Assembly (NCBI GenBank): GCA_016794925.1 | Contig: JAEUIW010000003.1 | Span: 62,001 to 126,000 of the forward strand | Reading direction: 5' to 3' | From: Phycisphaerae bacterium | Lineage (GTDB): Bacteria > Planctomycetota > Phycisphaerae > Phycisphaerales > UBA1924 | DNA: 64,000 nt | Shown here: piece by piece, positions 1-64,000 of the stretch | How positions within the stretch are numbered: position 1 is the first letter of the stretch | How the letters are laid out: each line of letters begins with the position of its first letter | Position numbers and translations under genes: made by a program | Notes under the pieces: generated by a model | The model's input: the letters and a program-made list of their open reading frames with translations, nothing else | Databases searched by the model: none | Told to the model about the DNA's origin: nothing

Positions 1-1100
1 CCCTCGTGCGCGAACCTGATCGCGTTCTCGAGCAGGTTGCGCAGCACCAGGCTCAGCAGGCGCGCATCGCACACGAGACCCGCGGCCGACGGGTCCCATT
101 CAAACCGCACGCGCAGCTTCCGCTCAGCCCAGGACGACCCCAGCAACTCCGTCAAGCCCGCGCCCAACTCCGAGAAGTCGATCGTGGCGCCATCCGACGC
201 GCGGTCCGAAGCCTCCAGCCGCGAAAGGTCCATCAGGTCGCGGATCAGGTTCTCCAGTCTCGCGGCGTTCGACGCCACCATGCGGACCAGCCGATCCCGC
301 ATCGGCGGGTCGTCCATCGCGCCGTCCAGCAGCGTCTCCGCCGCGCCGCGAATGGTCGCCACAGGGGTGCGCAATTCGTGCGAGGCATTCGCGGCAAAGT
401 CGCTCTTCACCTGCACCGCCTCGGCCAGCTCGGTCACGTCCCGCAGCACCAGCACCGCTCCGAACACGCCCTCGCCCCACGCCGCGGGCACCGGCGACGC
501 GGTCACCTGGTACACGCGGCTCCCCCGCGGAGTGGTCAGCCGCGCCCGCGCGTCTCCCCCGCGGCCCACCCGCGCATCGGCGTGCAGCGTCAGGATCTCA
601 CGCCGCGTGAAGAGCTCGGCGATCGGCCGCCCCGTGAGTTCGCCCACCCCCCGCCCCAGCATCCGCTCCGCCGCGCCGTTGTTGAACAGCACCCGGTCGC
701 GGCTGTCGGTCGCGATCACGGGCTCGGGCAGGGCCTCGATCAACGATTCGAGATTGCGGCCGCGCTTCGCCGCCTCCTTCACCTGCGCCGCGAAACGATC
801 GCCGACCCGATCGATCGCGCCTCGCAGTTCATCAAGCCCGTCCGCTCCGCTCGCCCCGCGAACCTCGTCCGTCCGGCGATCCGAGCCCGCCGGGCTCGAT
901 GCCAGCAGGTCCTGCGTCGTCCGAACCACCCGCCGAACCGCCGCTCCGCGGGCCGCCGCGGCGCCAACAGCCCAGCCCGCCGCCCCCGTCAACCCGGCCC
1001 AGCCCGTCCACCACCGCCATCCCGGCCCCGCGCTCGATCCGAGCGCCAGCACATATCCCGACGCCGCGGCCAAAGCCACGGGGCACAGCACGCGAGCCAT
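1..1100 (-). CDS. PAS-domain sensor histidine kinase, PhoR-like (3' end cut by window edge)
   Basis: Membrane sensor kinase that would phosphorylate the response regulator encoded just upstream. Read from an ATG at 1100 the protein begins with two hydrophobic segments (about residues 3-22 and 32-52), then a PAS domain (about 117-215), a HisKA dimerisation domain with the H-box motif NASHELRTP (phospho-acceptor His241) and the start of the HATPase domain with the N-box NLLENAIRF near residue 355. The rest of the ATPase domain lies beyond base 1. This order is that of PhoR-type kinases. The start is uncertain: a GTG at about 1130 and a TTG at about 1109 are in frame, but the ATG puts the first hydrophobic segment at the N terminus. 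The gene follows the regulator gene on the same strand after about 100 bases, so the two are probably co-transcribed. Confidence 0.85.
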   Translation of the reverse strand, partial: MARVLCPVALAAASGYVLALGSSAGPGWRWWTGWAGLTGAAGWAVGAAAARGAAVRRVVRTTQDLLASSPAGSDRRTDEVRGASGADGLDELRGAIDRVGDRFAAQVKEAAKRGRNLESLIEALPEPVIATDSRDRVLFNNGAAERMLGRGVGELTGRPIAELFTRREILTLHADARVGRGGDARARLTTPRGSRVYQVTASPVPAAWGEGVFGAVLVLRDVTELAEAVQVKSDFAANASHELRTPVATIRGAAETLLDGAMDDPPMRDRLVRMVASNAARLENLIRDLMDLSRLEASDRASDGATIDFSELGAGLTELLGSSWAERKLRVRFEWDPSAAGLVCDARLLSLVLRNLLENAIRFAHE

Positions 1101-1198
1101 CGAGATCAACCGTTCCCGTCCGCGCGCCACGTCGCGACCCCATGCCCCGTTCCCTCGACCACGCCCGAGCGATGCTCGCCACTCCGCGCCTCGTTCCC

Positions 1199-1978
1199 TC
1201 AGCTCGCGGGCGTCGGGGGCGGTTCAGAGAGTATGTACCCCACCCCGCGCTCGGTCTGGATCGCCGCGCCGATGTCCCCCAGCTTCTTCCGCAACGAGGC
1301 GATGTGGACATCGATCGTGCGTCGCGTGACGATGACGCTCGGGCCCATCACCTGCTGGATCAGGTCGGCGCGGCTCACCACCCGGCCTCGGAACCGCATC
1401 AACGCCACCAGGAGGTTGAACTCGGTCAGCGTCAGCTTGATCGCGTCACCCCCCACCGTCACGCGATGCGTCGCCAGGTCAACCGCGAGCGGGCCGTGGG
1501 ACAGTTGGTCCGCGCCCGACTCCGCGTGCCCCGGTGCCGACGATCTCCGCAGCAGGGATTCCAGCCGCGCCAACACGACTTTCAGAGAAAACGGCTTGGT
1601 GACGTAGTCGTCAGCGCCCAGGTTGAAGCCCGTCAACTGATCGGCCTCGCTGGACTTGGCCGTCAGCATCAGCACCGGGATCGAGTTCGTCCGCGGATCA
1701 GCCCGGACGCGTCGCGCGATCTCATCTCCCGTCAGCCCGGGGAGCATCCGATCGAGGATCACCGCGTCCGGGCGAGATTCTCTGATCTTCACCCACGCGC
1801 TCGGACCGTCCCGGAACGCTCGGGCCAGATACCCCGCCCGCGAGAGGTTATAGACCAGCACCTCCGCCAGATCAGCTTCGTCCTCGGCCACGATGATGTA
1901 CGGAGGCTGGTTCACGGCGGCGTCCGAGGTGGTTCGGATCTGCAGGTCCCGAGCAAGGATGCTAGCGAGCCCCTTCAT
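1199..1978 (-). CDS. OmpR/PhoB-family response regulator
   Basis: DNA-binding response regulator. The receiver domain shows the acidic pair E32-D33, the phospho-acceptor Asp76 in ILDRMLPG, Thr106 and Lys128 in VTKPF. The C-terminal half (about 155-258) is a winged helix of the OmpR/PhoB type ending in ERGVGYILSEP. The ATG at 1978 has GGAG about ten bases upstream; a TTG at 2035 would add 19 residues, and even the shorter form has about 25 extra residues before the receiver domain compared with PhoB. The histidine kinase gene lies directly downstream, and a phosphate-selective-type porin gene is divergent. By context this may be a PhoBR system controlling the porin; that target is inference. 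Confidence 0.9.
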   Translation of the reverse strand: MKGLASILARDLQIRTTSDAAVNQPPYIIVAEDEADLAEVLVYNLSRAGYLARAFRDGPSAWVKIRESRPDAVILDRMLPGLTGDEIARRVRADPRTNSIPVLMLTAKSSEADQLTGFNLGADDYVTKPFSLKVVLARLESLLRRSSAPGHAESGADQLSHGPLAVDLATHRVTVGGDAIKLTLTEFNLLVALMRFRGRVVSRADLIQQVMGPSVIVTRRTIDVHIASLRKKLGDIGAAIQTERGVGYILSEPPPTPAS

Positions 1979-2349
1979 CCGCTCCGTGCTCCACTGTGTG
2001 AAGGGTTGGTTTGACTTGCCGAACCCAAAATCCAACTCCCGATCGTACCGAAATACCGATCAAATTACTAAAATTTGGATTTTGAACGGTAAATCGAGGC
2101 AGAAACGCCCAAGAATAAGTGGCAATTCCGCGGGAGAAAGTCGATGAAGGTGCTGTACGAGTTTGCGTTTGCTAATCTGGGGCACTACCATCCGCCCCTC
2201 CCGGAGGTTCGATTCCGGGACCGAGAAGCATCACACACTGTCCGGGAGCGACGCCTTGTGGGCTGCTCAGTGTTCGGACGGGTTGAACGGGGCGGCGGAG
2301 CGTTAGTCCCCGGCAGTAGTTCAAGGGTCTTATTGAAGGAGTCAAAGAC
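1979..2349. promoter_or_regulatory. Divergent regulatory region between response regulator and porin genes
   Basis: This roughly 370-base region separates the minus-strand regulator from the plus-strand porin. The part 2040-2130 is clearly AT-richer than its surroundings, as expected for promoters. It carries a direct repeat TACCGA-AA-TACCGA (2046-2059) inside a 21-base stretch whose ends, GATCG and CGATC, are inverted. Further on, CCCGGA and TCCGGG around 2198-2217 form a six-pair hairpin. The porin start has a good GGAG about eight bases upstream of the ATG. I see no match to the Escherichia coli Pho box and no convincing -35/-10 pair, so only the regulatory character of the region is supported. 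Confidence 0.5.
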
Positions 2350-3642
2350 ATGAGTCAGACCAAGCGTCTCTTTGTGCTCGCGGGTGCCGTGGTCAGCGCG
2401 ACCAGCTTCGCGATGGCGTCCGAGCCGGCGACCACGGATGAGGTGCGGGCGATCGTCGCGGAGATGATCAACGATGCCGAGTCCCGTTCCAGCCTCCTCC
2501 AGGGCGGCGGCAACGCGGGCTATGACAAGCACTTCTTCCTCGCCAGCAGCGACAACAACTTCCGCCTCAACATCGGCGGCATCGTGCAGTTCCGGTACAA
2601 CCTGAACTTCCGCGACAAGGCCGACAACACCGCCGGCGACGATTTCGAGTCCGGTTTCCAGAACCGCCGCACCAAGGTGGACTTCTGGGGCAACGTGGTC
2701 AACCCCGATTGGACCTACCGCGTCCGCCTCGAGGCCAGCCGCTCCACCGGCGCCGTCAGCATCGACTACGCCTACATCGGCTACGCCTTCGGCAACGGCT
2801 GGAAGGCCACCATGGGCCAGTTCAAGCTCCCCTTCCTCCGCGAGGAGCTGATGAGCGACAGCAAGCAGCTCGCCGCTGACCGCTCCATCACCAACAACGC
2901 CTTCACCCAGACGTATTCCCAGGGCGTCAACCTCGGCTACAGCGCCGAGGACTGGAAGTTCGACACGGCCTTCTCCGACGGCCTCCGCACCCTGAACACC
3001 GACTACACCAGCGCCGCCGAGAGCGACTGGGGTCTCACCGGCCGCTTCGAGTACAAGTTCGCCGGCACCTGGAAGCAGTTCGAGGACTTCACCGCTGAGC
3101 AGGACGAGAAGTTCGGCGCGCTCTGGGGCGCGGCCGTCCACTTCCAGCAGAGCCGCAACACCGGCAATCCCGCCGACGTTGACAACGACTACCTCACCTA
3201 CACCACCGACCTGTCCTTCGAGGGCTCGGGCTGGAACATCTACGCCGCGTTCGTCGGCAGCCACAACGAGGCCCGCCTCGCCGGTCCGGACCCCTCCGAC
3301 ACCGACGACTTCGGCGCCATCGTCCAGGCCGGCTGGCGCTTCCTGCCCAACTCGGAGCTCTTCGCCCGCTGGGACGCCATCTTCACCGATGACAACCGCG
3401 TCCTCGGTGGTGGCGGCAGCACCTTCCACTTCATCACCTTCGGCTGGAACCAGTACATCGCCGGGCACGCCGCGAAGTTCACGCTCGACTGCGTGGTCTC
3501 CGCCAACAAGACCGGCAGCCTCACCGGCCTGTCCCTGGTCCCCGGCGCGGGCTCCATCCTGCCCGATACCGGCTCCTCCGTGCTGAGCAGCACGCGCGAC
3601 ACCGAGGTCGCCCTCCGGGCTCAGTTCCAGCTCCTGTTCTGA
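2350..3642 (+). CDS. Phosphate-selective porin O/P family outer-membrane protein
   Basis: Outer-membrane beta-barrel porin of 430 residues. A signal peptide with Lys5-Arg6 and a hydrophobic core ends near residue 23 (SFAMA-SEP). A short polar helix follows, then a long run of amphipathic strands rich in aromatic residues, beginning around FRLNIGGIVQFRYNLNF and ending in the C-terminal Phe typical of barrel proteins (AQFQLLF). Motifs such as NRRTKVDFWG, MGQFKLPF and the spacing of strands fit OprP/OprO porins, which conduct phosphate or polyphosphate. The ATG has a Shine-Dalgarno GGAG. The gene is monocistronic, ending at a strong terminator, and is divergent from a PhoB-type regulator, so regulation by phosphate is plausible but not shown. 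Confidence 0.85.
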   Translation: MSQTKRLFVLAGAVVSATSFAMASEPATTDEVRAIVAEMINDAESRSSLLQGGGNAGYDKHFFLASSDNNFRLNIGGIVQFRYNLNFRDKADNTAGDDFESGFQNRRTKVDFWGNVVNPDWTYRVRLEASRSTGAVSIDYAYIGYAFGNGWKATMGQFKLPFLREELMSDSKQLAADRSITNNAFTQTYSQGVNLGYSAEDWKFDTAFSDGLRTLNTDYTSAAESDWGLTGRFEYKFAGTWKQFEDFTAEQDEKFGALWGAAVHFQQSRNTGNPADVDNDYLTYTTDLSFEGSGWNIYAAFVGSHNEARLAGPDPSDTDDFGAIVQAGWRFLPNSELFARWDAIFTDDNRVLGGGGSTFHFITFGWNQYIAGHAAKFTLDCVVSANKTGSLTGLSLVPGAGSILPDTGSSVLSSTRDTEVALRAQFQLLF

Positions 3643-3677
3643 GAACCCCGAGGTTCTCGACGCTTGAGATCATGTCA

Positions 3678-3710
3678 CCGCCCGGCCCGCAAGGCCGGGC
3701 GGTTTTTTTT
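3678..3710 (+). terminator. Rho-independent terminator of the porin gene
   Basis: A perfect ten-pair stem, CCGCCCGGCC (3678-3687) with GGCCGGGCGG (3693-3702), encloses a five-base loop and is followed at once by eight T residues (3703-3710). The T run is on the plus strand, so it terminates the porin transcript and would not stop argS, which converges from the other side. Confidence 0.93.
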
Positions 3711-3791
3711 CGCCGCTCCCGCGCTGGTCGCTACCCGCTCCTTGCACGCGGAGCGGTCGCGCCGAAACGCGTGTCGCGGCCGCGGCGGCTC

Positions 3792-5645
3792 CTACATCCG
3801 ATCCAGCGTCGGGATCCCCAGCGAACCCAGCCCGTCGGACAGCACCCGCTCCGTCAATCGGCACAGCCGCAGCCGCGCCCGCCGGGTGACCTCGTCCTCG
3901 GCCTGAAGCACCGGGCACGCATCAAAGAACGTCGCGAACGCGCCCGCCAGATCGAAGAGGTACTGGCACATCCGGTGCGGCTCCAGCCACCGCCCCACCG
4001 CCGCCAGCACCCCCGGGAAGCGCAGCAGCGTCAGCGCCAGCCACTTCTCAGCCGGCGTCGCGATCCCGAACGCGCCCCCCGCATCGGCTCCCCCCTCCCC
4101 GAACCGCTCCGCCGCCTTGCGGAAGATGCTCCGGATCCGGACCAGCGCGTACAGCAGGTACGGCCCCGTGTTCCCCTCGAATGCCAGCATGCGCTCGAAC
4201 GAGAACACGTAGTCCTTGGACCGCTCCGTTGAAAGGTCCGCGTACTTGAGCGCCGCCACCGCGACCACCTCGGCGATCGTTCGACGCTCGTCCTCGCCCA
4301 GTCCAGGGTTCTTCTCGCGCACCGTGCGCAGAGCTCGCTCCGTCGCCTCGTCGATCAGGTCCGTCAGCTTGACGTTCTCACCCGAGCGCGTCTTGAAGGG
4401 CCGACCATCCTCGCCCAGCATCATCCCGAACGCGGCGTGCTCCAGCACCGCGTCCCCGCCCCCCCTCCGCCGCGCGTACCCCGCCCGGACCGATGCCGCG
4501 AACACCTGCTTGAAATGCAACGACTGGCGCACGTCCACGGCGTACACGATCCGGTCCGCGCCCAGTGTCCCCACCCGCCGCCGGATCGCGGCCAGATCCG
4601 TCGTCGCGTACAGGTACCCGCCATCGCTCTTCCGCACCAGCAGCGGCTCGGGGATGCCCTCGCACCGCACCACCAGCGCGCCCTCCGAAACCTCGGCGAT
4701 GCAGCGCGCGGACAGGTCCTCGACAATCCCCGCCAGCTCCGCGGCGAACGACGACTCGCTCGCCGAATCCTCCGTCCGGACCTTGGCGTGAAGTCGCTCG
4801 CACGTCCGGACGACCTCCGCCATGGTCACATCCGCCACCCGCTTCCACACCCGCCCCGCCTCGGGCTCGCCGCGCTGCAGCCGAACCAGCGTCTCCTTTG
4901 CGCGCGCATAAGCCACCTCGGCGCCCGCCACGTGCTCCTCGAGCTCCGCTAGGACCTTGGGCCCCATGCCCCAACGCCGCGCTGCGGCCAGCCCCGCCGC
5001 GTCGCGCGCGCACTCCGCTTGCGCGGCCTTGTACGCCCGGTCGAGCTCGTCCAGGCTGACCCGCGTCAGATCGATCACCCCAGCGGCCTCCTGCGCCGTG
5101 AGCCGCGCCACCACCATCGCGATCGGCAAGCCCCAATCGCCCACGTGGTTCTGACGGATCACCCGATGCCCGATCCGCTCGAGCGTGCGGGCCAACGCAT
5201 CGCCGATCACCGTCGCGCGCAAATGCCCCACGTGCATCTGCTTGGAAATGTTGACCCCGCACAGGTCCACCACCACGGTCTGGCGCGGCGAGGGCTCGGG
5301 CACCCCCAGCGATGGCGAGTCCAGGGCCGATAGCAACCCCGAGAGCGCCGCGGGCCGCAGGGTCACGTTGATGAACCCCGGACCCGCGATCGCCCCCTCA
5401 CCCATCGGCTCGGCCAGATCAGCCAGGTCCAACCTGCCGAGGATGTCCTTCGCCACTTCGCGCGGGGGCCGCCCCGTCGCCTTGGCGAGGCTCATCGCCG
5501 CGTTGCACTGGAAATCGCCGAACCTGGGGTTGCGTCCGGGAGTGATGAGCGGGTCCGTTCCCGCGCGATCGGGAAACGCCGCCGCGATCGCTTCCGTGAA
5601 GCGCGCGTGCAGGATCACCAGCGGGTCGAATTCGGCGCCGGACAT
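3792..5645 (-). CDS. argS: Arginyl-tRNA synthetase
   Basis: Class I aminoacyl-tRNA synthetase that charges tRNA-Arg. The 617-residue protein has the N-terminal additional domain of ArgRS, the signature VNISKQMHVGHLRAT with the HIGH variant HVGH at 138-141, the HVGDWG motif near 165, a degenerate KMSKS-type loop around residues 413-420 (KTRSGENVKL) and a C-terminal DALR anticodon-binding domain (about 490-617). Length is slightly above the usual 550-590. The ATG at 5645 gives the expected N terminus. The gene converges on the porin gene and is the last gene of a minus-strand block. Confidence 0.97.
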   Translation of the reverse strand: MSGAEFDPLVILHARFTEAIAAAFPDRAGTDPLITPGRNPRFGDFQCNAAMSLAKATGRPPREVAKDILGRLDLADLAEPMGEGAIAGPGFINVTLRPAALSGLLSALDSPSLGVPEPSPRQTVVVDLCGVNISKQMHVGHLRATVIGDALARTLERIGHRVIRQNHVGDWGLPIAMVVARLTAQEAAGVIDLTRVSLDELDRAYKAAQAECARDAAGLAAARRWGMGPKVLAELEEHVAGAEVAYARAKETLVRLQRGEPEAGRVWKRVADVTMAEVVRTCERLHAKVRTEDSASESSFAAELAGIVEDLSARCIAEVSEGALVVRCEGIPEPLLVRKSDGGYLYATTDLAAIRRRVGTLGADRIVYAVDVRQSLHFKQVFAASVRAGYARRRGGGDAVLEHAAFGMMLGEDGRPFKTRSGENVKLTDLIDEATERALRTVREKNPGLGEDERRTIAEVVAVAALKYADLSTERSKDYVFSFERMLAFEGNTGPYLLYALVRIRSIFRKAAERFGEGGADAGGAFGIATPAEKWLALTLLRFPGVLAAVGRWLEPHRMCQYLFDLAGAFATFFDACPVLQAEDEVTRRARLRLCRLTERVLSDGLGSLGIPTLDRM

Positions 5646-5655
5646 GGGACCGAGT

Positions 5656-6618
5656 CTAGGAGCCCCCCGGCGATCCCTGTCCCGCCGGCCCGAGCCAGCC
5701 CCTCAGCTGATCCGCGATCCCGATCAGGGCCGTGCAGGGCAGCAGGCCGGTCGGCTCGTCGATCAGGAACACGTGCCCATCCCGGACCGCGGGCAGTTCC
5801 AGCGTCGCCAGGCGGCCGAGGACCTCACCCATCGCCTCGCGCCGCACACGCCCGCTCCGGGATTCGGACGCGATACGGGCGGGCCGCGGCCGGATCACCA
5901 CGATGGTGTCGGGCGCCAGCCGCAGCACATCCTCGGCATCCATGGAGACGAAGGCGGACCCGGATTCGAGGGCCGGGGCGAGCCCGAGCCGGTCCAGGAT
6001 GCCCGCGTGGCAGGATCCCGGTCCCAGCACGCCCGCCGCTTCCGAGCCACCCCCGATGATGAGCAGCACCCGCCCCGAGGTCGGGCTCCCCGGTGTTCGG
6101 GAGAGCGCCGAATCGATCCGCGCGCGCAACGCACGCTCGATCGCCGCATCCGGCCGGAGCAACGCCGCCAGCTCGTCCACGCTCGAGAGCACGTCCTCCA
6201 GGCTCAGGAGCCGGAACGATCGGACCGTCCACCCATGCTGAACGGCCAGCACGCCCAGCCGTTCCGGCAGCGGGCGGCTCCCCCATTCGACCAGCACGTG
6301 CGTCGGGCGCGCGCGAAGCAGCGCCTCATAGTCGATGCCTCCCTGGTCGCCGCACGCGGGGATCGCCTGATCCGTCCACGCATCGAAGCCATGCCTGCCG
6401 ACGATGCGACCCCCCAGGCCGAGGTCCCGAAGCGTCTGCGCCAACGCCGGCGAGAGCACAACCAGCCGGGGTTCGGAGGCCGCGCCGCCCCCGGTCCCGT
6501 CGCGGGTGCTCCCGATCGGGCTTCCCCAGCGAGCCGCGAGCACAAAGAGGACAGCGAGCAGCCCCGCGCCCGCGAGCAGGAGTGCCGTCCGACGCGCAGC
6601 GTTCGGCGGGTTGCTCAC
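5656..6618 (-). CDS. BtuF/FepB-type periplasmic binding protein
   Basis: Predicted substrate-binding protein of the metal-chelate or cobalamin type (PF01497-like). An N-terminal hydrophobic segment (about 11-31) is either a signal anchor or an uncleaved signal; there is no lipobox Cys. The following domain has the family pattern: RLVVLSPALAQTLRDLGLGGRIVGR, then a GGIDYEALLRARPTHVLVEW segment, a long central helix and a second lobe with RLAPDTIVVIRP. The GTG start at 6618 overlaps the stop of the upstream gene by four bases (GTGA), so translation is coupled. No permease or ATPase gene is adjacent, so the substrate is unknown. It could also act as a solitary membrane-bound binding protein. Confidence 0.7.
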   Translation of the reverse strand: MSNPPNAARRTALLLAGAGLLAVLFVLAARWGSPIGSTRDGTGGGAASEPRLVVLSPALAQTLRDLGLGGRIVGRHGFDAWTDQAIPACGDQGGIDYEALLRARPTHVLVEWGSRPLPERLGVLAVQHGWTVRSFRLLSLEDVLSSVDELAALLRPDAAIERALRARIDSALSRTPGSPTSGRVLLIIGGGSEAAGVLGPGSCHAGILDRLGLAPALESGSAFVSMDAEDVLRLAPDTIVVIRPRPARIASESRSGRVRREAMGEVLGRLATLELPAVRDGHVFLIDEPTGLLPCTALIGIADQLRGWLGPAGQGSPGGS

Positions 6619-8093
6619 GGGCCGGCACCGGGACCGGCCGACGTGCGGAATTGCGCGCGCACGCGGTCCGCGAGCCGCTCCAGCTCGGCCGGATCAAGGA
6701 ACGGGAAGGGCCAGGTTCGGTCGGACCGCACCGTGGCGCTGCGGGACTCATCGCCGGCGATCCGCGCCCGCGTGTCCAGCGTATCGATTTGGGCACTCCT
6801 TGAGGTGCGCACGCGTTCGAGCAACTGGTGCAGTTCCTTGAATGCAGGAGCCGCGCTTCGTCCGCTCAACCTCGAATCCCGGATTGCCGAGAGGAGTTCG
6901 TGCTTGAGGTTATCGGCCGCGATATCACCGAGATATCTGGGATTGTGGCGTGCGTGATGGGCCTCCCACATGGCCCGATGAACGGCTTCCGGGCTCGGAA
7001 GGGGCCGGGACGAGGGCCAGCGGGAGATCGATGCGGTCACGACGGCCGCGGGCGCCAACTCGACCCCCAGCCAACGCCTGAACCAAGATTCGGTGATCCG
7101 GTCATAGCCGCTCGCGCCGCTCTCTCCTCCCCCAAGCCCGTGGATGAACAGCTCGCACCCTGCCCACCGGAGCAGGCCGGTCATCAGGAGCGCACGCGGG
7201 GCCAGGCTGGCGCGCTCGACTGACGCAACCTGCGAAGAGGTCACGCGGCTCCGGGACTTCACGGCTCCGCGGCCCAGCGCCCACAGCGGCAACTCGGATC
7301 CGGTGGCGGCGCTCTCCGAGAGCGGGGGGATCGTCGGATCGGGGAATTCGGTCAGGGCCGCGTTGTACGCGTCGCGGCAGGCGCGGGGGTCGCGGGTCAT
7401 GCGTTCCACGATCTCGGCGAACAGGCCCGTGCGTGAGATCGCGGAGGCGAAGAAAAGGAACGGCGCGGGCGCGAGCGGCGCCAGCAGGTCCGACGCGGCC
7501 CGGGCGAACTGTTCGGCGGCGGAGGTGGCGCCGGCGTGCGCGGCGAGCCCCGCGATGATCCGCGCGCACGAATCGTCGACCCCGGGCTCGGGCGCGCGCC
7601 CGGGGGGGGGGACAAAGGGCCCGGGTGAACACGCGGGGATCAGCCCGGTCGGCGCGCCGTCGTGCGCGGCGACGAACGGCCCGGGCACGAGATTCCACGT
7701 TGCGCGTGCGGCCTGGCCGGTCGCCATGTCCCGCACGGGCACGGGCAGCCGGAACAGGTCGTTGGTGTCCTGGTCCACCACGACCCAGGCGGCGGATGCG
7801 CCCCGCGCGGCGGCCGCGGCGCCCACGGCGAACCACTTGGCGGCGATACCGGCGTGCCAAAGCCCGGCCTGGTGCCCGCTCATGATGATGGGACGGTCGG
7901 GGGGCAGGCCCAGCTCGGAGCGGAACCGTGATTGGCTCGGCCCCGGGTGCGCGATGCGGCGGTCCGGGCTGCGCCAGGGGTTGTCGGGATCGGCGTCATC
8001 AGGCCGCGGGCTGATGAGGCATTCCCCGTGGGGCGGCGGGGATGGGTGTCGGACGGTGCGGCCGGCGTGTGGTTCGTGCGGCGCGGGGCTCAC
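6615..8093 (-). CDS. Uncharacterised protein, weakly BshC-like, with a C10 homopolymer tract
   Basis: A protein of 492 residues with the GTG start at 8093, which overlaps the stop of the glycosyltransferase gene by four bases; earlier in-frame starts up to 8174 would lie inside that gene. Two stretches resemble the bacillithiol-synthesis enzyme BshC: MSGHQAGLWHAGIAAKW near the N terminus compares with the GQQAGLLTGPLY motif, and APRALLMTGLLRW followed by a GLGGG segment compares with its RPLLQ...GGPGE region. The resemblance is weak and no other bacillithiol gene is present, so no function is assigned. On the coding strand ten consecutive C residues (complement of 7602-7611) encode three prolines and could make the gene prone to slippage. 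Confidence 0.45.
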   Translation of the reverse strand: MSPAPHEPHAGRTVRHPSPPPHGECLISPRPDDADPDNPWRSPDRRIAHPGPSQSRFRSELGLPPDRPIIMSGHQAGLWHAGIAAKWFAVGAAAAARGASAAWVVVDQDTNDLFRLPVPVRDMATGQAARATWNLVPGPFVAAHDGAPTGLIPACSPGPFVPPPGRAPEPGVDDSCARIIAGLAAHAGATSAAEQFARAASDLLAPLAPAPFLFFASAISRTGLFAEIVERMTRDPRACRDAYNAALTEFPDPTIPPLSESAATGSELPLWALGRGAVKSRSRVTSSQVASVERASLAPRALLMTGLLRWAGCELFIHGLGGGESGASGYDRITESWFRRWLGVELAPAAVVTASISRWPSSRPLPSPEAVHRAMWEAHHARHNPRYLGDIAADNLKHELLSAIRDSRLSGRSAAPAFKELHQLLERVRTSRSAQIDTLDTRARIAGDESRSATVRSDRTWPFPFLDPAELERLADRVRAQFRTSAGPGAGP

Positions 8094-8845
8094 GGAGTGC
8101 CGCACCCGCAGCCGGCGCTGACGCCGCTGAGCGCGGCGGCGGGAAGGCGGCTGGCGCACCGTTCGAGTTCGCAATGCAGCACGTTGCGGTAGTGGGCGAG
8201 ACGCTGGCCGGCGTCGTTGAGGGGCCCACCGAAGGTCCGGGTGGGATCGTTGTAGATGAGCGTGACGGGGATCTCGGTGATGCGCAGCTCCGCCGCGGCC
8301 GCCTGCACCCAGAATTGCATCGGGAATGCGTAGCCGTCCTCGGAGAGGCGGAGCCGGGCGAGCGCGGATACCCGGAAGGCCTTGAAGCCGCAGAAGGAGT
8401 CGGTGAGGTTCAGCGCGAGGCGCTCGTTGATCTCACGGGTGATCTCGGCGTTGATGGCGCGCCGGTCGGGGGGCGGGTTGTCGCGTGCGTCGGCCTCCCG
8501 CAGGTACCGTGAGCCCGAGATGACGTCGTAGCGGTCGGACCGGGCCTCGGCGAGGAAGGTGGGGATCAGGCGCGGCTCGTGCTGCTCGTCGCAGTCCATG
8601 GTGATGACCCAATCGAACCCGCGGCACGCGGCGATCGAGAAGGCGTCGCGGAGCGAGCGCCCGTAGCCGCGGTTGACGCCGTGTCTGATCGCGTCGACGG
8701 GGTAGTGGGCGATGAGCTGGGGCGTGCGGTCGGACGACCCGTCGTCGACGACGAGGATGTCATCGGCGTACTGGAGCGCGAGCGCGATGACGCGGGGGAC
8801 GTACTTTTCCTCGTTGTAGACGGGGATGGCAAGGAGCGTGCGCAT
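8090..8845 (-). CDS. Glycosyltransferase family 2, dolichyl-phosphate-mannose-synthase-like
   Basis: Cytosolic GT-A fold glycosyltransferase of 251 residues. It opens with the family pattern LLAIPVYNEEKYVP, has DDGSSDRT at 34-41 for nucleotide binding and an MDCDEQHEP segment (Asp84, Asp86) in place of the DxD motif, followed by SGSRYLR and a late acidic/aromatic region. The layout is that of enzymes using a nucleotide sugar to glycosylate a lipid carrier or a protein. There are no membrane spans. Residues GVSAGCGCGTP at the C terminus are unusual for the family. The start ATG is the family start, and the downstream gene is coupled through GTGA. Substrate unknown. Confidence 0.85.
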   Translation of the reverse strand: MRTLLAIPVYNEEKYVPRVIALALQYADDILVVDDGSSDRTPQLIAHYPVDAIRHGVNRGYGRSLRDAFSIAACRGFDWVITMDCDEQHEPRLIPTFLAEARSDRYDVISGSRYLREADARDNPPPDRRAINAEITREINERLALNLTDSFCGFKAFRVSALARLRLSEDGYAFPMQFWVQAAAAELRITEIPVTLIYNDPTRTFGGPLNDAGQRLAHYRNVLHCELERCASRLPAAALSGVSAGCGCGTP

Positions 8846-8907
8846 CGGCGGTCAGTGTAGGTGCGGGGCGCACGGGGCCACGTTGCCGCACGCCGCGTCG
8901 GGTGTCA

Positions 8908-9267
8908 TCACGAGCCCTTGGGGGGCTCCGGGGTGGCGGCAGGCGCGCCGGGTGAAGCGGGCGTCTTCGCCTTTTCGGCGTCTTTCTGCTTGGCGCTTTC
9001 GCGGTAGAGTTTCTCGACGTCGGGCTGGTCGGCGTTGGGGAGGGTGACGCCCTCGGGCAACTTGTCCCGGCCGGCCGCGCCGGATCCGGCGGGCGAGACC
9101 AGCCCGGGCGACCCTTCCACACCGAAGGCGCGTTCCATGAACGGCAGCGCGTAGGAACCCGCGAACAGCCCTCCGATGAGCCCGATGACCAAACCGGGCA
9201 GGAACAACCTGAGGAAGCCGGAGGAGACGGCGGGACGGGTGGGTTGGGGGTGGGAATTTTCGGTCAT
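8908..9267 (-). CDS. Small single-span membrane protein, unknown function
   Basis: A 119-residue protein not recognised as a known family. A short polar N terminus precedes one hydrophobic segment (about 18-43: LRLFLPGLVIGLIGGLFAGSYA), after which comes a Pro/Ala/Lys-rich tail of low complexity with a short charged helix (DVEKLYRESAKQKDAEKAK). It sits between the glycosyltransferase gene downstream and a CFA-type methyltransferase gene upstream, all on the minus strand. Likely anchored in the inner membrane with the tail outside; nothing more can be said. Confidence 0.6.
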   Translation of the reverse strand: MTENSHPQPTRPAVSSGFLRLFLPGLVIGLIGGLFAGSYALPFMERAFGVEGSPGLVSPAGSGAAGRDKLPEGVTLPNADQPDVEKLYRESAKQKDAEKAKTPASPGAPAATPEPPKGS

Positions 9268-9406
9268 CGGTGGACTCCCGCGCGGCCCTCGGCCGCGGCA
9301 TGTATGGCTGTTGACAATAGGAATCGTCCCCTTGGCGCGACCAACATGAACCTGCGATCCTGGCGGGGTGCGGGGTTCATTGGTGTGTGGCCGGGTTGCG
9401 GGCGGG

Positions 9407-10438
9407 TCAGTTCATGCCGCGGGGCTCGAACAGGTAGTGCGACACCAGCCATTCGCGACCAGACCGGAACCCCCACAGCTCGGAGCAGGCCATGAAAAAC
9501 ACGCGCCATCGGTTCCACCAGGTCGGGGCCTCGGGGCCGTACGCACGTTCGAGGACGGGCATGATCCGGTCGCGGTTGGCGTCCATCTTGGCGAGCCACG
9601 CGTCGGCGGTGCGCCGGTAGTGGTGGCCGTCCACGCGCCAGTGGTCGATGAGCCGGAGGTGGCGCTGAAAGTACAGCAACAGGTGATCGGAGGGCATGGT
9701 GCCGGCGGTGAAAAAATGTCGGGCGATCCAGTCGTCGCCCTCGAAGTGATACGCCGCGGAGCGGTGGGTGAAGATGTGCGCGAAGAGCAGCCCCTCCGGC
9801 TTCAGCCACGACGCGAGGTGCTCGAACAGGGCTTCGAAGTTCTTCATGTGCTCGAGCATCTCGACGCTCATCACACGATCGAAGCGCCGATCGGTGTCGA
9901 AGTGATTCGCGTCGGCGGTCACGACCTCCACGTTGCGCAGGCCCAGTTCGGCGGCGCGGCTGACGATGAACGCGCGCTGCGGGGCCGAGTTGCTCACCGC
10001 GAGCACGCGGCAGGCCGGGTAGCGTTCGGCCACGTAGAGGCTCAGGCTTCCCCATCCGCAGCCGAGGTCGAGCAGGTCCATTCCATCGGCCAGCCGCGCC
10101 CGTTGGCAGGAAAGCGCGAGCATGTCGTCCTCGCTCCGAGCGAGCGTGGTCACGCCGGGGTTCCAGTATCCCGAGCTGTATTTCAGCCGGGGCCCGAGCA
10201 CGAGGCGAAAGAACTCGGCGGGCAATTCGTAGTGTTGCTCGTTGGCCTTTTCGGGTTGGAGGGCGATCGCGGAGCGGGAGAGATCGGACACGAAGGCCCT
10301 GATCCGATCCTGTCTCTCTTCCTGCGTGCCGCGGCTTTCGTGGCGCGATTGGGCGGCGAGGCGGCGGCGGATGCCCCATCGGACCGCGGCGTCGGGAAGC
10401 ACGCCGCGATCGAGCCATCGTTCGTACCAATGGGGCAT
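9407..10438 (-). CDS. SAM-dependent methyltransferase of the cyclopropane-fatty-acid-synthase family
   Basis: A 343-residue SAM methyltransferase of the Mycolic_acid_synthase/CFA class acting on lipid acyl chains or related substrates. The short N-terminal region before [18 protein letters not shown] replaces the longer N-terminal domain of true CFA synthases. Motif I is [11 protein letters not shown] at 122-132, followed by [12 protein letters not shown] and by [18 protein letters not shown], which corresponds to the CFA motif with ISIEMIEAVG. The C-terminal part carries SDHLLLYFQ and a Trp-rich end. It lies 52 bases from the DUF1295 gene on the same strand. Together with the desaturase, flavin oxidase and second CFA gene nearby it suggests remodelling of membrane fatty acids; the precise product is unknown. 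Confidence 0.85.
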
Positions 10439-10490
10439 GGCGGCTCTCGCGGAGGGGCAGCGTGTGGTCGTGCGGTGGGTGGGGCGTGGA

Positions 10491-11315
10491 TCAGGGTTGG
10501 GCCGTGGTCGTGCGCTGAGGAAACCAGGGAATGAATGCGCTGACCTCGCGCTGGTAGCGTGCGTACGCCTCGGGGCGGGAGCGGAGCGCCCGGGCCTCGG
10601 TGGGTGGGATGCCCGTGACCCTCAGCACGAGCAGCAGCATGACCGCGGGCGCGAGGAAGCCGAGGTAGGCCTCGGGGTTGCTCGGGCCCGCCGCGGCGAG
10701 GACCGCGAGGGCGTACGCAACCCAGACGAGCCACTCGAAGAAGTAGTTCGGGTGTCGCGAGCAGGCCCAGAGCCCGTCGCGGCAGACGCGGCCCTTGTTC
10801 GCGGCGATTGCCTTGAATGCCTTGAGTTGACGATCGGCGAGCGATTCGCCGAAGAGCGCGATGAGCCAGAGCGCGGCCGCCGCGTAATCCCATGGTCCCA
10901 GGGGCCCGCTGTTCCAGGCGCACGCGGCCACGAACGGCAACGCGAGAACCACGACCGTCACGGCCTGTGCCTGAAAGAACCAAAAGTGGAAGAAATTGAC
11001 GCGGGGTCCGAGCCGATCGCGAAGGTCCTTGTACCGACCGTCCTCCTCATGGGCGCCCCACACGCGGTCGGTGAGCAGGTGGGCGGCGAGACGGAGCCCC
11101 CACATGCCGCCCATGATACCGACGAGCGCACGTCGCCCCGGATCCCCCTCGCCGGTCAGTCCGACGAGCAGCGCGCTCAAGCCGAGCAGCCCGGCCCAGC
11201 CCACATCGACGACTCCGGCATCGCGCCGGCGGACCTGCACGTACCAGAGGACGAGCATCGTGAGGCTTGACGCGGCGGCGATGATCAGCAATTGAATCCA
11301 AGGTTGGAGAATCAC
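10491..11315 (-). CDS. DUF1295 family membrane protein, steroid 5-alpha-reductase-like
   Basis: Integral membrane protein of 274 residues with about seven hydrophobic segments. The C-terminal part has the motif [18 protein letters not shown], which is the conserved core of DUF1295 and of the steroid 5-alpha-reductase/ICMT fold, followed by ETEAR-like residues in [22 protein letters not shown]. Members of the fold reduce or methylate hydrophobic substrates in the membrane. The start is a GTG at 11315. It is upstream of, and probably co-transcribed with, the CFA-type methyltransferase, which supports a role in lipid modification, but the substrate is unknown. Confidence 0.85.
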
Positions 11316-11710
11316 GCGCGGACTCCGCCCGGTCGGATCGTGTCATTGACCGCCGGGAGGGTGCGAGCGAAACGGGATCCTGAATCGTGGGGTGGGCGGT
11401 CGGCGGGGGTGTTCGTGCTCATCGCGGGGATTATCGCCGCCGGAAAGGCATTGTCGCCGGCCCGGCGTTGACAAAGCCGCGCGGGACACGATGAGTGAAT
11501 CTCCGGTTCAGATGTGCCCATGTCTGATCCGGCCGAGGAGCCGAATCGACGAGTGGGGAGGCGGAGACCGCCGCGCACAATCGTCTGGGGCATGGCGTTG
11601 GTCGGGCCGGGCAGCCACGCGCAGTCGTGGGGGCGCCCGGGCGGGCCCGGGAAAAGACGAACGGCGAATCGCGTTCAACGAGCGTGGGAGGCGCCGGGCG
11701 GGCGGTGCGG
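11316..11710. other. 395-base gap between DUF1295 and GGDEF genes
   Basis: Both flanking genes are on the minus strand. The only candidate gene is a 36-codon minus-strand frame from an ATG at 11422 whose stop overlaps the GTG start of the DUF1295 gene by four bases. It has no clear Shine-Dalgarno sequence and its product (MSTNTPADRPPHDSG and so on) has no recognisable feature, so it is not called as a gene. No terminator or promoter was recognised. Confidence 0.4.
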
Positions 11711-12646
11711 TCAGCCGGCCTTGGCCATGGGCGCGGCGGCGAGGTCGGAAGTGGAGACGCGGTTGCGTCCGCTCTTTTTCGACGAGTAGAGGTTCTTGTC
11801 CGCTGCTTCGAGCCAGGCTTCGGCGCTCAGCGGGCACGGCGTCTGCGCGACGCCCGCGACGCCGAAGGACGCGGTGACGTGGTGCTCGGGGTGGCGGGGC
11901 CAGGTGACGCCCGCGACGGCCACGCGGATGCGTTCGGCGACCTGCGCGGCATCCGCGGGCGAGGTGCTGGGCATGATGAGCGCGAACTCCTCCCCGCCGT
12001 AGCGGCAGGGGATGTCGGTCTCGCGGCACTCCTTCTGGAGGAGTTTCGCGAAGCCGATGAGCACCTCGTCGCCGGCGGGGTGCCCGTAGGTGTCGTTGAT
12101 CTTCTTGAAATGGTCGATGTCCACGATCAGGAGCGACAGGGGCGTTCCGTAGCGCCGGTTGCCGCTCGTTTCCTGGGCCCATCGCTTGTTGAACGCGGCG
12201 CGATTGCCCAGCCCGGTCAGACCGTCGAGGTCGGCCCGGTCCGAGAGCAGCCCGAGGAGGTGATGGAGGCGGAGACTGGCGCGCAGGCGAGCGCGGAGCT
12301 CCGCGAGATCGAAGGGCTTGGTGACGTAGTCGTTGGCGCCGAGCTCAAATGCCGTGACCTTATCCTGGGACGATTGCAGGCCCGAGAGCACGATGATCGG
12401 GATGGTGCGCGTGGACGGCTCGTCCTTGAGCGCGCGCAGGACGCTCAGGCCGTCCATCTGGGGCATGTCGAGGTCGAGGAGGATGGTGGCCGGCAGGCGC
12501 TGCTTGGCGAGCTGGACGGCCTGAACCCCGTTGGTCGCGGAGACGAGCTCGATCGGCTCGTGCTTGAGCCGCGCGGTCAGCAGGCGATGCACGTCGACCG
12601 AATCATCGACGATGAGCACGATCGGTTTGGCGTCTGGGCTGGGCAC
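11711..12646 (-). CDS. Response regulator with GGDEF diguanylate cyclase domain
   Basis: Cytosolic PleD/WspR-type diguanylate cyclase of 311 residues that would make cyclic di-GMP when phosphorylated. The receiver domain has Asp14-Asp15, the phospho-acceptor Asp58 in LLDLDMPQMDG and Lys110 in VTKPF. The cyclase domain begins at DGLTGLGNRAAF (about 141) and has the catalytic GGEEF at 217-221. Five residues before it is RETD (208-211), a complete inhibitory I-site RxxD, so product feedback is expected. The GTG start at 12646 has AAGGA eleven bases upstream. The Hpt gene directly upstream is a likely phosphorelay partner. Confidence 0.95.
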   Translation of the reverse strand: MPSPDAKPIVLIVDDSVDVHRLLTARLKHEPIELVSATNGVQAVQLAKQRLPATILLDLDMPQMDGLSVLRALKDEPSTRTIPIIVLSGLQSSQDKVTAFELGANDYVTKPFDLAELRARLRASLRLHHLLGLLSDRADLDGLTGLGNRAAFNKRWAQETSGNRRYGTPLSLLIVDIDHFKKINDTYGHPAGDEVLIGFAKLLQKECRETDIPCRYGGEEFALIMPSTSPADAAQVAERIRVAVAGVTWPRHPEHHVTASFGVAGVAQTPCPLSAEAWLEAADKNLYSSKKSGRNRVSTSDLAAAPMAKAG

Positions 12647-12720
12647 GAGCGGCGTGTTCCTTGACGGGCCTGCGGGAGGAGTGCGTGGGACGAGCGGCGC
12701 GGCGTGGTGGTGTCGGGGGC

Positions 12721-13062
12721 TCAGGACGAGCGGACGCGCTCGCAGAGCGACAGCAGTTCCGCGAACTGCGCGCGGAGCGACGCCAGTTGGGGTCCGAGCA
12801 CGCCGTCGCTGACGGCGCTGAGCGTGGATTCGAGCCCGCCCGCGGCCGACCCGAGGTCCGGAAAGCCGTACCCGCCGCCGGCGCCCTTGAGTTGGTGGGC
12901 GAGCCGGCGCAGCTCTTCGAGGCGCTGTCCCTCCCACGCGGATCGCATCGCCGCGATCCGTGTGGGCATCTCGTTGATGAAGAGACCAACGATCTCCCGC
13001 ATTTCAGGGTCTTGGGCGAACTGACTGAAAATGGGATCGGCGCCCGATTTCGGCGTGGACAT
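12721..13062 (-). CDS. Hpt histidine phosphotransfer protein
   Basis: A free-standing Hpt domain of 113 residues. The motif LRRLAHQLKGAGGGYGFPDLG contains the phosphorylated His56 followed by the Lys and Gly residues that are diagnostic of Hpt proteins. The rest is predicted as a four-helix bundle. It is followed at 75 bases by the GGDEF response regulator on the same strand, so it probably relays phosphate from a hybrid kinase encoded elsewhere to that regulator. The gene is divergent from the desaturase gene. Confidence 0.92.
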   Translation of the reverse strand: MSTPKSGADPIFSQFAQDPEMREIVGLFINEMPTRIAAMRSAWEGQRLEELRRLAHQLKGAGGGYGFPDLGSAAGGLESTLSAVSDGVLGPQLASLRAQFAELLSLCERVRSS

Positions 13063-13249
13063 GATGGCGAACCTCCGTCGAGATTGGATCGGTCGATTGC
13101 CGTGCGGAGTTCATCCATTCACCTTGCCGTGGGAGACATTCGATCGGGCCGCGATCGAGTCATCCGGCGCTGGTATAGTCGCGCCCGCGCGGACGGGTTC
13201 TCGGTCCGGCGGAGCAGTTATCAGGGCGCGCGAGGTTGCGGACACCACC

Positions 13250-14230
13250 ATGCACGATTCACTACAGGGGCCCGAGTCGGGCGCGCGTGAAACGGGAACG
13301 TGCGTGCGGGACGAGGGGATGTCCGGCGCAACCCGGCCGATGTGGGTGACCGCGCAGGGGCTCGAGCATCCAGAACGCATTCGCGTGTGGAACGCGTTGC
13401 CGATCATCGTGATCCACCTTCTCGTGGTGGCCGTGGTGTGGGTTGGCTTTTCGTGGGTGGCACTCGCGGTGGCCGCGAGTCTGTACGTGGTGCGCATGTT
13501 CGTGATCACGGCGTTCTACCACCGGTATTTTTCACACCGGACGTTTTCGACCTCTCGAGCGATGCAGGCCATCGCGGGCGTGCTGGGCACGATGACGGCC
13601 CAGCGCGGGCCGCTGTGGTGGGCGGCTCACCATCGCGATCACCATCGCCACTCCGACCACGACCCGGATATCCACTCTCCGCTTCGGCAGCCGCTGGGCT
13701 GGAGTCATATCGGCTGGTTCTTATCGGACGCTGGTGTCGTGGCGAACCGGAGAGCGGTGCCCGACCTAACGCGGTACCCCGAACTGAGGGTCATCGATGA
13801 CTGGCACATGATCGGGCCGTTCGCGTTGGTCGGGATGATGTTCGCGCTGGGCTGGTGCTTGGACCGGCTGTGGCCCGGTCTGGGGACAAGCGGGCCGCAG
13901 ATGGTGGTGTGGGGGTTCGCGATCTCGACGGTGGTGCTCTATCACGCCACCTTCACGATCAACTCGCTGGCCCACACGTGGGGTCGGCGCCGGTTCCGCA
14001 CGGACGACGACTCTCGGAACAACTTCTGGCTGGCGCTGCTGACGTTCGGCGAAGGGTGGCACAACAACCACCACTACTTCCCGGGCACGGTTCGGCAGGG
14101 GTTCTATTGGTGGGAGATCGATCTGACGTACTACGTCCTCGTGGCCATGTCAAAGGTGGGGCTCGTGTGGGACCTTCGGCGCGTGCCCGCGCACGTGTAC
14201 GACGTCGCGGCCCGGCGGGCAGCGGTCTGA
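13250..14230 (+). CDS. Membrane fatty-acid desaturase, stearoyl-CoA-desaturase-like
   Basis: Di-iron membrane desaturase that introduces a double bond into acyl chains, probably at position 9. The three histidine boxes are HRYFSH (91-96), HHRDHH (127-132) and EGWHNNHH (near 268), in the pattern of the bacterial and animal delta-9 desaturases. Hydrophobic segments lie around 50-80, 103-115 and 210-250. The frame is open further upstream, but the ATG at 13250 is the first good start; an ATG at 13319 would remove 23 non-conserved residues. It leads a plus-strand set with the flavin oxidase, DUF1365 and CFA genes. Confidence 0.92.
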   Translation: MHDSLQGPESGARETGTCVRDEGMSGATRPMWVTAQGLEHPERIRVWNALPIIVIHLLVVAVVWVGFSWVALAVAASLYVVRMFVITAFYHRYFSHRTFSTSRAMQAIAGVLGTMTAQRGPLWWAAHHRDHHRHSDHDPDIHSPLRQPLGWSHIGWFLSDAGVVANRRAVPDLTRYPELRVIDDWHMIGPFALVGMMFALGWCLDRLWPGLGTSGPQMVVWGFAISTVVLYHATFTINSLAHTWGRRRFRTDDDSRNNFWLALLTFGEGWHNNHHYFPGTVRQGFYWWEIDLTYYVLVAMSKVGLVWDLRRVPAHVYDVAARRAAV

Positions 14231-14275
14231 CCGGCGGCCGGGGTCGATTGTCGTTTCGCGACGAGCGAGGGTCGG

Positions 14276-15523
14276 ATGCGGATCGCCATCGTCGGGAGCG
14301 GAGTCTCGGGTCTGGTTGCGGCGTATCGGCTGCGCGCGGCGCACGACGTGGTCGTGTTCGAGGCTGCTCCCCGTGCCGGAGGCCACGCGCACACGGTGCG
14401 GGTCGAGCACGAGGGGCGCGTCGTCGATGTCGACACCGGATTCATCGTGTTCAATCGGGAGAACTACCCGCGTTTCAGCGGCCTGCTCGACGAGCTCGGC
14501 GTCGCGTCGCACCCCGCGCCGATGTCATTTTCGGTGCGGAACGAACGAACGGGGCTCGAGTACGCGGGCGGTTCCTTCGCGGCGCTGTTCGCGCAGCGGC
14601 GGAACCTGTTCCGGCCGTCATTTCACGCCATGATCCGCGGCGTTCTGCGTTTCAACCGCGAGGCGCCCGCGGACGCCGAGCGTCTGCCTCCCGAGATGAC
14701 GATCGGGCAGTACCTGGGCACGCGTGCCTACCCGTCGCGTTTCGCGGAGGACTTCCTGTTGCCGATGGGGGGCGCGATCTGGTCGGCGTCCGCGGCGCGT
14801 GCCGCGGAGATCCCGCTCCGGTTCTTCGTGCGTTTCTTCGACCAGCACGGGATGCTCCGCGTGCGGGGGCAGCCGCAGTGGTACACGATCACCGGCGGTT
14901 CGCGCCGGTATGTGGAGGCGATCGTCGCCCGGCTGGGGGGCCGCGTGCAACTGGGCCGAGCCGTCCGGCAGATCGTGCGCGATGACCGGGGCGTCACGGT
15001 CTGGCACGGCCCGGCCGCCGGAGCCACGGTGGAGCGATTCGACTGGGTTGTGCTGGCGTGCCACAGCGATCAGGCCCTGGCGCTGCTCGCGGATCCGAGC
15101 CCCTACGAGCGCGACGTGCTTTCGGCTATCCGGTACCGCGCGAACGACTGCGCGCTCCATTGGGATCGCACGCTCCTGCCGCGCCGAGCCCGCGCCTGGG
15201 CGGCGTGGAACTACCGCGTTCCCCGGGGCGACGCGGCGGCGGTGACGGTCACGTACAACCTCAGCATCCTGCAATCGTTGGGGACGCGCGAGCCGCTCTG
15301 TGTCTCCGTCAATCTGACTGACCGTATCGACCCGGGCAAGGTCTACGCGCGCATGACGTACCACCACCCGGTCTACGACCAGCGGGCCATCGCGGCCCAG
15401 CGGCGGTGGGAGGAGATTTCCGGCTGGAATCGCACGTGCTACTGCGGCGCGTACTGGCGGCACGGCTTTCACGAGGACGGGGTCTGGTCGGCGCACCGCG
15501 TCACCGAGCGTTTCATGACCTAA
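14276..15523 (+). CDS. FAD-dependent amine-oxidase-family protein linked to CFA synthesis
   Basis: Flavoprotein of 415 residues. The N terminus is a dinucleotide-binding fold with [15 protein letters not shown] (5-19) and, after VVVFEA, the [10 protein letters not shown] segment that contacts [20 protein letters not shown] and the later PMGGAIWS match the subgroup of NAD(P)-binding amine oxidases (COG2907) encoded with cyclopropane fatty acid synthase and DUF1365 in many bacteria. In Rhodobacter sphaeroides a member of this group, UfaO, is reported to act in furan fatty acid formation; that link is from memory and the function here is inferred. It lies 45 bases after the desaturase and 46 before the DUF1365 gene. 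Confidence 0.9.
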
Positions 15524-15569
15524 CCGCGCCCGCACGCGCTGGGAAAACGCCCGCGTACGATTCTCGTGC

Positions 15570-16391
15570 ATGGCGTGGCGATCGGCGATCTACGTCGGAC
15601 GGGTTCGGCACCGGCGGCTGACGCCCGTGCCGCACGCGTTCACGTTTCCGCTGTTCATGGCGTACCTCGATCTGTCGGAGGTCCCGCGGGTGCTCGACGG
15701 TCGGTGGCTCTGGTCCGCGCGTCGTGCCGCGCTGGTGCGGTTCCGACGTGAGGACTACCTCGGCCCGCCCGATGTGCCGCTCGATGAGGCGGTGCGGTCG
15801 CTGGTTGCGCTCCGGACCGGGGAGCGTCCCGCCGGGCCGATCCGGATGCTGACCCACCTGCGGTGGCTGGGGTATGTGTTCAATCCGGTGACGTTCTATT
15901 ACTGCTTTGATCCCGGCGGCGCGCGCGTCCGGACGATTGTCGCGGAGATCACCAACACGCCGTGGAAGGAGCGGCACGCCTATGTGCTCGACGCGCGCGG
16001 GGGCGGCGCCGTCGAGCGGCGCCGGTTCCGGTTCGAGAAGGTCTTTCACGTTTCGCCGTTCATGCCCATGGACCTTGGGTACGATTGGACGTTCACGGAG
16101 CCGGGTGATCGGCTCGCGGTTCACATGAAACTCGTCGGGCGGACCGGCAGGGTGTTCGACGCCACCTTGGGGATGGCGCGCCGGCCGATTTCCGGCCGCA
16201 CGCTCGCCGCGGCGGTCGTGCGATACCCTTTGATGACGGCGCGGGTCACCGGCGCGATCCACTGGCACGCGCTACGGCTGTGGCTCAAAGGGGTACCGGT
16301 GCAACCGCATCCGAGCCCCTCGTGCAGCCCGAGCGATGCGGTCACGCCCGCGACCGGCGACGGCGCCGGGGTGCGGGGAACCAGGGGGTGA
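15570..16391 (+). CDS. DUF1365 protein of the CFA operon
   Basis: A 273-residue DUF1365 (COG3496) protein. Family hallmarks are [20 protein letters not shown] at the start, the [15 protein letters not shown] motif in the middle and [12 protein letters not shown] in the second half. The biochemical role of the family is not established, but it nearly always neighbours the flavin amine oxidase and CFA synthase, as here. The last 40 residues are low-complexity and probably unstructured. The stop lies eight bases before the CFA start, so the genes form one operon. Confidence 0.9.
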
Positions 16392-16398
16392 GGCGAGC

Positions 16399-17676
16399 AT
16401 GAGCACGACAATCGTTCCCGCCGGAGAGGTCAGCGTCTCGGTGCGCGCCGGGCCGGTCGAGGCGCTGGGTCGCTGGATCGTCCGTCGGGCCCTGTCCGCG
16501 CTGCGGCACGGCCGGGTGGAGCTGCTCGACGGCGACGATCGACTCGTGAGCCCGGACGGGGGCGGGCCTCGCGCCGAGCTTCGCGTGCTCCATCCCGGGT
16601 TCTACTCGGCCGTGGCATTCCGCGGCACGCTGGGGGCTGGGGAGTCGTACATGGACGGGCACTGGGTGTGCGACGATATCCCGGCGCTCGTCGAGGTGAT
16701 GGCCACGAACTACGAGGCGATGGAGCGGATGGAATCACCCCTCGCGCGGGTGCCGCAGGGTCTCGCGCGCATCGCGGCCTGGCTGAAGCGGAACACGCCG
16801 GGCGGGTCTCGTCGGAACATCGCGGCCCACTACGACCTTTCCAACGATTTCTTCGAGTTGTTCCTGGATCCCACGATGACGTATTCGTGCGCGGTTTTCG
16901 ATCCTCCCGGGATCTCGCTGGAAGAGGCCCAACGCGAGAAACTCGACCGCGCGTGCCGGAAACTCGCGCTGAGGCCCACGGACCACCTGCTGGAGATCGG
17001 AACGGGGTGGGGCTCCCTGGCCGTGCACGCGGCGCGGCGGTACGGCTGCCGCGTGACAACGACGACAATCTCGGAACGCCAGTTTGGTCTGGCTTCGCGG
17101 CGGGTGCGTGAGGCGGGGCTCGCCGATCGCGTGACCGTGATCCGGTCCGACTACCGGGACCTGCGGCCCCCGGCGCGATCGCGAGGGTTCGACAAGCTGA
17201 TCTCGATCGAGATGATCGAGGCGGTCGGACACGGGTTCATGTCCCGCTACATGGGCGCGTGCGCAGACCTGCTGGCGCCGCATGGCATGGCCCTGATCCA
17301 GGCCATCACCATCCGCGACCGCTACTACGAGGACGCGCGGCGGTACGTTGATTTCCTGAAGAAGCACATTTTTCCGGGCTCGTGCCTTCCCTCGCTCGGA
17401 CGCATCATCGCCGCGATGGCCGAGGTGACCGATCTGCGCCTGGTTGGCGTGGAGGACATCGGGCCGCATTACATCCGCACCCTGCGGCTCTGGCGCGAGG
17501 CGTTCTTCGCTCGCCTCGACCGCGTGCGCGCCATGGGCTACGACGATCGGTTCATCCGCATGTGGGAGTTCTACCTGACCTACTGCGAGGGTGTTTTCCG
17601 GTCGCGGCACACGACCGACCTGCAACTGCTCTTCGCCAAGCCCTTCTGCCGCGAGGAGCCGCTCCGCTCGTCATGA
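16399..17676 (+). CDS. cfa: Cyclopropane-fatty-acyl-phospholipid synthase
   Basis: SAM-dependent enzyme of 425 residues that adds a methylene bridge (or a methyl group) to double bonds of phospholipid acyl chains at the inner membrane. It has the N-terminal CFA domain, the motif NIAAHYDLSNDFFELFLDPTMTYSC in the first third, SAM motif I LLEIGTGWGSL, the conserved TTTISERQFGLA segment, ISIEMIEAVGHGFM and the late FIRMWEFYLTYCEGVF signature. The ATG at 16399 follows GAGGCGAGC and is preferred over an earlier in-frame start. It closes the operon desaturase, flavin oxidase, DUF1365, cfa; the desaturase would supply the unsaturated substrate. Confidence 0.94.
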   Translation: MSTTIVPAGEVSVSVRAGPVEALGRWIVRRALSALRHGRVELLDGDDRLVSPDGGGPRAELRVLHPGFYSAVAFRGTLGAGESYMDGHWVCDDIPALVEVMATNYEAMERMESPLARVPQGLARIAAWLKRNTPGGSRRNIAAHYDLSNDFFELFLDPTMTYSCAVFDPPGISLEEAQREKLDRACRKLALRPTDHLLEIGTGWGSLAVHAARRYGCRVTTTTISERQFGLASRRVREAGLADRVTVIRSDYRDLRPPARSRGFDKLISIEMIEAVGHGFMSRYMGACADLLAPHGMALIQAITIRDRYYEDARRYVDFLKKHIFPGSCLPSLGRIIAAMAEVTDLRLVGVEDIGPHYIRTLRLWREAFFARLDRVRAMGYDDRFIRMWEFYLTYCEGVFRSRHTTDLQLLFAKPFCREEPLRSS

Positions 17677-17840
17677 CCCTCCACGACTCTCGCGGCATGG
17701 TGCACGGACCGGGCGCTTCGTGTCCCTCGGTTGTCGCGGCGCGTTGATCGGGTTCATTGACGGGATGTTGATGAATCGGAAGGCCACTCGGCCTTGGCGT
17801 GGGCACGCCGGCCGGCACGCATTCGACGTCCGGCTCCGGC

Positions 17841-19670
17841 TCACTCCACCGTCACGCTCTTGGCGAGGTTGCGCGGCTTGTCCACGTCGTGGCCGCGGAG
17901 CACGGCCGCGTGATACGCCATGAGTTGCAGCGGCACGACCGTGAGCATGGGCGAGAGCGGCTCGGCGATATCGGGGACGAAGAGCACCTCGTCAGCGAGG
18001 CGTTTGATCTGCTCGTCCCCCTCCGTGGCGACGGCGATGATCCGCCCGCCTCGGGCTTTCACTTCCTGGATGTTGCTCATCACCTTGTCGTACTGTCGGC
18101 CGCGGTTGGCGATGAAGACCGCGGGCATGCCGTCGTTGATGAGGGCGATGGGGCCGTGCTTCATCTCGGCGGCGGGCATGCCCTCGGCGTGGATGTACGA
18201 GATTTCCTTGAGTTTGAGCGCACCCTCGAGCGCGGTCGGGTAGTTGTACCCACGCCCCAGGAAGAGCCAGTTCTCGCGGTCGATGTACCGCTCCGTGACC
18301 TTCCGGATGCGGGCGTCGCTCTCGAGGATGCGCTCCATTTTCTCCGGGATCAGCTCCATCTCGCGCATCAGGTCGGCGCACTGATCGGCGGAGAGGTAGC
18401 GCTTGCGTCCCAGGTAGATCGTCAGCATCGACAGCACGGCGACCTGCCCGACGAAGGCCTTGGTCGACGCCACGCCGATCTCGGGGCCGACGCGCAGGTA
18501 CACGCCCGCGTCCGTCTCGCGGGCGATCGAAGAACCCACCACGTTCACCACGCCCATCGCCAGCGCGCCGCGCTCCTTGGCCTCGCGCAGCGCCGCGAGC
18601 GTGTCGGCGGTCTCGCCGGACTGGCTCACCGCGATCACCACCGTGTTGTCCTCGACGATGGGGTTGCGGTAGCGGAACTCGCTGGCGTACTCCGCGACGG
18701 CGGGGATCTTGGCCAGGTCCTCGAGCAGGTACTCGCCGATCATGGCCGCGTGCAGGGCCGTGCCCTGGCCGGTGAGCGTCACGCGCCGGGTCTTGGTCAG
18801 CTCCTTGTCGAATTTCGACACCCCGCCGAGCACGACCCGACCTTCGCGCGTATCGAGCCGGCCGCGCATCGTGTTTCGCAGGGCCTTGGGCTGCTCAAAG
18901 ATCTCCTTCTGCATGAAGTGGCCGAAGCTGCCCAGCTCGATCTGTTCGAGGTCCATCTCGAGCTGCATGACCTTGGGGGTGACCGGCACGTCGTGGATGT
19001 CGCTGGTGCGGAAGCCCGAGCGCGTGACCTTGGCGACCGTGTAGTCCTCCAGGGGAACGGCCTGGGTGGTGTGGGCGATGATCGCGGAAGGGTCCGACCC
19101 GACGATGAACTCGCCGTTGCCGATCCCGAGCATCAGCGGCGAACCCTTGCGGGCCACCACCAGCGTGTCGGGCTCTTTTTCGCAGATCACGGCGATCGAG
19201 TACGCGCCGGTCACCTCCCGCAGGGCCGCCTGAACGGCCTTCTCGAGATCGCCCTCGTAGAGCTCGCCGATGAGCATGGCGAGCACCTCGGTGTCGGTCT
19301 GGCTCTTGAAGACGTGCCCTTTCTCTTCGAGGTATGTCTTGAGAGAGGCGTAGTTCTCGATGATGCCGTTGTGGATCAACGCGATCCCGACCCGGTCGTC
19401 CGTGTGCGGGTGAGCGTTGGCCTCGGTCACGCCGCCGTGCGTGGCCCAGCGGGTGTGGGCCAGCCCGAGCGTGCCGCGCATGCCGCCGGTTTCTTCGAGC
19501 TTGTCCTCCAGATTGGACACTTTTCCGACGGCGCGCGCGAGCGTGATCTTCGAGCCGTCGAGCACGGCCATTCCCGCCGAGTCGTACCCGCGGTACTCGA
19601 GCCGCTTGAGGCCCTCAAGTAGGAGCTGTTGGCACTGCTTGCTTCCGATATAGGCGACGATTCCGCACAT
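17841..19670 (-). CDS. glmS: Glucosamine-fructose-6-phosphate aminotransferase, isomerising
   Basis: Makes glucosamine-6-phosphate from fructose-6-phosphate and glutamine, the first step to UDP-GlcNAc for peptidoglycan and lipopolysaccharide. The mature form begins at MCGIVAYIG, where Cys2 becomes the N-terminal nucleophile of the glutaminase domain; RWATHG and HNGIIENY follow. Two SIS domains lie at about 290-430 and 460-600 with SQSGETADT and the C-terminal PRNLAKSVTVE, which is the invariant end of GlmS. Length is 609. The start ATG has GGAG ten bases upstream, and this site is bracketed by two copies of AATGTTTG. No glmS ribozyme was recognised upstream. The gene converges on cfa. Confidence 0.98.
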   Translation of the reverse strand: MCGIVAYIGSKQCQQLLLEGLKRLEYRGYDSAGMAVLDGSKITLARAVGKVSNLEDKLEETGGMRGTLGLAHTRWATHGGVTEANAHPHTDDRVGIALIHNGIIENYASLKTYLEEKGHVFKSQTDTEVLAMLIGELYEGDLEKAVQAALREVTGAYSIAVICEKEPDTLVVARKGSPLMLGIGNGEFIVGSDPSAIIAHTTQAVPLEDYTVAKVTRSGFRTSDIHDVPVTPKVMQLEMDLEQIELGSFGHFMQKEIFEQPKALRNTMRGRLDTREGRVVLGGVSKFDKELTKTRRVTLTGQGTALHAAMIGEYLLEDLAKIPAVAEYASEFRYRNPIVEDNTVVIAVSQSGETADTLAALREAKERGALAMGVVNVVGSSIARETDAGVYLRVGPEIGVASTKAFVGQVAVLSMLTIYLGRKRYLSADQCADLMREMELIPEKMERILESDARIRKVTERYIDRENWLFLGRGYNYPTALEGALKLKEISYIHAEGMPAAEMKHGPIALINDGMPAVFIANRGRQYDKVMSNIQEVKARGGRIIAVATEGDEQIKRLADEVLFVPDIAEPLSPMLTVVPLQLMAYHAAVLRGHDVDKPRNLAKSVTVE

Positions 19671-20373
19671 GCAAACATTCTCCAAACATTGAGCTGATTG
19701 GCGAGCCCGCAGACAAGAGTAGACGATGCCGGGCATGGCGCGTCGCCGTTGACCAACTCCAACGGTACTGGATCGGTCTTGCTGAGAGTTCGTGTTGGTG
19801 AGAATTTGACCAGCATCCTGAACCAATTCGATAGAGGACGGATAATTAGTTATAGGACTATATGTCGAAACTTGCGCATGACGGTGGTGTCGCGTACTTC
19901 TGTCGCTGGCGGGTTCTCACGCGCGTCGTTGGTTGATCGATCCCGGATGGGTTGGGGACCGATCCCATTGCTCAACTTGGCGAGTTGGATTTCTCTGCGT
20001 GCCACGAAGGCATCGAAGACCACTTCGCGGCACAAGTGAGCGAGAAGGGAAAGATCGAGCCCGTTGCCATGCGGGTTCGGGGTCAATTCCGGGGTGCGCC
20101 CGGGGCAGAAATCGGGAAGACCGGGCGAGCCCGGTGGCTCGCCCCGTCGTGTGGAATTGGCGCTCGATTCCGTGTCCGGCTCTGCGGATCGATCGCTGGA
20201 GCGACGGCGCTCGCGGCCGAGCAGGGAGGAAGAGGACGCTGCGCGCGGCCGGGCCGCGTGACACGGCGGAAGTCGGGCGCCGCCCGCGGGGAATTGCGCG
20301 CCGGGATTGAAGTGGCGCGGGAAGGGGCTATCCTCTGCGAGTTTGCGCCGTCCGCGCGCCGCTCGCATTCGCC
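19671..20373. other. 703-base divergent gap between glmS and carB
   Basis: This must hold promoters of both genes. The part 19830-19870 is AT-rich (TATAGGACTATATG) and could be a promoter, but no clear hexamer pair stands out. Open frames cross 19850-20368 on the minus strand and 19952-20407 on the plus strand; neither has a Shine-Dalgarno sequence, a recognisable domain or a plausible start, so neither is called. The base composition of about 19680-20080 is less GC-rich than the neighbouring genes. A perfect 9-pair hairpin lies at 20123-20144. Confidence 0.45.
20123..20144. repeat. Perfect 9-bp hairpin upstream of carB
   Basis: GGGCGAGCC (20123-20131) and GGCTCGCCC (20136-20144) are exact inverted repeats around the loop CGGT. 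No T run follows on either strand, so it is not a standard terminator. It could be part of the carB leader or a member of a dispersed palindromic repeat family; I see no second copy in this window. Confidence 0.6.
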
Positions 20374-23300
20374 ATGCCCAAACGCACCGACATCAAGACG
20401 ATCCTGATCCCGGGCTCAGGGCCCATCGTGATCGGGCAGGGCTGCGAGTTCGATTACTCGGGGACGCAGGCGTGCAAGGCCCTCCGCGCGGAGGGGTACC
20501 GGATCGTGCTGGTGAACTCCAACCCGGCCACGATCATGACCGATCCCGAGTTCAGCGACCGGACGTACATCGAGCCGATCACGCCGGATTCGGTGCGGAA
20601 GATCCTGGAACGGCAACGCGAGCTGGGCGACCCGATCCAGGCCCTGCTCCCGACACTGGGCGGCCAGACGGCGTTGAACTGCGCCTGCGCGTTGTACGAC
20701 AACGGCACGCTGCGGGAGTTTGGCATCGCGATGATCGGCGCCAGCCGGGAGGTCATCCACCGGGCGGAGGATCGGGAGCTGTTCCGCCGCATCGTTGAGG
20801 ACGTGGGCCTGAAGATGGCGCCCGCGCGGACCGTCACGACGCTCCAGGACGCGGAAGAGTTCCTCGAGGTCATCGGCCTGCCGGCGATCATCCGTCCGGC
20901 GTTCACCCTCGGCGGCAGCGGCGGGGGCATCGCGTACAACCGCGAGGAATTCGTTGACATCGTCACGCGCGGCCTGCGCGCCAGCATGATCGGTCAGGTG
21001 CAGATCGACAAGAGCCTGCTCGGCTGGAAGGAATACGAGCTCGAGGTCGTCCGGGACAAGAAGGACAACTGCGTGATCGTCTGCGGGATCGAGAACATCG
21101 ACCCCATGGGCGTCCACACCGGCGATTCCATCACGGTGGCGCCCATCCTGACGCTGACGGACAAGGAATACCAGGCGATGCGCGACGCGGCCATCGCCAT
21201 CATGCGCGCGGTGGGCGTCGAGACGGGCGGCTCGAACGTGCAGTTCGCGGTCAACCCCGCTCCGCGGCCGGGCCCGGACGGCAACCGTCCGTTCGAGATG
21301 GTGGTGGTCGAGATGAACCCGCGGGTGTCGCGGTCCAGCGCGCTGGCGAGCAAGGCGACCGGGTTCCCGATCGCGAAGATCGCCGCGAAGCTCGCGGTCG
21401 GGTACACGCTCGACGAACTGCGCAACGACATCACCGGCACGACCAGCGCCTGCTTCGAGCCGAGCATCGACTACGTGGTGACCAAGGTTCCCCGCTGGGC
21501 GTTCGAGAAGTTCCCCGAGGCGGATCAGACGCTGACCACGCAGATGAAGAGCGTCGGCGAGGCGATGGCGATCGGTCGCACGTTCCTGGAGAGCCTGCAG
21601 AAGGCCATCCGTTCGATGGAGGTCAAGCGGTTCGGCCTGGGCCTGGACCGGAATGACAAGTGGCTCGCGGCGGCGCGAGCCCTCGAGGGTGCGCGGCCGG
21701 CGCTCGATGCGAACCGTTCGCGCGCCGGGGCTTCTCCGGATGGTCAGCCGAGCTTCGCGGGCCTGAAGACCGCGGACGGCCAGGCGCTGGAGTGGCCCAT
21801 CCCCGATGACAAGCTGCGCCGCAAGCTCTCCGTGCCCTCGCAGGGCCGCCTGTATTACGTGCGCTACGCGCTCAAGATGGGCTGGAGCGTCGCGCGGGTG
21901 AGCGAGATCAGCCGGATCGACCCGTTCTTCGTCGATCAGATCGCGCGGCTGGTGGACTTTGAGGAGACGCTCCAGCGCCACGCGACGCTGGCGGAGGTGC
22001 CCCGCGAGGTGCTCCGGCACGCCAAGCAGTTCGGATATTCCGACGCGCAGCTGGCGAACTTCTATCTCGGTTCGATCAGCACCGAGACCATCCTCGAGGT
22101 CCGGGCGCACCGCAAGCGCCTGGGGATCGACCCGGTCTACAAGCTCGTCGATACCTGCGCGGCGGAGTTCGAAGCGGCCACCCCGTATTACTACTCGTCG
22201 TACGAATCCCCGTCGCGCCGCGTCGAGGCGGACGGCCGGGTCGTCGAAACTCCGGCCGAAGACGAAGTGCGCCTCGGGCCGCGAAAGAAAATCGTCATCA
22301 TCGGGGGCGGGCCGAACCGCATCGGGCAGGGGATCGAGTTCGACTACTGCTGCGTGCACGCGAGTTTCGCGGCCCGCGAACTCGGTTTCGAGTCGGTGAT
22401 GATCAACTCCAACCCGGAGACGGTCAGCACCGACTACGACACCAGCGACCTGCTGTTCTTTGAGCCGCTGACGCTCGAGGACGTGCTGAACGTCGTGGAG
22501 CGGCTCAACGGCCAGCCCCTCAAGGCCCAGGGCGAGTCGGCCGCGCCCGCGGCCCGACCGCCGTTCTCCGCGGACGATTACGAGCCCCAGGCGGGCGGCG
22601 ACGAGCGGGCCGTCCCGCGCGCGGAGGAGGGGGCCCGGCACTCGGGGCTGGTGCACGGGCTCGTGGTTCAGTTCGGCGGACAGACGCCGCTGAACCTGGC
22701 GCACGGGTTGGCGCGGGGCGGCGCGCCGATCATCGGCACCAGCCTGGATTCCATCGACCTTGCCGAGGACCGGAACCGGTTCGACGCGCTGCTGGAGCGC
22801 CTCGGGCTCATGCGACCCGCCAGCGGCATCGCCCGCACGCTCGAGGAGGCCGTCGCCATCGCCGGGCGGGTGGGGTACCCGGTGCTCGTGCGTCCCAGCT
22901 ACGTCCTCGGGGGTCGTGGGATGGAGATCTGCCCGGACGAGCGTGCCCTGCGTCATTTCATGGCGAACGCGGTGGACATCTCCGAGCTCGACAACGCCCC
23001 CGTGCTCATCGACCACTTCCTCGACCGCGCCACGGAGATCGATGTCGACGTGGTCGCGGATTTCATTCCCGGCAAGAGCGGGACCACCGAGCGAGAGGGG
23101 AACGACGGCACCCGCCAGCCGGTCGTGTGCGGCGTCATGGAGCACGTCGAGCACGCGGGCATCCACTCCGGCGACTCGTCTTGCGCCGTCCCTCCCTGGT
23201 CGCTCGCCCCCAGGCTCGTCGAGCGCATCCGCCAGACGGCGCGCGTGCTCGCTGCGGAGCTCCGCGTCAACGGGCTGATGAACGTGCAGATGGCCATCAA

Positions 23301-24072
23301 GGACGACGACATCTACATCCTGGAGGTCAACCCCCGGGCCTCACGGACGGCGCCGTTCGTCGGGAAGGCCACGCACGTCTCGTGGCCGCGGCTCGCCGCC
23401 AAGGTCATGATGGGGAAGACCCTCAAGGAGTTGGGAGCCAAGGAGGTTCACGAGACAGGGGCTTTCGCCGTCAAGGTCTCCGTGTTCCCCTTCGCGAAGT
23501 TCCCAGGGGTGGACGTCGTGCTCGGGCCCGAGATGCGATCCACCGGGGAGGTGATGGGGATCGACGTCTCATTCCCGTTGGCGTACGCCAAGGCGCTCCT
23601 CGCGTCCGGGATCGATCTGCCCCGCGAGGGGGGCGTGTTCCTGTCGGTGCGGGACGGCGATCAGGAGGCCATCGTGCCGGTCGCGCGATCGCTGATGGCA
23701 ATGGGCTTCCAGGTTTACGCCACGGACGGGTCCGGCGCGCACCTGTCGCGTCACGGCTTGAGGCCCAGGATCCTGCAGAAGATCGCATCCGGGGCTCGTC
23801 CGAACGTTCTCGATCTGATGTCCAGCGATCAGATTGCACTGGTGATCAACACACCCACCAAGACGGGGTGGCAGACCGACGAGGGCAAGATCCGAGCCAC
23901 CGCCGTCCGGCTGGGCATCCCCATGCTCACCACGGTAACGGCCGCGGCCGCGGCGGTGGGGGCCATTGAGGCACTGCGTGCCGGCGATTGGGGCGTTGCG
24001 GCGATCCAGGACTACAAGGAAATGGCCAAGGGCCGCTCCGCAATGCTGCCGACTCCGCAAACTGTCCGCTGA
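20374..24072 (+). CDS. carB: Carbamoyl-phosphate synthase large subunit
   Basis: Makes carbamoyl phosphate from bicarbonate, ATP and ammonia delivered by CarA, for pyrimidine and arginine synthesis. The N half starts [20 protein letters not shown] and includes the first ATP-grasp domain; the second half restarts with [20 protein letters not shown] and the second ATP-grasp domain, followed by an MGS-like allosteric domain with LVINTPTK. At 1232 residues it is about 160 longer than the Escherichia coli enzyme. Extra residues lie around 440-480 in the oligomerisation region and around 708-750, the latter rich in Ala, Pro and charge. No carA is in the window. The next gene encodes a carbamoyltransferase. 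Confidence 0.97.
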
Positions 24073-24219
24073 GTCGAGTTGGACGGCTCGGTGGTCCTAC
24101 ACTCGGGGTCCATCCGGAACCGGGCGGACCTGATCGCCAGTGCCATTCGGACTGAGGTGGGTGGGGCGTCGGAGTCGATATCCCCGGTTCCCGGCGCGGC
24201 GGTCGTGCCGGGGCAGTCC

Positions 24220-24234
24220 GGGGCGTGACGCCCC
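24220..24234. promoter_or_regulatory. 15-base palindrome before the carbamoyltransferase gene
   Basis: GGGGCGTGACGCCCC is a perfect inverted repeat with a one-base centre, 35 bases before the start codon of the carbamoyltransferase. Its size and symmetry suit a protein operator, but a coincidental GC-rich palindrome cannot be excluded. Sixteen bases overlapping it (GCGTGACGCCCCATGC) recur at 27631-27646 in another gap. Confidence 0.3.
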
Positions 24235-24268
24235 ATGCTGAATTTCCCCAAAAGCAGAGCGATCACCC

Positions 24269-26068
24269 ATGTCTCGACTGGTTCTCGGACTGAATTCGCA
24301 TCACCCGGACGCCTCGGCGGTGCTGATGAACGAAAAGGGCGTCGTCGCCGCGATCGCGGAGGAGCGGATCAACCGCAAGAAGCACTGTTCCGGATTCCCG
24401 GGACTGGCGATCCAGGAAGTGCTGCGGATCGCGGGGGCATCGTTGAGCGACGTGACCGACGTGTCGATCGCGCGTGACCCGCGCGCCAATCTCGGCGCCA
24501 AGCTGCGGTTCATTGCGCGGAATCCGTCAATCGGGCTGGCCTTGGCGAAGGTCCGCTTCAGCAAGCACAAGAAAGCGATGTCCGAGGCGGAGAACCTCGC
24601 GGAGACAATGGGCGTGAAGGAGGCGCTGGTCAAGGCCCGCTTCCACAAGGTCGAGCACCATCTGGCGCACGTTGCGAGTTCGTTCTTCTGGTCAGGCTTC
24701 GATCGTGCGACCGCGGTCACCGTGGACGGCTCGGGCGACTTCGCGACGGCCATGATCGCCGAATGCCGCGGCACCACGATCAACATCCTCAAGCGCTGCT
24801 ATCTGCCCGAATCGCTGGGCCTCTATTACTCGGCGGTGTGCAACTTCCTTGGCTTCAACAAGTACGGGGAGGAATACAAGGTGATGGGATTGTCCGCCTA
24901 TGGGCAGGACAAGTTCCGCGATCAGATGAGGGTGCTGGTCGGGTACGACCCGGCGCACGGCATCCGGCTCAACCAGGACTACTTCCTGTACTACTCGTCG
25001 AAGTTCGGCGCCGGCGGGCACGAGAACGTGCACGCGATGATCAAGGACGGCGAGATTCTGCTGCCCAAGATGTGGAGCGATCGGTTCATCGAGCTGTTCG
25101 GGCCGCCCCGCAAGCGGGGCGAGCCGCTCACGCAGCGCGACAAGGACATGTCGTGCTCCATGCAGAAGGCGTTCGAGGACGCGTACGCGGCACTCATGAC
25201 CGACGCGGTCCGGCGCGCGGGCGGGTGCAAGGACGCGGTGCTCGCGGGCGGGTGCGCCCTCAACGGCGTCGCCAACGGCAAGGTGCTGCAGGAAAAGATC
25301 TTCGACCGCGTGTACATCCAGCCCGCGGCCGGTGACGACGGCACCGCGGCCGGGGCGGCTTCTTACGTGCTGCACAGCGTGCTGGGCGTGCCCCGTGTGC
25401 CCGAGGTTCAGCACGCGTACTGGGGCACCAGCTGGACGGATGAGCAGATCGAGCCCGACACCAAGGGCATCCCCGCGGGGTACACGGTGCGGAAGCTGGA
25501 CCGGGCGACGCTCATGCGCACAGCGGCGGATTCGCTGGCCAAGGGAAAAATCCTCGGCTGGTTCCAGGGCCGGGAGGAGTGGGGCCCGAGAGCCCTGGGC
25601 AACCGCTCAATCCTCTGCAACCCGGGCTGGCCGGACATGAAGGCGATCCTCAACGCCCGCGTGAAGAACCGCGAGCCGTTCCGCCCCTTTGCGCCCGCGA
25701 TTCTCGAGGAGCGGTTGAACGACTGCTTCGACGGCGCCCATCCCGTGCCGTTCATGAACATCATCTTCAAGGTGCGTCCGCAGTGGCGGCAGCAGCTCAG
25801 CGCCACCACCCACGAGGACGCGACGGGGCGGGTGCAGACTGTGCGCCGCGATCAGAACGACATGTACTACGACCTCATCAGCGCGTTCTGCGAGCGCACG
25901 GGCACGCCGGTGCTGCTGAACACGAGCTTCAACGAGAACGAGCCGATCGTCCACACGCCGCGCCAGGCGGTGGACTGTTTCGTGCGCACCCGCATGGACG
26001 CGCTCGCGGTGGGCTCGTACTGGATCGAGAAGCCCGCCGATGTCGCCGACAAGGGCGAGGCGGTCTGA
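24269..26068 (+). CDS. NodU/CmcH-family O-carbamoyltransferase
   Basis: Transfers a carbamoyl group from carbamoyl phosphate, through carbamoyl-adenylate, to a hydroxyl group of a sugar or natural product. The 599-residue protein has the N-terminal ASKHA/TsaD-like domain (VLGLNSHHPDASAVLM, AEERINRKKH, KVEHHLAHVASSF with the metal-binding histidines, TVDGSGDFATAM, GLLYSAV-like GLYYSAVCNFLGF, DAVLAGGCALNGVAN) and the C-terminal carbamoyltransferase domain (WFQGREEWGPRALGNRSILCNP, KNREPFRPFAPAIL, TPVLLNTSFNENEPIV). It lies 196 bases after carB, which makes its substrate. The acceptor is unknown, and there is no sugar or antibiotic cluster beside it. Confidence 0.93.
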   Translation: MSRLVLGLNSHHPDASAVLMNEKGVVAAIAEERINRKKHCSGFPGLAIQEVLRIAGASLSDVTDVSIARDPRANLGAKLRFIARNPSIGLALAKVRFSKHKKAMSEAENLAETMGVKEALVKARFHKVEHHLAHVASSFFWSGFDRATAVTVDGSGDFATAMIAECRGTTINILKRCYLPESLGLYYSAVCNFLGFNKYGEEYKVMGLSAYGQDKFRDQMRVLVGYDPAHGIRLNQDYFLYYSSKFGAGGHENVHAMIKDGEILLPKMWSDRFIELFGPPRKRGEPLTQRDKDMSCSMQKAFEDAYAALMTDAVRRAGGCKDAVLAGGCALNGVANGKVLQEKIFDRVYIQPAAGDDGTAAGAASYVLHSVLGVPRVPEVQHAYWGTSWTDEQIEPDTKGIPAGYTVRKLDRATLMRTAADSLAKGKILGWFQGREEWGPRALGNRSILCNPGWPDMKAILNARVKNREPFRPFAPAILEERLNDCFDGAHPVPFMNIIFKVRPQWRQQLSATTHEDATGRVQTVRRDQNDMYYDLISAFCERTGTPVLLNTSFNENEPIVHTPRQAVDCFVRTRMDALAVGSYWIEKPADVADKGEAV

Positions 26069-26174
26069 GAGGCGATCGTGTCGGTGCGGTGAGCATTTTT
26101 CGCGGGCGCCAGGCTCGACGGGGACGATCGTTCCTCATGAACAGTGAGGGGCGACATTTTGTTCTCGATGTTAC

Positions 26175-26201
26175 TTGCCCCCCCCTGTGACCGGGTATAT
26201 T
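26175..26201 (+). promoter_or_regulatory. Candidate promoter with a C8 tract
   Basis: TATATT at 26196-26201 is a good -10 candidate in GC-rich surroundings. The best -35 is TTGCCC at 26175-26180, 15 bases away, whose last three bases start a run of eight C (26178-26185). The start codon of the downstream gene is 55 bases after the -10. Hexamer matches are modest, so this is tentative. Confidence 0.35.
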
Positions 26202-26255
26202 CGTTCATCATGAGATAAGCCGGGTTGTGCCGCGGCGAGGCGCGGAGTGCGAGGC

Positions 26256-27377
26256 ATGGGCTCTTGGACTCGACGATTCCGATGCGTGCCGGTGACCGCG
26301 GCCCTCTGGGCGGCGCCCGTCACGTGCGTGGCACAGCACGCGGCTGAGGTCGAGGCGTGGATCCGGAAAACCGCCGCCGAGAGCGAGTCGTTCGTGCCCC
26401 GCGGCCCGGTGCTGGTTTCCTGGAAATCGGCGGGGCATGCGGTTGCCCGCGAGGAAGTGGAAGGCTGGAAACGCGAAATTGAGAACCACCCCGAGCATCC
26501 CCGGCGGATGGATATTGAGGTTCACGAGCGGCGGGCGCGCGATGGCCCGGACGTGGCGACGCTGCGGCTGCTGATCGAAGATGCTGACAGGTGGCGCGTG
26601 GTCGGCGACCATCCGTATCTCTCCGAGAAGTACCTGGATTGCGGGTTCGAGGGCCGGACGCTCTGGCACCTCACGGCCGACGTCCTGGGGCTGCGTTCGT
26701 CCCGCGCGGGGGACCCGGGCTCGATCGCCGGGGAGGAGCTCCGCAAGATGCTCCAGAATCCGCGGATCTTTGTCAGCCAGGGGCTCTACTTGATCGCCGC
26801 GCTGAATGACGCCAAAGTCGTGCTGGACGTGACGATCGCCGGCGCGGACTGGACCGCGTCCGTGGCGTGGCCCGATGGATTCACCGGCCGCGCCGAAGGG
26901 TCGTGGGCCGCGGCCGCCGGGGAGGGTCGCGTGCGGCTCGTGGAGTGCGCGCCGGGGGCGAACCAGCTCCCGACGATCTGGGCCCGGATGATCGCGTGGA
27001 CCCGGGACGAGGTCCTGGCGCGCCCGTGCGCATCGGTCATCGAGCTTCGGCTGGGGGAGTCCGAGTCCACGCTGACGTACCTCGGGTCACGGCCGATCAG
27101 CGTGGAGGAGGTGCGGGCCGCGGCCAGGCCGCCCGACCCGCTCAAGGGCGGCAACACCGATCCTGTTCGCGGCGAGCTCGCGCTCAAGCGATTGAACGAC
27201 CTGCGCGACGGGGGCACGGTCCTGTCGGTGCGCGAGGGCGCGGCCTGGAGCACGAAGGACTTTGGCGTGCTGGGCGCGGACCCCGTTCGCTGGCTGCAAC
27301 CGATCGGGTGGGTGGTCGCCGCGTCGATCGTGACCATGCTGATCGTGCTGCGTGTCCGCGCGCGATCGAGTGTCTAA
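26256..27377 (+). CDS. Secreted protein with C-terminal membrane anchor, unknown function
   Basis: A 373-residue protein not recognised as a known family. An N-terminal signal peptide (WTRRFRCVPVTAALWAAPVTCVAQ) ends near residue 24, a large extracytoplasmic domain follows, and a hydrophobic helix near the C terminus (about 347-366) with a positively charged end (RVRARSSV) gives a type I membrane topology. The domain alternates strands and helices in a manner reminiscent of LolA-like lipoprotein-sorting proteins, but that is only an impression. The ATG at 26256 has GGAG eight bases upstream; an in-frame GTG three codons earlier is possible. A 33-codon peptide gene follows. The protein has the same topology as the one at 31942-32919. 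Confidence 0.7.
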   Translation: MGSWTRRFRCVPVTAALWAAPVTCVAQHAAEVEAWIRKTAAESESFVPRGPVLVSWKSAGHAVAREEVEGWKREIENHPEHPRRMDIEVHERRARDGPDVATLRLLIEDADRWRVVGDHPYLSEKYLDCGFEGRTLWHLTADVLGLRSSRAGDPGSIAGEELRKMLQNPRIFVSQGLYLIAALNDAKVVLDVTIAGADWTASVAWPDGFTGRAEGSWAAAAGEGRVRLVECAPGANQLPTIWARMIAWTRDEVLARPCASVIELRLGESESTLTYLGSRPISVEEVRAAARPPDPLKGGNTDPVRGELALKRLNDLRDGGTVLSVREGAAWSTKDFGVLGADPVRWLQPIGWVVAASIVTMLIVLRVRARSSV

Positions 27378-27432
27378 CCGCCGGGCGGGCGTGTGGCCCG
27401 GCCCGGATCAGCATCATCGGAAGGAGTAATTC

Positions 27433-27534
27433 ATGGTCGGCACCAGGAACGCGAATCGCGGAATGATCACGTTGATCGTGCTCAGCGCTCTCGGCGCATC
27501 GAGCGGGATTGCCATCGCTATCACTCACTGCTAG
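27433..27534 (+). CDS. 33-residue membrane peptide
   Basis: A very short gene called because it has one of the best Shine-Dalgarno sequences in the window (AAGGAG seven bases before the ATG) and codes for a coherent peptide: a polar positively charged start (MVGTRNANRG) and then a hydrophobic segment MITLIVLSALGASSGIAIA that ends in ITHC. It starts 55 bases after the anchored secreted protein and is probably in the same transcript. It could be an exported peptide, a membrane subunit or a leader peptide; nothing in it decides. Confidence 0.5.
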   Translation: MVGTRNANRGMITLIVLSALGASSGIAIAITHC

Positions 27535-27708
27535 GGGGCACCGGGAACCCCGTACTCGACGCAGAGTTGGGGGGCTCCCGTGATCCACACCATTGATGGA
27601 ATTCGAGGCAGGGATATTCCGTAGGGCCGCGCGTGACGCCCCATGCCCGATGCCGGGCCTGCCGGGGGTTGCTCCCTCGGGTGAAGGCCGGTGGTTCATC
27701 CGAGCGTC

Positions 27709-28206
27709 CTATGACGCGGCGGTCTTCGCACCGCACTCCGGACAGGTGCCGCCGATGTTCCCGGTGAGCGGGTAGCCGCACCCGGCGCAGCGCGGGCCGG
27801 TGTCGGGGATACCCACGCGCCGCCAGGGACCGACGGCCATGGATGCGACCACGGCCAGGCCGGAGCATCCGATCGCCGCGGCGAGGAGCACAGGGTGCGA
27901 GACCTGAATCAGCAGCGCAACGCTCCAGTTCCAGAAGCGCGGCTCTTTGAACAGCATCCGCGTGCCCAGGAACCCCAGGACCGTCAGCGGACCGAGCACG
28001 AGCGACGTCCACACGCGGGGATACCACACCGCAACGAAGATCGAAGCCAGCGGCAACCCGATGTTCACCATCAGCGCGATTCCCCACCCGGGTCGGAGCC
28101 CGGCGCGGGCGAACATCTCCTGCAGCGGCAGCAGGCCGACGAGGGCGCCGCCGAGCAGGCTCATGGCCAGGGCGAGCGGCCAGCGCGGGGGAGGGACGAG
28201 GGTCAT
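27709..28206 (-). CDS. Four-span membrane protein with C-terminal zinc ribbon
   Basis: A 165-residue protein starting at the ATG whose first bases overlap the stop of the DNA glycosylase gene (ATGA), with AAGGA upstream. About four hydrophobic segments (roughly 8-28, 37-57, 64-84 and 96-120) are followed by a cytoplasmic zinc ribbon CAGCGYPLTGNIGGTCPECG with four cysteines in CxxC pairs. Small membrane proteins with such a tail are very common in planctomycetes and are uncharacterised. The 174 bases between its stop and the 33-residue peptide gene hold nothing recognised. Confidence 0.75.
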   Translation of the reverse strand: MTLVPPPRWPLALAMSLLGGALVGLLPLQEMFARAGLRPGWGIALMVNIGLPLASIFVAVWYPRVWTSLVLGPLTVLGFLGTRMLFKEPRFWNWSVALLIQVSHPVLLAAAIGCSGLAVVASMAVGPWRRVGIPDTGPRCAGCGYPLTGNIGGTCPECGAKTAAS

Positions 28207-29195
28207 GTCGAGGGTTTCCTTCGCTGCAATTTGCGGGAACCACCCGGGAGTTGGGACGCGGTGAACGTGGCCCCGGTGGTCTCTCGCTCCCAGGTCCAGG
28301 CCGCGCCGCGCAGGCGCTCGTAATGACGCCACATTTCGAACCAGTAGGAGCGGAAGCGGTGGGCGCCGAAGGGCTCGAAGTGGGCCGCGACGCGCTTCAT
28401 CACGCGCCGCTCGCTGCCGGTGAACCCCAGCACGGCGCGCCCGTGCCGCACGCTCTCGCTGTCGAGCGGCAACCTGGAGTATCGCCCCAGCAACTGCATG
28501 ATGTTCGCGGCGGCGTAGGGACCGATCCCCGGCAGTTCGACCAGGGCGTCGTGGAGGTCGTCATCCGCGGTCGCGGGATCCTCGAACCACGCGGCTCGGA
28601 TTGTCCCGCTCGCGAACATCCGGGCCAGCTCGACAATCCGGGCATCGCGGTAGCCCACGCGGCACCGGCCCCGCACCGCGCCGGGGCGCTGACGTGCCAT
28701 CGTCTGGGGCGACGGGAACGCGGCGAGCTCGCCGTCACGCGCGCCGTACACCTCGCACAACCGGCGGTTCATGACGATCGTGCTTGGCCAGGACACGTTG
28801 CAACTCGTGACGGTCTTGATGACGTCCTCGAACAGGGTCGGTGATCGGAACAACCGCCCTCGGCCGGACCGGGCCCACCGTCGATCGGCACGATGGAACG
28901 CGCGGATGTCCTCGTGCGGCTCGTCGAGGCGGAGCATGCGCGCGACCTGGCGAAGTGCCGCCGCACGCTCCGCGGCGCTGAGCGCGCGCGAGACGGCCGC
29001 TCGCAGCGGCGTCCCGACGCCGCGCGGTTGCGTCAGGGTCAGCGTTACCGCACGCCCGTCCAGATCGAGCACGCGTCGGAGCGCCGACGTCGCCGGGTCC
29101 CATCGGTTCGGCTCAAGTAGAAAATACCCGTACGAACAGCAATCTCGAGTCAGCAGGTAGTCGCTCGGCGTCGGGATGGTGAGAGCGGTGCGCAC
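28203..29195 (-). CDS. HhH-GPD DNA glycosylase, AlkA/OGG1-like
   Basis: Base-excision-repair glycosylase of 330 residues. The N-terminal part (YLLTRDCCSYGYFLLEPNRW) resembles the AlkA/OGG-type N domain, and the helix-hairpin-helix is ELPGIGPYAAANIMQLLG followed by RLPLDSESV, in which the Asp is the conserved catalytic residue. The position that holds the catalytic Lys in bifunctional enzymes such as EndoIII is a Tyr here, so a monofunctional glycosylase acting on alkylated bases is expected. The start is a GTG at 29195, three bases after the upstream stop, and the zinc-ribbon gene is coupled downstream. Confidence 0.88.
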   Translation of the reverse strand: MRTALTIPTPSDYLLTRDCCSYGYFLLEPNRWDPATSALRRVLDLDGRAVTLTLTQPRGVGTPLRAAVSRALSAAERAAALRQVARMLRLDEPHEDIRAFHRADRRWARSGRGRLFRSPTLFEDVIKTVTSCNVSWPSTIVMNRRLCEVYGARDGELAAFPSPQTMARQRPGAVRGRCRVGYRDARIVELARMFASGTIRAAWFEDPATADDDLHDALVELPGIGPYAAANIMQLLGRYSRLPLDSESVRHGRAVLGFTGSERRVMKRVAAHFEPFGAHRFRSYWFEMWRHYERLRGAAWTWERETTGATFTASQLPGGSRKLQRRKPST

Positions 29196-29198
29196 CGG

Positions 29199-29933
29199 TC
29201 AGCGCCGGTGAACGAGCTTCATGGTGAGAAACAGGAAGGACGCAAGGTTGTCCGCCAGTCGGTCCGCGTGCCGCGCGTACTCCGCGTAGTGCTCCTCGGC
29301 CTGGCGGGACACCGTCGCGGGCGAGAGCCCGGCCCGCGCGATGGACGCCCCGCTCGTGCGCACCAACGCATCGATCATCAGCCGGTCGCACTCCGGGTGG
29401 AACTGGAAGCCGTAGGTGCGCAGGCCGGACCGAAAGGCCTGGACCTTGCACAGCGCGGACGAAGCGAGCAACGTCGCGCCCTGCGGGATCGCCTTGACCT
29501 CGCAACCGTGCGCCTGCAGCACCCGCATCCGCCAGGGGATCCCCGCCAGAATCGTCTCGGTCTGGCCCGGGGGCAGGATGTCCACGGTCGTGAATCCCCA
29601 CTCCGAGCCGGGCGCGGCCAGCGGCCCCACCTCCGACCCGAGCGCGTGCGCGATGAGCTGGTGACCGAGGCAGATCCCCACCAGGGGGATCTGTCTCGCA
29701 TGGGTCTCCCGCAGAAAGTCGAGCTCGGCCTTCATCCAGGGGTGGTCCTCCCCGACATTCTGTTCGCCGCCCAGGGCGATCACCCCATCCACGCCGTCGA
29801 AATCGACCGGGATGCCCTTTGGTCCGAGGAGATCAACGCGACGGATATCGAGCTTGAACGCCTGGTCGCGGAGCGTCAGGCCCAGCCGGCCGGGCCCCCC
29901 GATGTCCATGTGCTGGAGAACGATGATGGCCAT
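29199..29933 (-). CDS. Class I glutamine amidotransferase
   Basis: A 244-residue stand-alone GATase1 domain of the GuaA-like type. The nucleophile elbow is GICLGHQ with Cys88; the other triad residues are His179 and Glu181 in FQFHPEC. The C-terminal extension (about 190-244) is helical. Such free domains hydrolyse glutamine or gamma-glutamyl compounds, or serve as amidotransferase partners of an unlinked synthetase. It lies in a row of minus-strand genes with the methyltransferase upstream and the glycosylase downstream; substrate unknown. Confidence 0.9.
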   Translation of the reverse strand: MAIIVLQHMDIGGPGRLGLTLRDQAFKLDIRRVDLLGPKGIPVDFDGVDGVIALGGEQNVGEDHPWMKAELDFLRETHARQIPLVGICLGHQLIAHALGSEVGPLAAPGSEWGFTTVDILPPGQTETILAGIPWRMRVLQAHGCEVKAIPQGATLLASSALCKVQAFRSGLRTYGFQFHPECDRLMIDALVRTSGASIARAGLSPATVSRQAEEHYAEYARHADRLADNLASFLFLTMKLVHRR

Positions 29934-29988
29934 AGTTCGGCAGGATAGGAGGCGGCGAGCCGCGTCGACCGGGCGCCGGCGTTCCCGG

Positions 29989-30681
29989 TTACGCGCGGTT
30001 CTTCCGCATCACGATGGTCGCGTCGTTGCCTTCCAGATAGTCAGTGCGCAACGAGACCAGGCGGGTGCGGTCCAGGGCCCATTCCGTCAGCGACGCCACG
30101 CGCACGGCCCGTGCCGGTCCGGATGCAAACCGCCCCGCGTCCGGCCCGATATCGGAGAGAACATTGAAGCACAGGGCCCGCTCGCACGAGGCCCACGCCC
30201 CGTCGAGCGCCGACAGCATCTGCGCGAACGCCAGCGTGTTGAGCGAGCCGGAGAACACCACGATCTCAGCCTTGGCAGGCGGGCAAAGCCGTCCGTACAG
30301 GCCAGGGTCAACCAGGAAGTCCCCTCTCAGGAACGAGGTTCGGGGCAGGTTCCGCTCCGCCGCGGCAGCGACCAGCGCCCCCAGCGCATCCACGCCCGTG
30401 TAATGGCCATATGCGACGCCCCTCGCACCGAGCCAGGCAGCGAAGTCCCCCATCCCGCAGCCCGCGTCGACGACCGCGGCGCCACGAAGGTCGATCATGT
30501 CGCTCAGCGCCGCGAAGCGTGCTTCCTGTGAGGCTCGTGACGTCCACAGGAGGGCGTCAAACGTGGCGCCCTCGCGGTCGATCACACGTTGATACGGGCG
30601 GAGATAGCTCGCCGGAGCGGGCTCCTGGGGCCCCGCATCGAATCGTCGCTCGCGCAGTGGTTGGGCGGCTGGCTCGGCCAC
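29989..30681 (-). CDS. Class I SAM-dependent methyltransferase
   Basis: A 230-residue cytosolic methyltransferase with motif I VVDAGCGMGDFAAWL (about 69-83), the acidic residue in TGVDALGAL and the later VFSGSLNTLA region. It has no other domain, and the substrate cannot be told. The start is a GTG at 30681, three bases after the stop of the prepilin-like gene, so the two are likely co-transcribed. Confidence 0.82.
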   Translation of the reverse strand: MAEPAAQPLRERRFDAGPQEPAPASYLRPYQRVIDREGATFDALLWTSRASQEARFAALSDMIDLRGAAVVDAGCGMGDFAAWLGARGVAYGHYTGVDALGALVAAAAERNLPRTSFLRGDFLVDPGLYGRLCPPAKAEIVVFSGSLNTLAFAQMLSALDGAWASCERALCFNVLSDIGPDAGRFASGPARAVRVASLTEWALDRTRLVSLRTDYLEGNDATIVMRKNRA

Positions 30682-30684
30682 GCT

Positions 30685-31422
30685 TCATGGTAGATCGCGC
30701 CCGCGCAGGCCGTTCACCGTGTAGAAGTATGGCCAGGAACGGTTGCCGACCGCGGGCAGGCCGTCCGCCTGCTTGCGGCGCGCCGCGGATCCGTCGAAGC
30801 AGAGCACCGATGTGTCGAGGTACGGCGTCTGGCCGATCTGGTAGATCCAGACCTCCGCTTCAGGTCCGCTCGCGCAGAATCCGGGAAATTCGAAGAGGTA
30901 CGCCTTCTTGGACGGGAACAGCACGTCGCTCACCATGTTCGCTCGGTCCGGGAACGCTCCCTCGTGCTCGGGCGTCATGGTGGACGCGTCCAGCCACACC
31001 GCGTCGGACATCTCGAACAGCGACGGCAGCACGTCCCAGCGGCTCCGATACGTATCGAGCTCGCGCGCCCTGCGATGCATCGAGCACGAGTAGCCCGGGT
31101 TCCAATCCCGCCCCGACCACTCGCCCGGGAACAACGCCGACCACACGCCGCTGCCGAACCCGCGATCGCCCCCAACGATGAGCGCATCCCCCGACGGCAA
31201 TTCGATCGTTCTTCTTTCGTATCCACCGAAGGGGAGCGCATCGCGCGAATCGGTCGAGTACCCGGCCAGCAACACGCCGGTACAGCGGATGTTGACCAGG
31301 CACGCCAATCCAACCGCGTGAGCCCGTACCTGACCGAGCGCGGGCAACATCAGCGTCATGATGATCGCGGTCACCAGGAAGCACACCAGAAGTTCGGTAA
31401 GCGTAAACCCTTGACGGTGCAT
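30685..31422 (-). CDS. Prepilin-type N-terminal cleavage/methylation domain protein
   Basis: A 245-residue type II secretion or type IV pseudopilin-like protein. The N terminus MHRQGFTLTELLVCFLV has the prepilin peptidase site (Gly before Phe-Thr-Leu, with Glu at +5) followed by a hydrophobic helix to about residue 28. The exported part has the pattern of the planctomycete prepilin-like families: IRCTGVLLAGYSTDS near residue 45 and a C-terminal CFDGSAA region that recalls the H-X9-DG proteins. It is divergent from the cysteine-rich peptide gene across the (AC)n repeat region. Planctomycetes encode many such proteins whose function is unknown. Confidence 0.85.
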   Translation of the reverse strand: MHRQGFTLTELLVCFLVTAIIMTLMLPALGQVRAHAVGLACLVNIRCTGVLLAGYSTDSRDALPFGGYERRTIELPSGDALIVGGDRGFGSGVWSALFPGEWSGRDWNPGYSCSMHRRARELDTYRSRWDVLPSLFEMSDAVWLDASTMTPEHEGAFPDRANMVSDVLFPSKKAYLFEFPGFCASGPEAEVWIYQIGQTPYLDTSVLCFDGSAARRKQADGLPAVGNRSWPYFYTVNGLRGRDLP

Positions 31423-31497
31423 TGATAGCGCCCCGGATTGTCTGCCCCTTGTTTACAGTCTGACACAAATGTCTGAGCTTGTCAATCGGCGAGTGAC

Positions 31498-31528
31498 TTG
31501 ACACACACACACACACACACACTATTTT
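31498..31528 (+). promoter_or_regulatory. Promoter with (AC)11 spacer, candidate phase-variable promoter
   Basis: A perfect -35 hexamer TTGACA (31498-31503) and a -10-like TATTTT (31523-31528, four of six matches) are separated by 19 bases, and the whole spacer is AC repeat. The last three bases of the -35 box are themselves repeat, so gain or loss of units leaves the box intact and changes only the spacing in steps of two: 17 with ten units, 19 with eleven. It points to the cysteine-rich peptide gene, whose ATG is 53 bases after the -10. The 16S promoter in this window (TTGACA, 16 bases, TATAGT) shows that the host uses such hexamers. Confidence 0.6.
31501..31522. repeat. (AC)11 dinucleotide microsatellite
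   Basis: Eleven uninterrupted AC units in an otherwise GC-rich, non-repetitive intergenic region between the divergent prepilin-like gene and the cysteine-rich peptide gene. It is the longest dinucleotide repeat noticed in the window. Confidence 0.98.
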
Positions 31529-31580
31529 AGTTGTACGTCAAGGTCTGCGTGCTCGGCATATTCTTCATAAGGAGCTCGCC

Positions 31581-31955
31581 ATGGCCGGTTCAACGCGCAT
31601 CGCAACCATGCTCACGGTGTTGATCACGACGCCGCTCGTTGTGGCGGGAGTTGTCGCGGCATGGCCCGGCTCCTCCGGCCCCACGTGCTGGGAGCAGAAG
31701 TGGCTCAACACCACCGTGGTCTGCGACGGAGCTTGCTCCGCGGGTTACAGCGTCTGTCCCGGGCGCGTGCTGTGCATGGCGGGCAACGTCAACAAGAAGG
31801 CGGACCCTGTTATCACAGGGCCGTTCCCATGCCAATGGTGGACGGGACCGGGCATCACCGGCACGTGCCCGAATTGCGTGGGCGGGTCGTTGACGCAGCC
31901 CGCGACGGAGACCGTCAACATCCCGCATCAGGAATGCGTCGATGCCTGCCCGTAG
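31581..31955 (+). CDS. Cysteine-rich exported small protein
   Basis: A 124-residue protein not recognised as a known family. Residues 1-28 form a signal peptide or anchor (MAGSTRIATMLTVLITTPLVVAGVVAAWPG cut near AWP). The remainder has ten cysteines (for example CDGACSAGYSVC, CPNC and a C-terminal CVDAC) plus several tryptophans, an even number that suits disulfide bonding outside the cytoplasm. The ATG has GGAG six bases upstream. The next gene overlaps its 3' end by 14 bases, so the three genes to 33413 form one operon behind the (AC)n promoter. A MauE-like redox protein in the operon may help form the disulfides. Confidence 0.75.
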   Translation: MAGSTRIATMLTVLITTPLVVAGVVAAWPGSSGPTCWEQKWLNTTVVCDGACSAGYSVCPGRVLCMAGNVNKKADPVITGPFPCQWWTGPGITGTCPNCVGGSLTQPATETVNIPHQECVDACP

Positions 31956-32919
31956 CGCCCATGCGGGCGTGCTTGCGCTGCTCACCTTCGCGTCCGCCGC
32001 GCCGCGTCTCCACGCGCAATCGATCTCCGATGCGCACCGCGCGGCGTTGGACCGCATCGAGGCCATGTACGCGGCGGTCGGTCGCGTCAGCATTCGGGCG
32101 ACGCGCGTGCATGACTCACGAACAGAGGCGGTTTACGAACTCGATGTCGCGGCAGACGGCACCTTCATCGAACTGTACCCGGCAGCGACCGCACCCGAAA
32201 AAAAGAGAAGCGAACACGCGGGTTCGCTGCGGGCGATCATCGCCTTCGACGGTACGACGCTGCGGCAGGGGACGCTCACCGTCTACGACGAATATCCGAT
32301 GGCGGACTACTTGGTACAAGTGAAGTCATGTGCGCAGTGGGCCAAGTGCCCCTGGCCCGTCGTTCCGCTCCTCTGCCGCCGCGCCGCCGCCGCACCGGAT
32401 GCCTCGATCCGTGCCGAGGGCGACGCGAGCGTGCTCGAGAGCCGGGCCGCCGGAATCATGCTCGGGTGGCGTGACGATGGGGCCATGACCCGGTTGCGGC
32501 TGGGTGATCCCGCCGTCTCGTTCCTGGATGTCACCTTCCGCGACTTTGCGCCGGGCGCTTCATCCGTGCCGCCGCTTCCCCGGCTCGCCAGAGTTGAAAC
32601 GTCGCACCGCTCGCGCGACGGAACGATGCTGACCACGACCGAGGAATACGCCATCGAGCACCTGGCCCTGCTCGGGCCCGAGGGCGCCGGCCCGGTGATG
32701 TTCGACGCGAAGGCGCTGAACCTGAATCGTCGCGACCGTGCGACCGGGGATGTCGTCTCGCCCGACGGCACGAAACTCTACAACGAAAAAGAAGTGTCCG
32801 CGGTCCTCGACGCCGCCGAGGGGCGAGGGCGCGAGCGTCCCTGGCTCCTGGCTCTGGTCGTGGCGACCGCGATCGCCGCGGCGTGGGCTGGATGGCGGCG
32901 CCTCAGGCAGGGTGCCTGA
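31942..32919 (+). CDS. Secreted protein with C-terminal membrane anchor, unknown function
   Basis: A 325-residue protein with a signal peptide (GVLALLTFASAAPRLHAQ, cleavage near 26), an extracytoplasmic domain of about 270 residues that starts with a helix (AHRAALDRIEAMYAAVG) followed by strands, and a C-terminal hydrophobic helix (LLALVVATAIAAAWAGW) with a basic end. A cluster VKSCAQWAKCPWPVVPLLCRR carries three cysteines. The family was not recognised; the helix-then-strand opening recalls LolA-like carriers. The ATG overlaps the upstream gene by 14 bases and the stop shares one base with the MauE-like gene start (TGATG), so all three are translationally linked. Confidence 0.75.
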   Translation: MPARSAHAGVLALLTFASAAPRLHAQSISDAHRAALDRIEAMYAAVGRVSIRATRVHDSRTEAVYELDVAADGTFIELYPAATAPEKKRSEHAGSLRAIIAFDGTTLRQGTLTVYDEYPMADYLVQVKSCAQWAKCPWPVVPLLCRRAAAAPDASIRAEGDASVLESRAAGIMLGWRDDGAMTRLRLGDPAVSFLDVTFRDFAPGASSVPPLPRLARVETSHRSRDGTMLTTTEEYAIEHLALLGPEGAGPVMFDAKALNLNRRDRATGDVVSPDGTKLYNEKEVSAVLDAAEGRGRERPWLLALVVATAIAAAWAGWRRLRQGA

Positions 32920-33413
32920 TGAGGTCTGGCCGCCTGCTGCAAACGGTTGCCCTCTTCGGTCGGATTCTCGTCGGCGCCGGGTTCCTCACCGCCGCGGTGA
33001 TGAAGTTGACCGAACCTCACCCGATCCCTCCCGCTCGCGACGGGATTGAAACGTTCGCGAGGCTACTGGAAGTCCAGGGAATCGTGCCCGAACAACTGAC
33101 GCTGCCGGTAGCTTGGTCAGTGCTGTCCAGCGAAGTCGTGCTGGGTTTCGCGCTCCTGTGGCCCGGGGGAAGCAGGTTCGTGCTTTGGTGCGCGGCGTTC
33201 GTGTTGTGTGGATTTTCTGCGTATGCGGTGACGGTTTTCATTCACCAAGGGCAAGTTCAATGCGGGTGCTTCGGCAGAATCCTGCCCGATGGGCTTGCCA
33301 CCGTGCTGGCTCGCAACACAATCCTCACCGCCGCCTTGGGCCCGGCCCTGCTCGTTGGGTCTTCTCGACGCTCACCCCACCGACAGCATACCGGTGAACT
33401 CGCGGAAGCGTGA
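32919..33413 (+). CDS. MauE/DoxX-like redox-associated membrane protein
   Basis: A four-span membrane protein of 164 residues. Segments lie at about 8-28, 58-78, 84-105 and 117-140. After the third is GQVQCGCFG, the CGCFG motif of the MauE/DoxX-like family. MauE is needed in methylotrophs for assembly and disulfide formation of the cysteine-rich methylamine dehydrogenase small subunit, so partnership with the 10-cysteine protein two genes upstream is plausible; this is inference by analogy. The ATG shares one base with the upstream stop. The 3' end overlaps the convergent PfkB kinase gene by 42 bases. Confidence 0.85.
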   Translation: MRSGRLLQTVALFGRILVGAGFLTAAVMKLTEPHPIPPARDGIETFARLLEVQGIVPEQLTLPVAWSVLSSEVVLGFALLWPGGSRFVLWCAAFVLCGFSAYAVTVFIHQGQVQCGCFGRILPDGLATVLARNTILTAALGPALLVGSSRRSPHRQHTGELAEA

Positions 33414-34289
33414 TTCAAGCTCCGCGCGGGTCAGCGTGACCAGGCGGTCGAGCGAGAAGCTCTCGATGTTGAACGACGCGACCACGGTGCCGTGGGCGAG
33501 CGCGCTCTGGATGGAGCGGAACGAGCCCGGCTCGGCCCAGGCCTGGCCCGCGAGATACCCCATCATCCCACCGGCGAAGGAGTCACCCGCCCCGGTGGGG
33601 TCAATGACACGCTCCGATGGGAACGCGGGGAGCGCCGCCATGCCATCCCGGTGAACGAACAGGCATCCGTGCTCCCCTTTCTTGACCACCACGAACTTGG
33701 GTCCCATGGTGAGGACGTGACGCGCGGCGGCGACGGCGTTTGCCTTGCCGGTGAGCAACTCCGCCTCGTCGTAATTGAGCACCAACCCGTCGATCCGCCT
33801 AAGAAGCGCATCCAATTCCGGCCGGGCCGAGTTGATCCACAGGTCCATGGTGTCGGCGACCGCCAGGCGCCGATGCGGGAACCGGGCGAGCAGACCGGCC
33901 TGCACCGCGGGGTGCGAGTTGGCCAGAAACACGAACTCAGAATCAGCGAACGCATCGGGCACGCTGGGGGGAGCCTCGGCCAGCACGCCGAGTTCAGTGA
34001 ACAGCGTCTCGCGGCTGTTCATGTTCGCGTGGTACCTTCCTCCCCATGCAAAGGTCTTGGAGCCCTTGCGGATCTCCAGCCCGCGCGTGTCGATGGACTT
34101 GAATCTCGCGATCAGGTCGCGGTGCGGTTGCGGGAGGTCCTCCCCCGCGACGGCGACCACGCGGACGGAGCCGTAGAACGACGCCGCGGCGGCAAAGTAC
34201 GTGCAGGACCCGCCCAGCACCCGTTCGCGGTGGCCGTGGGGGGTGTAGACGGTGTCGATGCCGATGGTCCCGGTGCAGATGAGTGACAT
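33372..34289 (-). CDS. PfkB-family carbohydrate kinase
   Basis: A ribokinase-fold kinase of 305 residues that phosphorylates a sugar or nucleoside with ATP. The N-terminal part has VLGGSCTYFAAAASFYG, in which the GG pair binds substrate, and the C-terminal PfkB signature is DPTGAGDSFAGGMMGY (about 235-250) with the catalytic Asp in GAGD. The substrate is not evident. It converges on, and overlaps by 42 bases, the MauE-like gene, and is separated from the OPT transporter gene by 46 bases on the same strand. Confidence 0.92.
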   Translation of the reverse strand: MSLICTGTIGIDTVYTPHGHRERVLGGSCTYFAAAASFYGSVRVVAVAGEDLPQPHRDLIARFKSIDTRGLEIRKGSKTFAWGGRYHANMNSRETLFTELGVLAEAPPSVPDAFADSEFVFLANSHPAVQAGLLARFPHRRLAVADTMDLWINSARPELDALLRRIDGLVLNYDEAELLTGKANAVAAARHVLTMGPKFVVVKKGEHGCLFVHRDGMAALPAFPSERVIDPTGAGDSFAGGMMGYLAGQAWAEPGSFRSIQSALAHGTVVASFNIESFSLDRLVTLTRAELESRFREFTGMLSVG

Positions 34290-34335
34290 GGGGCCAAGGG
34301 TAGGACCTCAGCCAATCCCGCGCGAGGCGCGAGGA

Positions 34336-36354
34336 TCAACGTGAGATCACGAAGACGTCAAGGAGCTTGTCGCCGATCCCGGTGAGGGCCGCGCCGGCAA
34401 TGAGCCCGGCGCAGATCGGTTCGAGCGAGCGCACCCAGAGCGTGTGCCCGAGAGTCCCCGCGCGTTTCTCGTTCCGACTGTGCAGGAAGTGGAACAGCAG
34501 CGCCCCCAGCCACATGCAGAAGGTGGCGTCGGGCGGCAGCACGACGCCCAGCCCGATGCTCACCGGTGAGATCCAGAACCTGCCCCTTGAGGCCATCCGG
34601 GCCAGTTCAAAGGTCAGCGCGACCGCGGCCGCGATGCCCAGCGACCACAGGATGGAGGGACTCAGGCCGCTGAAACCTCGTTCGATGATGTCGGCGACGC
34701 CCTTCCATTGGACGGCCGACGGCATCGGGAACTGGTCCGACACCATGGAGGCTTCGACGGAGACCGAGGGGTCGCGCGAGCTGAGGAACATCACATAGAA
34801 AAGGGGCGTGCTCACGATCGCGCCGGCGAAGATGCCGATCACGTGCCCGACGGCCTGCTGGCGCGGTTTGGCGCCGAGCATGTAGCCCGGCTTGATGTCG
34901 CTCAGCAGGTTCGCCGCGTTGCTCGCGACCGACGCGGTGATCCCGGCGGTCATGAGGTTCACGCCCGGGTTGGTGCGGTCGATCATGCCGAACGTGAACT
35001 GCGGGATCTTGGCGAGCGCGCCCGTGGGCGTCCAGCTCGTGAGGGCCATGGCGTTGGTGCAGATGAGGGACAGGGCGAAGACCAGGGGCAGCGCCACGAA
35101 CGTCATCCAGTACGGAACGCCGTACCAGGCGTGGGCCATCCACGCCACGGCCACGGCGCAGATCGGCAGTCCGACGAACGAGACGATGAGCGGGAGTTCG
35201 ATGTGCCCGACGGGGTCGTCGATCCGTTCCCCGCGCTTGGTGAAGAGTCCGCCGAACGCATCAACGATGACCTTTGGTTTGGCGAAGAGCGCCACGAGCG
35301 ATCCGACCACCATGATGCCCACGCCCCACCAGATCGCCCACTGATTCACGATCTCGGTTCGGCCGAAGGCGATCTGTTTCATGGTCATCGCGCCGGTGGC
35401 GACCCGGTCGGTGGCCTGTTCCCAGGTCAGGAGGCTCCCCTTGGTCTTGATGTCGCCGTTGCGGATCATCCAGGGCGCGAGTATGACGAAATTGATGATC
35501 GTGCCGAGGAGCATGCTGGAAGCGGTCCTGAGCCCCATCAGCCCGCCGGTGCCGATCATGGCCAGGTCGAGCGTCGGGCGGAGCGCCAGATCGCGGATGT
35601 CGATGTCGGCGATCCGGGGGATCCACAGGTTCTGCTTCTCCGCGAGCCGGTAGTACCACGCGTCGAGCTGCTCGTTGAAGTAGAAGTAACTCTCGCGACC
35701 GAGGACCCGCACCCACAGGAGTTCCATGTACGCCTTGCCGGCCGCGAGCTGAACCAGGGCCGTCAGCCCCGCGGCGACGAGCAGAGCCTTGGCCTGGATC
35801 ATCCCGATCGCGCCCTTTCCCGTGTACAGCGTGTCCAGCACCACCCCGCAGGCCCGCCCCTCGGGGAAGGGCTGTTGCTCGTCGTTGATGAAGCGGCGCT
35901 TCATCGGGAACGCCACCAGCACGCCCATCACCGCCGTGGCGATGTTGAAGATGAACAGCTGGTGCCAGGCCAGCACGGTGTTGGTCTTCCAGAAGTACGC
36001 GGTGAAGCTCGACATCAGCGGCACCGTCATGTACCCCGCGCTGGTCGCGATCGACTGCATCGCGTTGTTCTCGAGGATCGTGAAGTCCTTGGCCAGCCGC
36101 ATCGCCGAGAGGACCTTGAACGCCGCGAAGGCCAGGATCACGGACGTGAGCCCTACGCCGAGCGTGATGCCGGTCTTGGCGCTGACGTACAGGTTGGTCG
36201 CGGAGAGCACGCCACCGAGCAGGAAACCGGTCAGTGCCGAACGGAACGTGAGCTGGGCCATGTCGCCGCGGAACACGTTGTCCAGCCACCATCGGTCTTT
36301 CTGCTCGCGCGTCCAGGTGCGGATCTGCTCTTCGGTCAGTTGAGGAATTGGCAT
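34336..36354 (-). CDS. OPT-family oligopeptide transporter
   Basis: A polytopic inner-membrane transporter of 672 residues with roughly 14-16 hydrophobic segments, of the OPT family (peptides, or metal chelates in the YSL branch). Family landmarks are the N-terminal LTFRSALTGFLLGGVLSATNLYVSAKTG, the region ENNAMQSIATSAGYM, PFPEGRACG and NLLSDIKPGYMLGAKPRQQ in the second half. The ATG at 36354 is preferred to a TTG two codons earlier. The PfkB gene follows on the same strand. Upstream lies the 24-base tandem repeat. Confidence 0.93.
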   Translation of the reverse strand: MPIPQLTEEQIRTWTREQKDRWWLDNVFRGDMAQLTFRSALTGFLLGGVLSATNLYVSAKTGITLGVGLTSVILAFAAFKVLSAMRLAKDFTILENNAMQSIATSAGYMTVPLMSSFTAYFWKTNTVLAWHQLFIFNIATAVMGVLVAFPMKRRFINDEQQPFPEGRACGVVLDTLYTGKGAIGMIQAKALLVAAGLTALVQLAAGKAYMELLWVRVLGRESYFYFNEQLDAWYYRLAEKQNLWIPRIADIDIRDLALRPTLDLAMIGTGGLMGLRTASSMLLGTIINFVILAPWMIRNGDIKTKGSLLTWEQATDRVATGAMTMKQIAFGRTEIVNQWAIWWGVGIMVVGSLVALFAKPKVIVDAFGGLFTKRGERIDDPVGHIELPLIVSFVGLPICAVAVAWMAHAWYGVPYWMTFVALPLVFALSLICTNAMALTSWTPTGALAKIPQFTFGMIDRTNPGVNLMTAGITASVASNAANLLSDIKPGYMLGAKPRQQAVGHVIGIFAGAIVSTPLFYVMFLSSRDPSVSVEASMVSDQFPMPSAVQWKGVADIIERGFSGLSPSILWSLGIAAAVALTFELARMASRGRFWISPVSIGLGVVLPPDATFCMWLGALLFHFLHSRNEKRAGTLGHTLWVRSLEPICAGLIAGAALTGIGDKLLDVFVISR

Positions 36355-36441
36355 GCGCAACGGGCTCCCCGCGGACGGGTTCGTCCGACCCGGAGAATAC
36401 CGACTTGTCGTTCGCGATTCCCGTGAACGCGGCGGCGGGAC

Positions 36442-36518
36442 GCCGGCGCGACCGGAGCGCGGGTCGCCGGCGCGACCGGAGCGCGGGTCGCCGGCGCGAC
36501 CGGAGCGCGGGTCGCCGG
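36442..36518. repeat. Tandem repeat, 24-base unit, three copies
   Basis: Three exact copies of a 24-base unit (36442-36465, 36466-36489, 36490-36513), each starting GCCGGCGCGACC and ending GCGCGGGTC, followed by a five-base partial copy. It lies in the gap between the OPT transporter start and the glnS stop. The unit is a multiple of three and is open on the minus strand, but no plausible gene covers it. Confidence 0.95.
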
Positions 36519-36559
36519 TGCTTGGCCCGGCCGCGCCTCGCCGCGCGTCGGCGGGTCGA

Positions 36560-38323
<1,764 letters not shown>

Positions 38324-38508
38324 TGTCCGTGATCGTAACCCGTTGCCCCGCCGAATCCCCGAACGCGTTCATCCATTGACGAGCGCACGTCACGAAGAGT
38401 GGCGAAGCAGATTCCCGGTACCAGATGCGGCGAAAACCCCCTATGCAGGGGATACTCACGATGCGATTGCTCCGTGGGCTGGTCGCTGATCAGGAATTTC
38501 TCAGCCTG

Positions 38509-39273
38509 TCATGCGTTAATGCGGGACGCATCGAAATCATCGATCACCCGACGCAATGCGCGCACCTCGCCGATATCCATCGACCGACCACCGGTCGCGC
38601 GGCAGGCACTGTGGATTGCGCGCACGCCCAGCTCCAGGAACCCGATGACGGTGGCGGCCCGGATGCCGCCCCCGGGCATCACCTCAACCCGGCCCGCCGC
38701 GGCGGAGACCACCGCGCGCAATCGCTCCAAACGTGCCGGGAGCGCCGCGTCCCGCACCACCCTGTCGTTGGGTGGGGTGGGCAGCCCGAGCGCCGTCGCG
38801 GTGGAGCGTACATCGAGCCCGCTGCTGAGCACCCGAGATACTCCCCGATCGGCCAGCGCGTCGATCGTGCTCAGGGGATCCGGCGTGAGGTCGAACGCGC
38901 GGTGGAACACCGTCTCGCGCGTCCCGGCCATCCTCACGAGCATCGCGGTGGCGTCGCGGTCAATGTCCCCGGCCTTCCGGAGCACCCCGAAGACAATCCC
39001 GTCCGCTCCCGCCGCCAGCAGGTTCTCGCCCTGGTTGAGCATCATCGCGACCGAGCGCAACGTGCACACGAACGACCCATGGACGGGCCGGAGCATCACC
39101 ATCACCGGGACCGTGACGGCGGTCTTCACCTTTCGGAGCAGTTCGACCGGCGGCGTGAGGCCATGACGGTCCAGCGACGCCACCAGCTCCAGCCTGTCCG
39201 CCCCGGCCCCGGCCGCGGCGACGGCGTCCGCGAACGAATCGACCGCGATTTCGAGGATTGTCCGGGCCGGCAC
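38509..39273 (-). CDS. cutC: CutC family protein
   Basis: TIM-barrel protein of the CutC family (PF03932), historically linked to copper homeostasis, though this role is disputed. Conserved segments are ILEIAVDSFADAVAAAGAGADRLEL at the start, VMLRPVHGSF, GADGIVFGVL, TVFHRAFDLTPDP and VEVMPGGGIRA. The GTG at 39273 has GAGGAG about 11 bases upstream and gives the family N terminus; a TTG at 39324, overlapping the gltX stop by four bases, is the alternative. It is probably co-transcribed with gltX. Confidence 0.92.
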   Translation of the reverse strand: MPARTILEIAVDSFADAVAAAGAGADRLELVASLDRHGLTPPVELLRKVKTAVTVPVMVMLRPVHGSFVCTLRSVAMMLNQGENLLAAGADGIVFGVLRKAGDIDRDATAMLVRMAGTRETVFHRAFDLTPDPLSTIDALADRGVSRVLSSGLDVRSTATALGLPTPPNDRVVRDAALPARLERLRAVVSAAAGRVEVMPGGGIRAATVIGFLELGVRAIHSACRATGGRSMDIGEVRALRRVIDDFDASRINA

Positions 39274-39320
39274 GGCGCGTGAGCTCCTCTGCTTGCGAGC
39301 CCGGCCGGACTGCGGCGAAC

Positions 39321-41057
39321 TCAAGGTGCGTACGTCCGCTCACACCGCGTCAGACGAGCCAGCACGCTGACCCGTCCCAAGACCGCCAGCGTCTCACCCA
39401 GGCCGGGGCTCACGGTCGAGCCAGTCACCGCCACGCGGACCGGCTGCGCCACGGCACCCATGCCCAACCCTCGCGACTTCGCGAACGCCTCGATCGCCGC
39501 GTTGATCGTGGCGGGCTCGAAAGGCTCGATCCCTGCGAGCACGGCGCGCAGTTCGCCGATGAGGTTCAGGCCGGCGCGATCCGACGCCAGCAGGTGCCTG
39601 TCCGCCGCGGCGCGGTCGAACGTGAGTGAATCATCCGCGGACAGGGCGAAGGCGGCCGCGCGGAGCGCGTCGCGGAACGTCTTGCATCTGGGCTTGACCG
39701 CGCGCGCGAGCACCTCCAGGCGTGCGTCATCGAAGCGATCGAGCGCCCCGGCTTCGTGCTCGCGGGCCCATTCTCGCCAGCGCCGACCGAACTCGGCGTC
39801 GCTCAACGCGGCCAGGTAATCACCGTTGAATGAGGCCAGCTTCACCCGGTCGAACCTCGCGTTGGTCTTGCCGATCCGCTCGATGCCGAAGTTGGCGGCC
39901 AGGAACCCCAAATCGAATTTCTCCACGTCCCTTCCCTGCGCGTCCTTGGTGCCGGGCGACCAACCCAGCAGCGAAACGAAGTTCGTGATCGCCTCCGGGA
40001 CGTACCCGTTGCGGCGAAAATCCCACACCTCGATCTCGGGCAGCGCCACGCGCAGCGCCTCGGCCAGCGCCTCGGCGATCGATACGTCGTCGGTGTCCGC
40101 GGCAAGAAAACGTCCCAGCGCGGACTCGTCGAGTGACGCGCGGCGGGCGAGGGCCGCGGCGGTCAGCGTCGCGTCCTTCGCCATCGCCTCTTTCGCCGAT
40201 TTGCGGGCCGCCTTGGCCTTGTCGCGCTTGCTCATCTTGCTGCCGTCGACATTGAAGATCAGCGGCATGTGGGCGTACGCGGGCGTGCGGAACGGCGCGC
40301 CCGCGGCGCTGCCTTCCACCCGCCGCAGCGCGCCCTGCAGGGCGACGTGCCGGGGCGTGTTGATGAGGTGCTCCTGGGCCCGCAGCACGTGCGTCACGCC
40401 CATCAGCTCGTCGTCGATGACCACCGCGAAGTGGTAGGTCGGCAACCCGTCCGCCTTGCGGATCACGAAGTCGTCGACCTCTCCCGCCGCGAACCGCACC
40501 TCGCCGAGCACCTCGTCGCGCACCACGATCGGTTCGTCGGGCATCACGAACCGCACGACGTGCCGCTCGCCGGTCCTCGCGCGTCCGATCCGCTCCGCCG
40601 GGGCGACCCCCGGCCGCACGTCCGCGGGACGAGCGTACTTGTACGTCGCCTTGCGCGCCACCGCGTCCTTGCGCCGCAGCTCCAGCTCCTCGGGCGTTTC
40701 GAACGCGGGGTACGCCCGCCCGATGCTCATCAGGAAGTCCAGGTGGGCGTCGTAGATCGGCACGCGCTGGGCCTGGAAGTACGGCCCGACGGGTCGCGCG
40801 GCGTCGCCGAGCGTGCGCCCGTCGCGCAGCCGCAGACGCGGGCCGTCGTCCCATTCGATCCCCAGCCATGCCAGGTCCTCGAGGATCCCTCGCGCCGACT
40901 CCTCGCTCGACCGAGCCGCGTCCGTGTCCTCGATTCGGATCATGAAGCGCCCGCCCGATCGGCGGGCGAACGCCCAGCAGAACAGGGCCGTGCGGGCCCC
41001 GCCGATGTGCAGGTGACCCGTCGGGGACGGCGCAAACCTCGTCACGACCTCCGGCAT
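39321..41057 (-). CDS. gltX: Glutamyl-tRNA synthetase with long insertion
   Basis: Class Ib synthetase charging tRNA-Glu. It starts MPEVVTRFAPSPTGHLHIGGART, with the HIGH variant HIGG, has the family motif RIEDTDAARS near 47 and the KMSKS loop SKMSKRDKAK near 270. At 578 residues it is about 90 longer than usual; the extra part follows the KMSKS loop as a Lys/Ala-rich helix (AARKSAKEAMAKDATL) and a further helical stretch up to about residue 330. The C-terminal anticodon-binding region is complete. The start at 41057 fits the family. Confidence 0.96.
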   Translation of the reverse strand: MPEVVTRFAPSPTGHLHIGGARTALFCWAFARRSGGRFMIRIEDTDAARSSEESARGILEDLAWLGIEWDDGPRLRLRDGRTLGDAARPVGPYFQAQRVPIYDAHLDFLMSIGRAYPAFETPEELELRRKDAVARKATYKYARPADVRPGVAPAERIGRARTGERHVVRFVMPDEPIVVRDEVLGEVRFAAGEVDDFVIRKADGLPTYHFAVVIDDELMGVTHVLRAQEHLINTPRHVALQGALRRVEGSAAGAPFRTPAYAHMPLIFNVDGSKMSKRDKAKAARKSAKEAMAKDATLTAAALARRASLDESALGRFLAADTDDVSIAEALAEALRVALPEIEVWDFRRNGYVPEAITNFVSLLGWSPGTKDAQGRDVEKFDLGFLAANFGIERIGKTNARFDRVKLASFNGDYLAALSDAEFGRRWREWAREHEAGALDRFDDARLEVLARAVKPRCKTFRDALRAAAFALSADDSLTFDRAAADRHLLASDRAGLNLIGELRAVLAGIEPFEPATINAAIEAFAKSRGLGMGAVAQPVRVAVTGSTVSPGLGETLAVLGRVSVLARLTRCERTYAP

Positions 41058-41139
41058 GGGACGTGACGGTAGCCCCGCCGCGCGGCGACGTGCCGGATCG
41101 CGCGCGCACCACTGGTCCCGGCCGGTCTCCCCCCCGACA

Positions 41140-41790
41140 ATGCGCCCCATGGCCCCGTCACGCAATCGCGCCCCGCGCAGCCCACGCAAGCCCGCGCTGC
41201 CGCAAACGGCCTCGGCTGCCGTCCGAGCGCCGGGCCAGGCCCAGGGAGCGTCGGCGCCGACCGGCCCAGGGCGCGCCGGATCTTGGGGCGGCTCCCGAGC
41301 GCCGCCGCAGGCCGCGGAGCTCGATCACGTGATGCTCACGCGTCAGCTCTTCTGGCAGAACGTGGTGCGCGAAACGCTGACTTCGCTTTCGATCCTCGCG
41401 CAGCAGCAGCCCGAGCTCTTCGACGGGAGGCTCTCGCTGCTCACGCACAGCGGCGACCAGATTCCCATCGCCGAGGTCGTGCCCCTGTTCGCGTGCGGCC
41501 TCTCCGGCACGTCCGCCGAGAAGGCCCTCTCCATGGCCGTTGAGTGCACCGTCTTCCGCGTTCGGACGCCCGACGGCGAGGTCTACACGCTCCCGTTGCA
41601 CGAGATCCGCGCGCTCCACGCCCTCACCGAGGACTTGGCCAAGAAGGTGGAGGCGGCAGGAAAAGAAGCCGAGGAGGCCAGCAGCCGCCCCTTCGGGTTC
41701 GCCGCGTTCGCCTCGCTCGTGGAAGAGGAGCGCAACCGCGCCAAGAACGCGGCCGATGAGGCCGCGGCCTGGAATCACGATCACGAGTAG
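41140..41790 (+). CDS. Hypothetical cytosolic protein
   Basis: A 216-residue protein not recognised as a known family. The first 85 residues are Pro/Ala/Arg-rich and look disordered; the rest is ordered: a helix (HVMLTRQLFWQNVVRETLTSLSILAQQ), then a strand-rich part (GEVYTLPLHEIRALHAL) and a charged C-terminal coiled-coil-like helix. No signal or membrane segment is present. Starts at 41140 and 41149 are both possible and neither has a good Shine-Dalgarno sequence. It is divergent from gltX across about 80 bases. Confidence 0.6.
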   Translation: MRPMAPSRNRAPRSPRKPALPQTASAAVRAPGQAQGASAPTGPGRAGSWGGSRAPPQAAELDHVMLTRQLFWQNVVRETLTSLSILAQQQPELFDGRLSLLTHSGDQIPIAEVVPLFACGLSGTSAEKALSMAVECTVFRVRTPDGEVYTLPLHEIRALHALTEDLAKKVEAAGKEAEEASSRPFGFAAFASLVEEERNRAKNAADEAAAWNHDHE

Positions 41791-41997
41791 CGGGCGCCGG
41801 GCGTGGGTTCCCGTGGCGCAAAACACACACCCGGCTCCCGTTTCGTCACGCACGTTCTGCGCGGCCGATGCGCGGGAACCGCGCCCCGCGCGCCCGGGCC
41901 CGTTTTCCCCGATCCAAACGCGCGGTCCTTTTCACGATTCCACGCACGCGCGGCCGATGGTCCGGTCCGGAGCGGAGATACGAACGGAGACGAACGC

Positions 41998-42285
41998 ATG
42001 AACGATCACACCACGCTCGACGCCGCCACCTTCGCATCGATCAACGCCGAGCCATCCGGCGCCTTGGGCGGCACGCACGCCCAGAAACTCCGCTACACCG
42101 TTCACCTCACCTCCGAGCTCGTCGAGCGGCTCCGCGACGCGGTGTACTGGACGCCGGGCCTGACGCTCGCCGAGCTCGCCGAGGACGCCCTCCGCGGCGC
42201 CATCGATCGGCTCGAGAAGACGCGCGGGCAACCCTTCCCGCGCCGCGCCGGCAAACTCAAGGGCGGACGTCCGATCGGTTCCTGA
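41998..42285 (+). CDS. Ribbon-helix-helix (CopG/Arc-like) DNA-binding protein
   Basis: A 95-residue protein. LRYTVHLTSELVERLRDAVYW followed by TPGLTLAELAEDALRGAIDRLE has the strand-helix-helix layout of ribbon-helix-helix regulators, and the end FPRRAGKLKGGRPIGS matches the PRxGKLKxGRP tail seen in a group of such proteins. It probably represses its own promoter or a neighbour. GGAG lies nine bases before the ATG. The 207 bases upstream hold no recognised gene. The small membrane peptide that follows may be its partner. Confidence 0.75.
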   Translation: MNDHTTLDAATFASINAEPSGALGGTHAQKLRYTVHLTSELVERLRDAVYWTPGLTLAELAEDALRGAIDRLEKTRGQPFPRRAGKLKGGRPIGS

Positions 42286-42350
42286 TCCGCCTCACCGCTG
42301 ACACATCTCTCGCTCGCACGACCCGCACGCACGACCCGCGAGGTTCCCAC

Positions 42351-42515
42351 ATGAAGACCGCCGACGAGAAGCTCGAACACCTCGAAAAGACCGTCCGCAC
42401 GTACCGCGTCCTGGCCATCAGCATGGGCCTCCTGATTTTCGTCATGCAGCGCGACAAGATCGTCAAGTGGGTCGACTCCGTCGAACGCTGGGTCGGATCG
42501 GCAAACGCCCGCTGA
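42351..42515 (+). CDS. 54-residue single-span membrane peptide
   Basis: A short charged helix (MKTADEKLEHLEKTVRTYR) leads into one hydrophobic segment (VLAISMGLLIFVMQ), then a basic/amphipathic tail (RDKIVKWVDSVERWVGSANAR). The ATG has GAGG about eight bases upstream. The gene follows the ribbon-helix-helix gene by 65 bases. The size and form resemble small membrane-acting peptides, but there is no direct evidence of toxicity. Confidence 0.6.
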   Translation: MKTADEKLEHLEKTVRTYRVLAISMGLLIFVMQRDKIVKWVDSVERWVGSANAR

Positions 42516-42587
42516 GCGGGAACGGCACGCCCCGGCCGCACGCGCCCCGCCATCGATCCCCGCGCACGCGGCGCGCTAGCCTCTCGC

Positions 42588-43436
42588 ATGACTCGCGTCT
42601 GCCCCGTCGGAAGCGTCGCGATCGGTCCTGGACGTCCCCCGGCCGTCATCGCCGGGCCGTGCGTCCTTGAATCGCTCGAACTCGGGCTGACCGTCGGACG
42701 CGCGGTGCGGGACGCGTGCGCCGCGGCGGGCCTGCCGTACATCTTCAAGGCCTCCTACGACAAGGCGAACCGCTCCAGCATCGCCTCCCCGCGCGGCCCC
42801 GGCCTCGAACGCGGCCTCGGCTGGCTCGCCGAGATCCGCGACAACCTCGGCGTCCCCGTCACCACCGATGTCCACGAGCCCGGCCACGCCGAGTCCGCCG
42901 CTCGGATCGTGGACCTGCTCCAGATTCCCGCATTCCTCTGCCGTCAAACGGATCTTCTCGCCGCGACGGGCGCAGCCGCCGCGTCGCACCGCCGCGCCGT
43001 CAACGTCAAGAAGGGGCAGTTCCTCTCCCCATCCGAAATGCGCGGCCCGGTCCGCAAGCTCGCAGAGGCCGGTTGCGGACAAGTCCTCCTCACCGAGCGG
43101 GGCACCACGTTCGGATACGGGCGGCTCGTGAATGATTTTCTGGGCCTGGGCGATCTCATGGAACTGGACGTCCCCGGGGGGTCCCCCCCGGTGTGTTTCG
43201 ACGTCACCCACAGCACGCAGTTGCCCGGCGCCGGCGAGCAGACCGGCGGTCGCCCCGATCGCGCGCCCATGCTGGCGCGGGCCGCGATCGCGGCGGGCGT
43301 GCACGCGCTGTTCATCGAGACCCATCCGGACCCTCATTCGGCCCTGAGCGATGCTGCGACCATGCTCCCGCTGGCGAGCATCCCCGGGTTGCTCCGTGAC
43401 ATCGCTCGCGTGGCCGCGGCACGGGACCGCGCATGA
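42588..43436 (+). CDS. kdsA: 3-deoxy-8-phosphooctulonate (KDO-8-P) synthase, metal-dependent type
   Basis: Condenses phosphoenolpyruvate with arabinose-5-phosphate to give KDO-8-phosphate for lipopolysaccharide. The 282-residue protein has FKASYDKANRSS (53-64), AFLCRQTDLL, VNVKKGQFL, LTERGTTFGYGRLV and FIETHPDP. The four metal ligands of class II enzymes are present: Cys25 in AGPCVLES, His208 in DVTHST, Glu244 and Asp255. Metal-independent enzymes such as that of Escherichia coli have Asn in place of Cys25. The stop overlaps the next start (ATGA). It implies an LPS-type outer membrane. Confidence 0.96.
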   Translation: MTRVCPVGSVAIGPGRPPAVIAGPCVLESLELGLTVGRAVRDACAAAGLPYIFKASYDKANRSSIASPRGPGLERGLGWLAEIRDNLGVPVTTDVHEPGHAESAARIVDLLQIPAFLCRQTDLLAATGAAAASHRRAVNVKKGQFLSPSEMRGPVRKLAEAGCGQVLLTERGTTFGYGRLVNDFLGLGDLMELDVPGGSPPVCFDVTHSTQLPGAGEQTGGRPDRAPMLARAAIAAGVHALFIETHPDPHSALSDAATMLPLASIPGLLRDIARVAAARDRA

Positions 43437-44269
43437 GCGCCGCCGATCATCCGGGTGCGAGAGTCTCCCCGCCCGCCCGCTCGGCCGAAGCCGCGCGAGC
43501 GCCGGGCCCCGTGCCCGTCGTGGTGGCCCTGTGCGTCGTCGCCGTCATCGGCGGCACGTTCCTGGCCACTTCCGGCACGCCGCTTCTCCGGGGACTCGGG
43601 GTACTCGCGCTGATCGCCGTCGGGGTCCTGGGGGTCGGGACGCTCATCGTGGCGCAGTCCCGGGCCGAACGTGCCCGTCGCGCCGCGCTCGCCGAAACCC
43701 TTGACGCCGCGGGGTTTGTGCCGGTGTTCGAGCCCTCTCAGGAGCAGCGTGCCCAGCTCTTCGCCCATCTCGCCCACCTTCCCAATTTCCAGAACGCCGG
43801 CAGGAGCGTCCGCTGGTTCGCGCGCGGCGAGGTTGATGGTTCCCCGGTGACCCTGCTCGAGTACACCCATGTTGTGAGCACCGGGAAGCACACCCACACG
43901 GTCGTGTTGAGCGTCGCCGCCGCGCCCTGTCCGGAGTCCTGGCCGCTGCTGACGCTCAAGCCGGAGGGGTTCCTGCACCGCGTCGGCGAGATCTTCGGCG
44001 TGCATGACCTTCGGCTCGACAGCGACGCGTTCAACCGGCGCTGGCGCGTGTCGTGCGAGCGTGAGGACTTCGCGCTCCTCGCGCTGTCTCCCGAGGCGCA
44101 GCAGTGGCTGCTCGCGGCCCCGCGCGCCGAGCAGTGGACGCTCGGCGGGCCGACGCACGCGATCGCCGCCGTGCGCATTGGCATGCTGGGGCCCGCCGAC
44201 GCCCTCGAATTTCTCCGCCGCCCCGTCGAATTCATGGAGCACATGCCCGACGAACTCTGGAACTGGTAA
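43433..44269 (+). CDS. Two-span membrane protein with cytoplasmic domain, unknown
   Basis: A 278-residue protein. A Pro/Ala-rich start is followed by two hydrophobic segments (about 27-47 and 53-74) and then a soluble domain of about 200 residues with strands such as RWFARGEVDGSPVTLLEYTHVV and a Trp-rich end (EWLL-like QQWLLAAP, MPDELWNW). This layout resembles uncharacterised DUF3137-like proteins, but the match is not secure. Its start overlaps the kdsA stop by four bases, so it is co-expressed with kdsA; no lipopolysaccharide role is evident. Confidence 0.7.
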   Translation: MSAADHPGARVSPPARSAEAARAPGPVPVVVALCVVAVIGGTFLATSGTPLLRGLGVLALIAVGVLGVGTLIVAQSRAERARRAALAETLDAAGFVPVFEPSQEQRAQLFAHLAHLPNFQNAGRSVRWFARGEVDGSPVTLLEYTHVVSTGKHTHTVVLSVAAAPCPESWPLLTLKPEGFLHRVGEIFGVHDLRLDSDAFNRRWRVSCEREDFALLALSPEAQQWLLAAPRAEQWTLGGPTHAIAAVRIGMLGPADALEFLRRPVEFMEHMPDELWNW

Positions 44270-44428
44270 CGCGGCCTCAGCCGAACGGCCGGCCCGCCGC
44301 CGATCGCTCCAGACCCGCAAGTTGAGTCCGCAGTTCCCGGTCCCGAGCGTGCGCACCCTTCGACGGTAATGGTGGAATCAGCGCCCGCATCCTCCCAAGG
44401 ATCCCTCATCCCAGTGAAGGGAGACCCC

Positions 44429-45343
44429 GTGCCACGATCCGCCTTGACCGTTCTGTTCCTGCTCTCGGGCGGCCTGCTTGCCGCTCCGCCGGGCGCTCCG
44501 ACGCCCACCGCGACCCTACTCCAACCCCCCACTCCACCGGCCCTCTCCGGCCCCCGCGTGATCGAGTCCCCTCGCTCCACCCTGGTCGAGCGGGATTTCT
44601 CCGGTCGGGTGGTTCGCCTCAGTGATCCGCCCGAGCAGGTTGCCGCCGCGGCCCTCGAGTTGTCTCAGGACGTACGCGTGCGCGTCGACGCGATCATCGC
44701 GCGCCGGGTCCGGCTGCTCGATGCGTTCATCGCGGAGAATCTCGACCTCGTCAGCTCCTTCGGCGCCGCCGTCGCCGCGGGGGACCCCGCCGACGTGGCT
44801 CAGCTCGGGGTCGAAGCGTTCAAGAAGCTCGCGCCGCTCCGCGAGGGTGGGACGTTCGAGCAGCAGATTCAGCGCGAGATTCCCCCGGAGCAATCCGGCC
44901 GATTCAACGCGCTCGTCCGCGAATACTGGGACGCCATCGTGGCGGAGCGGCGCGCGGCCGAAAAGGAGGCGGAGCGTGCCGCCCGGGCCGTGGCCCGGCA
45001 GGCCGCGCGCAACGGCCAGCGCGTCGAACCCAAGAACGTCGAGAAGAAACCGGAATGGGCCATCGTTCTGGAGGAAAAACTCCAGAGCCTCGGCCGCGAG
45101 ATCGAGACCGGTGTGCAGCGGCTCGTCTACTCCGGTGAGCTGATCTACCGGTACCTCACGCTCGGGATGACGCTCCGCCCCGAGCAGCAGGAGGACATCC
45201 GCTCCGTCTGCATCGACTACGCCCAGGCCGCCGGCGACCAGCCCACGAAATGGCAGCAGATCCAGTTCGTCCTCGTGATCCTCAGTCACCTGGATCGGGA
45301 GCAGCAGGCCCAGTTCATCAAGCGCCTCCGCGAAATGAGCTGA
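44429..45343 (+). CDS. Secreted helical protein, unknown function
   Basis: A 304-residue protein with a signal peptide at the GTG start (PRSALTVLFLLSGGLLAAPPG). GTG at 44429 has GGGAG five to six bases upstream and is preferred to an in-frame start at 44369. The mature part is almost wholly helical and highly charged (AERRAAEKEAERAARAVARQAARNGQR, split by basic stretches), with MTLRPEQQEDIRSVCIDYAQ near the end, which faintly recalls the LTxxQ repeats of Spy/CpxP-type periplasmic proteins. Family not recognised. Confidence 0.65.
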   Translation: MPRSALTVLFLLSGGLLAAPPGAPTPTATLLQPPTPPALSGPRVIESPRSTLVERDFSGRVVRLSDPPEQVAAAALELSQDVRVRVDAIIARRVRLLDAFIAENLDLVSSFGAAVAAGDPADVAQLGVEAFKKLAPLREGGTFEQQIQREIPPEQSGRFNALVREYWDAIVAERRAAEKEAERAARAVARQAARNGQRVEPKNVEKKPEWAIVLEEKLQSLGREIETGVQRLVYSGELIYRYLTLGMTLRPEQQEDIRSVCIDYAQAAGDQPTKWQQIQFVLVILSHLDREQQAQFIKRLREMS

Positions 45344-45385
45344 GCGTCAAGATCCCCGCACGGTCGGCGGTTTACACTGCGCTCG

Positions 45386-46060
45386 ATGGACAACCAGCCC
45401 GAGGCGCCCGCCGTCACGATCCTGCTCAACGATCGCCGTCCCGCCTCCGAGCGAATTCAGGACCTCTTGCCGCAGGTGTACCGCCAGCTCCGAGCCTGCG
45501 CTCAGAACTGCCTCGCCGCGGAACGACCGGGCCACACCCTTCAGGCCACGGCGCTCGTCCACGAAGCCTATCTCAAGCTCATCGGACCCCGCGAGATCCC
45601 CTGGCGTAACCGGGCCCATTTCTACGCCGCCGCGGCGGAGGCCATGCGCCGCATCCTGATCGACCACGCTCGGGCCCGGGCCGCCACGATTCGGGGTGGA
45701 GGACGTGGGAGCGGTGAGGGGGGGCCGGGGGGTGAACGGGTTGCGGAGGGAAACCAGTGCGGCCTGGCCGCTCGCCTGGCCGCCGTCAGCCTGAGCGGCC
45801 TCCCTGATCCCTCGTCCGGTGCCCAATGCGCCGGATTCCTGATCCTCGACGAGGCCGTGTCCCGCTTGGAGAGCGTGGACCAGGAGGCCGCAACCGTCGT
45901 CCGGTTCCGCTATTTCGCCGGCCTGAGCATCGACCAGACCGCCTCGGCACTGGGCGCCTCGCCGGCGACCGTCAAACGATCGTGGGCGTTTGCCCGGGGC
46001 TGGCTGAAGGAAGCAATCGAGGCGGGCCGGGTCGAGGCACGCATGGTGGAGTTGTCATGA
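45386..46060 (+). CDS. ECF sigma factor of the planctomycete type
   Basis: An extracytoplasmic-function sigma factor of 224 residues, of the Sigma70_ECF group (PF07638-like) common in planctomycetes. Region 2 includes HTLQATALVHEAYLKLI and WRNRAHFYAAAAEAMRRILIDHARA; region 4 is FRYFAGLSIDQTASALGASPATVKRSWAFARGWL. The linker is enlarged by a Gly-rich stretch (about 104-125) of low complexity. Its stop overlaps the start of the Ser/Thr kinase gene (ATGA), the usual arrangement in this phylum, in which the kinase is thought to control the sigma factor. Confidence 0.93.
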   Translation: MDNQPEAPAVTILLNDRRPASERIQDLLPQVYRQLRACAQNCLAAERPGHTLQATALVHEAYLKLIGPREIPWRNRAHFYAAAAEAMRRILIDHARARAATIRGGGRGSGEGGPGGERVAEGNQCGLAARLAAVSLSGLPDPSSGAQCAGFLILDEAVSRLESVDQEAATVVRFRYFAGLSIDQTASALGASPATVKRSWAFARGWLKEAIEAGRVEARMVELS

Positions 46061-48861
46061 CGGAACACAATCACGAGGAATTGCGCCGGCTCTTTGATCT
46101 CGCGATCGCGGCGCCGGCGGCGCAACGCTCCGCGCTCCTGGCTCGCGAGTGCCGCGGCGACGCCGGGCTGAAGCTGCGCATCGAGGCCATGATCGCCGCG
46201 GCCGAGGATGAACGGTTCCTCGCCTCCCCGACCGCGGACCTTCACGCGGTGACCCCCCTAGACCGCGCGACCGTGGAAGCTTCGCCGTCCGTGCCCGCGC
46301 CGCCGTTCGAGGCCTCGGGCGGCCTGCGCGAGGGGCCCGGCACGCGGATCGGTCCGTACAAGCTCCTCCAGCTCATCGGCGAAGGCGGGTTCGGCTCCGT
46401 GTTCATGGCCGAGCAGGAGAAGCCCGTCGCGCGCAAGGTCGCGCTCAAGATCATCAAGCTGGGCATGGACACGCGCCAGGTAATCGCCCGCTTCGAGGCC
46501 GAGCGTCAGGCGCTGGCGATGATGGACCACCCCAACATCGCCAAGGTGTTCGACGCCGGCGCCACCGAGACGGGCCGCCCGTACTTCGCGATGGAACTGT
46601 GCGCCGGCCAGCCCATCTCAGAGTACTGCGACAGGAACAACCAGAGCATCAGCGAGCGGCTGGAGCTCTTCGCGCAGGTCTGCACCGCCGTTCAGCACGC
46701 GCACACCAAGGGCATCATCCACCGCGACATCAAGCCCAGCAACGTGCTGGTCTCAACCCAGGACGGGCGGCCCCACGCCAAGGTGATCGATTTCGGCATC
46801 GCCAAGGCCACCGCCAGCAAGCTCACCGAGAAAACGCTCTTCACTGAGCTCAAGCAGCTCATCGGCACACCCGAGTACATGAGCCCCGAGCAGGCCGAGG
46901 GATCGCTCGACATCGACACGCGGACCGACGTGTACTCCCTCGGCGTGCTCCTCTACGAGCTCCTCACCGGCAGCACACCCTTCAGCAGCAAGGAGCTCCG
47001 CTCCGCCGCCTTTGGGGAGATCCAACGCATCATCCGCGAGGTCGATCCCCCCAAGCCCAGCACCCGGCTCTCCCAGCACGCCGACACCCTTGCCGCCGTC
47101 GCCGCCCGCAGACAGACCGAGCCACGCAAGCTCGGCATCGCCGTGCGCGGCGAACTGGACTGGATCGTCATGAAGGCGCTGGAGAAGGACCGCGCGCGCC
47201 GCTACGAGTCCGCCAACGGGCTCGGCATGGACGTCCGCCGTTATCTCGCCGGGGAGAACGTGCTGGCCGCGCCCCCGAGCGTCGTGTACCGGGCGCGCAA
47301 GTTCGTCCGACGCCATCGCGTGGGCGTGGCGGCCGGAGGCGTCGCGGCGGCCGCGCTCGTCATCGGCTGCGCGGTGGCGATGACGGGGTTTTACTCGGCC
47401 GTCCGTTCCAGGGACGCCGAGGCCCAGGCCCGGATCGCCGAGAACGCCGCGCGAACGGCGGCCGAGCAAGCCAGCCAGCGCGAGGCCGCGCAGCGCCGCA
47501 TGGCGGAGAATCGCCTCCGGGAATCCGAGGCGACCGTCCGCTTCCTCGACGACATGCTCGGCGCCGTCGATCCCCTCGCCCAGGGCAAGGACGTGACCGT
47601 CCGGCAGGTCCTGGACCGGGCGGCCGCCACGGTCTCCAAGCAGTTCCAGGATCGTCCGCTGATCGCGGCCCGCTTGCACGGCACCATCGGGCGCACCCTC
47701 ATTGGCCTGGGCGCGTACGACGCCGCGGACGTCCACGTGCGCGAGAACCTGGCCATCCGGCGCCGCGTGCTGGGAGCGGAGCACGAGGACACCTGCCGGG
47801 CCGTGAACGAGCTCGGTGTGCTCCTGGTCAAGAGCGGCGCGCACGCCGATGCCGAATCGCTGTACAGGCAGGCGATCACGGATCACGAGCGGCTCTTCGG
47901 CCGGCGGAACGAGATCACGCTCGAGAGCATCGACGGCCTGGCCACGCTCTACGCCATGCAGATGCGCCCCGAGCTGGCCGCTCCGCTCGTGAACGAAGTG
48001 CTCGAGGGTCGCACGACGCTGCTCGGGAAGGACCATCAGGAGACCGTCAGCTGCATGAACACGCTCGCGACCATGTACGCCGACCTGTGCAGGTTCGACG
48101 AATCGCGGGCCCTCTTCGAGAACGCCATCGCGATCCAGGACCGGATCTCCAGCCCCGAGCACCCCTACGCGCTGGAAATCCGTGCGAACTATTCGTGGAT
48201 GCAGTACTGGGCCGCGATGCAGCAACCGGGACTAGATCCCGCGGAAAAGCGGAAGATGCTCCAGTCGGCCCGGGCCCTGGGCGAGCAGACGCTCCAGGCG
48301 AGAATCCGCGTGATGGGCGAGGAGCACCAGGGGACCATCACCTCGATGAACAACCTGGCGAACATCTACAGCGAGTTGGGAATGCCCGTCGAGGCCGAGG
48401 TGCTCCGGAAGAAGGACGTCGAGGTGTCGCTCCGCACGCTGGGAGAGGAGCACCCCGACACGATCACGTCGCTGTCCAACTTCGGGAGCTTCCTGTTCAA
48501 GCAGAAACGATTCCAGGACGCGCTGCCGTACCTGGAGCGGGCGCTCCGCAATTCGCGCAAGGCGCTCCCGCCGGACAACCCCGGCACCGCCTTCACGCTC
48601 GCACGTTACGGCGACTGCCTCCGCGAACTGGGACGGTTCGCGGACGCCGAGCTCCCGCTCCTCGAAGCCCGCGGCATCGTCGTGCGCACCATGGGCGAGC
48701 AGCATCCCATCGCCAGGCAGATGGCCCTCTCGACCGTCACCCTCTACGAAGCGTGGGACAGGGCCGAGCCCGGAAAAGGCCACGACGTCAAGGCCGCGCA
48801 ATGGAAAGCCACGGTCGGCACCGACGCGAACGCGAACGCCGAGCAGCCCCCACCCAAGTGA
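46057..48861 (+). CDS. Membrane Ser/Thr protein kinase with TPR repeats
   Basis: A 934-residue Hanks-type kinase. The N-terminal 90 residues form a helical lead; the catalytic domain (about 101-400) has the glycine loop GEGGFG (108-113), Lys131, HRDIKPSN (222-229, catalytic Asp224) and DFG (245-247). A membrane span lies at about 425-450, followed by a coiled-coil stretch rich in Ala, Glu and Arg and then several tetratricopeptide repeats of the NPHF/Kinesin-light-chain type (LGAEHEDTCRAVNELGVLL, GEEHPDTITSLSNFGSFL and others) to about residue 910. It is coupled to the ECF sigma gene upstream. The TPR part is probably outside and may sense a ligand. Confidence 0.95.
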   Translation: MTEHNHEELRRLFDLAIAAPAAQRSALLARECRGDAGLKLRIEAMIAAAEDERFLASPTADLHAVTPLDRATVEASPSVPAPPFEASGGLREGPGTRIGPYKLLQLIGEGGFGSVFMAEQEKPVARKVALKIIKLGMDTRQVIARFEAERQALAMMDHPNIAKVFDAGATETGRPYFAMELCAGQPISEYCDRNNQSISERLELFAQVCTAVQHAHTKGIIHRDIKPSNVLVSTQDGRPHAKVIDFGIAKATASKLTEKTLFTELKQLIGTPEYMSPEQAEGSLDIDTRTDVYSLGVLLYELLTGSTPFSSKELRSAAFGEIQRIIREVDPPKPSTRLSQHADTLAAVAARRQTEPRKLGIAVRGELDWIVMKALEKDRARRYESANGLGMDVRRYLAGENVLAAPPSVVYRARKFVRRHRVGVAAGGVAAAALVIGCAVAMTGFYSAVRSRDAEAQARIAENAARTAAEQASQREAAQRRMAENRLRESEATVRFLDDMLGAVDPLAQGKDVTVRQVLDRAAATVSKQFQDRPLIAARLHGTIGRTLIGLGAYDAADVHVRENLAIRRRVLGAEHEDTCRAVNELGVLLVKSGAHADAESLYRQAITDHERLFGRRNEITLESIDGLATLYAMQMRPELAAPLVNEVLEGRTTLLGKDHQETVSCMNTLATMYADLCRFDESRALFENAIAIQDRISSPEHPYALEIRANYSWMQYWAAMQQPGLDPAEKRKMLQSARALGEQTLQARIRVMGEEHQGTITSMNNLANIYSELGMPVEAEVLRKKDVEVSLRTLGEEHPDTITSLSNFGSFLFKQKRFQDALPYLERALRNSRKALPPDNPGTAFTLARYGDCLRELGRFADAELPLLEARGIVVRTMGEQHPIARQMALSTVTLYEAWDRAEPGKGHDVKAAQWKATVGTDANANAEQPPPK

Positions 48862-48933
48862 CCGCGCACACACGCCGCCCTGATGCCGTTCGTGGGCTCC
48901 GCGCCATCATGCTCGCTCAGGGTTGTGACGCGC

Positions 48934-49224
48934 TCAGTTGGTCGACGCGAGCTTCGCCAAATAGGACGGGCGCGGCGTCTTCGGGTCGATCGGCTCGACG
49001 TGGACCTTGTTCCCGTGGTACAGCACCTTCCCGTGACCCACGGAGAACAGCGTGTCGTCTTTCCCACGACGGACCATGAAGCCCGGCTTGAACGGCGTGC
49101 CCACCTGACGCACGATAATCGAGCCAGGCTGCGCCACTTCGCCGCCGTAGAGCTTGATGCCGCGGAACTGCGGGTTCGAATCGCGCCCGTTCTTCGTCGA
49201 ACCCTGGCCCTTTTTGTGTGCCAT
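48934..49224 (-). CDS. rpmA: Ribosomal protein bL27
   Basis: Large-subunit protein at the peptidyl-transferase centre. The 96-residue sequence starts [20 protein letters not shown] and includes [19 protein letters not shown] and [10 protein letters not shown], all family landmarks. There is no cleavable N-terminal extension. It usually follows rplU (bL21), but here it stands alone, converging with the kinase gene. Confidence 0.98.
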
Positions 49225-49308
49225 AGCGAATTCCTCGTGCGTTCCCGATCCTGCTCCCTTGAATGAAGGGTCGCGCGAGTCGTGGAAGGGGAGGACTTTA
49301 TCCTCCCG

Positions 49309-49956
49309 TTACCGCATGATCCACCGCTTCTCCGCCAGTTGAATCGGTTCGTCGCGCCGCCCGCCCAACTCCCCGGGCGCGGCGAACCGCAGCATCAACG
49401 TCTTGCGCAGGGTCACTTTTTCCTTCGCGCCGGGAGGGATGATCGTGGCGGTCTCGCCCGAGAAACCCGCCGCGAACACGGAAAGCTCCGCCGGATTCAC
49501 GTCCACGACCGGCCAGATCACCACGCCGTCGCGAGCATTCTCCTCGCCTTGCAGCAAGGTGCCCGAACTGATCGCGATCTGGTCCTGGGCCATGGGATTG
49601 CCCGCGTGCCGCAGAATCGTCCTGGTCACTTCCGCGGGAACGTCGCGACCGGATCGCTGCACGTCCCCCTCGCCGTTGGCCAGATCGAACGAGGGTGAGA
49701 AGAGCAAGTCCTGCTTCGAATTGTTCACCACTGTGTACGTCAAATACAGGTACTGCCGCGGCCCATCGGGCGTTTCCACCACCAGGTGCCGCAGGCCCCC
49801 GGGCTTCACGTCCAGTTGCCAGCGCTTCGGTACCGCGTCCGGTTCGGGAGCCCAGCCGCCCAGCAGGACCGTTGCGGCGGCCGTCACCAGCCCCGCCAGC
49901 CACGCGCGCGGCGCACGGCGCCTTCTACCATCAACCCGACCTCTGGTGTTTGCCAT
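49309..49956 (-). CDS. Exported hypothetical protein
   Basis: A 215-residue protein from the ATG at 49956 with a basic start (MANTRGRVDGRRRRAPR) and a hydrophobic signal or anchor (AWLAGLVTAAATVLLGGWA, about 18-36). The mature domain is strand-rich (LRHLVVETPDGPRQYLYLTYTVVNN) with an immunoglobulin-like feel and no recognised motif. Several related proteins of this form occur in planctomycetes. It is divergent from the GNAT gene and lies 84 bases upstream of rpmA on the same strand. Confidence 0.65.
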   Translation of the reverse strand: MANTRGRVDGRRRRAPRAWLAGLVTAAATVLLGGWAPEPDAVPKRWQLDVKPGGLRHLVVETPDGPRQYLYLTYTVVNNSKQDLLFSPSFDLANGEGDVQRSGRDVPAEVTRTILRHAGNPMAQDQIAISSGTLLQGEENARDGVVIWPVVDVNPAELSVFAAGFSGETATIIPPGAKEKVTLRKTLMLRFAAPGELGGRRDEPIQLAEKRWIMR

Positions 49957-50180
49957 GGACCGCCTTTCGGTGCTGAGCGCGTAGTCTAGTGTCCGGCCTG
50001 AAGCCGTCAACGCGGACCTTCGGCCGATCTCCGACCGGAGCCGAGATTCGCATGAAGCCGGGAACGGTTGCACAGTCTGATGCCGGGGGATTCCCAGACC
50101 GCGGCAAGCCCACTGGCCCCGGATCGGAACCCGACCTCTCATGGAATTCGGCGCGTACCTCTGGACCGACCCCTATTCCG

Positions 50181-51161
50181 ATGCCCTCACGCTTGCTGGG
50201 TCAGGCGCTCCGCCGGCTCTTTGGCGGCCGTGCCGCTCAATTCGAATCGGATTCCCCGGAGCACCTGTGGTGTACCGTCGATCCGCCCATTTCCAATCGG
50301 ATTCCGCATCCCACGGATGAGGGTCAATCAGGGAGAATTCGTGAAGTTGCCATGGGCAACTTTGGTCCCGGCCGAACCGCGATGATGGTCTGCGCGGAGC
50401 CGTCGAGCCCAGACACGGAGGCCGAGGCCGCGGAGGTCGTTCGTGCCGTGTGCGCGGACCTCAAGTCTCAACTCATTGGGCCTGCAGGATTATCGGGCCA
50501 AATTCTGGCTCAGGTACTCCTCGACGTCGAACCATCATCACTGAGTCGGGTGTTCGGGGTCGCGGGGTTCTCGCGGCTCGCGAATCTGGCGTATTTGCGC
50601 CGGTCCCTGCCCGTGCGCGTCACGCGCCCCGCTGGATTCAAGATCGGGACGTCGCTCGGACCGGGGATCGATGCGATCACGCTGGCGGAACTTGGCGCCC
50701 GGGGCGGCGCCGGCCCTTCCGCGGACGCCATCGCGGCGGAAGCAATGGAACGGTCGTACGAGGCCACGCTCGATTGTCCGGAGTTGTGCGGCATGCGTCG
50801 GACCTCGGACGTGCTCGCGTTACATAAGTCCGTGGGCGAGTTCGACCCCAACCTGTGGTGGATCATCTTCGACAGGGGCGAGGCGTCGGGCTGCATGTTC
50901 CTCAACCGGTGCGCGGGGATGCGGGCGGTGGAGCTGGTCTACCTGGGTCTCGCGCCCGCGCTGCGCGGGCGGGGCCTCGCGCGGAAGCTGCTCGAAGCCG
51001 GCGTGGAAGCGCTCGCCGGAGGGCGCGAGGTCACGCTGGCGTGCGCCGTGGACACCCGCAACACGCCCGCGCGGCGCCTGTACGAATCGGTCGGGTTCCG
51101 CGGCTACGCGACGCGGGCGGCGTACATCCGCACGATTTCTGCGGGATCCGGCCTGGCCTGA
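50181..51161 (+). CDS. GNAT-family N-acetyltransferase
   Basis: An acetyltransferase of about 326 residues. The C-terminal GNAT domain has LVYLGLAPALRGRGLARKLLEAGVEAL, whose RGRGLA is the acetyl-CoA loop, and ends in a strand and helix with ARRLYESVGF. The N-terminal half has a second, degenerate alpha/beta domain, as in mycothiol-synthase-like double GNATs. The start is uncertain: the frame opens at 49989, the stretch 50052-50180 looks non-coding in composition, and ATGs at 50181 and 50352 are both possible. Substrate unknown. Confidence 0.72.
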   Translation: MPSRLLGQALRRLFGGRAAQFESDSPEHLWCTVDPPISNRIPHPTDEGQSGRIREVAMGNFGPGRTAMMVCAEPSSPDTEAEAAEVVRAVCADLKSQLIGPAGLSGQILAQVLLDVEPSSLSRVFGVAGFSRLANLAYLRRSLPVRVTRPAGFKIGTSLGPGIDAITLAELGARGGAGPSADAIAAEAMERSYEATLDCPELCGMRRTSDVLALHKSVGEFDPNLWWIIFDRGEASGCMFLNRCAGMRAVELVYLGLAPALRGRGLARKLLEAGVEALAGGREVTLACAVDTRNTPARRLYESVGFRGYATRAAYIRTISAGSGLA

Positions 51162-51592
51162 CGCACGGGGCGCGCGGATTCCCACAGACTTTGCACGTCG
51201 GGCGCGCGGCGGCGCGCCGGAACGTGGAGAAGTTTTTTTTCGGCGCGCAAGTCCCGCTCGATTCGCGTTCAATGCGCGCGTTGTGTGAAGAAATGATGAT
51301 GGTGAGGTTGAGTCACGACGCGTCGCGTGGTATCTTCCTGTCGGTCACGGATGCGGACCGGCGAACCGCCGGCGCCAGCTTCGACCCACGACGCCAACGC
51401 ACAACGACGGCCTGGGGCCTGTCCCAGGTTTCGCGCTGCGGGTGCGCCCTGTGTCGGGGAGCGCCCGGCTCGGCTGTGAACGGACTCGGGGTGTTCGAGA
51501 GAGTTCAGCGGGTCCCATTGACCGTTCCCGACGCCGCTCGTGGGTCCGGGGCGGATGAGTCGACATCGCGAAGCCCGGGAGAGGTGTGACCG
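51162..51592. other. 431-base gap upstream of dnaA
   Basis: Gap between the GNAT gene and dnaA. It holds a possible terminator at 51201-51240 and otherwise no recognised gene. The distal part should carry the dnaA promoter. I searched by eye for TTATCCACA and close variants; only TTCCCACAG near 51180 is faintly similar, so no origin is claimed. Confidence 0.4.
51201..51240 (+). terminator. Possible terminator after the GNAT gene
   Basis: A seven-pair stem GGCGCGC (51201-51207) and GCGCGCC (51212-51218) with a four-base loop is followed after 14 bases by eight T residues (51233-51240). The distance from stem to T run is too long for a classic intrinsic terminator, so this is weak. Confidence 0.3.
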
Positions 51593-53224
51593 GTGGAGCT
51601 ACGTCACGCTGAGGTGGTGTCGTGCGCGCACGGCGAGCGTTCCGACTTCCCGAACGAGAGCATCGGGCGGGAGCGGGAGGCGGTCGGCGGGCGCGGCGGG
51701 TCCGCGCTGGAATCGCCCGATGAACTCGTCGTGCGGGTACGCGGCGCGGTCGGGGTCCAGAGCTTCGACCGGTACTTTGCGAGTGGCAGCGATGCCGCGT
51801 CCGGCGGGTCGCCCGGGTCAGCGGGCTCGCGGGCCGCGATCCGCGGGCGGAACGAGACCGGCGAGCTCGTGGTTGCCGTCTCCAGCCGGTTTCTCGCCGA
51901 CTGGTACGACCGTCGCTTCGGCGACGCGCTCCGTCGCGCGATCGGGCGGGGTGAGGCGGGCGTGCGCTTCGAGGTTCGCGAGCCGGCGGCCCTTCCCCCT
52001 CGGGTCCCGGCCCGCCAGCCGCCCCGCGACGGGGCGGCCGACGGGCGGCGGGACACGACACGCCCGACCGGGCGCGCGCGGGTCATGCGCGTGGGGCCGG
52101 GCCTGTCGGCGTTTGAGGTCGGCCCGAGCAATCACCTGGCGCACGCCGCCGCCGTGCGGGTGTTGGAAAACGCGACATCCGCGGCGGCGGCGCCCGACAC
52201 CGAACTGCTGTACCTCCACGGTCCGCACGGGTGCGGCAAGTCGCACCTGGCGGAGGGTGTCGCGGACGGGGTTCGGCGGGCGCGCCCGGGATCGTCGGTC
52301 GTGGTGATGTGCGGGGAGCAGTTCGTCAACGAGTTTGTCTCGTCGGTCGTGGCCAAGCGCGTGGACGAATTTCGTCGGCGCGTGCGACGCGCCGACGTGC
52401 TTGTGATCGACGATCTGGAGGCGTTGGCGGGGAAACGTGCGACGCAGGTCGAGCTGCTGCACGCGATGGACGCGGTGCGCGGTCGCGGCGGCCGGGTGGT
52501 CCTGACCGCCGCGGACGACCCTCGGGCGGCGTTGACGCGGGGGTGGATCAGCGCGGGGCTGGCGTCGCGCTGCGGGGCGGGGATGGTGGCTCGCATCGGC
52601 GAGCCGGACGGGGAGCTGCGGGTGCGCCTGGCGTCGGCCCTGGCGGCGCGGCGCGGGCTGGTGCTGGAGGAGCCCGCCGCGCGGGCCCTGGCGTCGTCGG
52701 TGGTCGGCGGCGCGCGTGAGCTGGAGGGGGCGGTGACGCGACTCGACGCGGTCGTGCGCCTCGTGCCGGGCGTGCTCCCGGCGGGCACGGCGATGGGCGT
52801 GCTGGCCCTGGAGCGTGCGCTCCGCGAGTGCGATCCGCGGGGCGCGACGGGCGCGCGGGGCGGCCCCGCGCCGGGCCGCTTCGGAAGCGGGCCGCGTCGG
52901 GCCGTGCGGTTGGAGGAGATCATCGCGCTGGTGACGTCCGAGCTGTCGGTGTCGGTCGAGGAGCTGACCGGCCGGGGTCGGCACGAGCGGATCGTGCTGG
53001 CGCGCGCGTCCATCGCGGTGCTGGCGCGCCGTCTCACGACCCTGTCGTACCCCGATCTCGCGCGCGGCCTGGGCCGGCCGAGTCACTCCACGTTCGTGAC
53101 GGCGGTGCAGCGCCTGGAGCGCAGCGAGCGCGAGGGCGCGGCGCCCCCGCGTTGCCTGGGTTTGCCGGACGCGACGCTGGGCGCGATGCTCAACCGCCTG
53201 CGGGCGCAGTTGTCGGGGGCCTAG
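51593..53224 (+). CDS. dnaA: Chromosomal replication initiator DnaA, divergent
   Basis: AAA+ initiator of 543 residues from a GTG start with GGGAGAGG upstream. Domain I is at about 40-130, linked by a long Arg/Pro-rich domain II. Domain III has Walker A YLHGPHGCGKSHL (208-219), Walker B VLVIDDLEAL (269-278) and the sensor-II region GARELEGAVTRL. Domain IV keeps ERIVLARASIAVLARRLT and the signature helix, but the usual GRDHTTV is RPSHSTF. It is therefore a true DnaA family member with altered DNA-contact residues. dnaN, recF and gyrB are not adjacent. A role as sole initiator is likely but not proven. Confidence 0.88.
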   Translation: MELRHAEVVSCAHGERSDFPNESIGREREAVGGRGGSALESPDELVVRVRGAVGVQSFDRYFASGSDAASGGSPGSAGSRAAIRGRNETGELVVAVSSRFLADWYDRRFGDALRRAIGRGEAGVRFEVREPAALPPRVPARQPPRDGAADGRRDTTRPTGRARVMRVGPGLSAFEVGPSNHLAHAAAVRVLENATSAAAAPDTELLYLHGPHGCGKSHLAEGVADGVRRARPGSSVVVMCGEQFVNEFVSSVVAKRVDEFRRRVRRADVLVIDDLEALAGKRATQVELLHAMDAVRGRGGRVVLTAADDPRAALTRGWISAGLASRCGAGMVARIGEPDGELRVRLASALAARRGLVLEEPAARALASSVVGGARELEGAVTRLDAVVRLVPGVLPAGTAMGVLALERALRECDPRGATGARGGPAPGRFGSGPRRAVRLEEIIALVTSELSVSVEELTGRGRHERIVLARASIAVLARRLTTLSYPDLARGLGRPSHSTFVTAVQRLERSEREGAAPPRCLGLPDATLGAMLNRLRAQLSGA

Positions 53225-53294
53225 CGGTCCGCGCCGCCGCGTCGGGCGCGGCCGAGGCCCGCGGGAGTGGTCCGGGGCCTGCGTCGGCGGGACA

Positions 53295-55064
53295 ATGCGC
53301 GGACCGATGCGCGCGCCCGCCTGGATATTCCGCTCGCTCCTGCTGACGCTGGCGTTCGCGGCCCGGCCCGCCGTCGCTTCCGACGAGGGGGCGCGTCTCG
53401 TGCAGACGCTGCGCGAGGCCGTCCAGGCGGGGCCGGATGCGTCCGCCGCCAACGGCCCGGGCACGACGCGGGCCGAAGGGCGCGACGAGGCGCTCCTGGC
53501 CGGGCTGCGTCGGCTGCGCGATCCCGCGCTCCGGCCGCTGTTCGCCGCCCTCGCGACGGGGCGGAGCGAATCGCAGCGCCGGCACGGCATCCTCGGCCTG
53601 GCCGAGCTGGGGACCTCGAGCCCGGATCCGAACGATGGGGGTGTGCGTCGGGGCGGTCCCGCCGCGGGCGAAATCCCGGGGGGCGTCGATCTGCTGCTGG
53701 TCCGGCGGCTGCCGAACGTGCGCGAGCAGGCTCGTGTGCTCTCCGAGGCGATCGGGCTGGGTCTGATCGGCGCGTCGGACCTGGAGGACCTCGCGCGCTG
53801 GCCGGACATCGACGATGCGCTCGCGATGCTCGTGCAGGGGCGGTTGCGACGCGAGGGCAACGCCGCGGCGGTCGACCTCGCGCTGCTCCGCCGGAAAGCG
53901 GACGCCGAGCGCCCGCTGATCGCGGTGCTCGCGAACTTGCAACTGGCTCAGCTCGGGCTTCCGGCGCGGACCCCCGAGGAAACGATGCGGACGCTGGAGA
54001 TGGTCGGCGAAGCGGACCGCCCCGCCAACCTCGTGCAGGCGCTCCGGTACATCCGTGAGGAGCGGCTCTCCGCCGTGATCGAGTCGGTGCGATGGGCGTT
54101 GGACGCTCCGCTGGGCTCCCCGCTCGTGCGCCTGGAGGCGCTGGGGGTGCTGCTTTCGGTCTGGCCCGGCCGGCCCGATGCGCGGGCGGCGTGGGCCGCG
54201 GAATTCCGCCAGGCGCCCGATCTGGGAGCGCGCACGCAGGCGGCCCTGGTGCTGCTGCACGCGGTCATCGATGCCGAGGATCCCGCTCCGCTCGCGGAGG
54301 CGGCGGCCGAGATCGAGCGCTCCGGCGAGTCGTCGCTCGTGCCCTTGGCGCGGGCGGGTCGGGCGCTCATTTCGTGGCGCGTGTCGCCGGCCGCCGCGGC
54401 GGTCGAGGCGTGGCGCGTCCCGGCGGCCGAGCTGCTGCGATCCGGGAACGTTCCCCGCATCGAGTGGGTGCTCCGAGCCGCTTCGGCCGCGCCGCGAGAC
54501 GGTTCGGCCGCCTCTTCGGAATTGCTCCATCGCGCGCTCGACACGGCGGCCGGGGCGGCGGAGGACACCCGACGGGAGACGTTCGACGCCATGACCATGG
54601 CCGTGGCCCGCGTCCTGGATGCCCGCGACGTGCCCGCGCTCGCGGTGCTGGGCCGGGTGGTCGCCGCCGCGCGGTCCGATTCCAAGGAGCGCACGCTTGT
54701 GAGCCTGCTCGAAGGGCTGAGCCGCAGCCATTGGCGCGAGGGCGCCCGGGCGGTCCTGCGATTCGCCCGAATCGATATCGCGAGCGGGGAGGGGCCGCTC
54801 GGGCCGGGCGGGGCGCGGATCGCGGACCTCGTGACGCTGATCTACGGCGCCGAACCAGGGGCTCCAGCCGAGGGCGAGCCCGCGATCGAGGCGGCGACGG
54901 CCGCTCAGACCCACCTGGGTCGGTTGGAGCGGATCGGGATCGGCTTGGGCTCCGGGGACCTCGCTCCCTGGCAACGGGTGCAGGCCGCGTGGGAAGCGAT
55001 CCGGGCGCGGGGGGAACATGCGGGCGCGCTGGCGGACCTCTGCGCCGCGGTGGGTTCACCCTGA
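53295..55064 (+). CDS. Secreted helical-repeat protein (HEAT-like)
   Basis: A 589-residue protein with a signal peptide (APAWIFRSLLLTLAFAARPAVA) and a mature part made entirely of short Ala/Leu-rich helices in an HEAT/armadillo-like layout, for example RHGILGLAELG, ARVLSEAIGLGLIG and RLEALGVLLSV. There is no catalytic motif and no second membrane span. The ATG at 53295 and one at 53307 are both possible. It begins 70 bases after dnaA on the same strand; no functional link is evident. Confidence 0.7.
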   Translation: MRGPMRAPAWIFRSLLLTLAFAARPAVASDEGARLVQTLREAVQAGPDASAANGPGTTRAEGRDEALLAGLRRLRDPALRPLFAALATGRSESQRRHGILGLAELGTSSPDPNDGGVRRGGPAAGEIPGGVDLLLVRRLPNVREQARVLSEAIGLGLIGASDLEDLARWPDIDDALAMLVQGRLRREGNAAAVDLALLRRKADAERPLIAVLANLQLAQLGLPARTPEETMRTLEMVGEADRPANLVQALRYIREERLSAVIESVRWALDAPLGSPLVRLEALGVLLSVWPGRPDARAAWAAEFRQAPDLGARTQAALVLLHAVIDAEDPAPLAEAAAEIERSGESSLVPLARAGRALISWRVSPAAAAVEAWRVPAAELLRSGNVPRIEWVLRAASAAPRDGSAASSELLHRALDTAAGAAEDTRRETFDAMTMAVARVLDARDVPALAVLGRVVAAARSDSKERTLVSLLEGLSRSHWREGARAVLRFARIDIASGEGPLGPGGARIADLVTLIYGAEPGAPAEGEPAIEAATAAQTHLGRLERIGIGLGSGDLAPWQRVQAAWEAIRARGEHAGALADLCAAVGSP

Positions 55065-55141
55065 ACGCTCAGGAAAGACCAGTGTCGGGCCGATAATCAG
55101 GCCAGCGCCCCGCGCGGGGCCGAGTTTCGGATCGGAGCGAC

Positions 55142-56332
55142 ATGTCAAGCCACGAGATCCCCCTCAGCCGCCCGGATGTGACGCAGGCGGAGATCGACCT
55201 GGTGGTGACCACGTTGCGTTCGGGGCGGTTGTCGATCGGTCCGGTGCTGGAGCAGTTCGAGCAGTCGGTCGCGGCGCGATGCGGGCGGACGTACGGGGTG
55301 GGGTGCTCGTCGGGCACGATGGGCCTGCACATGGCCCTGCTGGCGCTGGGGGTCGGGCCGGGCGACGAGGTCATCACGACGCCGTTCTCGTTCGTGGCCA
55401 GCGCCAACTGCATCCTCTACGTGGGGGCCAGACCGGTGTTCGTGGACATCGATCCGCGCACGCTGAACATGGATCCCGCCGGCCTGGAGCGGGCCATCAC
55501 GCCGCGCACGAAGGCCATCATCGCGGTGGAGACGTTCGGGAACCCGGCCCACATGGACGCGTACGAGTCGATCGCGGCGCGGCACGAGGTGGTGCTCGTC
55601 GAGGACTGCTGCGAGGCGCTGGGTTGCTCGTACAAGGGCCGGCCGGCGGGCTCGTTCGGTCGCATCGGGGTTTTCGGGTTCTATCCCAACAAGCAGATCA
55701 CGACCGGCGAGGGCGGGATGATCGTCACGGACGATCGGCACCTGGCGGAGCTGTGCCGCTCGCTGCGGAACCAGGGTCGGCCCCTGCCGGAGATGCTGCG
55801 CGATCCGGGTCACCCCGGCGCGGGTGTTTCTTCGGTGGGTTCCTGGCTCACGCACGAGCGTCTCGGGTTCAACTACCGCCTGAGCGAGATCAACGCGGCC
55901 CTGGGCCTCGGGCAGATGCGGCGCTTCGACCAGATCGTTGAGAAGCGGCAGCGTGTGGCCCGGATGTACATGGACCGCCTGCTGGACCACAAGGACCTGA
56001 TCCTGCCCACCATCGCGCCCGAGACGGTCATGTCGTGGTTCGTCTTCGTTGTGCGGCTGGCCACCAGCTACACGCGCGAGGAGCGTGACCGGATCATCCA
56101 GGGCATGCGTCGGCATGACGTGGGCTGCTCGGACTATTTCCCGTGCATCCACCTGCAGCCGTTCTACCGGGAGCGGTTCGGGCACGGGCCCTCCGATTAC
56201 CCGGTGGCCGAGAGCGTCAGCCACCGCACGCTCGCGCTGCCGTTCCACAACGACCTGACCGAGCGCGACATCGGGTACGTGGCCCAGACGCTGGACCTGA
56301 TGGTCGGCCGCGAGAATCTGAAGCGGTCGTGA
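55142..56332 (+). CDS. DegT/DnrJ/EryC1/StrS-family PLP aminotransferase
   Basis: A sugar aminotransferase of 396 residues that would transaminate a keto-sugar nucleotide. PLP-binding landmarks are SSGTMGLHMALLALG (57-71), the VVLVEDCCEALGCSYKG region with the PLP-pairing Asp, and the Schiff-base Lys184 in YPNKQITTGEGGM. FNYRLSEINAALGLGQMRRF, near residue 241, is also typical. No nucleotide-sugar epimerase or glycosyltransferase is adjacent, so the product is unknown; cell-surface polysaccharide is likely by family. Confidence 0.93.
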   Translation: MSSHEIPLSRPDVTQAEIDLVVTTLRSGRLSIGPVLEQFEQSVAARCGRTYGVGCSSGTMGLHMALLALGVGPGDEVITTPFSFVASANCILYVGARPVFVDIDPRTLNMDPAGLERAITPRTKAIIAVETFGNPAHMDAYESIAARHEVVLVEDCCEALGCSYKGRPAGSFGRIGVFGFYPNKQITTGEGGMIVTDDRHLAELCRSLRNQGRPLPEMLRDPGHPGAGVSSVGSWLTHERLGFNYRLSEINAALGLGQMRRFDQIVEKRQRVARMYMDRLLDHKDLILPTIAPETVMSWFVFVVRLATSYTREERDRIIQGMRRHDVGCSDYFPCIHLQPFYRERFGHGPSDYPVAESVSHRTLALPFHNDLTERDIGYVAQTLDLMVGRENLKRS

Positions 56333-56436
56333 CCCGTCGCGTCCGCGTTGGCCGGTCGCGGCGAGGTTGGCTTCCCGCGGGCACGCGGCCTAAGGTTCAG
56401 GCCCTCCGGCGAGCGCCGGGGTACGGAGACCGAACC

Positions 56437-56715
56437 ATGCCTCGCGTGTGCCCCCTGACCGGCAAGAAAACCAGCTTCGGCAAGCAGCGGACCTACCGCG
56501 GTCAGAAGATCGTCAAGGGCGGGTTCGGCCTCAAGCCCACGGGCATCACGCGCCGCATGTTCAAGCCCAACCTCCAGAAGATCAACGTCATCCTGGAAGG
56601 CAAGCCCGTCCGCGCGGCGGTCTCCACCAAGGCCATCCGGACCGGGATGGTGGTCAAGCCGCTGAAGCGGAAGTACGGCTACACGCGGGCCCGCAAGCAG
56701 GCCGGAACGGCCTGA
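56437..56715 (+). CDS. rpmB: Ribosomal protein bL28
   Basis: Large-subunit ribosomal protein of 92 residues, starting MPRVCPLTGKKTSFGKQR and ending with basic GYTRARKQAGTA. TGITRRMFKPNLQKINV is the conserved core. The usual partner rpmG is absent. A small GC-rich hairpin (CCGGCG with CGCCGG, 56406-56419) lies in its leader. Confidence 0.96.
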   Translation: MPRVCPLTGKKTSFGKQRTYRGQKIVKGGFGLKPTGITRRMFKPNLQKINVILEGKPVRAAVSTKAIRTGMVVKPLKRKYGYTRARKQAGTA

Positions 56716-56791
56716 TCGGTGCCCGGCTTCGCGCGGCCCCGGGTCGTGGCGCGCGTCCGCCCCGGCCGCGACATCGTGTAGAATCGACCGC

Positions 56792-57454
56792 ATGGACGTG
56801 CGGTGCGATCTCTGCGGGCAGCCGGCGACCGTCCGCGAGGTCACCATCAAGAACGGTGTGCAGGTCGAGAAGCACCTGTGCGAGGCGTGCGCGAAGAAGC
56901 AGGGCTTCGTCGTCCACAGTTCGCTGCCCCAGGTCATCACGCAGATCATCGCCGGGGCGCCGGACGCGGGCGCCGGGCCGGCCCAGGTCTGTGTCTCGTG
57001 CGGTGTCACGTTCGCGCAGTTCCGCCAGTCGGGACTGCTGGGGTGCCCGTCCTGCTACGAGGCGTTCGAGTCGCAACTGACGCCGCTGCTGGCGCGGGCC
57101 CAGGAGGGCGGGACGCACCACGTCGGCAAGATCCCCAAGCGTCTCTCGTCGCGCCCGCTCGGGGCGGGATCACCCGGCGGCGCGGCTATCGGCGGGGACG
57201 AGGACCGGCGTGCGCGGATCGATGCGCTCCGCAAGCAGCTCAGCGAGGCGATCCAGGCCGAGCAGTACGAGCGCGCCGCCAAGCTCCGCGACGAACTCCA
57301 GCGTCTGGGCGAGCGCCCGTCGGGCCGCGCGCCGGCGCTCACCAACGACCCGGCCCCCCCGCGCGGGGCCGACGTCGGTCGTCGCAAGGGGCCGGAAGCC
57401 GGCGGCTCGGGCCGGGGGGATGCCGAGAACGACGAGCCCGGAGCCCGCGCGTGA
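56792..57454 (+). CDS. mcsA: McsA, zinc-binding activator of protein arginine kinase
   Basis: A 220-residue protein with four CxxC motifs (CDLC at 5-8, CEAC, CVSC and CPSC near 84) that form two zinc sites, and a UVR motif (ARIDALRKQLSEAIQAEQYERAAKLRDEL, about 143-171) as in UvrB and ClpC. This is the McsA layout; McsA activates the kinase McsB. The Gly/Pro/Arg-rich tail (about 175-220) is not conserved. Its stop overlaps the McsB start by four bases (GTGA), confirming the pair. Confidence 0.9.
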   Translation: MDVRCDLCGQPATVREVTIKNGVQVEKHLCEACAKKQGFVVHSSLPQVITQIIAGAPDAGAGPAQVCVSCGVTFAQFRQSGLLGCPSCYEAFESQLTPLLARAQEGGTHHVGKIPKRLSSRPLGAGSPGGAAIGGDEDRRARIDALRKQLSEAIQAEQYERAAKLRDELQRLGERPSGRAPALTNDPAPPRGADVGRRKGPEAGGSGRGDAENDEPGARA

Positions 57455-58539
57455 ACCCCTCCCCCAACCCCCATCCCGAGTCGCTCTCCGGAGCGTCCAT
57501 CCGGGGCGGGGCCGATTGGCTCCGCGGCAAGGGCGCGCACGGCGACGTGGTGATCTCCTCGCGGGCCCGCCTGGCGCGGAACCTGACCGGGTACCCGTTC
57601 CTCTGCCGCGCCACCACCGAGCAGCGCCTGCGCGTGCTCGAGCGGGTGCGCGCCGCCGCGGCCGACGCGGAGCTCGCCGAACGGACCGCGTGGATGGACG
57701 TGCATCGGCTGGCGACGGTTGACCGCACGCTGCTGGTCGAGCGGCACCTGATCTCGAAGGAGCACGCCAAGGGAGAGGAGCCCCGGGCGGCGATCATCTC
57801 GCTGCCCGACGAGCGGGTGAGCGTGATGGTCAACGAGGAGGACCACCTGCGTGTGCAGGTGCTGCGTTCCGGGTTGGCCCTGGACGAGGCGTGGGCGCAG
57901 ATCGACGATCTGGACGACCGGCTCGAATCGCGACTGGACTACGCCTATTCCGCCCGCTTCGGCTACCTGACGGCGTGCCCGACCAACGTGGGCACCGGCC
58001 TGCGCATGAGCGTCATGCTCCACCTGCCCGGGCTCCGGCTTACCGGTGAAATGGAAAAAGTGAAGCGCGCCACCAAGGACATGTCCCTGGCGGTTCGGGG
58101 TTATTACGGCGAAGGGTCCGAGGCCACGGGTGATTTCTACCAGATCTCCAACCAGACCACACTGGGCAAGACCGAGAGCGTCATCCTGCACGAACTGGCA
58201 GCCGAGATCCTCCCGCAGGTCATCGAGTACGAGCGCACCGCGCGCCGGCTGCTGATCGAACGCCGACGCCGCCACCTGGAGGACCAGGTCTTCCGCGCCC
58301 TGGGCGTGCTGCGCTCGGCCCGCATGATCACGCCGGAGGAGACGCTGGGCCACCTCAGCATGGTCCGCTTGGGAGTCCTCACGGGCCTCATCGCCGACGT
58401 CGCCGAATCGACCGTCAACCAGCTCGTGATCCTGATCCAGCCCGCGCACCTGCAGCGTGTGCTCGGCCGGGAGTTGGACCAGCAGGAACGTCGGGAGGCC
58501 CGGGCCGACCTGCTCCGCCAGCGGCTGGGACCGTGCTGA
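57451..58539 (+). CDS. mcsB: McsB, protein arginine kinase
   Basis: ATP:guanido phosphotransferase-family kinase that phosphorylates arginine side chains and marks proteins for ClpCP degradation in Firmicutes. The 362-residue protein has ISSRARLARNLTGYPF near 31, the VMVNEEDHLRVQV region with the catalytic Glu and the guanidino-kinase signature CPTNVGTGLRMSVMLHLP near 173, then SEATGDFYQISNQTTLG in the second lobe. It uses a GTG start coupled to mcsA. Neither ctsR nor clpC is in the window. Chlamydiae, which are related to planctomycetes, also have McsA and McsB. Confidence 0.93.
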   Translation: MNPSPNPHPESLSGASIRGGADWLRGKGAHGDVVISSRARLARNLTGYPFLCRATTEQRLRVLERVRAAAADAELAERTAWMDVHRLATVDRTLLVERHLISKEHAKGEEPRAAIISLPDERVSVMVNEEDHLRVQVLRSGLALDEAWAQIDDLDDRLESRLDYAYSARFGYLTACPTNVGTGLRMSVMLHLPGLRLTGEMEKVKRATKDMSLAVRGYYGEGSEATGDFYQISNQTTLGKTESVILHELAAEILPQVIEYERTARRLLIERRRRHLEDQVFRALGVLRSARMITPEETLGHLSMVRLGVLTGLIADVAESTVNQLVILIQPAHLQRVLGRELDQQERREARADLLRQRLGPC

Positions 58540-58607
58540 GGTTCCCGGACGGGGCACCGCGGGCCGGGATCGAATAGACTCCGCGTACCCACCGTGGATA
58601 CCGCCGG

Positions 58608-59432
58608 ATGCCCCTGCTCTCGGTGATCGCACCCTTCGGTTTCAGCTTTGACCCAGCGCGGTTTCTCTCGGCGTACCACACCGTGGGTGTCCGCAGCGCT
58701 TCGTACTATCGAAACGAGTCGAATCAGCCGGCCCTGAAGGACGTGCTCGCCGCGGCCCGGGCCGCGGGCATGTCGTTCGATTCCATGCACGGCGTCTTCG
58801 GCTTCCACCTCGATCCGTGCTCGCCCGACCCCGAGCACCGGCGCCATTGCCTTCTGGTTTACGAGCGCGAGGGCCTGCTCGCCCGGGACCTGGGCGGCCC
58901 CGCCGTGGTCGTCCACCCCAGCGCCTGGAACCCGGACCGCAAGCTGATCCCGGCCCTGGAGGCCGAGACGCTCAGCGAACCCCGCTGGGCCCCGCTCGAC
59001 GACTTCATGCGCCGCCTTGCGGAGATCGGCCAGCGCCTCGGCGTGACCTACCTGATGGAAAATCAACCGCTCAACTGCCCCCTCGGGCACGACTGGGCAC
59101 GCCTGGCCGAGGCGGTGCGGGCCGTGGGTCACCCCCGCATCCGCGTCTGCCTGGACACCGGCCACGCGCACATGTGCGGCGACGTGGTCCGGGCCGTGCG
59201 CGACACCGCCGACGTGGTCGAGCTCTTCCACGTCCACGACAACAACGGCAGCATCGACGATCATCGCATGCCCGGCGAGGGCACCATCGACTGGCCCGCG
59301 TTCGCCCGCACGCTCGTCGAACTCAACATCAACGCCACCCGCATGGTCGAGGTCTTCTATGACGAGGCCCGCGTGGAGCGCCTGGCCCGGAAGGGGCTCA
59401 AGGACACGCTCAAGTCAGCCTGCGCCGTCTGA
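58608..59432 (+). CDS. Sugar phosphate isomerase/epimerase-like TIM-barrel protein
   Basis: A 274-residue xylose-isomerase-like (AP_endonuc_2) barrel. Candidate metal ligands are Glu in YLMENQPLN, the Asp and His in CLDTGHAHM, His in FHVHDNNG and Glu in RMVEVFYD. The family includes isomerases, epimerases and dehydratases of sugars and inositols as well as endonuclease IV; the spacing here is that of sugar enzymes. It follows mcsB by 68 bases on the same strand. Substrate unknown. Confidence 0.87.
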   Translation: MPLLSVIAPFGFSFDPARFLSAYHTVGVRSASYYRNESNQPALKDVLAAARAAGMSFDSMHGVFGFHLDPCSPDPEHRRHCLLVYEREGLLARDLGGPAVVVHPSAWNPDRKLIPALEAETLSEPRWAPLDDFMRRLAEIGQRLGVTYLMENQPLNCPLGHDWARLAEAVRAVGHPRIRVCLDTGHAHMCGDVVRAVRDTADVVELFHVHDNNGSIDDHRMPGEGTIDWPAFARTLVELNINATRMVEVFYDEARVERLARKGLKDTLKSACAV

Positions 59433-59528
59433 GCGGCGGCCCGATCATCGCACCGGAGCGGGTCGGAGGGGGTTCCGCGCCCCGCGCCGCGCGGGCTCCA
59501 ACTCGGCAGCGGATCCGGGAGCCCCGCG

Positions 59529-60527
59529 ATGAGCCCGGCCGTCGGGCCTCCCGCTGGCGGCGAGTTCAAGTGGCCGCCTCGCGCCGCCCCACCCGTCTCG
59601 GGTCCGGACGTTCCCCAGAGTGGCCTCGCGGCGACGCCTTCGGAGTTGCGGCGCGAGCGGGCCGCCGCACGACTCGGCCCCGCGTCGAGCCTTGATATCC
59701 CACATCCGGCCTCCTCACAAGCCGCATCATGGTGGCGCCACATCGAGAGGGTCTGGCTGGGCATGACCGCCGAACCGCTCGCGGAGCGGTTCCGGTCCGC
59801 GTCCTTCTGCCCCGATCCTGCCACCCTCGAACCGGCGCACGCCGCGTACTGCCCGCGCTGCGGCCAGAGCGTGGGGGACTTCGGCATCGATGCGTCGGGT
59901 TGCGCCGCGTGCCGCGCCCGCGCCGCGCGTTCCGTCCCCTGGTCGCGGGTCGTGCGGCTCGGTGCGTACGAACACGTGCTGCGCGAAGCGGTCCACGATC
60001 TCAAGTACACCGGTTTTCGGAGCGTGGGATCGGAACTGGGCCGGCTGCTGGGCGCGCGCCTTCTGGAAGCGATGGCGGAGCAACGCCCGCCATCCGGGCG
60101 ACGCATCGAGGTCGTTCCGGTGCCCACCAATATCTGGCGGCGCTTCCGCCGCGGCGTCGATCACCCGCTCGTGCTCGCCCGCGGCGTCGTCCGGGCCCTG
60201 CGCGCCGGGGGCATCAGCGCGAGCCTGCGTCCCGTGCTTCGCCGCGCCCGCGTCCCGACCCAGGTCTCGCTGAACCGCGCGGCCCGGTGGCGGAATGTCC
60301 GCGGCAGCATGTGGACGGCCCGCTGGTGCGTGGCTCCGGGTACCGGCGGCGCGGCACCGCTCGTGGTGCTCGTGGACGATGTGATGACAACCGGCGCGAC
60401 CATGCGCGAGGCCTGCCGCGCCCTCGCGACGAAGTGGGGAAACGAGGGGATCGAAAAAGGAAAATATCCCAATATTTGGGTGGTTGTGGCCGCGGTAACT
60501 CCGAACGACGGATCAGACCGAACGTAG
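59529..60527 (+). CDS. comF: ComF-family phosphoribosyltransferase-like protein
   Basis: A 332-residue protein with a zinc-finger-like CPRCG...CAAC pair (about 110-128) followed by the phosphoribosyltransferase fold: LKYTGFRSVGSELGRLLG, VPVPTNIWRRFRRGVDH and the PRPP loop LVVLVDDVMTTGATM near 288. ComF proteins act in DNA uptake for competence in some bacteria and are of unknown function in others. The first 78 residues are extra and low-complexity, so translation might begin at the ATG at 59763. Confidence 0.88.
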   Translation: MSPAVGPPAGGEFKWPPRAAPPVSGPDVPQSGLAATPSELRRERAAARLGPASSLDIPHPASSQAASWWRHIERVWLGMTAEPLAERFRSASFCPDPATLEPAHAAYCPRCGQSVGDFGIDASGCAACRARAARSVPWSRVVRLGAYEHVLREAVHDLKYTGFRSVGSELGRLLGARLLEAMAEQRPPSGRRIEVVPVPTNIWRRFRRGVDHPLVLARGVVRALRAGGISASLRPVLRRARVPTQVSLNRAARWRNVRGSMWTARWCVAPGTGGAAPLVVLVDDVMTTGATMREACRALATKWGNEGIEKGKYPNIWVVVAAVTPNDGSDRT

Positions 60528-60712
60528 AATGAAAATACACGGAGCCATCGCGTAAGCATCTGCAGACACTGGGTTTGCAATCGAGATACCGGGTGATTTC
60601 GGCCTTGGGTCGTGCTTGACGTGCGGGTCGCATCCGGTCGAGATCAGGAGCGGTCGCACGGGGGTGGTTAGTGGGCGGGTCGTGGAAAAGGCGGAACCAG
60701 CCGCATGATCGC

Positions 60713-60740
60713 TTGACAGGTCTTGGAGAGGGCCTATAGT
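60713..60740 (+). promoter_or_regulatory. Sigma70-type promoter of the 16S rRNA gene
   Basis: A perfect -35 hexamer TTGACA (60713-60718) and TATAGT (60735-60740) with a 16-base spacer lie about 390 bases before the 16S gene. This is the strongest promoter read in the window and agrees with high-level rRNA transcription. Transcription should start near 60747. Confidence 0.85.
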
Positions 60741-61131
60741 TCCCTCCCGCCAATCTCGGCGAGCAGCCGGGGTGGTGGCGCACCGTCTCATGGCGGTGCG
60801 AAAATTCTTTGAAAAGTGAACAGTTGGGACCCTACGAGAATGTACGGTCGGTGACCGGCGCACGCCGGAGCCTGCGCGAACGGGCTGTTTCACCGATTGC
60901 AAAAGTTTGTTCGGCCACACAGGGCTGATGCTCGGGGCCGTCGTGCGAAACCTCAGCCGCAAGGCCGGGGTCAAGCGGACCCGGGAACCGTTGCCAAAGC
61001 CAGGCGATGGGCGTCCGAGACGGGAGACCGTCAGAGGCGTAGACCGACTCAACCGAACGGTTGAGTTGCTAGGTCAAAGTTATTCTCTGGTATTTGATCC
61101 CTTGGTCGCAAGGCCCGGGGTCACCGGATAT
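60741..61131 (+). other. Leader of the 16S rRNA transcript
   Basis: About 390 bases of untranslated leader. TTCTTTGAAAA near 60805-60815 resembles the boxA antitermination element found in rRNA leaders. A nearly perfect palindrome, ACTCAACCG (61047-61055) and CGGTTGAGT (61058-61066), forms a hairpin with a two-base loop and may be a processing signal. No protein gene is evident, although the 173 bases before the promoter (60540-60712) also hold no recognised feature. Confidence 0.65.
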
Positions 61132-62622
<1,491 letters not shown>

Positions 62623-62750
62623 GATTCCTTAGACCGGACCTTCGGAGCGATCCGAAACCGGCCTGTCAGTACTCCTCTCGCCCGCGTCGCAAGACGCGGA
62701 TAGTCGGCCCGCAAGGGTCGGCAAAACTCCCAACTGTTTGCGATATACAC

Positions 62751-62791
62751 CCAACGCCCGTCGGCTCATACCCGGCGGGCGTTGGTGCTTT
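62751..62791 (+). terminator. Terminator of the 16S rRNA transcript
   Basis: A 14-pair stem, CCAACGCCCGTCGG (62751-62764) with CCGGCGGGCGTTGG (62772-62785), contains one U-G wobble and a seven-base loop and is followed by TGCTTTT. It lies 135 bases after the mature 3' end and shows that transcription stops before any 23S gene. Confidence 0.85.
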
Positions 62792-62985
62792 TGCGCGCCC
62801 GGCCGTGCCAATTCGCAGCGCGGCTTCAACACGTTGATAAGGTCCGTGCCTTGACTCGGGTGGGCCCCCTCAACTAGGCTGTCTCATTGCCGCCGCGATC
62901 TCAAGGAAAGCCGCTTGCAATTTTCTGCACCTTCCGGTGCCGGGTCCCATCCCTCCAGCGAAAGTCCAAGAGCGGAGCCAACCCC

Positions 62986-63384
62986 ATGCCAACACGCCCA
63001 CCCTTACGCCGCCGGTCGAAGCCGCAATCCGGGCTCGCGCTCGCCCTCGCGTCCGCAGATGCGGCGCTCCTGGCGCTCACCGATGAGCATAACCGAGAGC
63101 GGGACGAGGTCCGGGCCCAACGTGCCGAAGCCAGAACCGGCGTTGCTGAGCGCCGCGCCCTTCGCGACCGATTGTTGGAAGTTCTTGGCCTTACGAGAGT
63201 TAGCCTCGAACGCGACCATGGCCGCAGCGTTCGCGCCGCCGACCGTGCCGCCAACGCACGGGAATCCGCGGACCGGAAGGCTCTCGCACGCGCGGTCAAG
63301 CTCCGCAGCGCCGCACTCGTAGGCTTGGTGCGCGACACCGTTATGAGGGAAAACGCCAGCGAGGCAGAGAAAGGGGAGCCCTGA
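62986..63384 (+). CDS. Hypothetical coiled-coil protein
   Basis: A 132-residue, highly charged protein with no known family. After a basic start (MPTRPPLRRRSKPQSG) the rest is nearly all helix rich in Arg, Glu and Ala (HNRERDEVRAQRAEARTGVAE), typical of a coiled coil or a virion/structural protein. GGAG lies nine bases before the ATG. It is followed after two bases by another gene with a strong ribosome site, so they form a two-gene unit. The gap from the 16S terminator to this start holds nothing else recognised. Confidence 0.6.
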   Translation: MPTRPPLRRRSKPQSGLALALASADAALLALTDEHNRERDEVRAQRAEARTGVAERRALRDRLLEVLGLTRVSLERDHGRSVRAADRAANARESADRKALARAVKLRSAALVGLVRDTVMRENASEAEKGEP

Positions 63385-63386
63385 AC

Positions 63387-64000
63387 ATGCCAGTCAGTTT
63401 CGAGCCCATCGCCTCGCTGAGCCAGCTCCACCTGGTCGATGCGCACGGCGGCAGTTCCGCCGCCTCCTTCTCCGCCGACATCACGCAGGACCCCGCCTCG
63501 CCCGCGTTCAACAATTTCCGTTTCGCCTGCTCCGTCCGATCGGACAACGGCGGCTGGGACACCGGCCACATCAACTTCTCGACCCGCAGCGTCTTCGAAT
63601 TCGTTACGCCGCGTCGCTGCAGGCTCCGCGCCTTCGCTCATTTTCTCCCGTTGGGCACGTCGAGCGTTCGCGGCAACAAGCCTTGGGCTCCCATCATCGA
63701 TGGCCCGGGCATGGGTTCCTTCACGCTCACCGGCTTGGCCGTCCTCCTCGCGTATCCCGCCAAGTCCACATGGCAGGGGGGCAGCTTTCCACCGCCCCTC
63801 GTTGACAGCGGCTTGCAATCGCACGTCATCACCTCGAATGTCCGCCGGGGCACCAACGACGCCACCCGCACGCGCACCCGCGTCACCGCCCCGCAGATCC
63901 TCGAGCACAAAATCCTCCTCGAATCGCCGGTGGTCGTTCCCGCCCTCTCCGTCGTCCACATCGTTGCGCTGTGCGTGGTGGACTGTCTCTCCATCGGGGG
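63387..64000 (+). CDS. Hypothetical protein, cut by window end
   Basis: Open for 204 codons to the right edge without a stop. It starts at an ATG with GGGGAG nine bases upstream, two bases after the preceding stop. The sequence (MPVSFEPIASLSQLHLVDAH and on) is strand-rich, soluble and without a signal peptide or recognised motif; FRFACSVRSDN and HKILLESPVVVPALSVVHIV are typical stretches. Family not recognised. The close spacing to the coiled-coil gene suggests co-expression. Confidence 0.6.
   Translation, partial: MPVSFEPIASLSQLHLVDAHGGSSAASFSADITQDPASPAFNNFRFACSVRSDNGGWDTGHINFSTRSVFEFVTPRRCRLRAFAHFLPLGTSSVRGNKPWAPIIDGPGMGSFTLTGLAVLLAYPAKSTWQGGSFPPPLVDSGLQSHVITSNVRRGTNDATRTRTRVTAPQILEHKILLESPVVVPALSVVHIVALCVVDCLSIG

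Follow-up and report, generated by a model that had tools for sequence, protein, structure and literature searches.

A candidate phase-variable promoter with an AC-repeat spacer, and related tract promoters in a family of Phycisphaerales

Introduction

The porA promoter of Neisseria meningitidis carries a poly-G tract between its -10 and -35 elements, for which 9G, 10G and 11G alleles are described (PMC3639595). A dinucleotide counterpart is found at the hifA/hifB genes of Haemophilus influenzae, where, according to PMC2651432 (which cites van Ham 1993 and Geluk 1998), (TA)9-11 in the divergent promoter region is thought to alter the -10/-35 spacing; in strain F3031, mononucleotide tracts take its place ahead of some hifA copies. 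Orsi et al. 2010 (PMC2831843) treated homopolymeric tracts as a general prokaryotic mechanism, with the tracts lying inside coding genes, and the terms planctomycet, Rhodopirellula and intergenic are absent from the main text of that paper. A first-pass annotation of the DNA considered here had named no known description of promoter switching of this type in planctomycetes, and a literature search for phase variation in planctomycetes or under the stem Phycisphaer-, with most subscription papers outside its scope, likewise found none.

We analysed a 64-kb stretch of planctomycete DNA (the window) in which the entire spacer of a candidate promoter, upstream of a three-gene operon, consists of an AC repeat. 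The tract promoters described below resemble porA in that a G tract occupies the -35/-10 spacer, and in porA the length of the tract sets the expression level of an exported protein. Unlike porA, which is a single gene of a host-adapted pathogen, they belong to an environmental phylum, involve many genes per genome, use G or C on either strand with one AC case, and are known here from sequence alone. The window locus shares with hifA/hifB a dinucleotide repeat and divergent pilin-type genes, and the F3031 tracts parallel the occurrence of both G/C and AC tracts here. It differs from hifA/hifB in that the AC tract forms the spacer of one divergent gene only, and the genes are unrelated. As in the work of Orsi et al., slippage-prone tracts are seen as a regulatory device across prokaryotes. 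The kind of mechanism is already known from porA and hif; what appears to be new is that an environmental phylum uses it at promoters throughout a clade, with repeat units that are interchangeable.

Results

Direct reading of the sequence bears out the anatomy given in the first-pass annotation, namely a TTGACA box, a pure AC repeat and a TATTTT box in immediate succession (Table 1). The bases of this promoter that are independent of the repeat are TTG and TATTTT only. The associated arithmetic of unit loss is also correct, with ten AC units corresponding to a spacing of 17 bp and nine to 15 bp; twelve units correspond to 21 bp. No other repeat of at least seven AC units occurs in the window, where 100 dinucleotide shuffles gave an expectation of 0.00, and the locus is the sole case of at least nine AC units in the 3.66-Mb genome of the organism. 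We found two occurrences of the pattern TTGACAN{15,20}TANNNT in the window, where 0.14 would be expected. Among 400 genomes of the order we found no second AC-spaced promoter, so that the AC tract is without an orthologue for comparison, and on the same ground the idea that AC is itself the meaningful unit was discarded. Repeats of at least nine AC units in relatives (L008, L009, L012, L013, L016 and L027) lie outside such promoters, and another (L011) adjoins a pseudopilin-like gene and is without TTGACA.

Table 1. Features of the window discussed in the text.
Feature	Coordinates	Strand	Remarks
-35 hexamer TTGACA	31498..31503	+	last three bases (ACA) are the start of the repeat
(AC)11 repeat	31501..31522	+	19 bp of repeat form the entire promoter spacer
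-10 hexamer TATTTT	31523..31528	+	4/6 match to TATAAT; fits TAnnnT of the clade's tract promoters
Shine-Dalgarno AAGGAG	31569..31574	+	serves the gene at 31581 (ATG); read from the sequence
Gene 1, exported 124-aa Cys-rich protein	31581..31955	+	first gene of the controlled operon (proposed)
Gene 2, 325-aa protein, signal peptide and C-terminal membrane anchor	31942..32919	+	overlaps gene 1
Gene 3, MauE/DoxX-like membrane protein	32883..33413	+	PF07291, E 9e-22; overlaps gene 2
Pseudopilin-like gene, 245 aa	30685..31422	-	N_methyl PF07963; divergent
Possible promoter for the pseudopilin gene, with fixed spacer	31457..31485	-	TTGACA 31485-31480, 17 bp, CAGACT 31462-31457; consensus match only
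Second, weaker tract-promoter candidate	26175..26201	+	TTGCCC, 15-bp spacer starting in C8 (26178-26185), TATATT
Secreted 376-aa protein, C-terminal membrane segment	26247..27377	+	downstream of the C8 candidate

The three products of the operon had been annotated as an exported Cys-rich protein, an anchored secreted protein and a MauE-like protein, and the signal peptides and membrane anchors were confirmed. The Cys-rich protein had no match in Pfam, NCBIfam or PDB, and its structure prediction was unusable (pLDDT 37). Gene 2 comes after the Cys-rich gene in the paralogous locus of the same genome and in relatives too, and relatives also keep the divergent pseudopilin gene next to the Cys-rich gene. 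In methylamine dehydrogenase systems, MauE is needed for maturing a disulphide-rich subunit; by analogy, it is plausible that the MauE-like protein helps the Cys-rich protein to form its disulphides. A hif-like promoter pair sharing the AC tract was ruled out, because the minus strand has no -35/-10 pair on either side of the repeat that would use it as a spacer. Between the divergent promoters there is an imperfect inverted repeat, CTGACACAAATGTCTGAG, at 31460-31477, which is a possible operator.

Besides one paralogue in its own genome, the Cys-rich protein has relatives in 8 of the 399 other sampled genomes of the order, and all eight are members of the same family; one of these, Phycisphaeraceae bacterium H1_PLA1 (CP054186.1, here G035), has five copies. 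Around the relatives, the divergent pseudopilin gene and gene 2 are kept, and the MauE-like gene often is. Of two tandem paralogues in G035 with similar flanks, one has C14 and a spacing of 17 bp, the other C6 and a spacing of 12 bp, and the homologous spacers in other genomes contain G8 (15 bp), G8AG5 (19 bp), C8 (19 bp), G9 (12 bp) or G10 (18 bp). One homologue (L038) has a CCCATTG unit repeated six times, without a clear TTGACA. Plain spacers of 16-18 bp are found at the homologues L037, L048 and L042; the last of these is in the organism's own genome, where the closest paralogue (L005/L042) combines TTGACA with a plain 16-bp spacer, and the repeat is thus not essential to the operon. In homologous operons it is the position of the repeat that is conserved, and the repeat unit is incidental. 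The proposal that the window promoter is a candidate for phase variation is supported by this finding that other slippage-prone tracts fill the same spot. At a further locus of G035 (L034, at about 1854.9 kb of CP054186.1), a very long C/G run separates TTGACA from TATGTT ahead of a Cys-rich homologue; the length of this run is doubtful and may represent either a real expansion or an assembly artefact.

The AC locus belongs to a set of tract promoters that extends across the clade, which the first-pass annotation had missed. Across 12 chosen genomes, the pattern TTGACAN{0,12}G7N{0,8}TANNNT gave 35 matches and its reversed form gave 2. The G8 version (TTGACA-G(8+)-TAnnnT) was present in 79 of the 400 genomes of the order, namely 62 of 163 family members and 17 of the 237 other genomes; the matches come to about 140 places, and the reversed control gave 2. 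CP054186.1 has 13 strict G-tract hits. Phylum-wide, matches were found in 26 of 324 genomes (36 places, 2 controls), and the architecture is thus concentrated in the organism's own Phycisphaerales family. The C version occurs at 30 places in 21 of the 163 family genomes (control 0). The hif-type shared tract does occur in relatives, at L041, L076 and L182, where the motif TTGACA...TAnnnTGTCAA (controls 0) describes two face-to-face promoters overlapping on one G/C tract. At L069, a TTGACA-16-TATGAT promoter with G7 precedes a tRNA gene; in the organism's own genome, TTGACC-16-TAGACT with C8 before a tRNA-Glu gene (L190, C222:170698-170725) was set aside as a case of chance or of different use. 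Judging from such short-tract matches before tRNA genes, tracts of 7-8 bases include chance cases.

For the organism's own genome we took the stretches around all listed tracts of at least nine G (n = 67). In 7 of the 67, at least five of the six bases of TTGACA are matched within 18 bp upstream, and TAnnnT lies just downstream of all seven, compared with 2 of the 60 others (p = 4e-8). Among the 180 permutations of its letters, TTGACA came first by perfect matches at these tracts. Most of the 67 tracts were dismissed as being without promoter context, many of them coding-like or at contig ends, where the runs are artefact-like, and only about eight fit the promoter pattern. The candidates in this genome number about ten, with spacers of approximately 15, 16, 16, 16, 17, 18, 19, 20, 21 and 21 bp. 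The window itself holds a second, weaker candidate (Table 1), and the family of the protein encoded downstream of it (secreted proteins of about 380 aa whose C-terminus has a membrane segment) stands behind several G-tract promoters in this genome and in relatives.

The spacing of these promoters is constrained. In a set of 140 distinct tract promoters, some of them related to one another as paralogues or orthologues and hence not fully independent, the mean spacer length is 17.06 bp (sd 2.7, range 10-26). The tract directly abuts the TA of the -10 element in 94 of the 140, and for those 94 the lengths of the tract and of the non-tract portion are anti-correlated (r = -0.40) and the variance of the total spacer is 7.3, below that of all 10,000 permutations (mean 12.2). 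In other words, the two portions compensate around 17 bp, as a functional -35/-10 pair requires. For the window promoter itself, the indications of function are its hexamers, its position and the Shine-Dalgarno sequence that follows. Within the distribution, lengths of 16 bp (28 cases) and 19 bp (26) are commoner than 17 bp (13) and 18 bp (15); the two peaks could correspond to on and off states, or they could reflect shared ancestry.

An export-type hydrophobic N-terminus was found for 49 of 53 genes behind tract promoters and for 16 of 49 window genes (p = 1e-10), under a start-choice rule that favours hydrophobic N-termini and was applied equally to both groups. The products behind tract promoters are also rich in Cys (median 2.9% vs 1.0%). 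Few of the families could be recognised, these being pseudopilins, dockerin-type proteins, DUF1573, FGE-sulfatase and MauE/DoxX.

Between-species comparisons of metagenome assemblies, in which homopolymer error is possible in single cases, gave tract-length differences between orthologues: G9 in G360 and G12 in G025 (spacers of 13 and 16 bp, flanks 93-97% identical, no other indel within 150 bp on either side), G9 in G358 and G11 in G102 (19 and 21 bp, flanks conserved), and G9 in both G360 and G339 with G11 in G226 (16 and 18 bp, flanks conserved). These differences, the enriched architecture, the spacing of about 17 bp and the exported cargo all lend further support to the phase-variable reading.

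Discussion

We consider it likely that the promoter at the window locus is switched by changes in its length. According to the mechanism we propose, the promoter is of sigma-70 type and its spacer would gain or lose AC units through slipped-strand mispairing in replication. The distance between the two boxes would change in 2-bp steps through 15, 17, 19 and 21 bp, and transcription of the three-gene operon would switch reversibly with the number of units. Since the ACA of the -35 box comes from the repeat, this box would stay intact whatever the number of units. Ten units (17 bp) should be near-optimal and ON; the eleven units of the assembled allele (19 bp) would probably be weak or OFF, and twelve or nine units would be weak or off. 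Sigma-70 spacing rules come from other bacteria and are assumed for this planctomycete. The sequences show the anatomy, its recurrence, the constraint on spacing, the bias of the cargo and the differences in tract length between orthologues, whereas switching within a population, its effect on expression and any benefit are inferred. Loss of mismatch repair in Neisseria raises mononucleotide switching 100- to 1000-fold (PMC3639595); the genome studied here encodes MutS, which would imply moderate switching rates if mismatch repair works as it does in Neisseria.

On balance, we also favour a broader reading in which this Phycisphaerales family has a promoter phasome, in which a genome has sigma-70 promoters of this kind numbering up to about a dozen, with interchangeable repeat spacers, independent on/off control of exported proteins and mosaic clonal populations. 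A genome-wide set of promoters with G, C or AC spacers and mainly exported cargo would give each cell its own on/off combination.

How far the data could be accommodated without switching deserves consideration. If slippage simply grows runs in the little-constrained spacers of real promoters, the repeats would be neutral, their length drifting until promoter failure purges them. Spacers centred on 17 bp are what purifying selection on promoter function gives, and both the repeat-free homologous promoters (L037, L042 and L048) and the two tract promoters that precede tRNA genes sit comfortably with drift of this kind. We nevertheless regard it as unlikely, since neutral growth would lead one to expect neither a cargo biased towards exported, Cys-rich products (49/53 vs 16/49), nor recurrence in the same gene families with different units, nor the many spacers at 11-14 and 20-22 bp.

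Another suggestion is that the tract binds a protein or adopts a DNA structure, and in this way tunes transcription with no switching of length. Z-DNA can arise from AC repeats and G-quadruplex (G4) structures from G runs, and the abutment of G tracts on the -10 element in 94/140 promoters would suit such an element; however, the same slot is taken by G tracts on either strand, by AC and by other units, so that no single site or structure fits, and the compensation of spacers around 17 bp speaks for the spacing and not for the tract itself. We find this account quite improbable. Scarcely credible, finally, is a chance microsatellite or assembly artefact beside promoter-like sequence, with the operon driven from elsewhere. 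Such a view can draw on the small part of the promoter that is independent of the repeat (TTG and TATTTT) and on the artefact-like long G runs at contig ends in the same assembly, but the count expected in shuffles is zero, homologous operons fill the same spot with other tracts, and AC repeats are no known type of assembly artefact.

The length-switched promoter that we favour has implications for the biology of these organisms. Most documented cases of repeat-driven promoter switching come from host-adapted pathogens, and the explanation given for them is immune evasion. If it operates here, free-living or sludge planctomycetes would need another selective force, such as phage, predation, biofilm or competition; that surface variation might be of benefit against phage or predators, or in biofilms, is a guess on our part. 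Several uncharacterised families of exported, Cys-rich proteins are indicated as the switched cargo. Switching of this type would, if true, provide a testable route to surface heterogeneity in mostly uncultured bacteria, and one that could be checked in existing metagenome reads.
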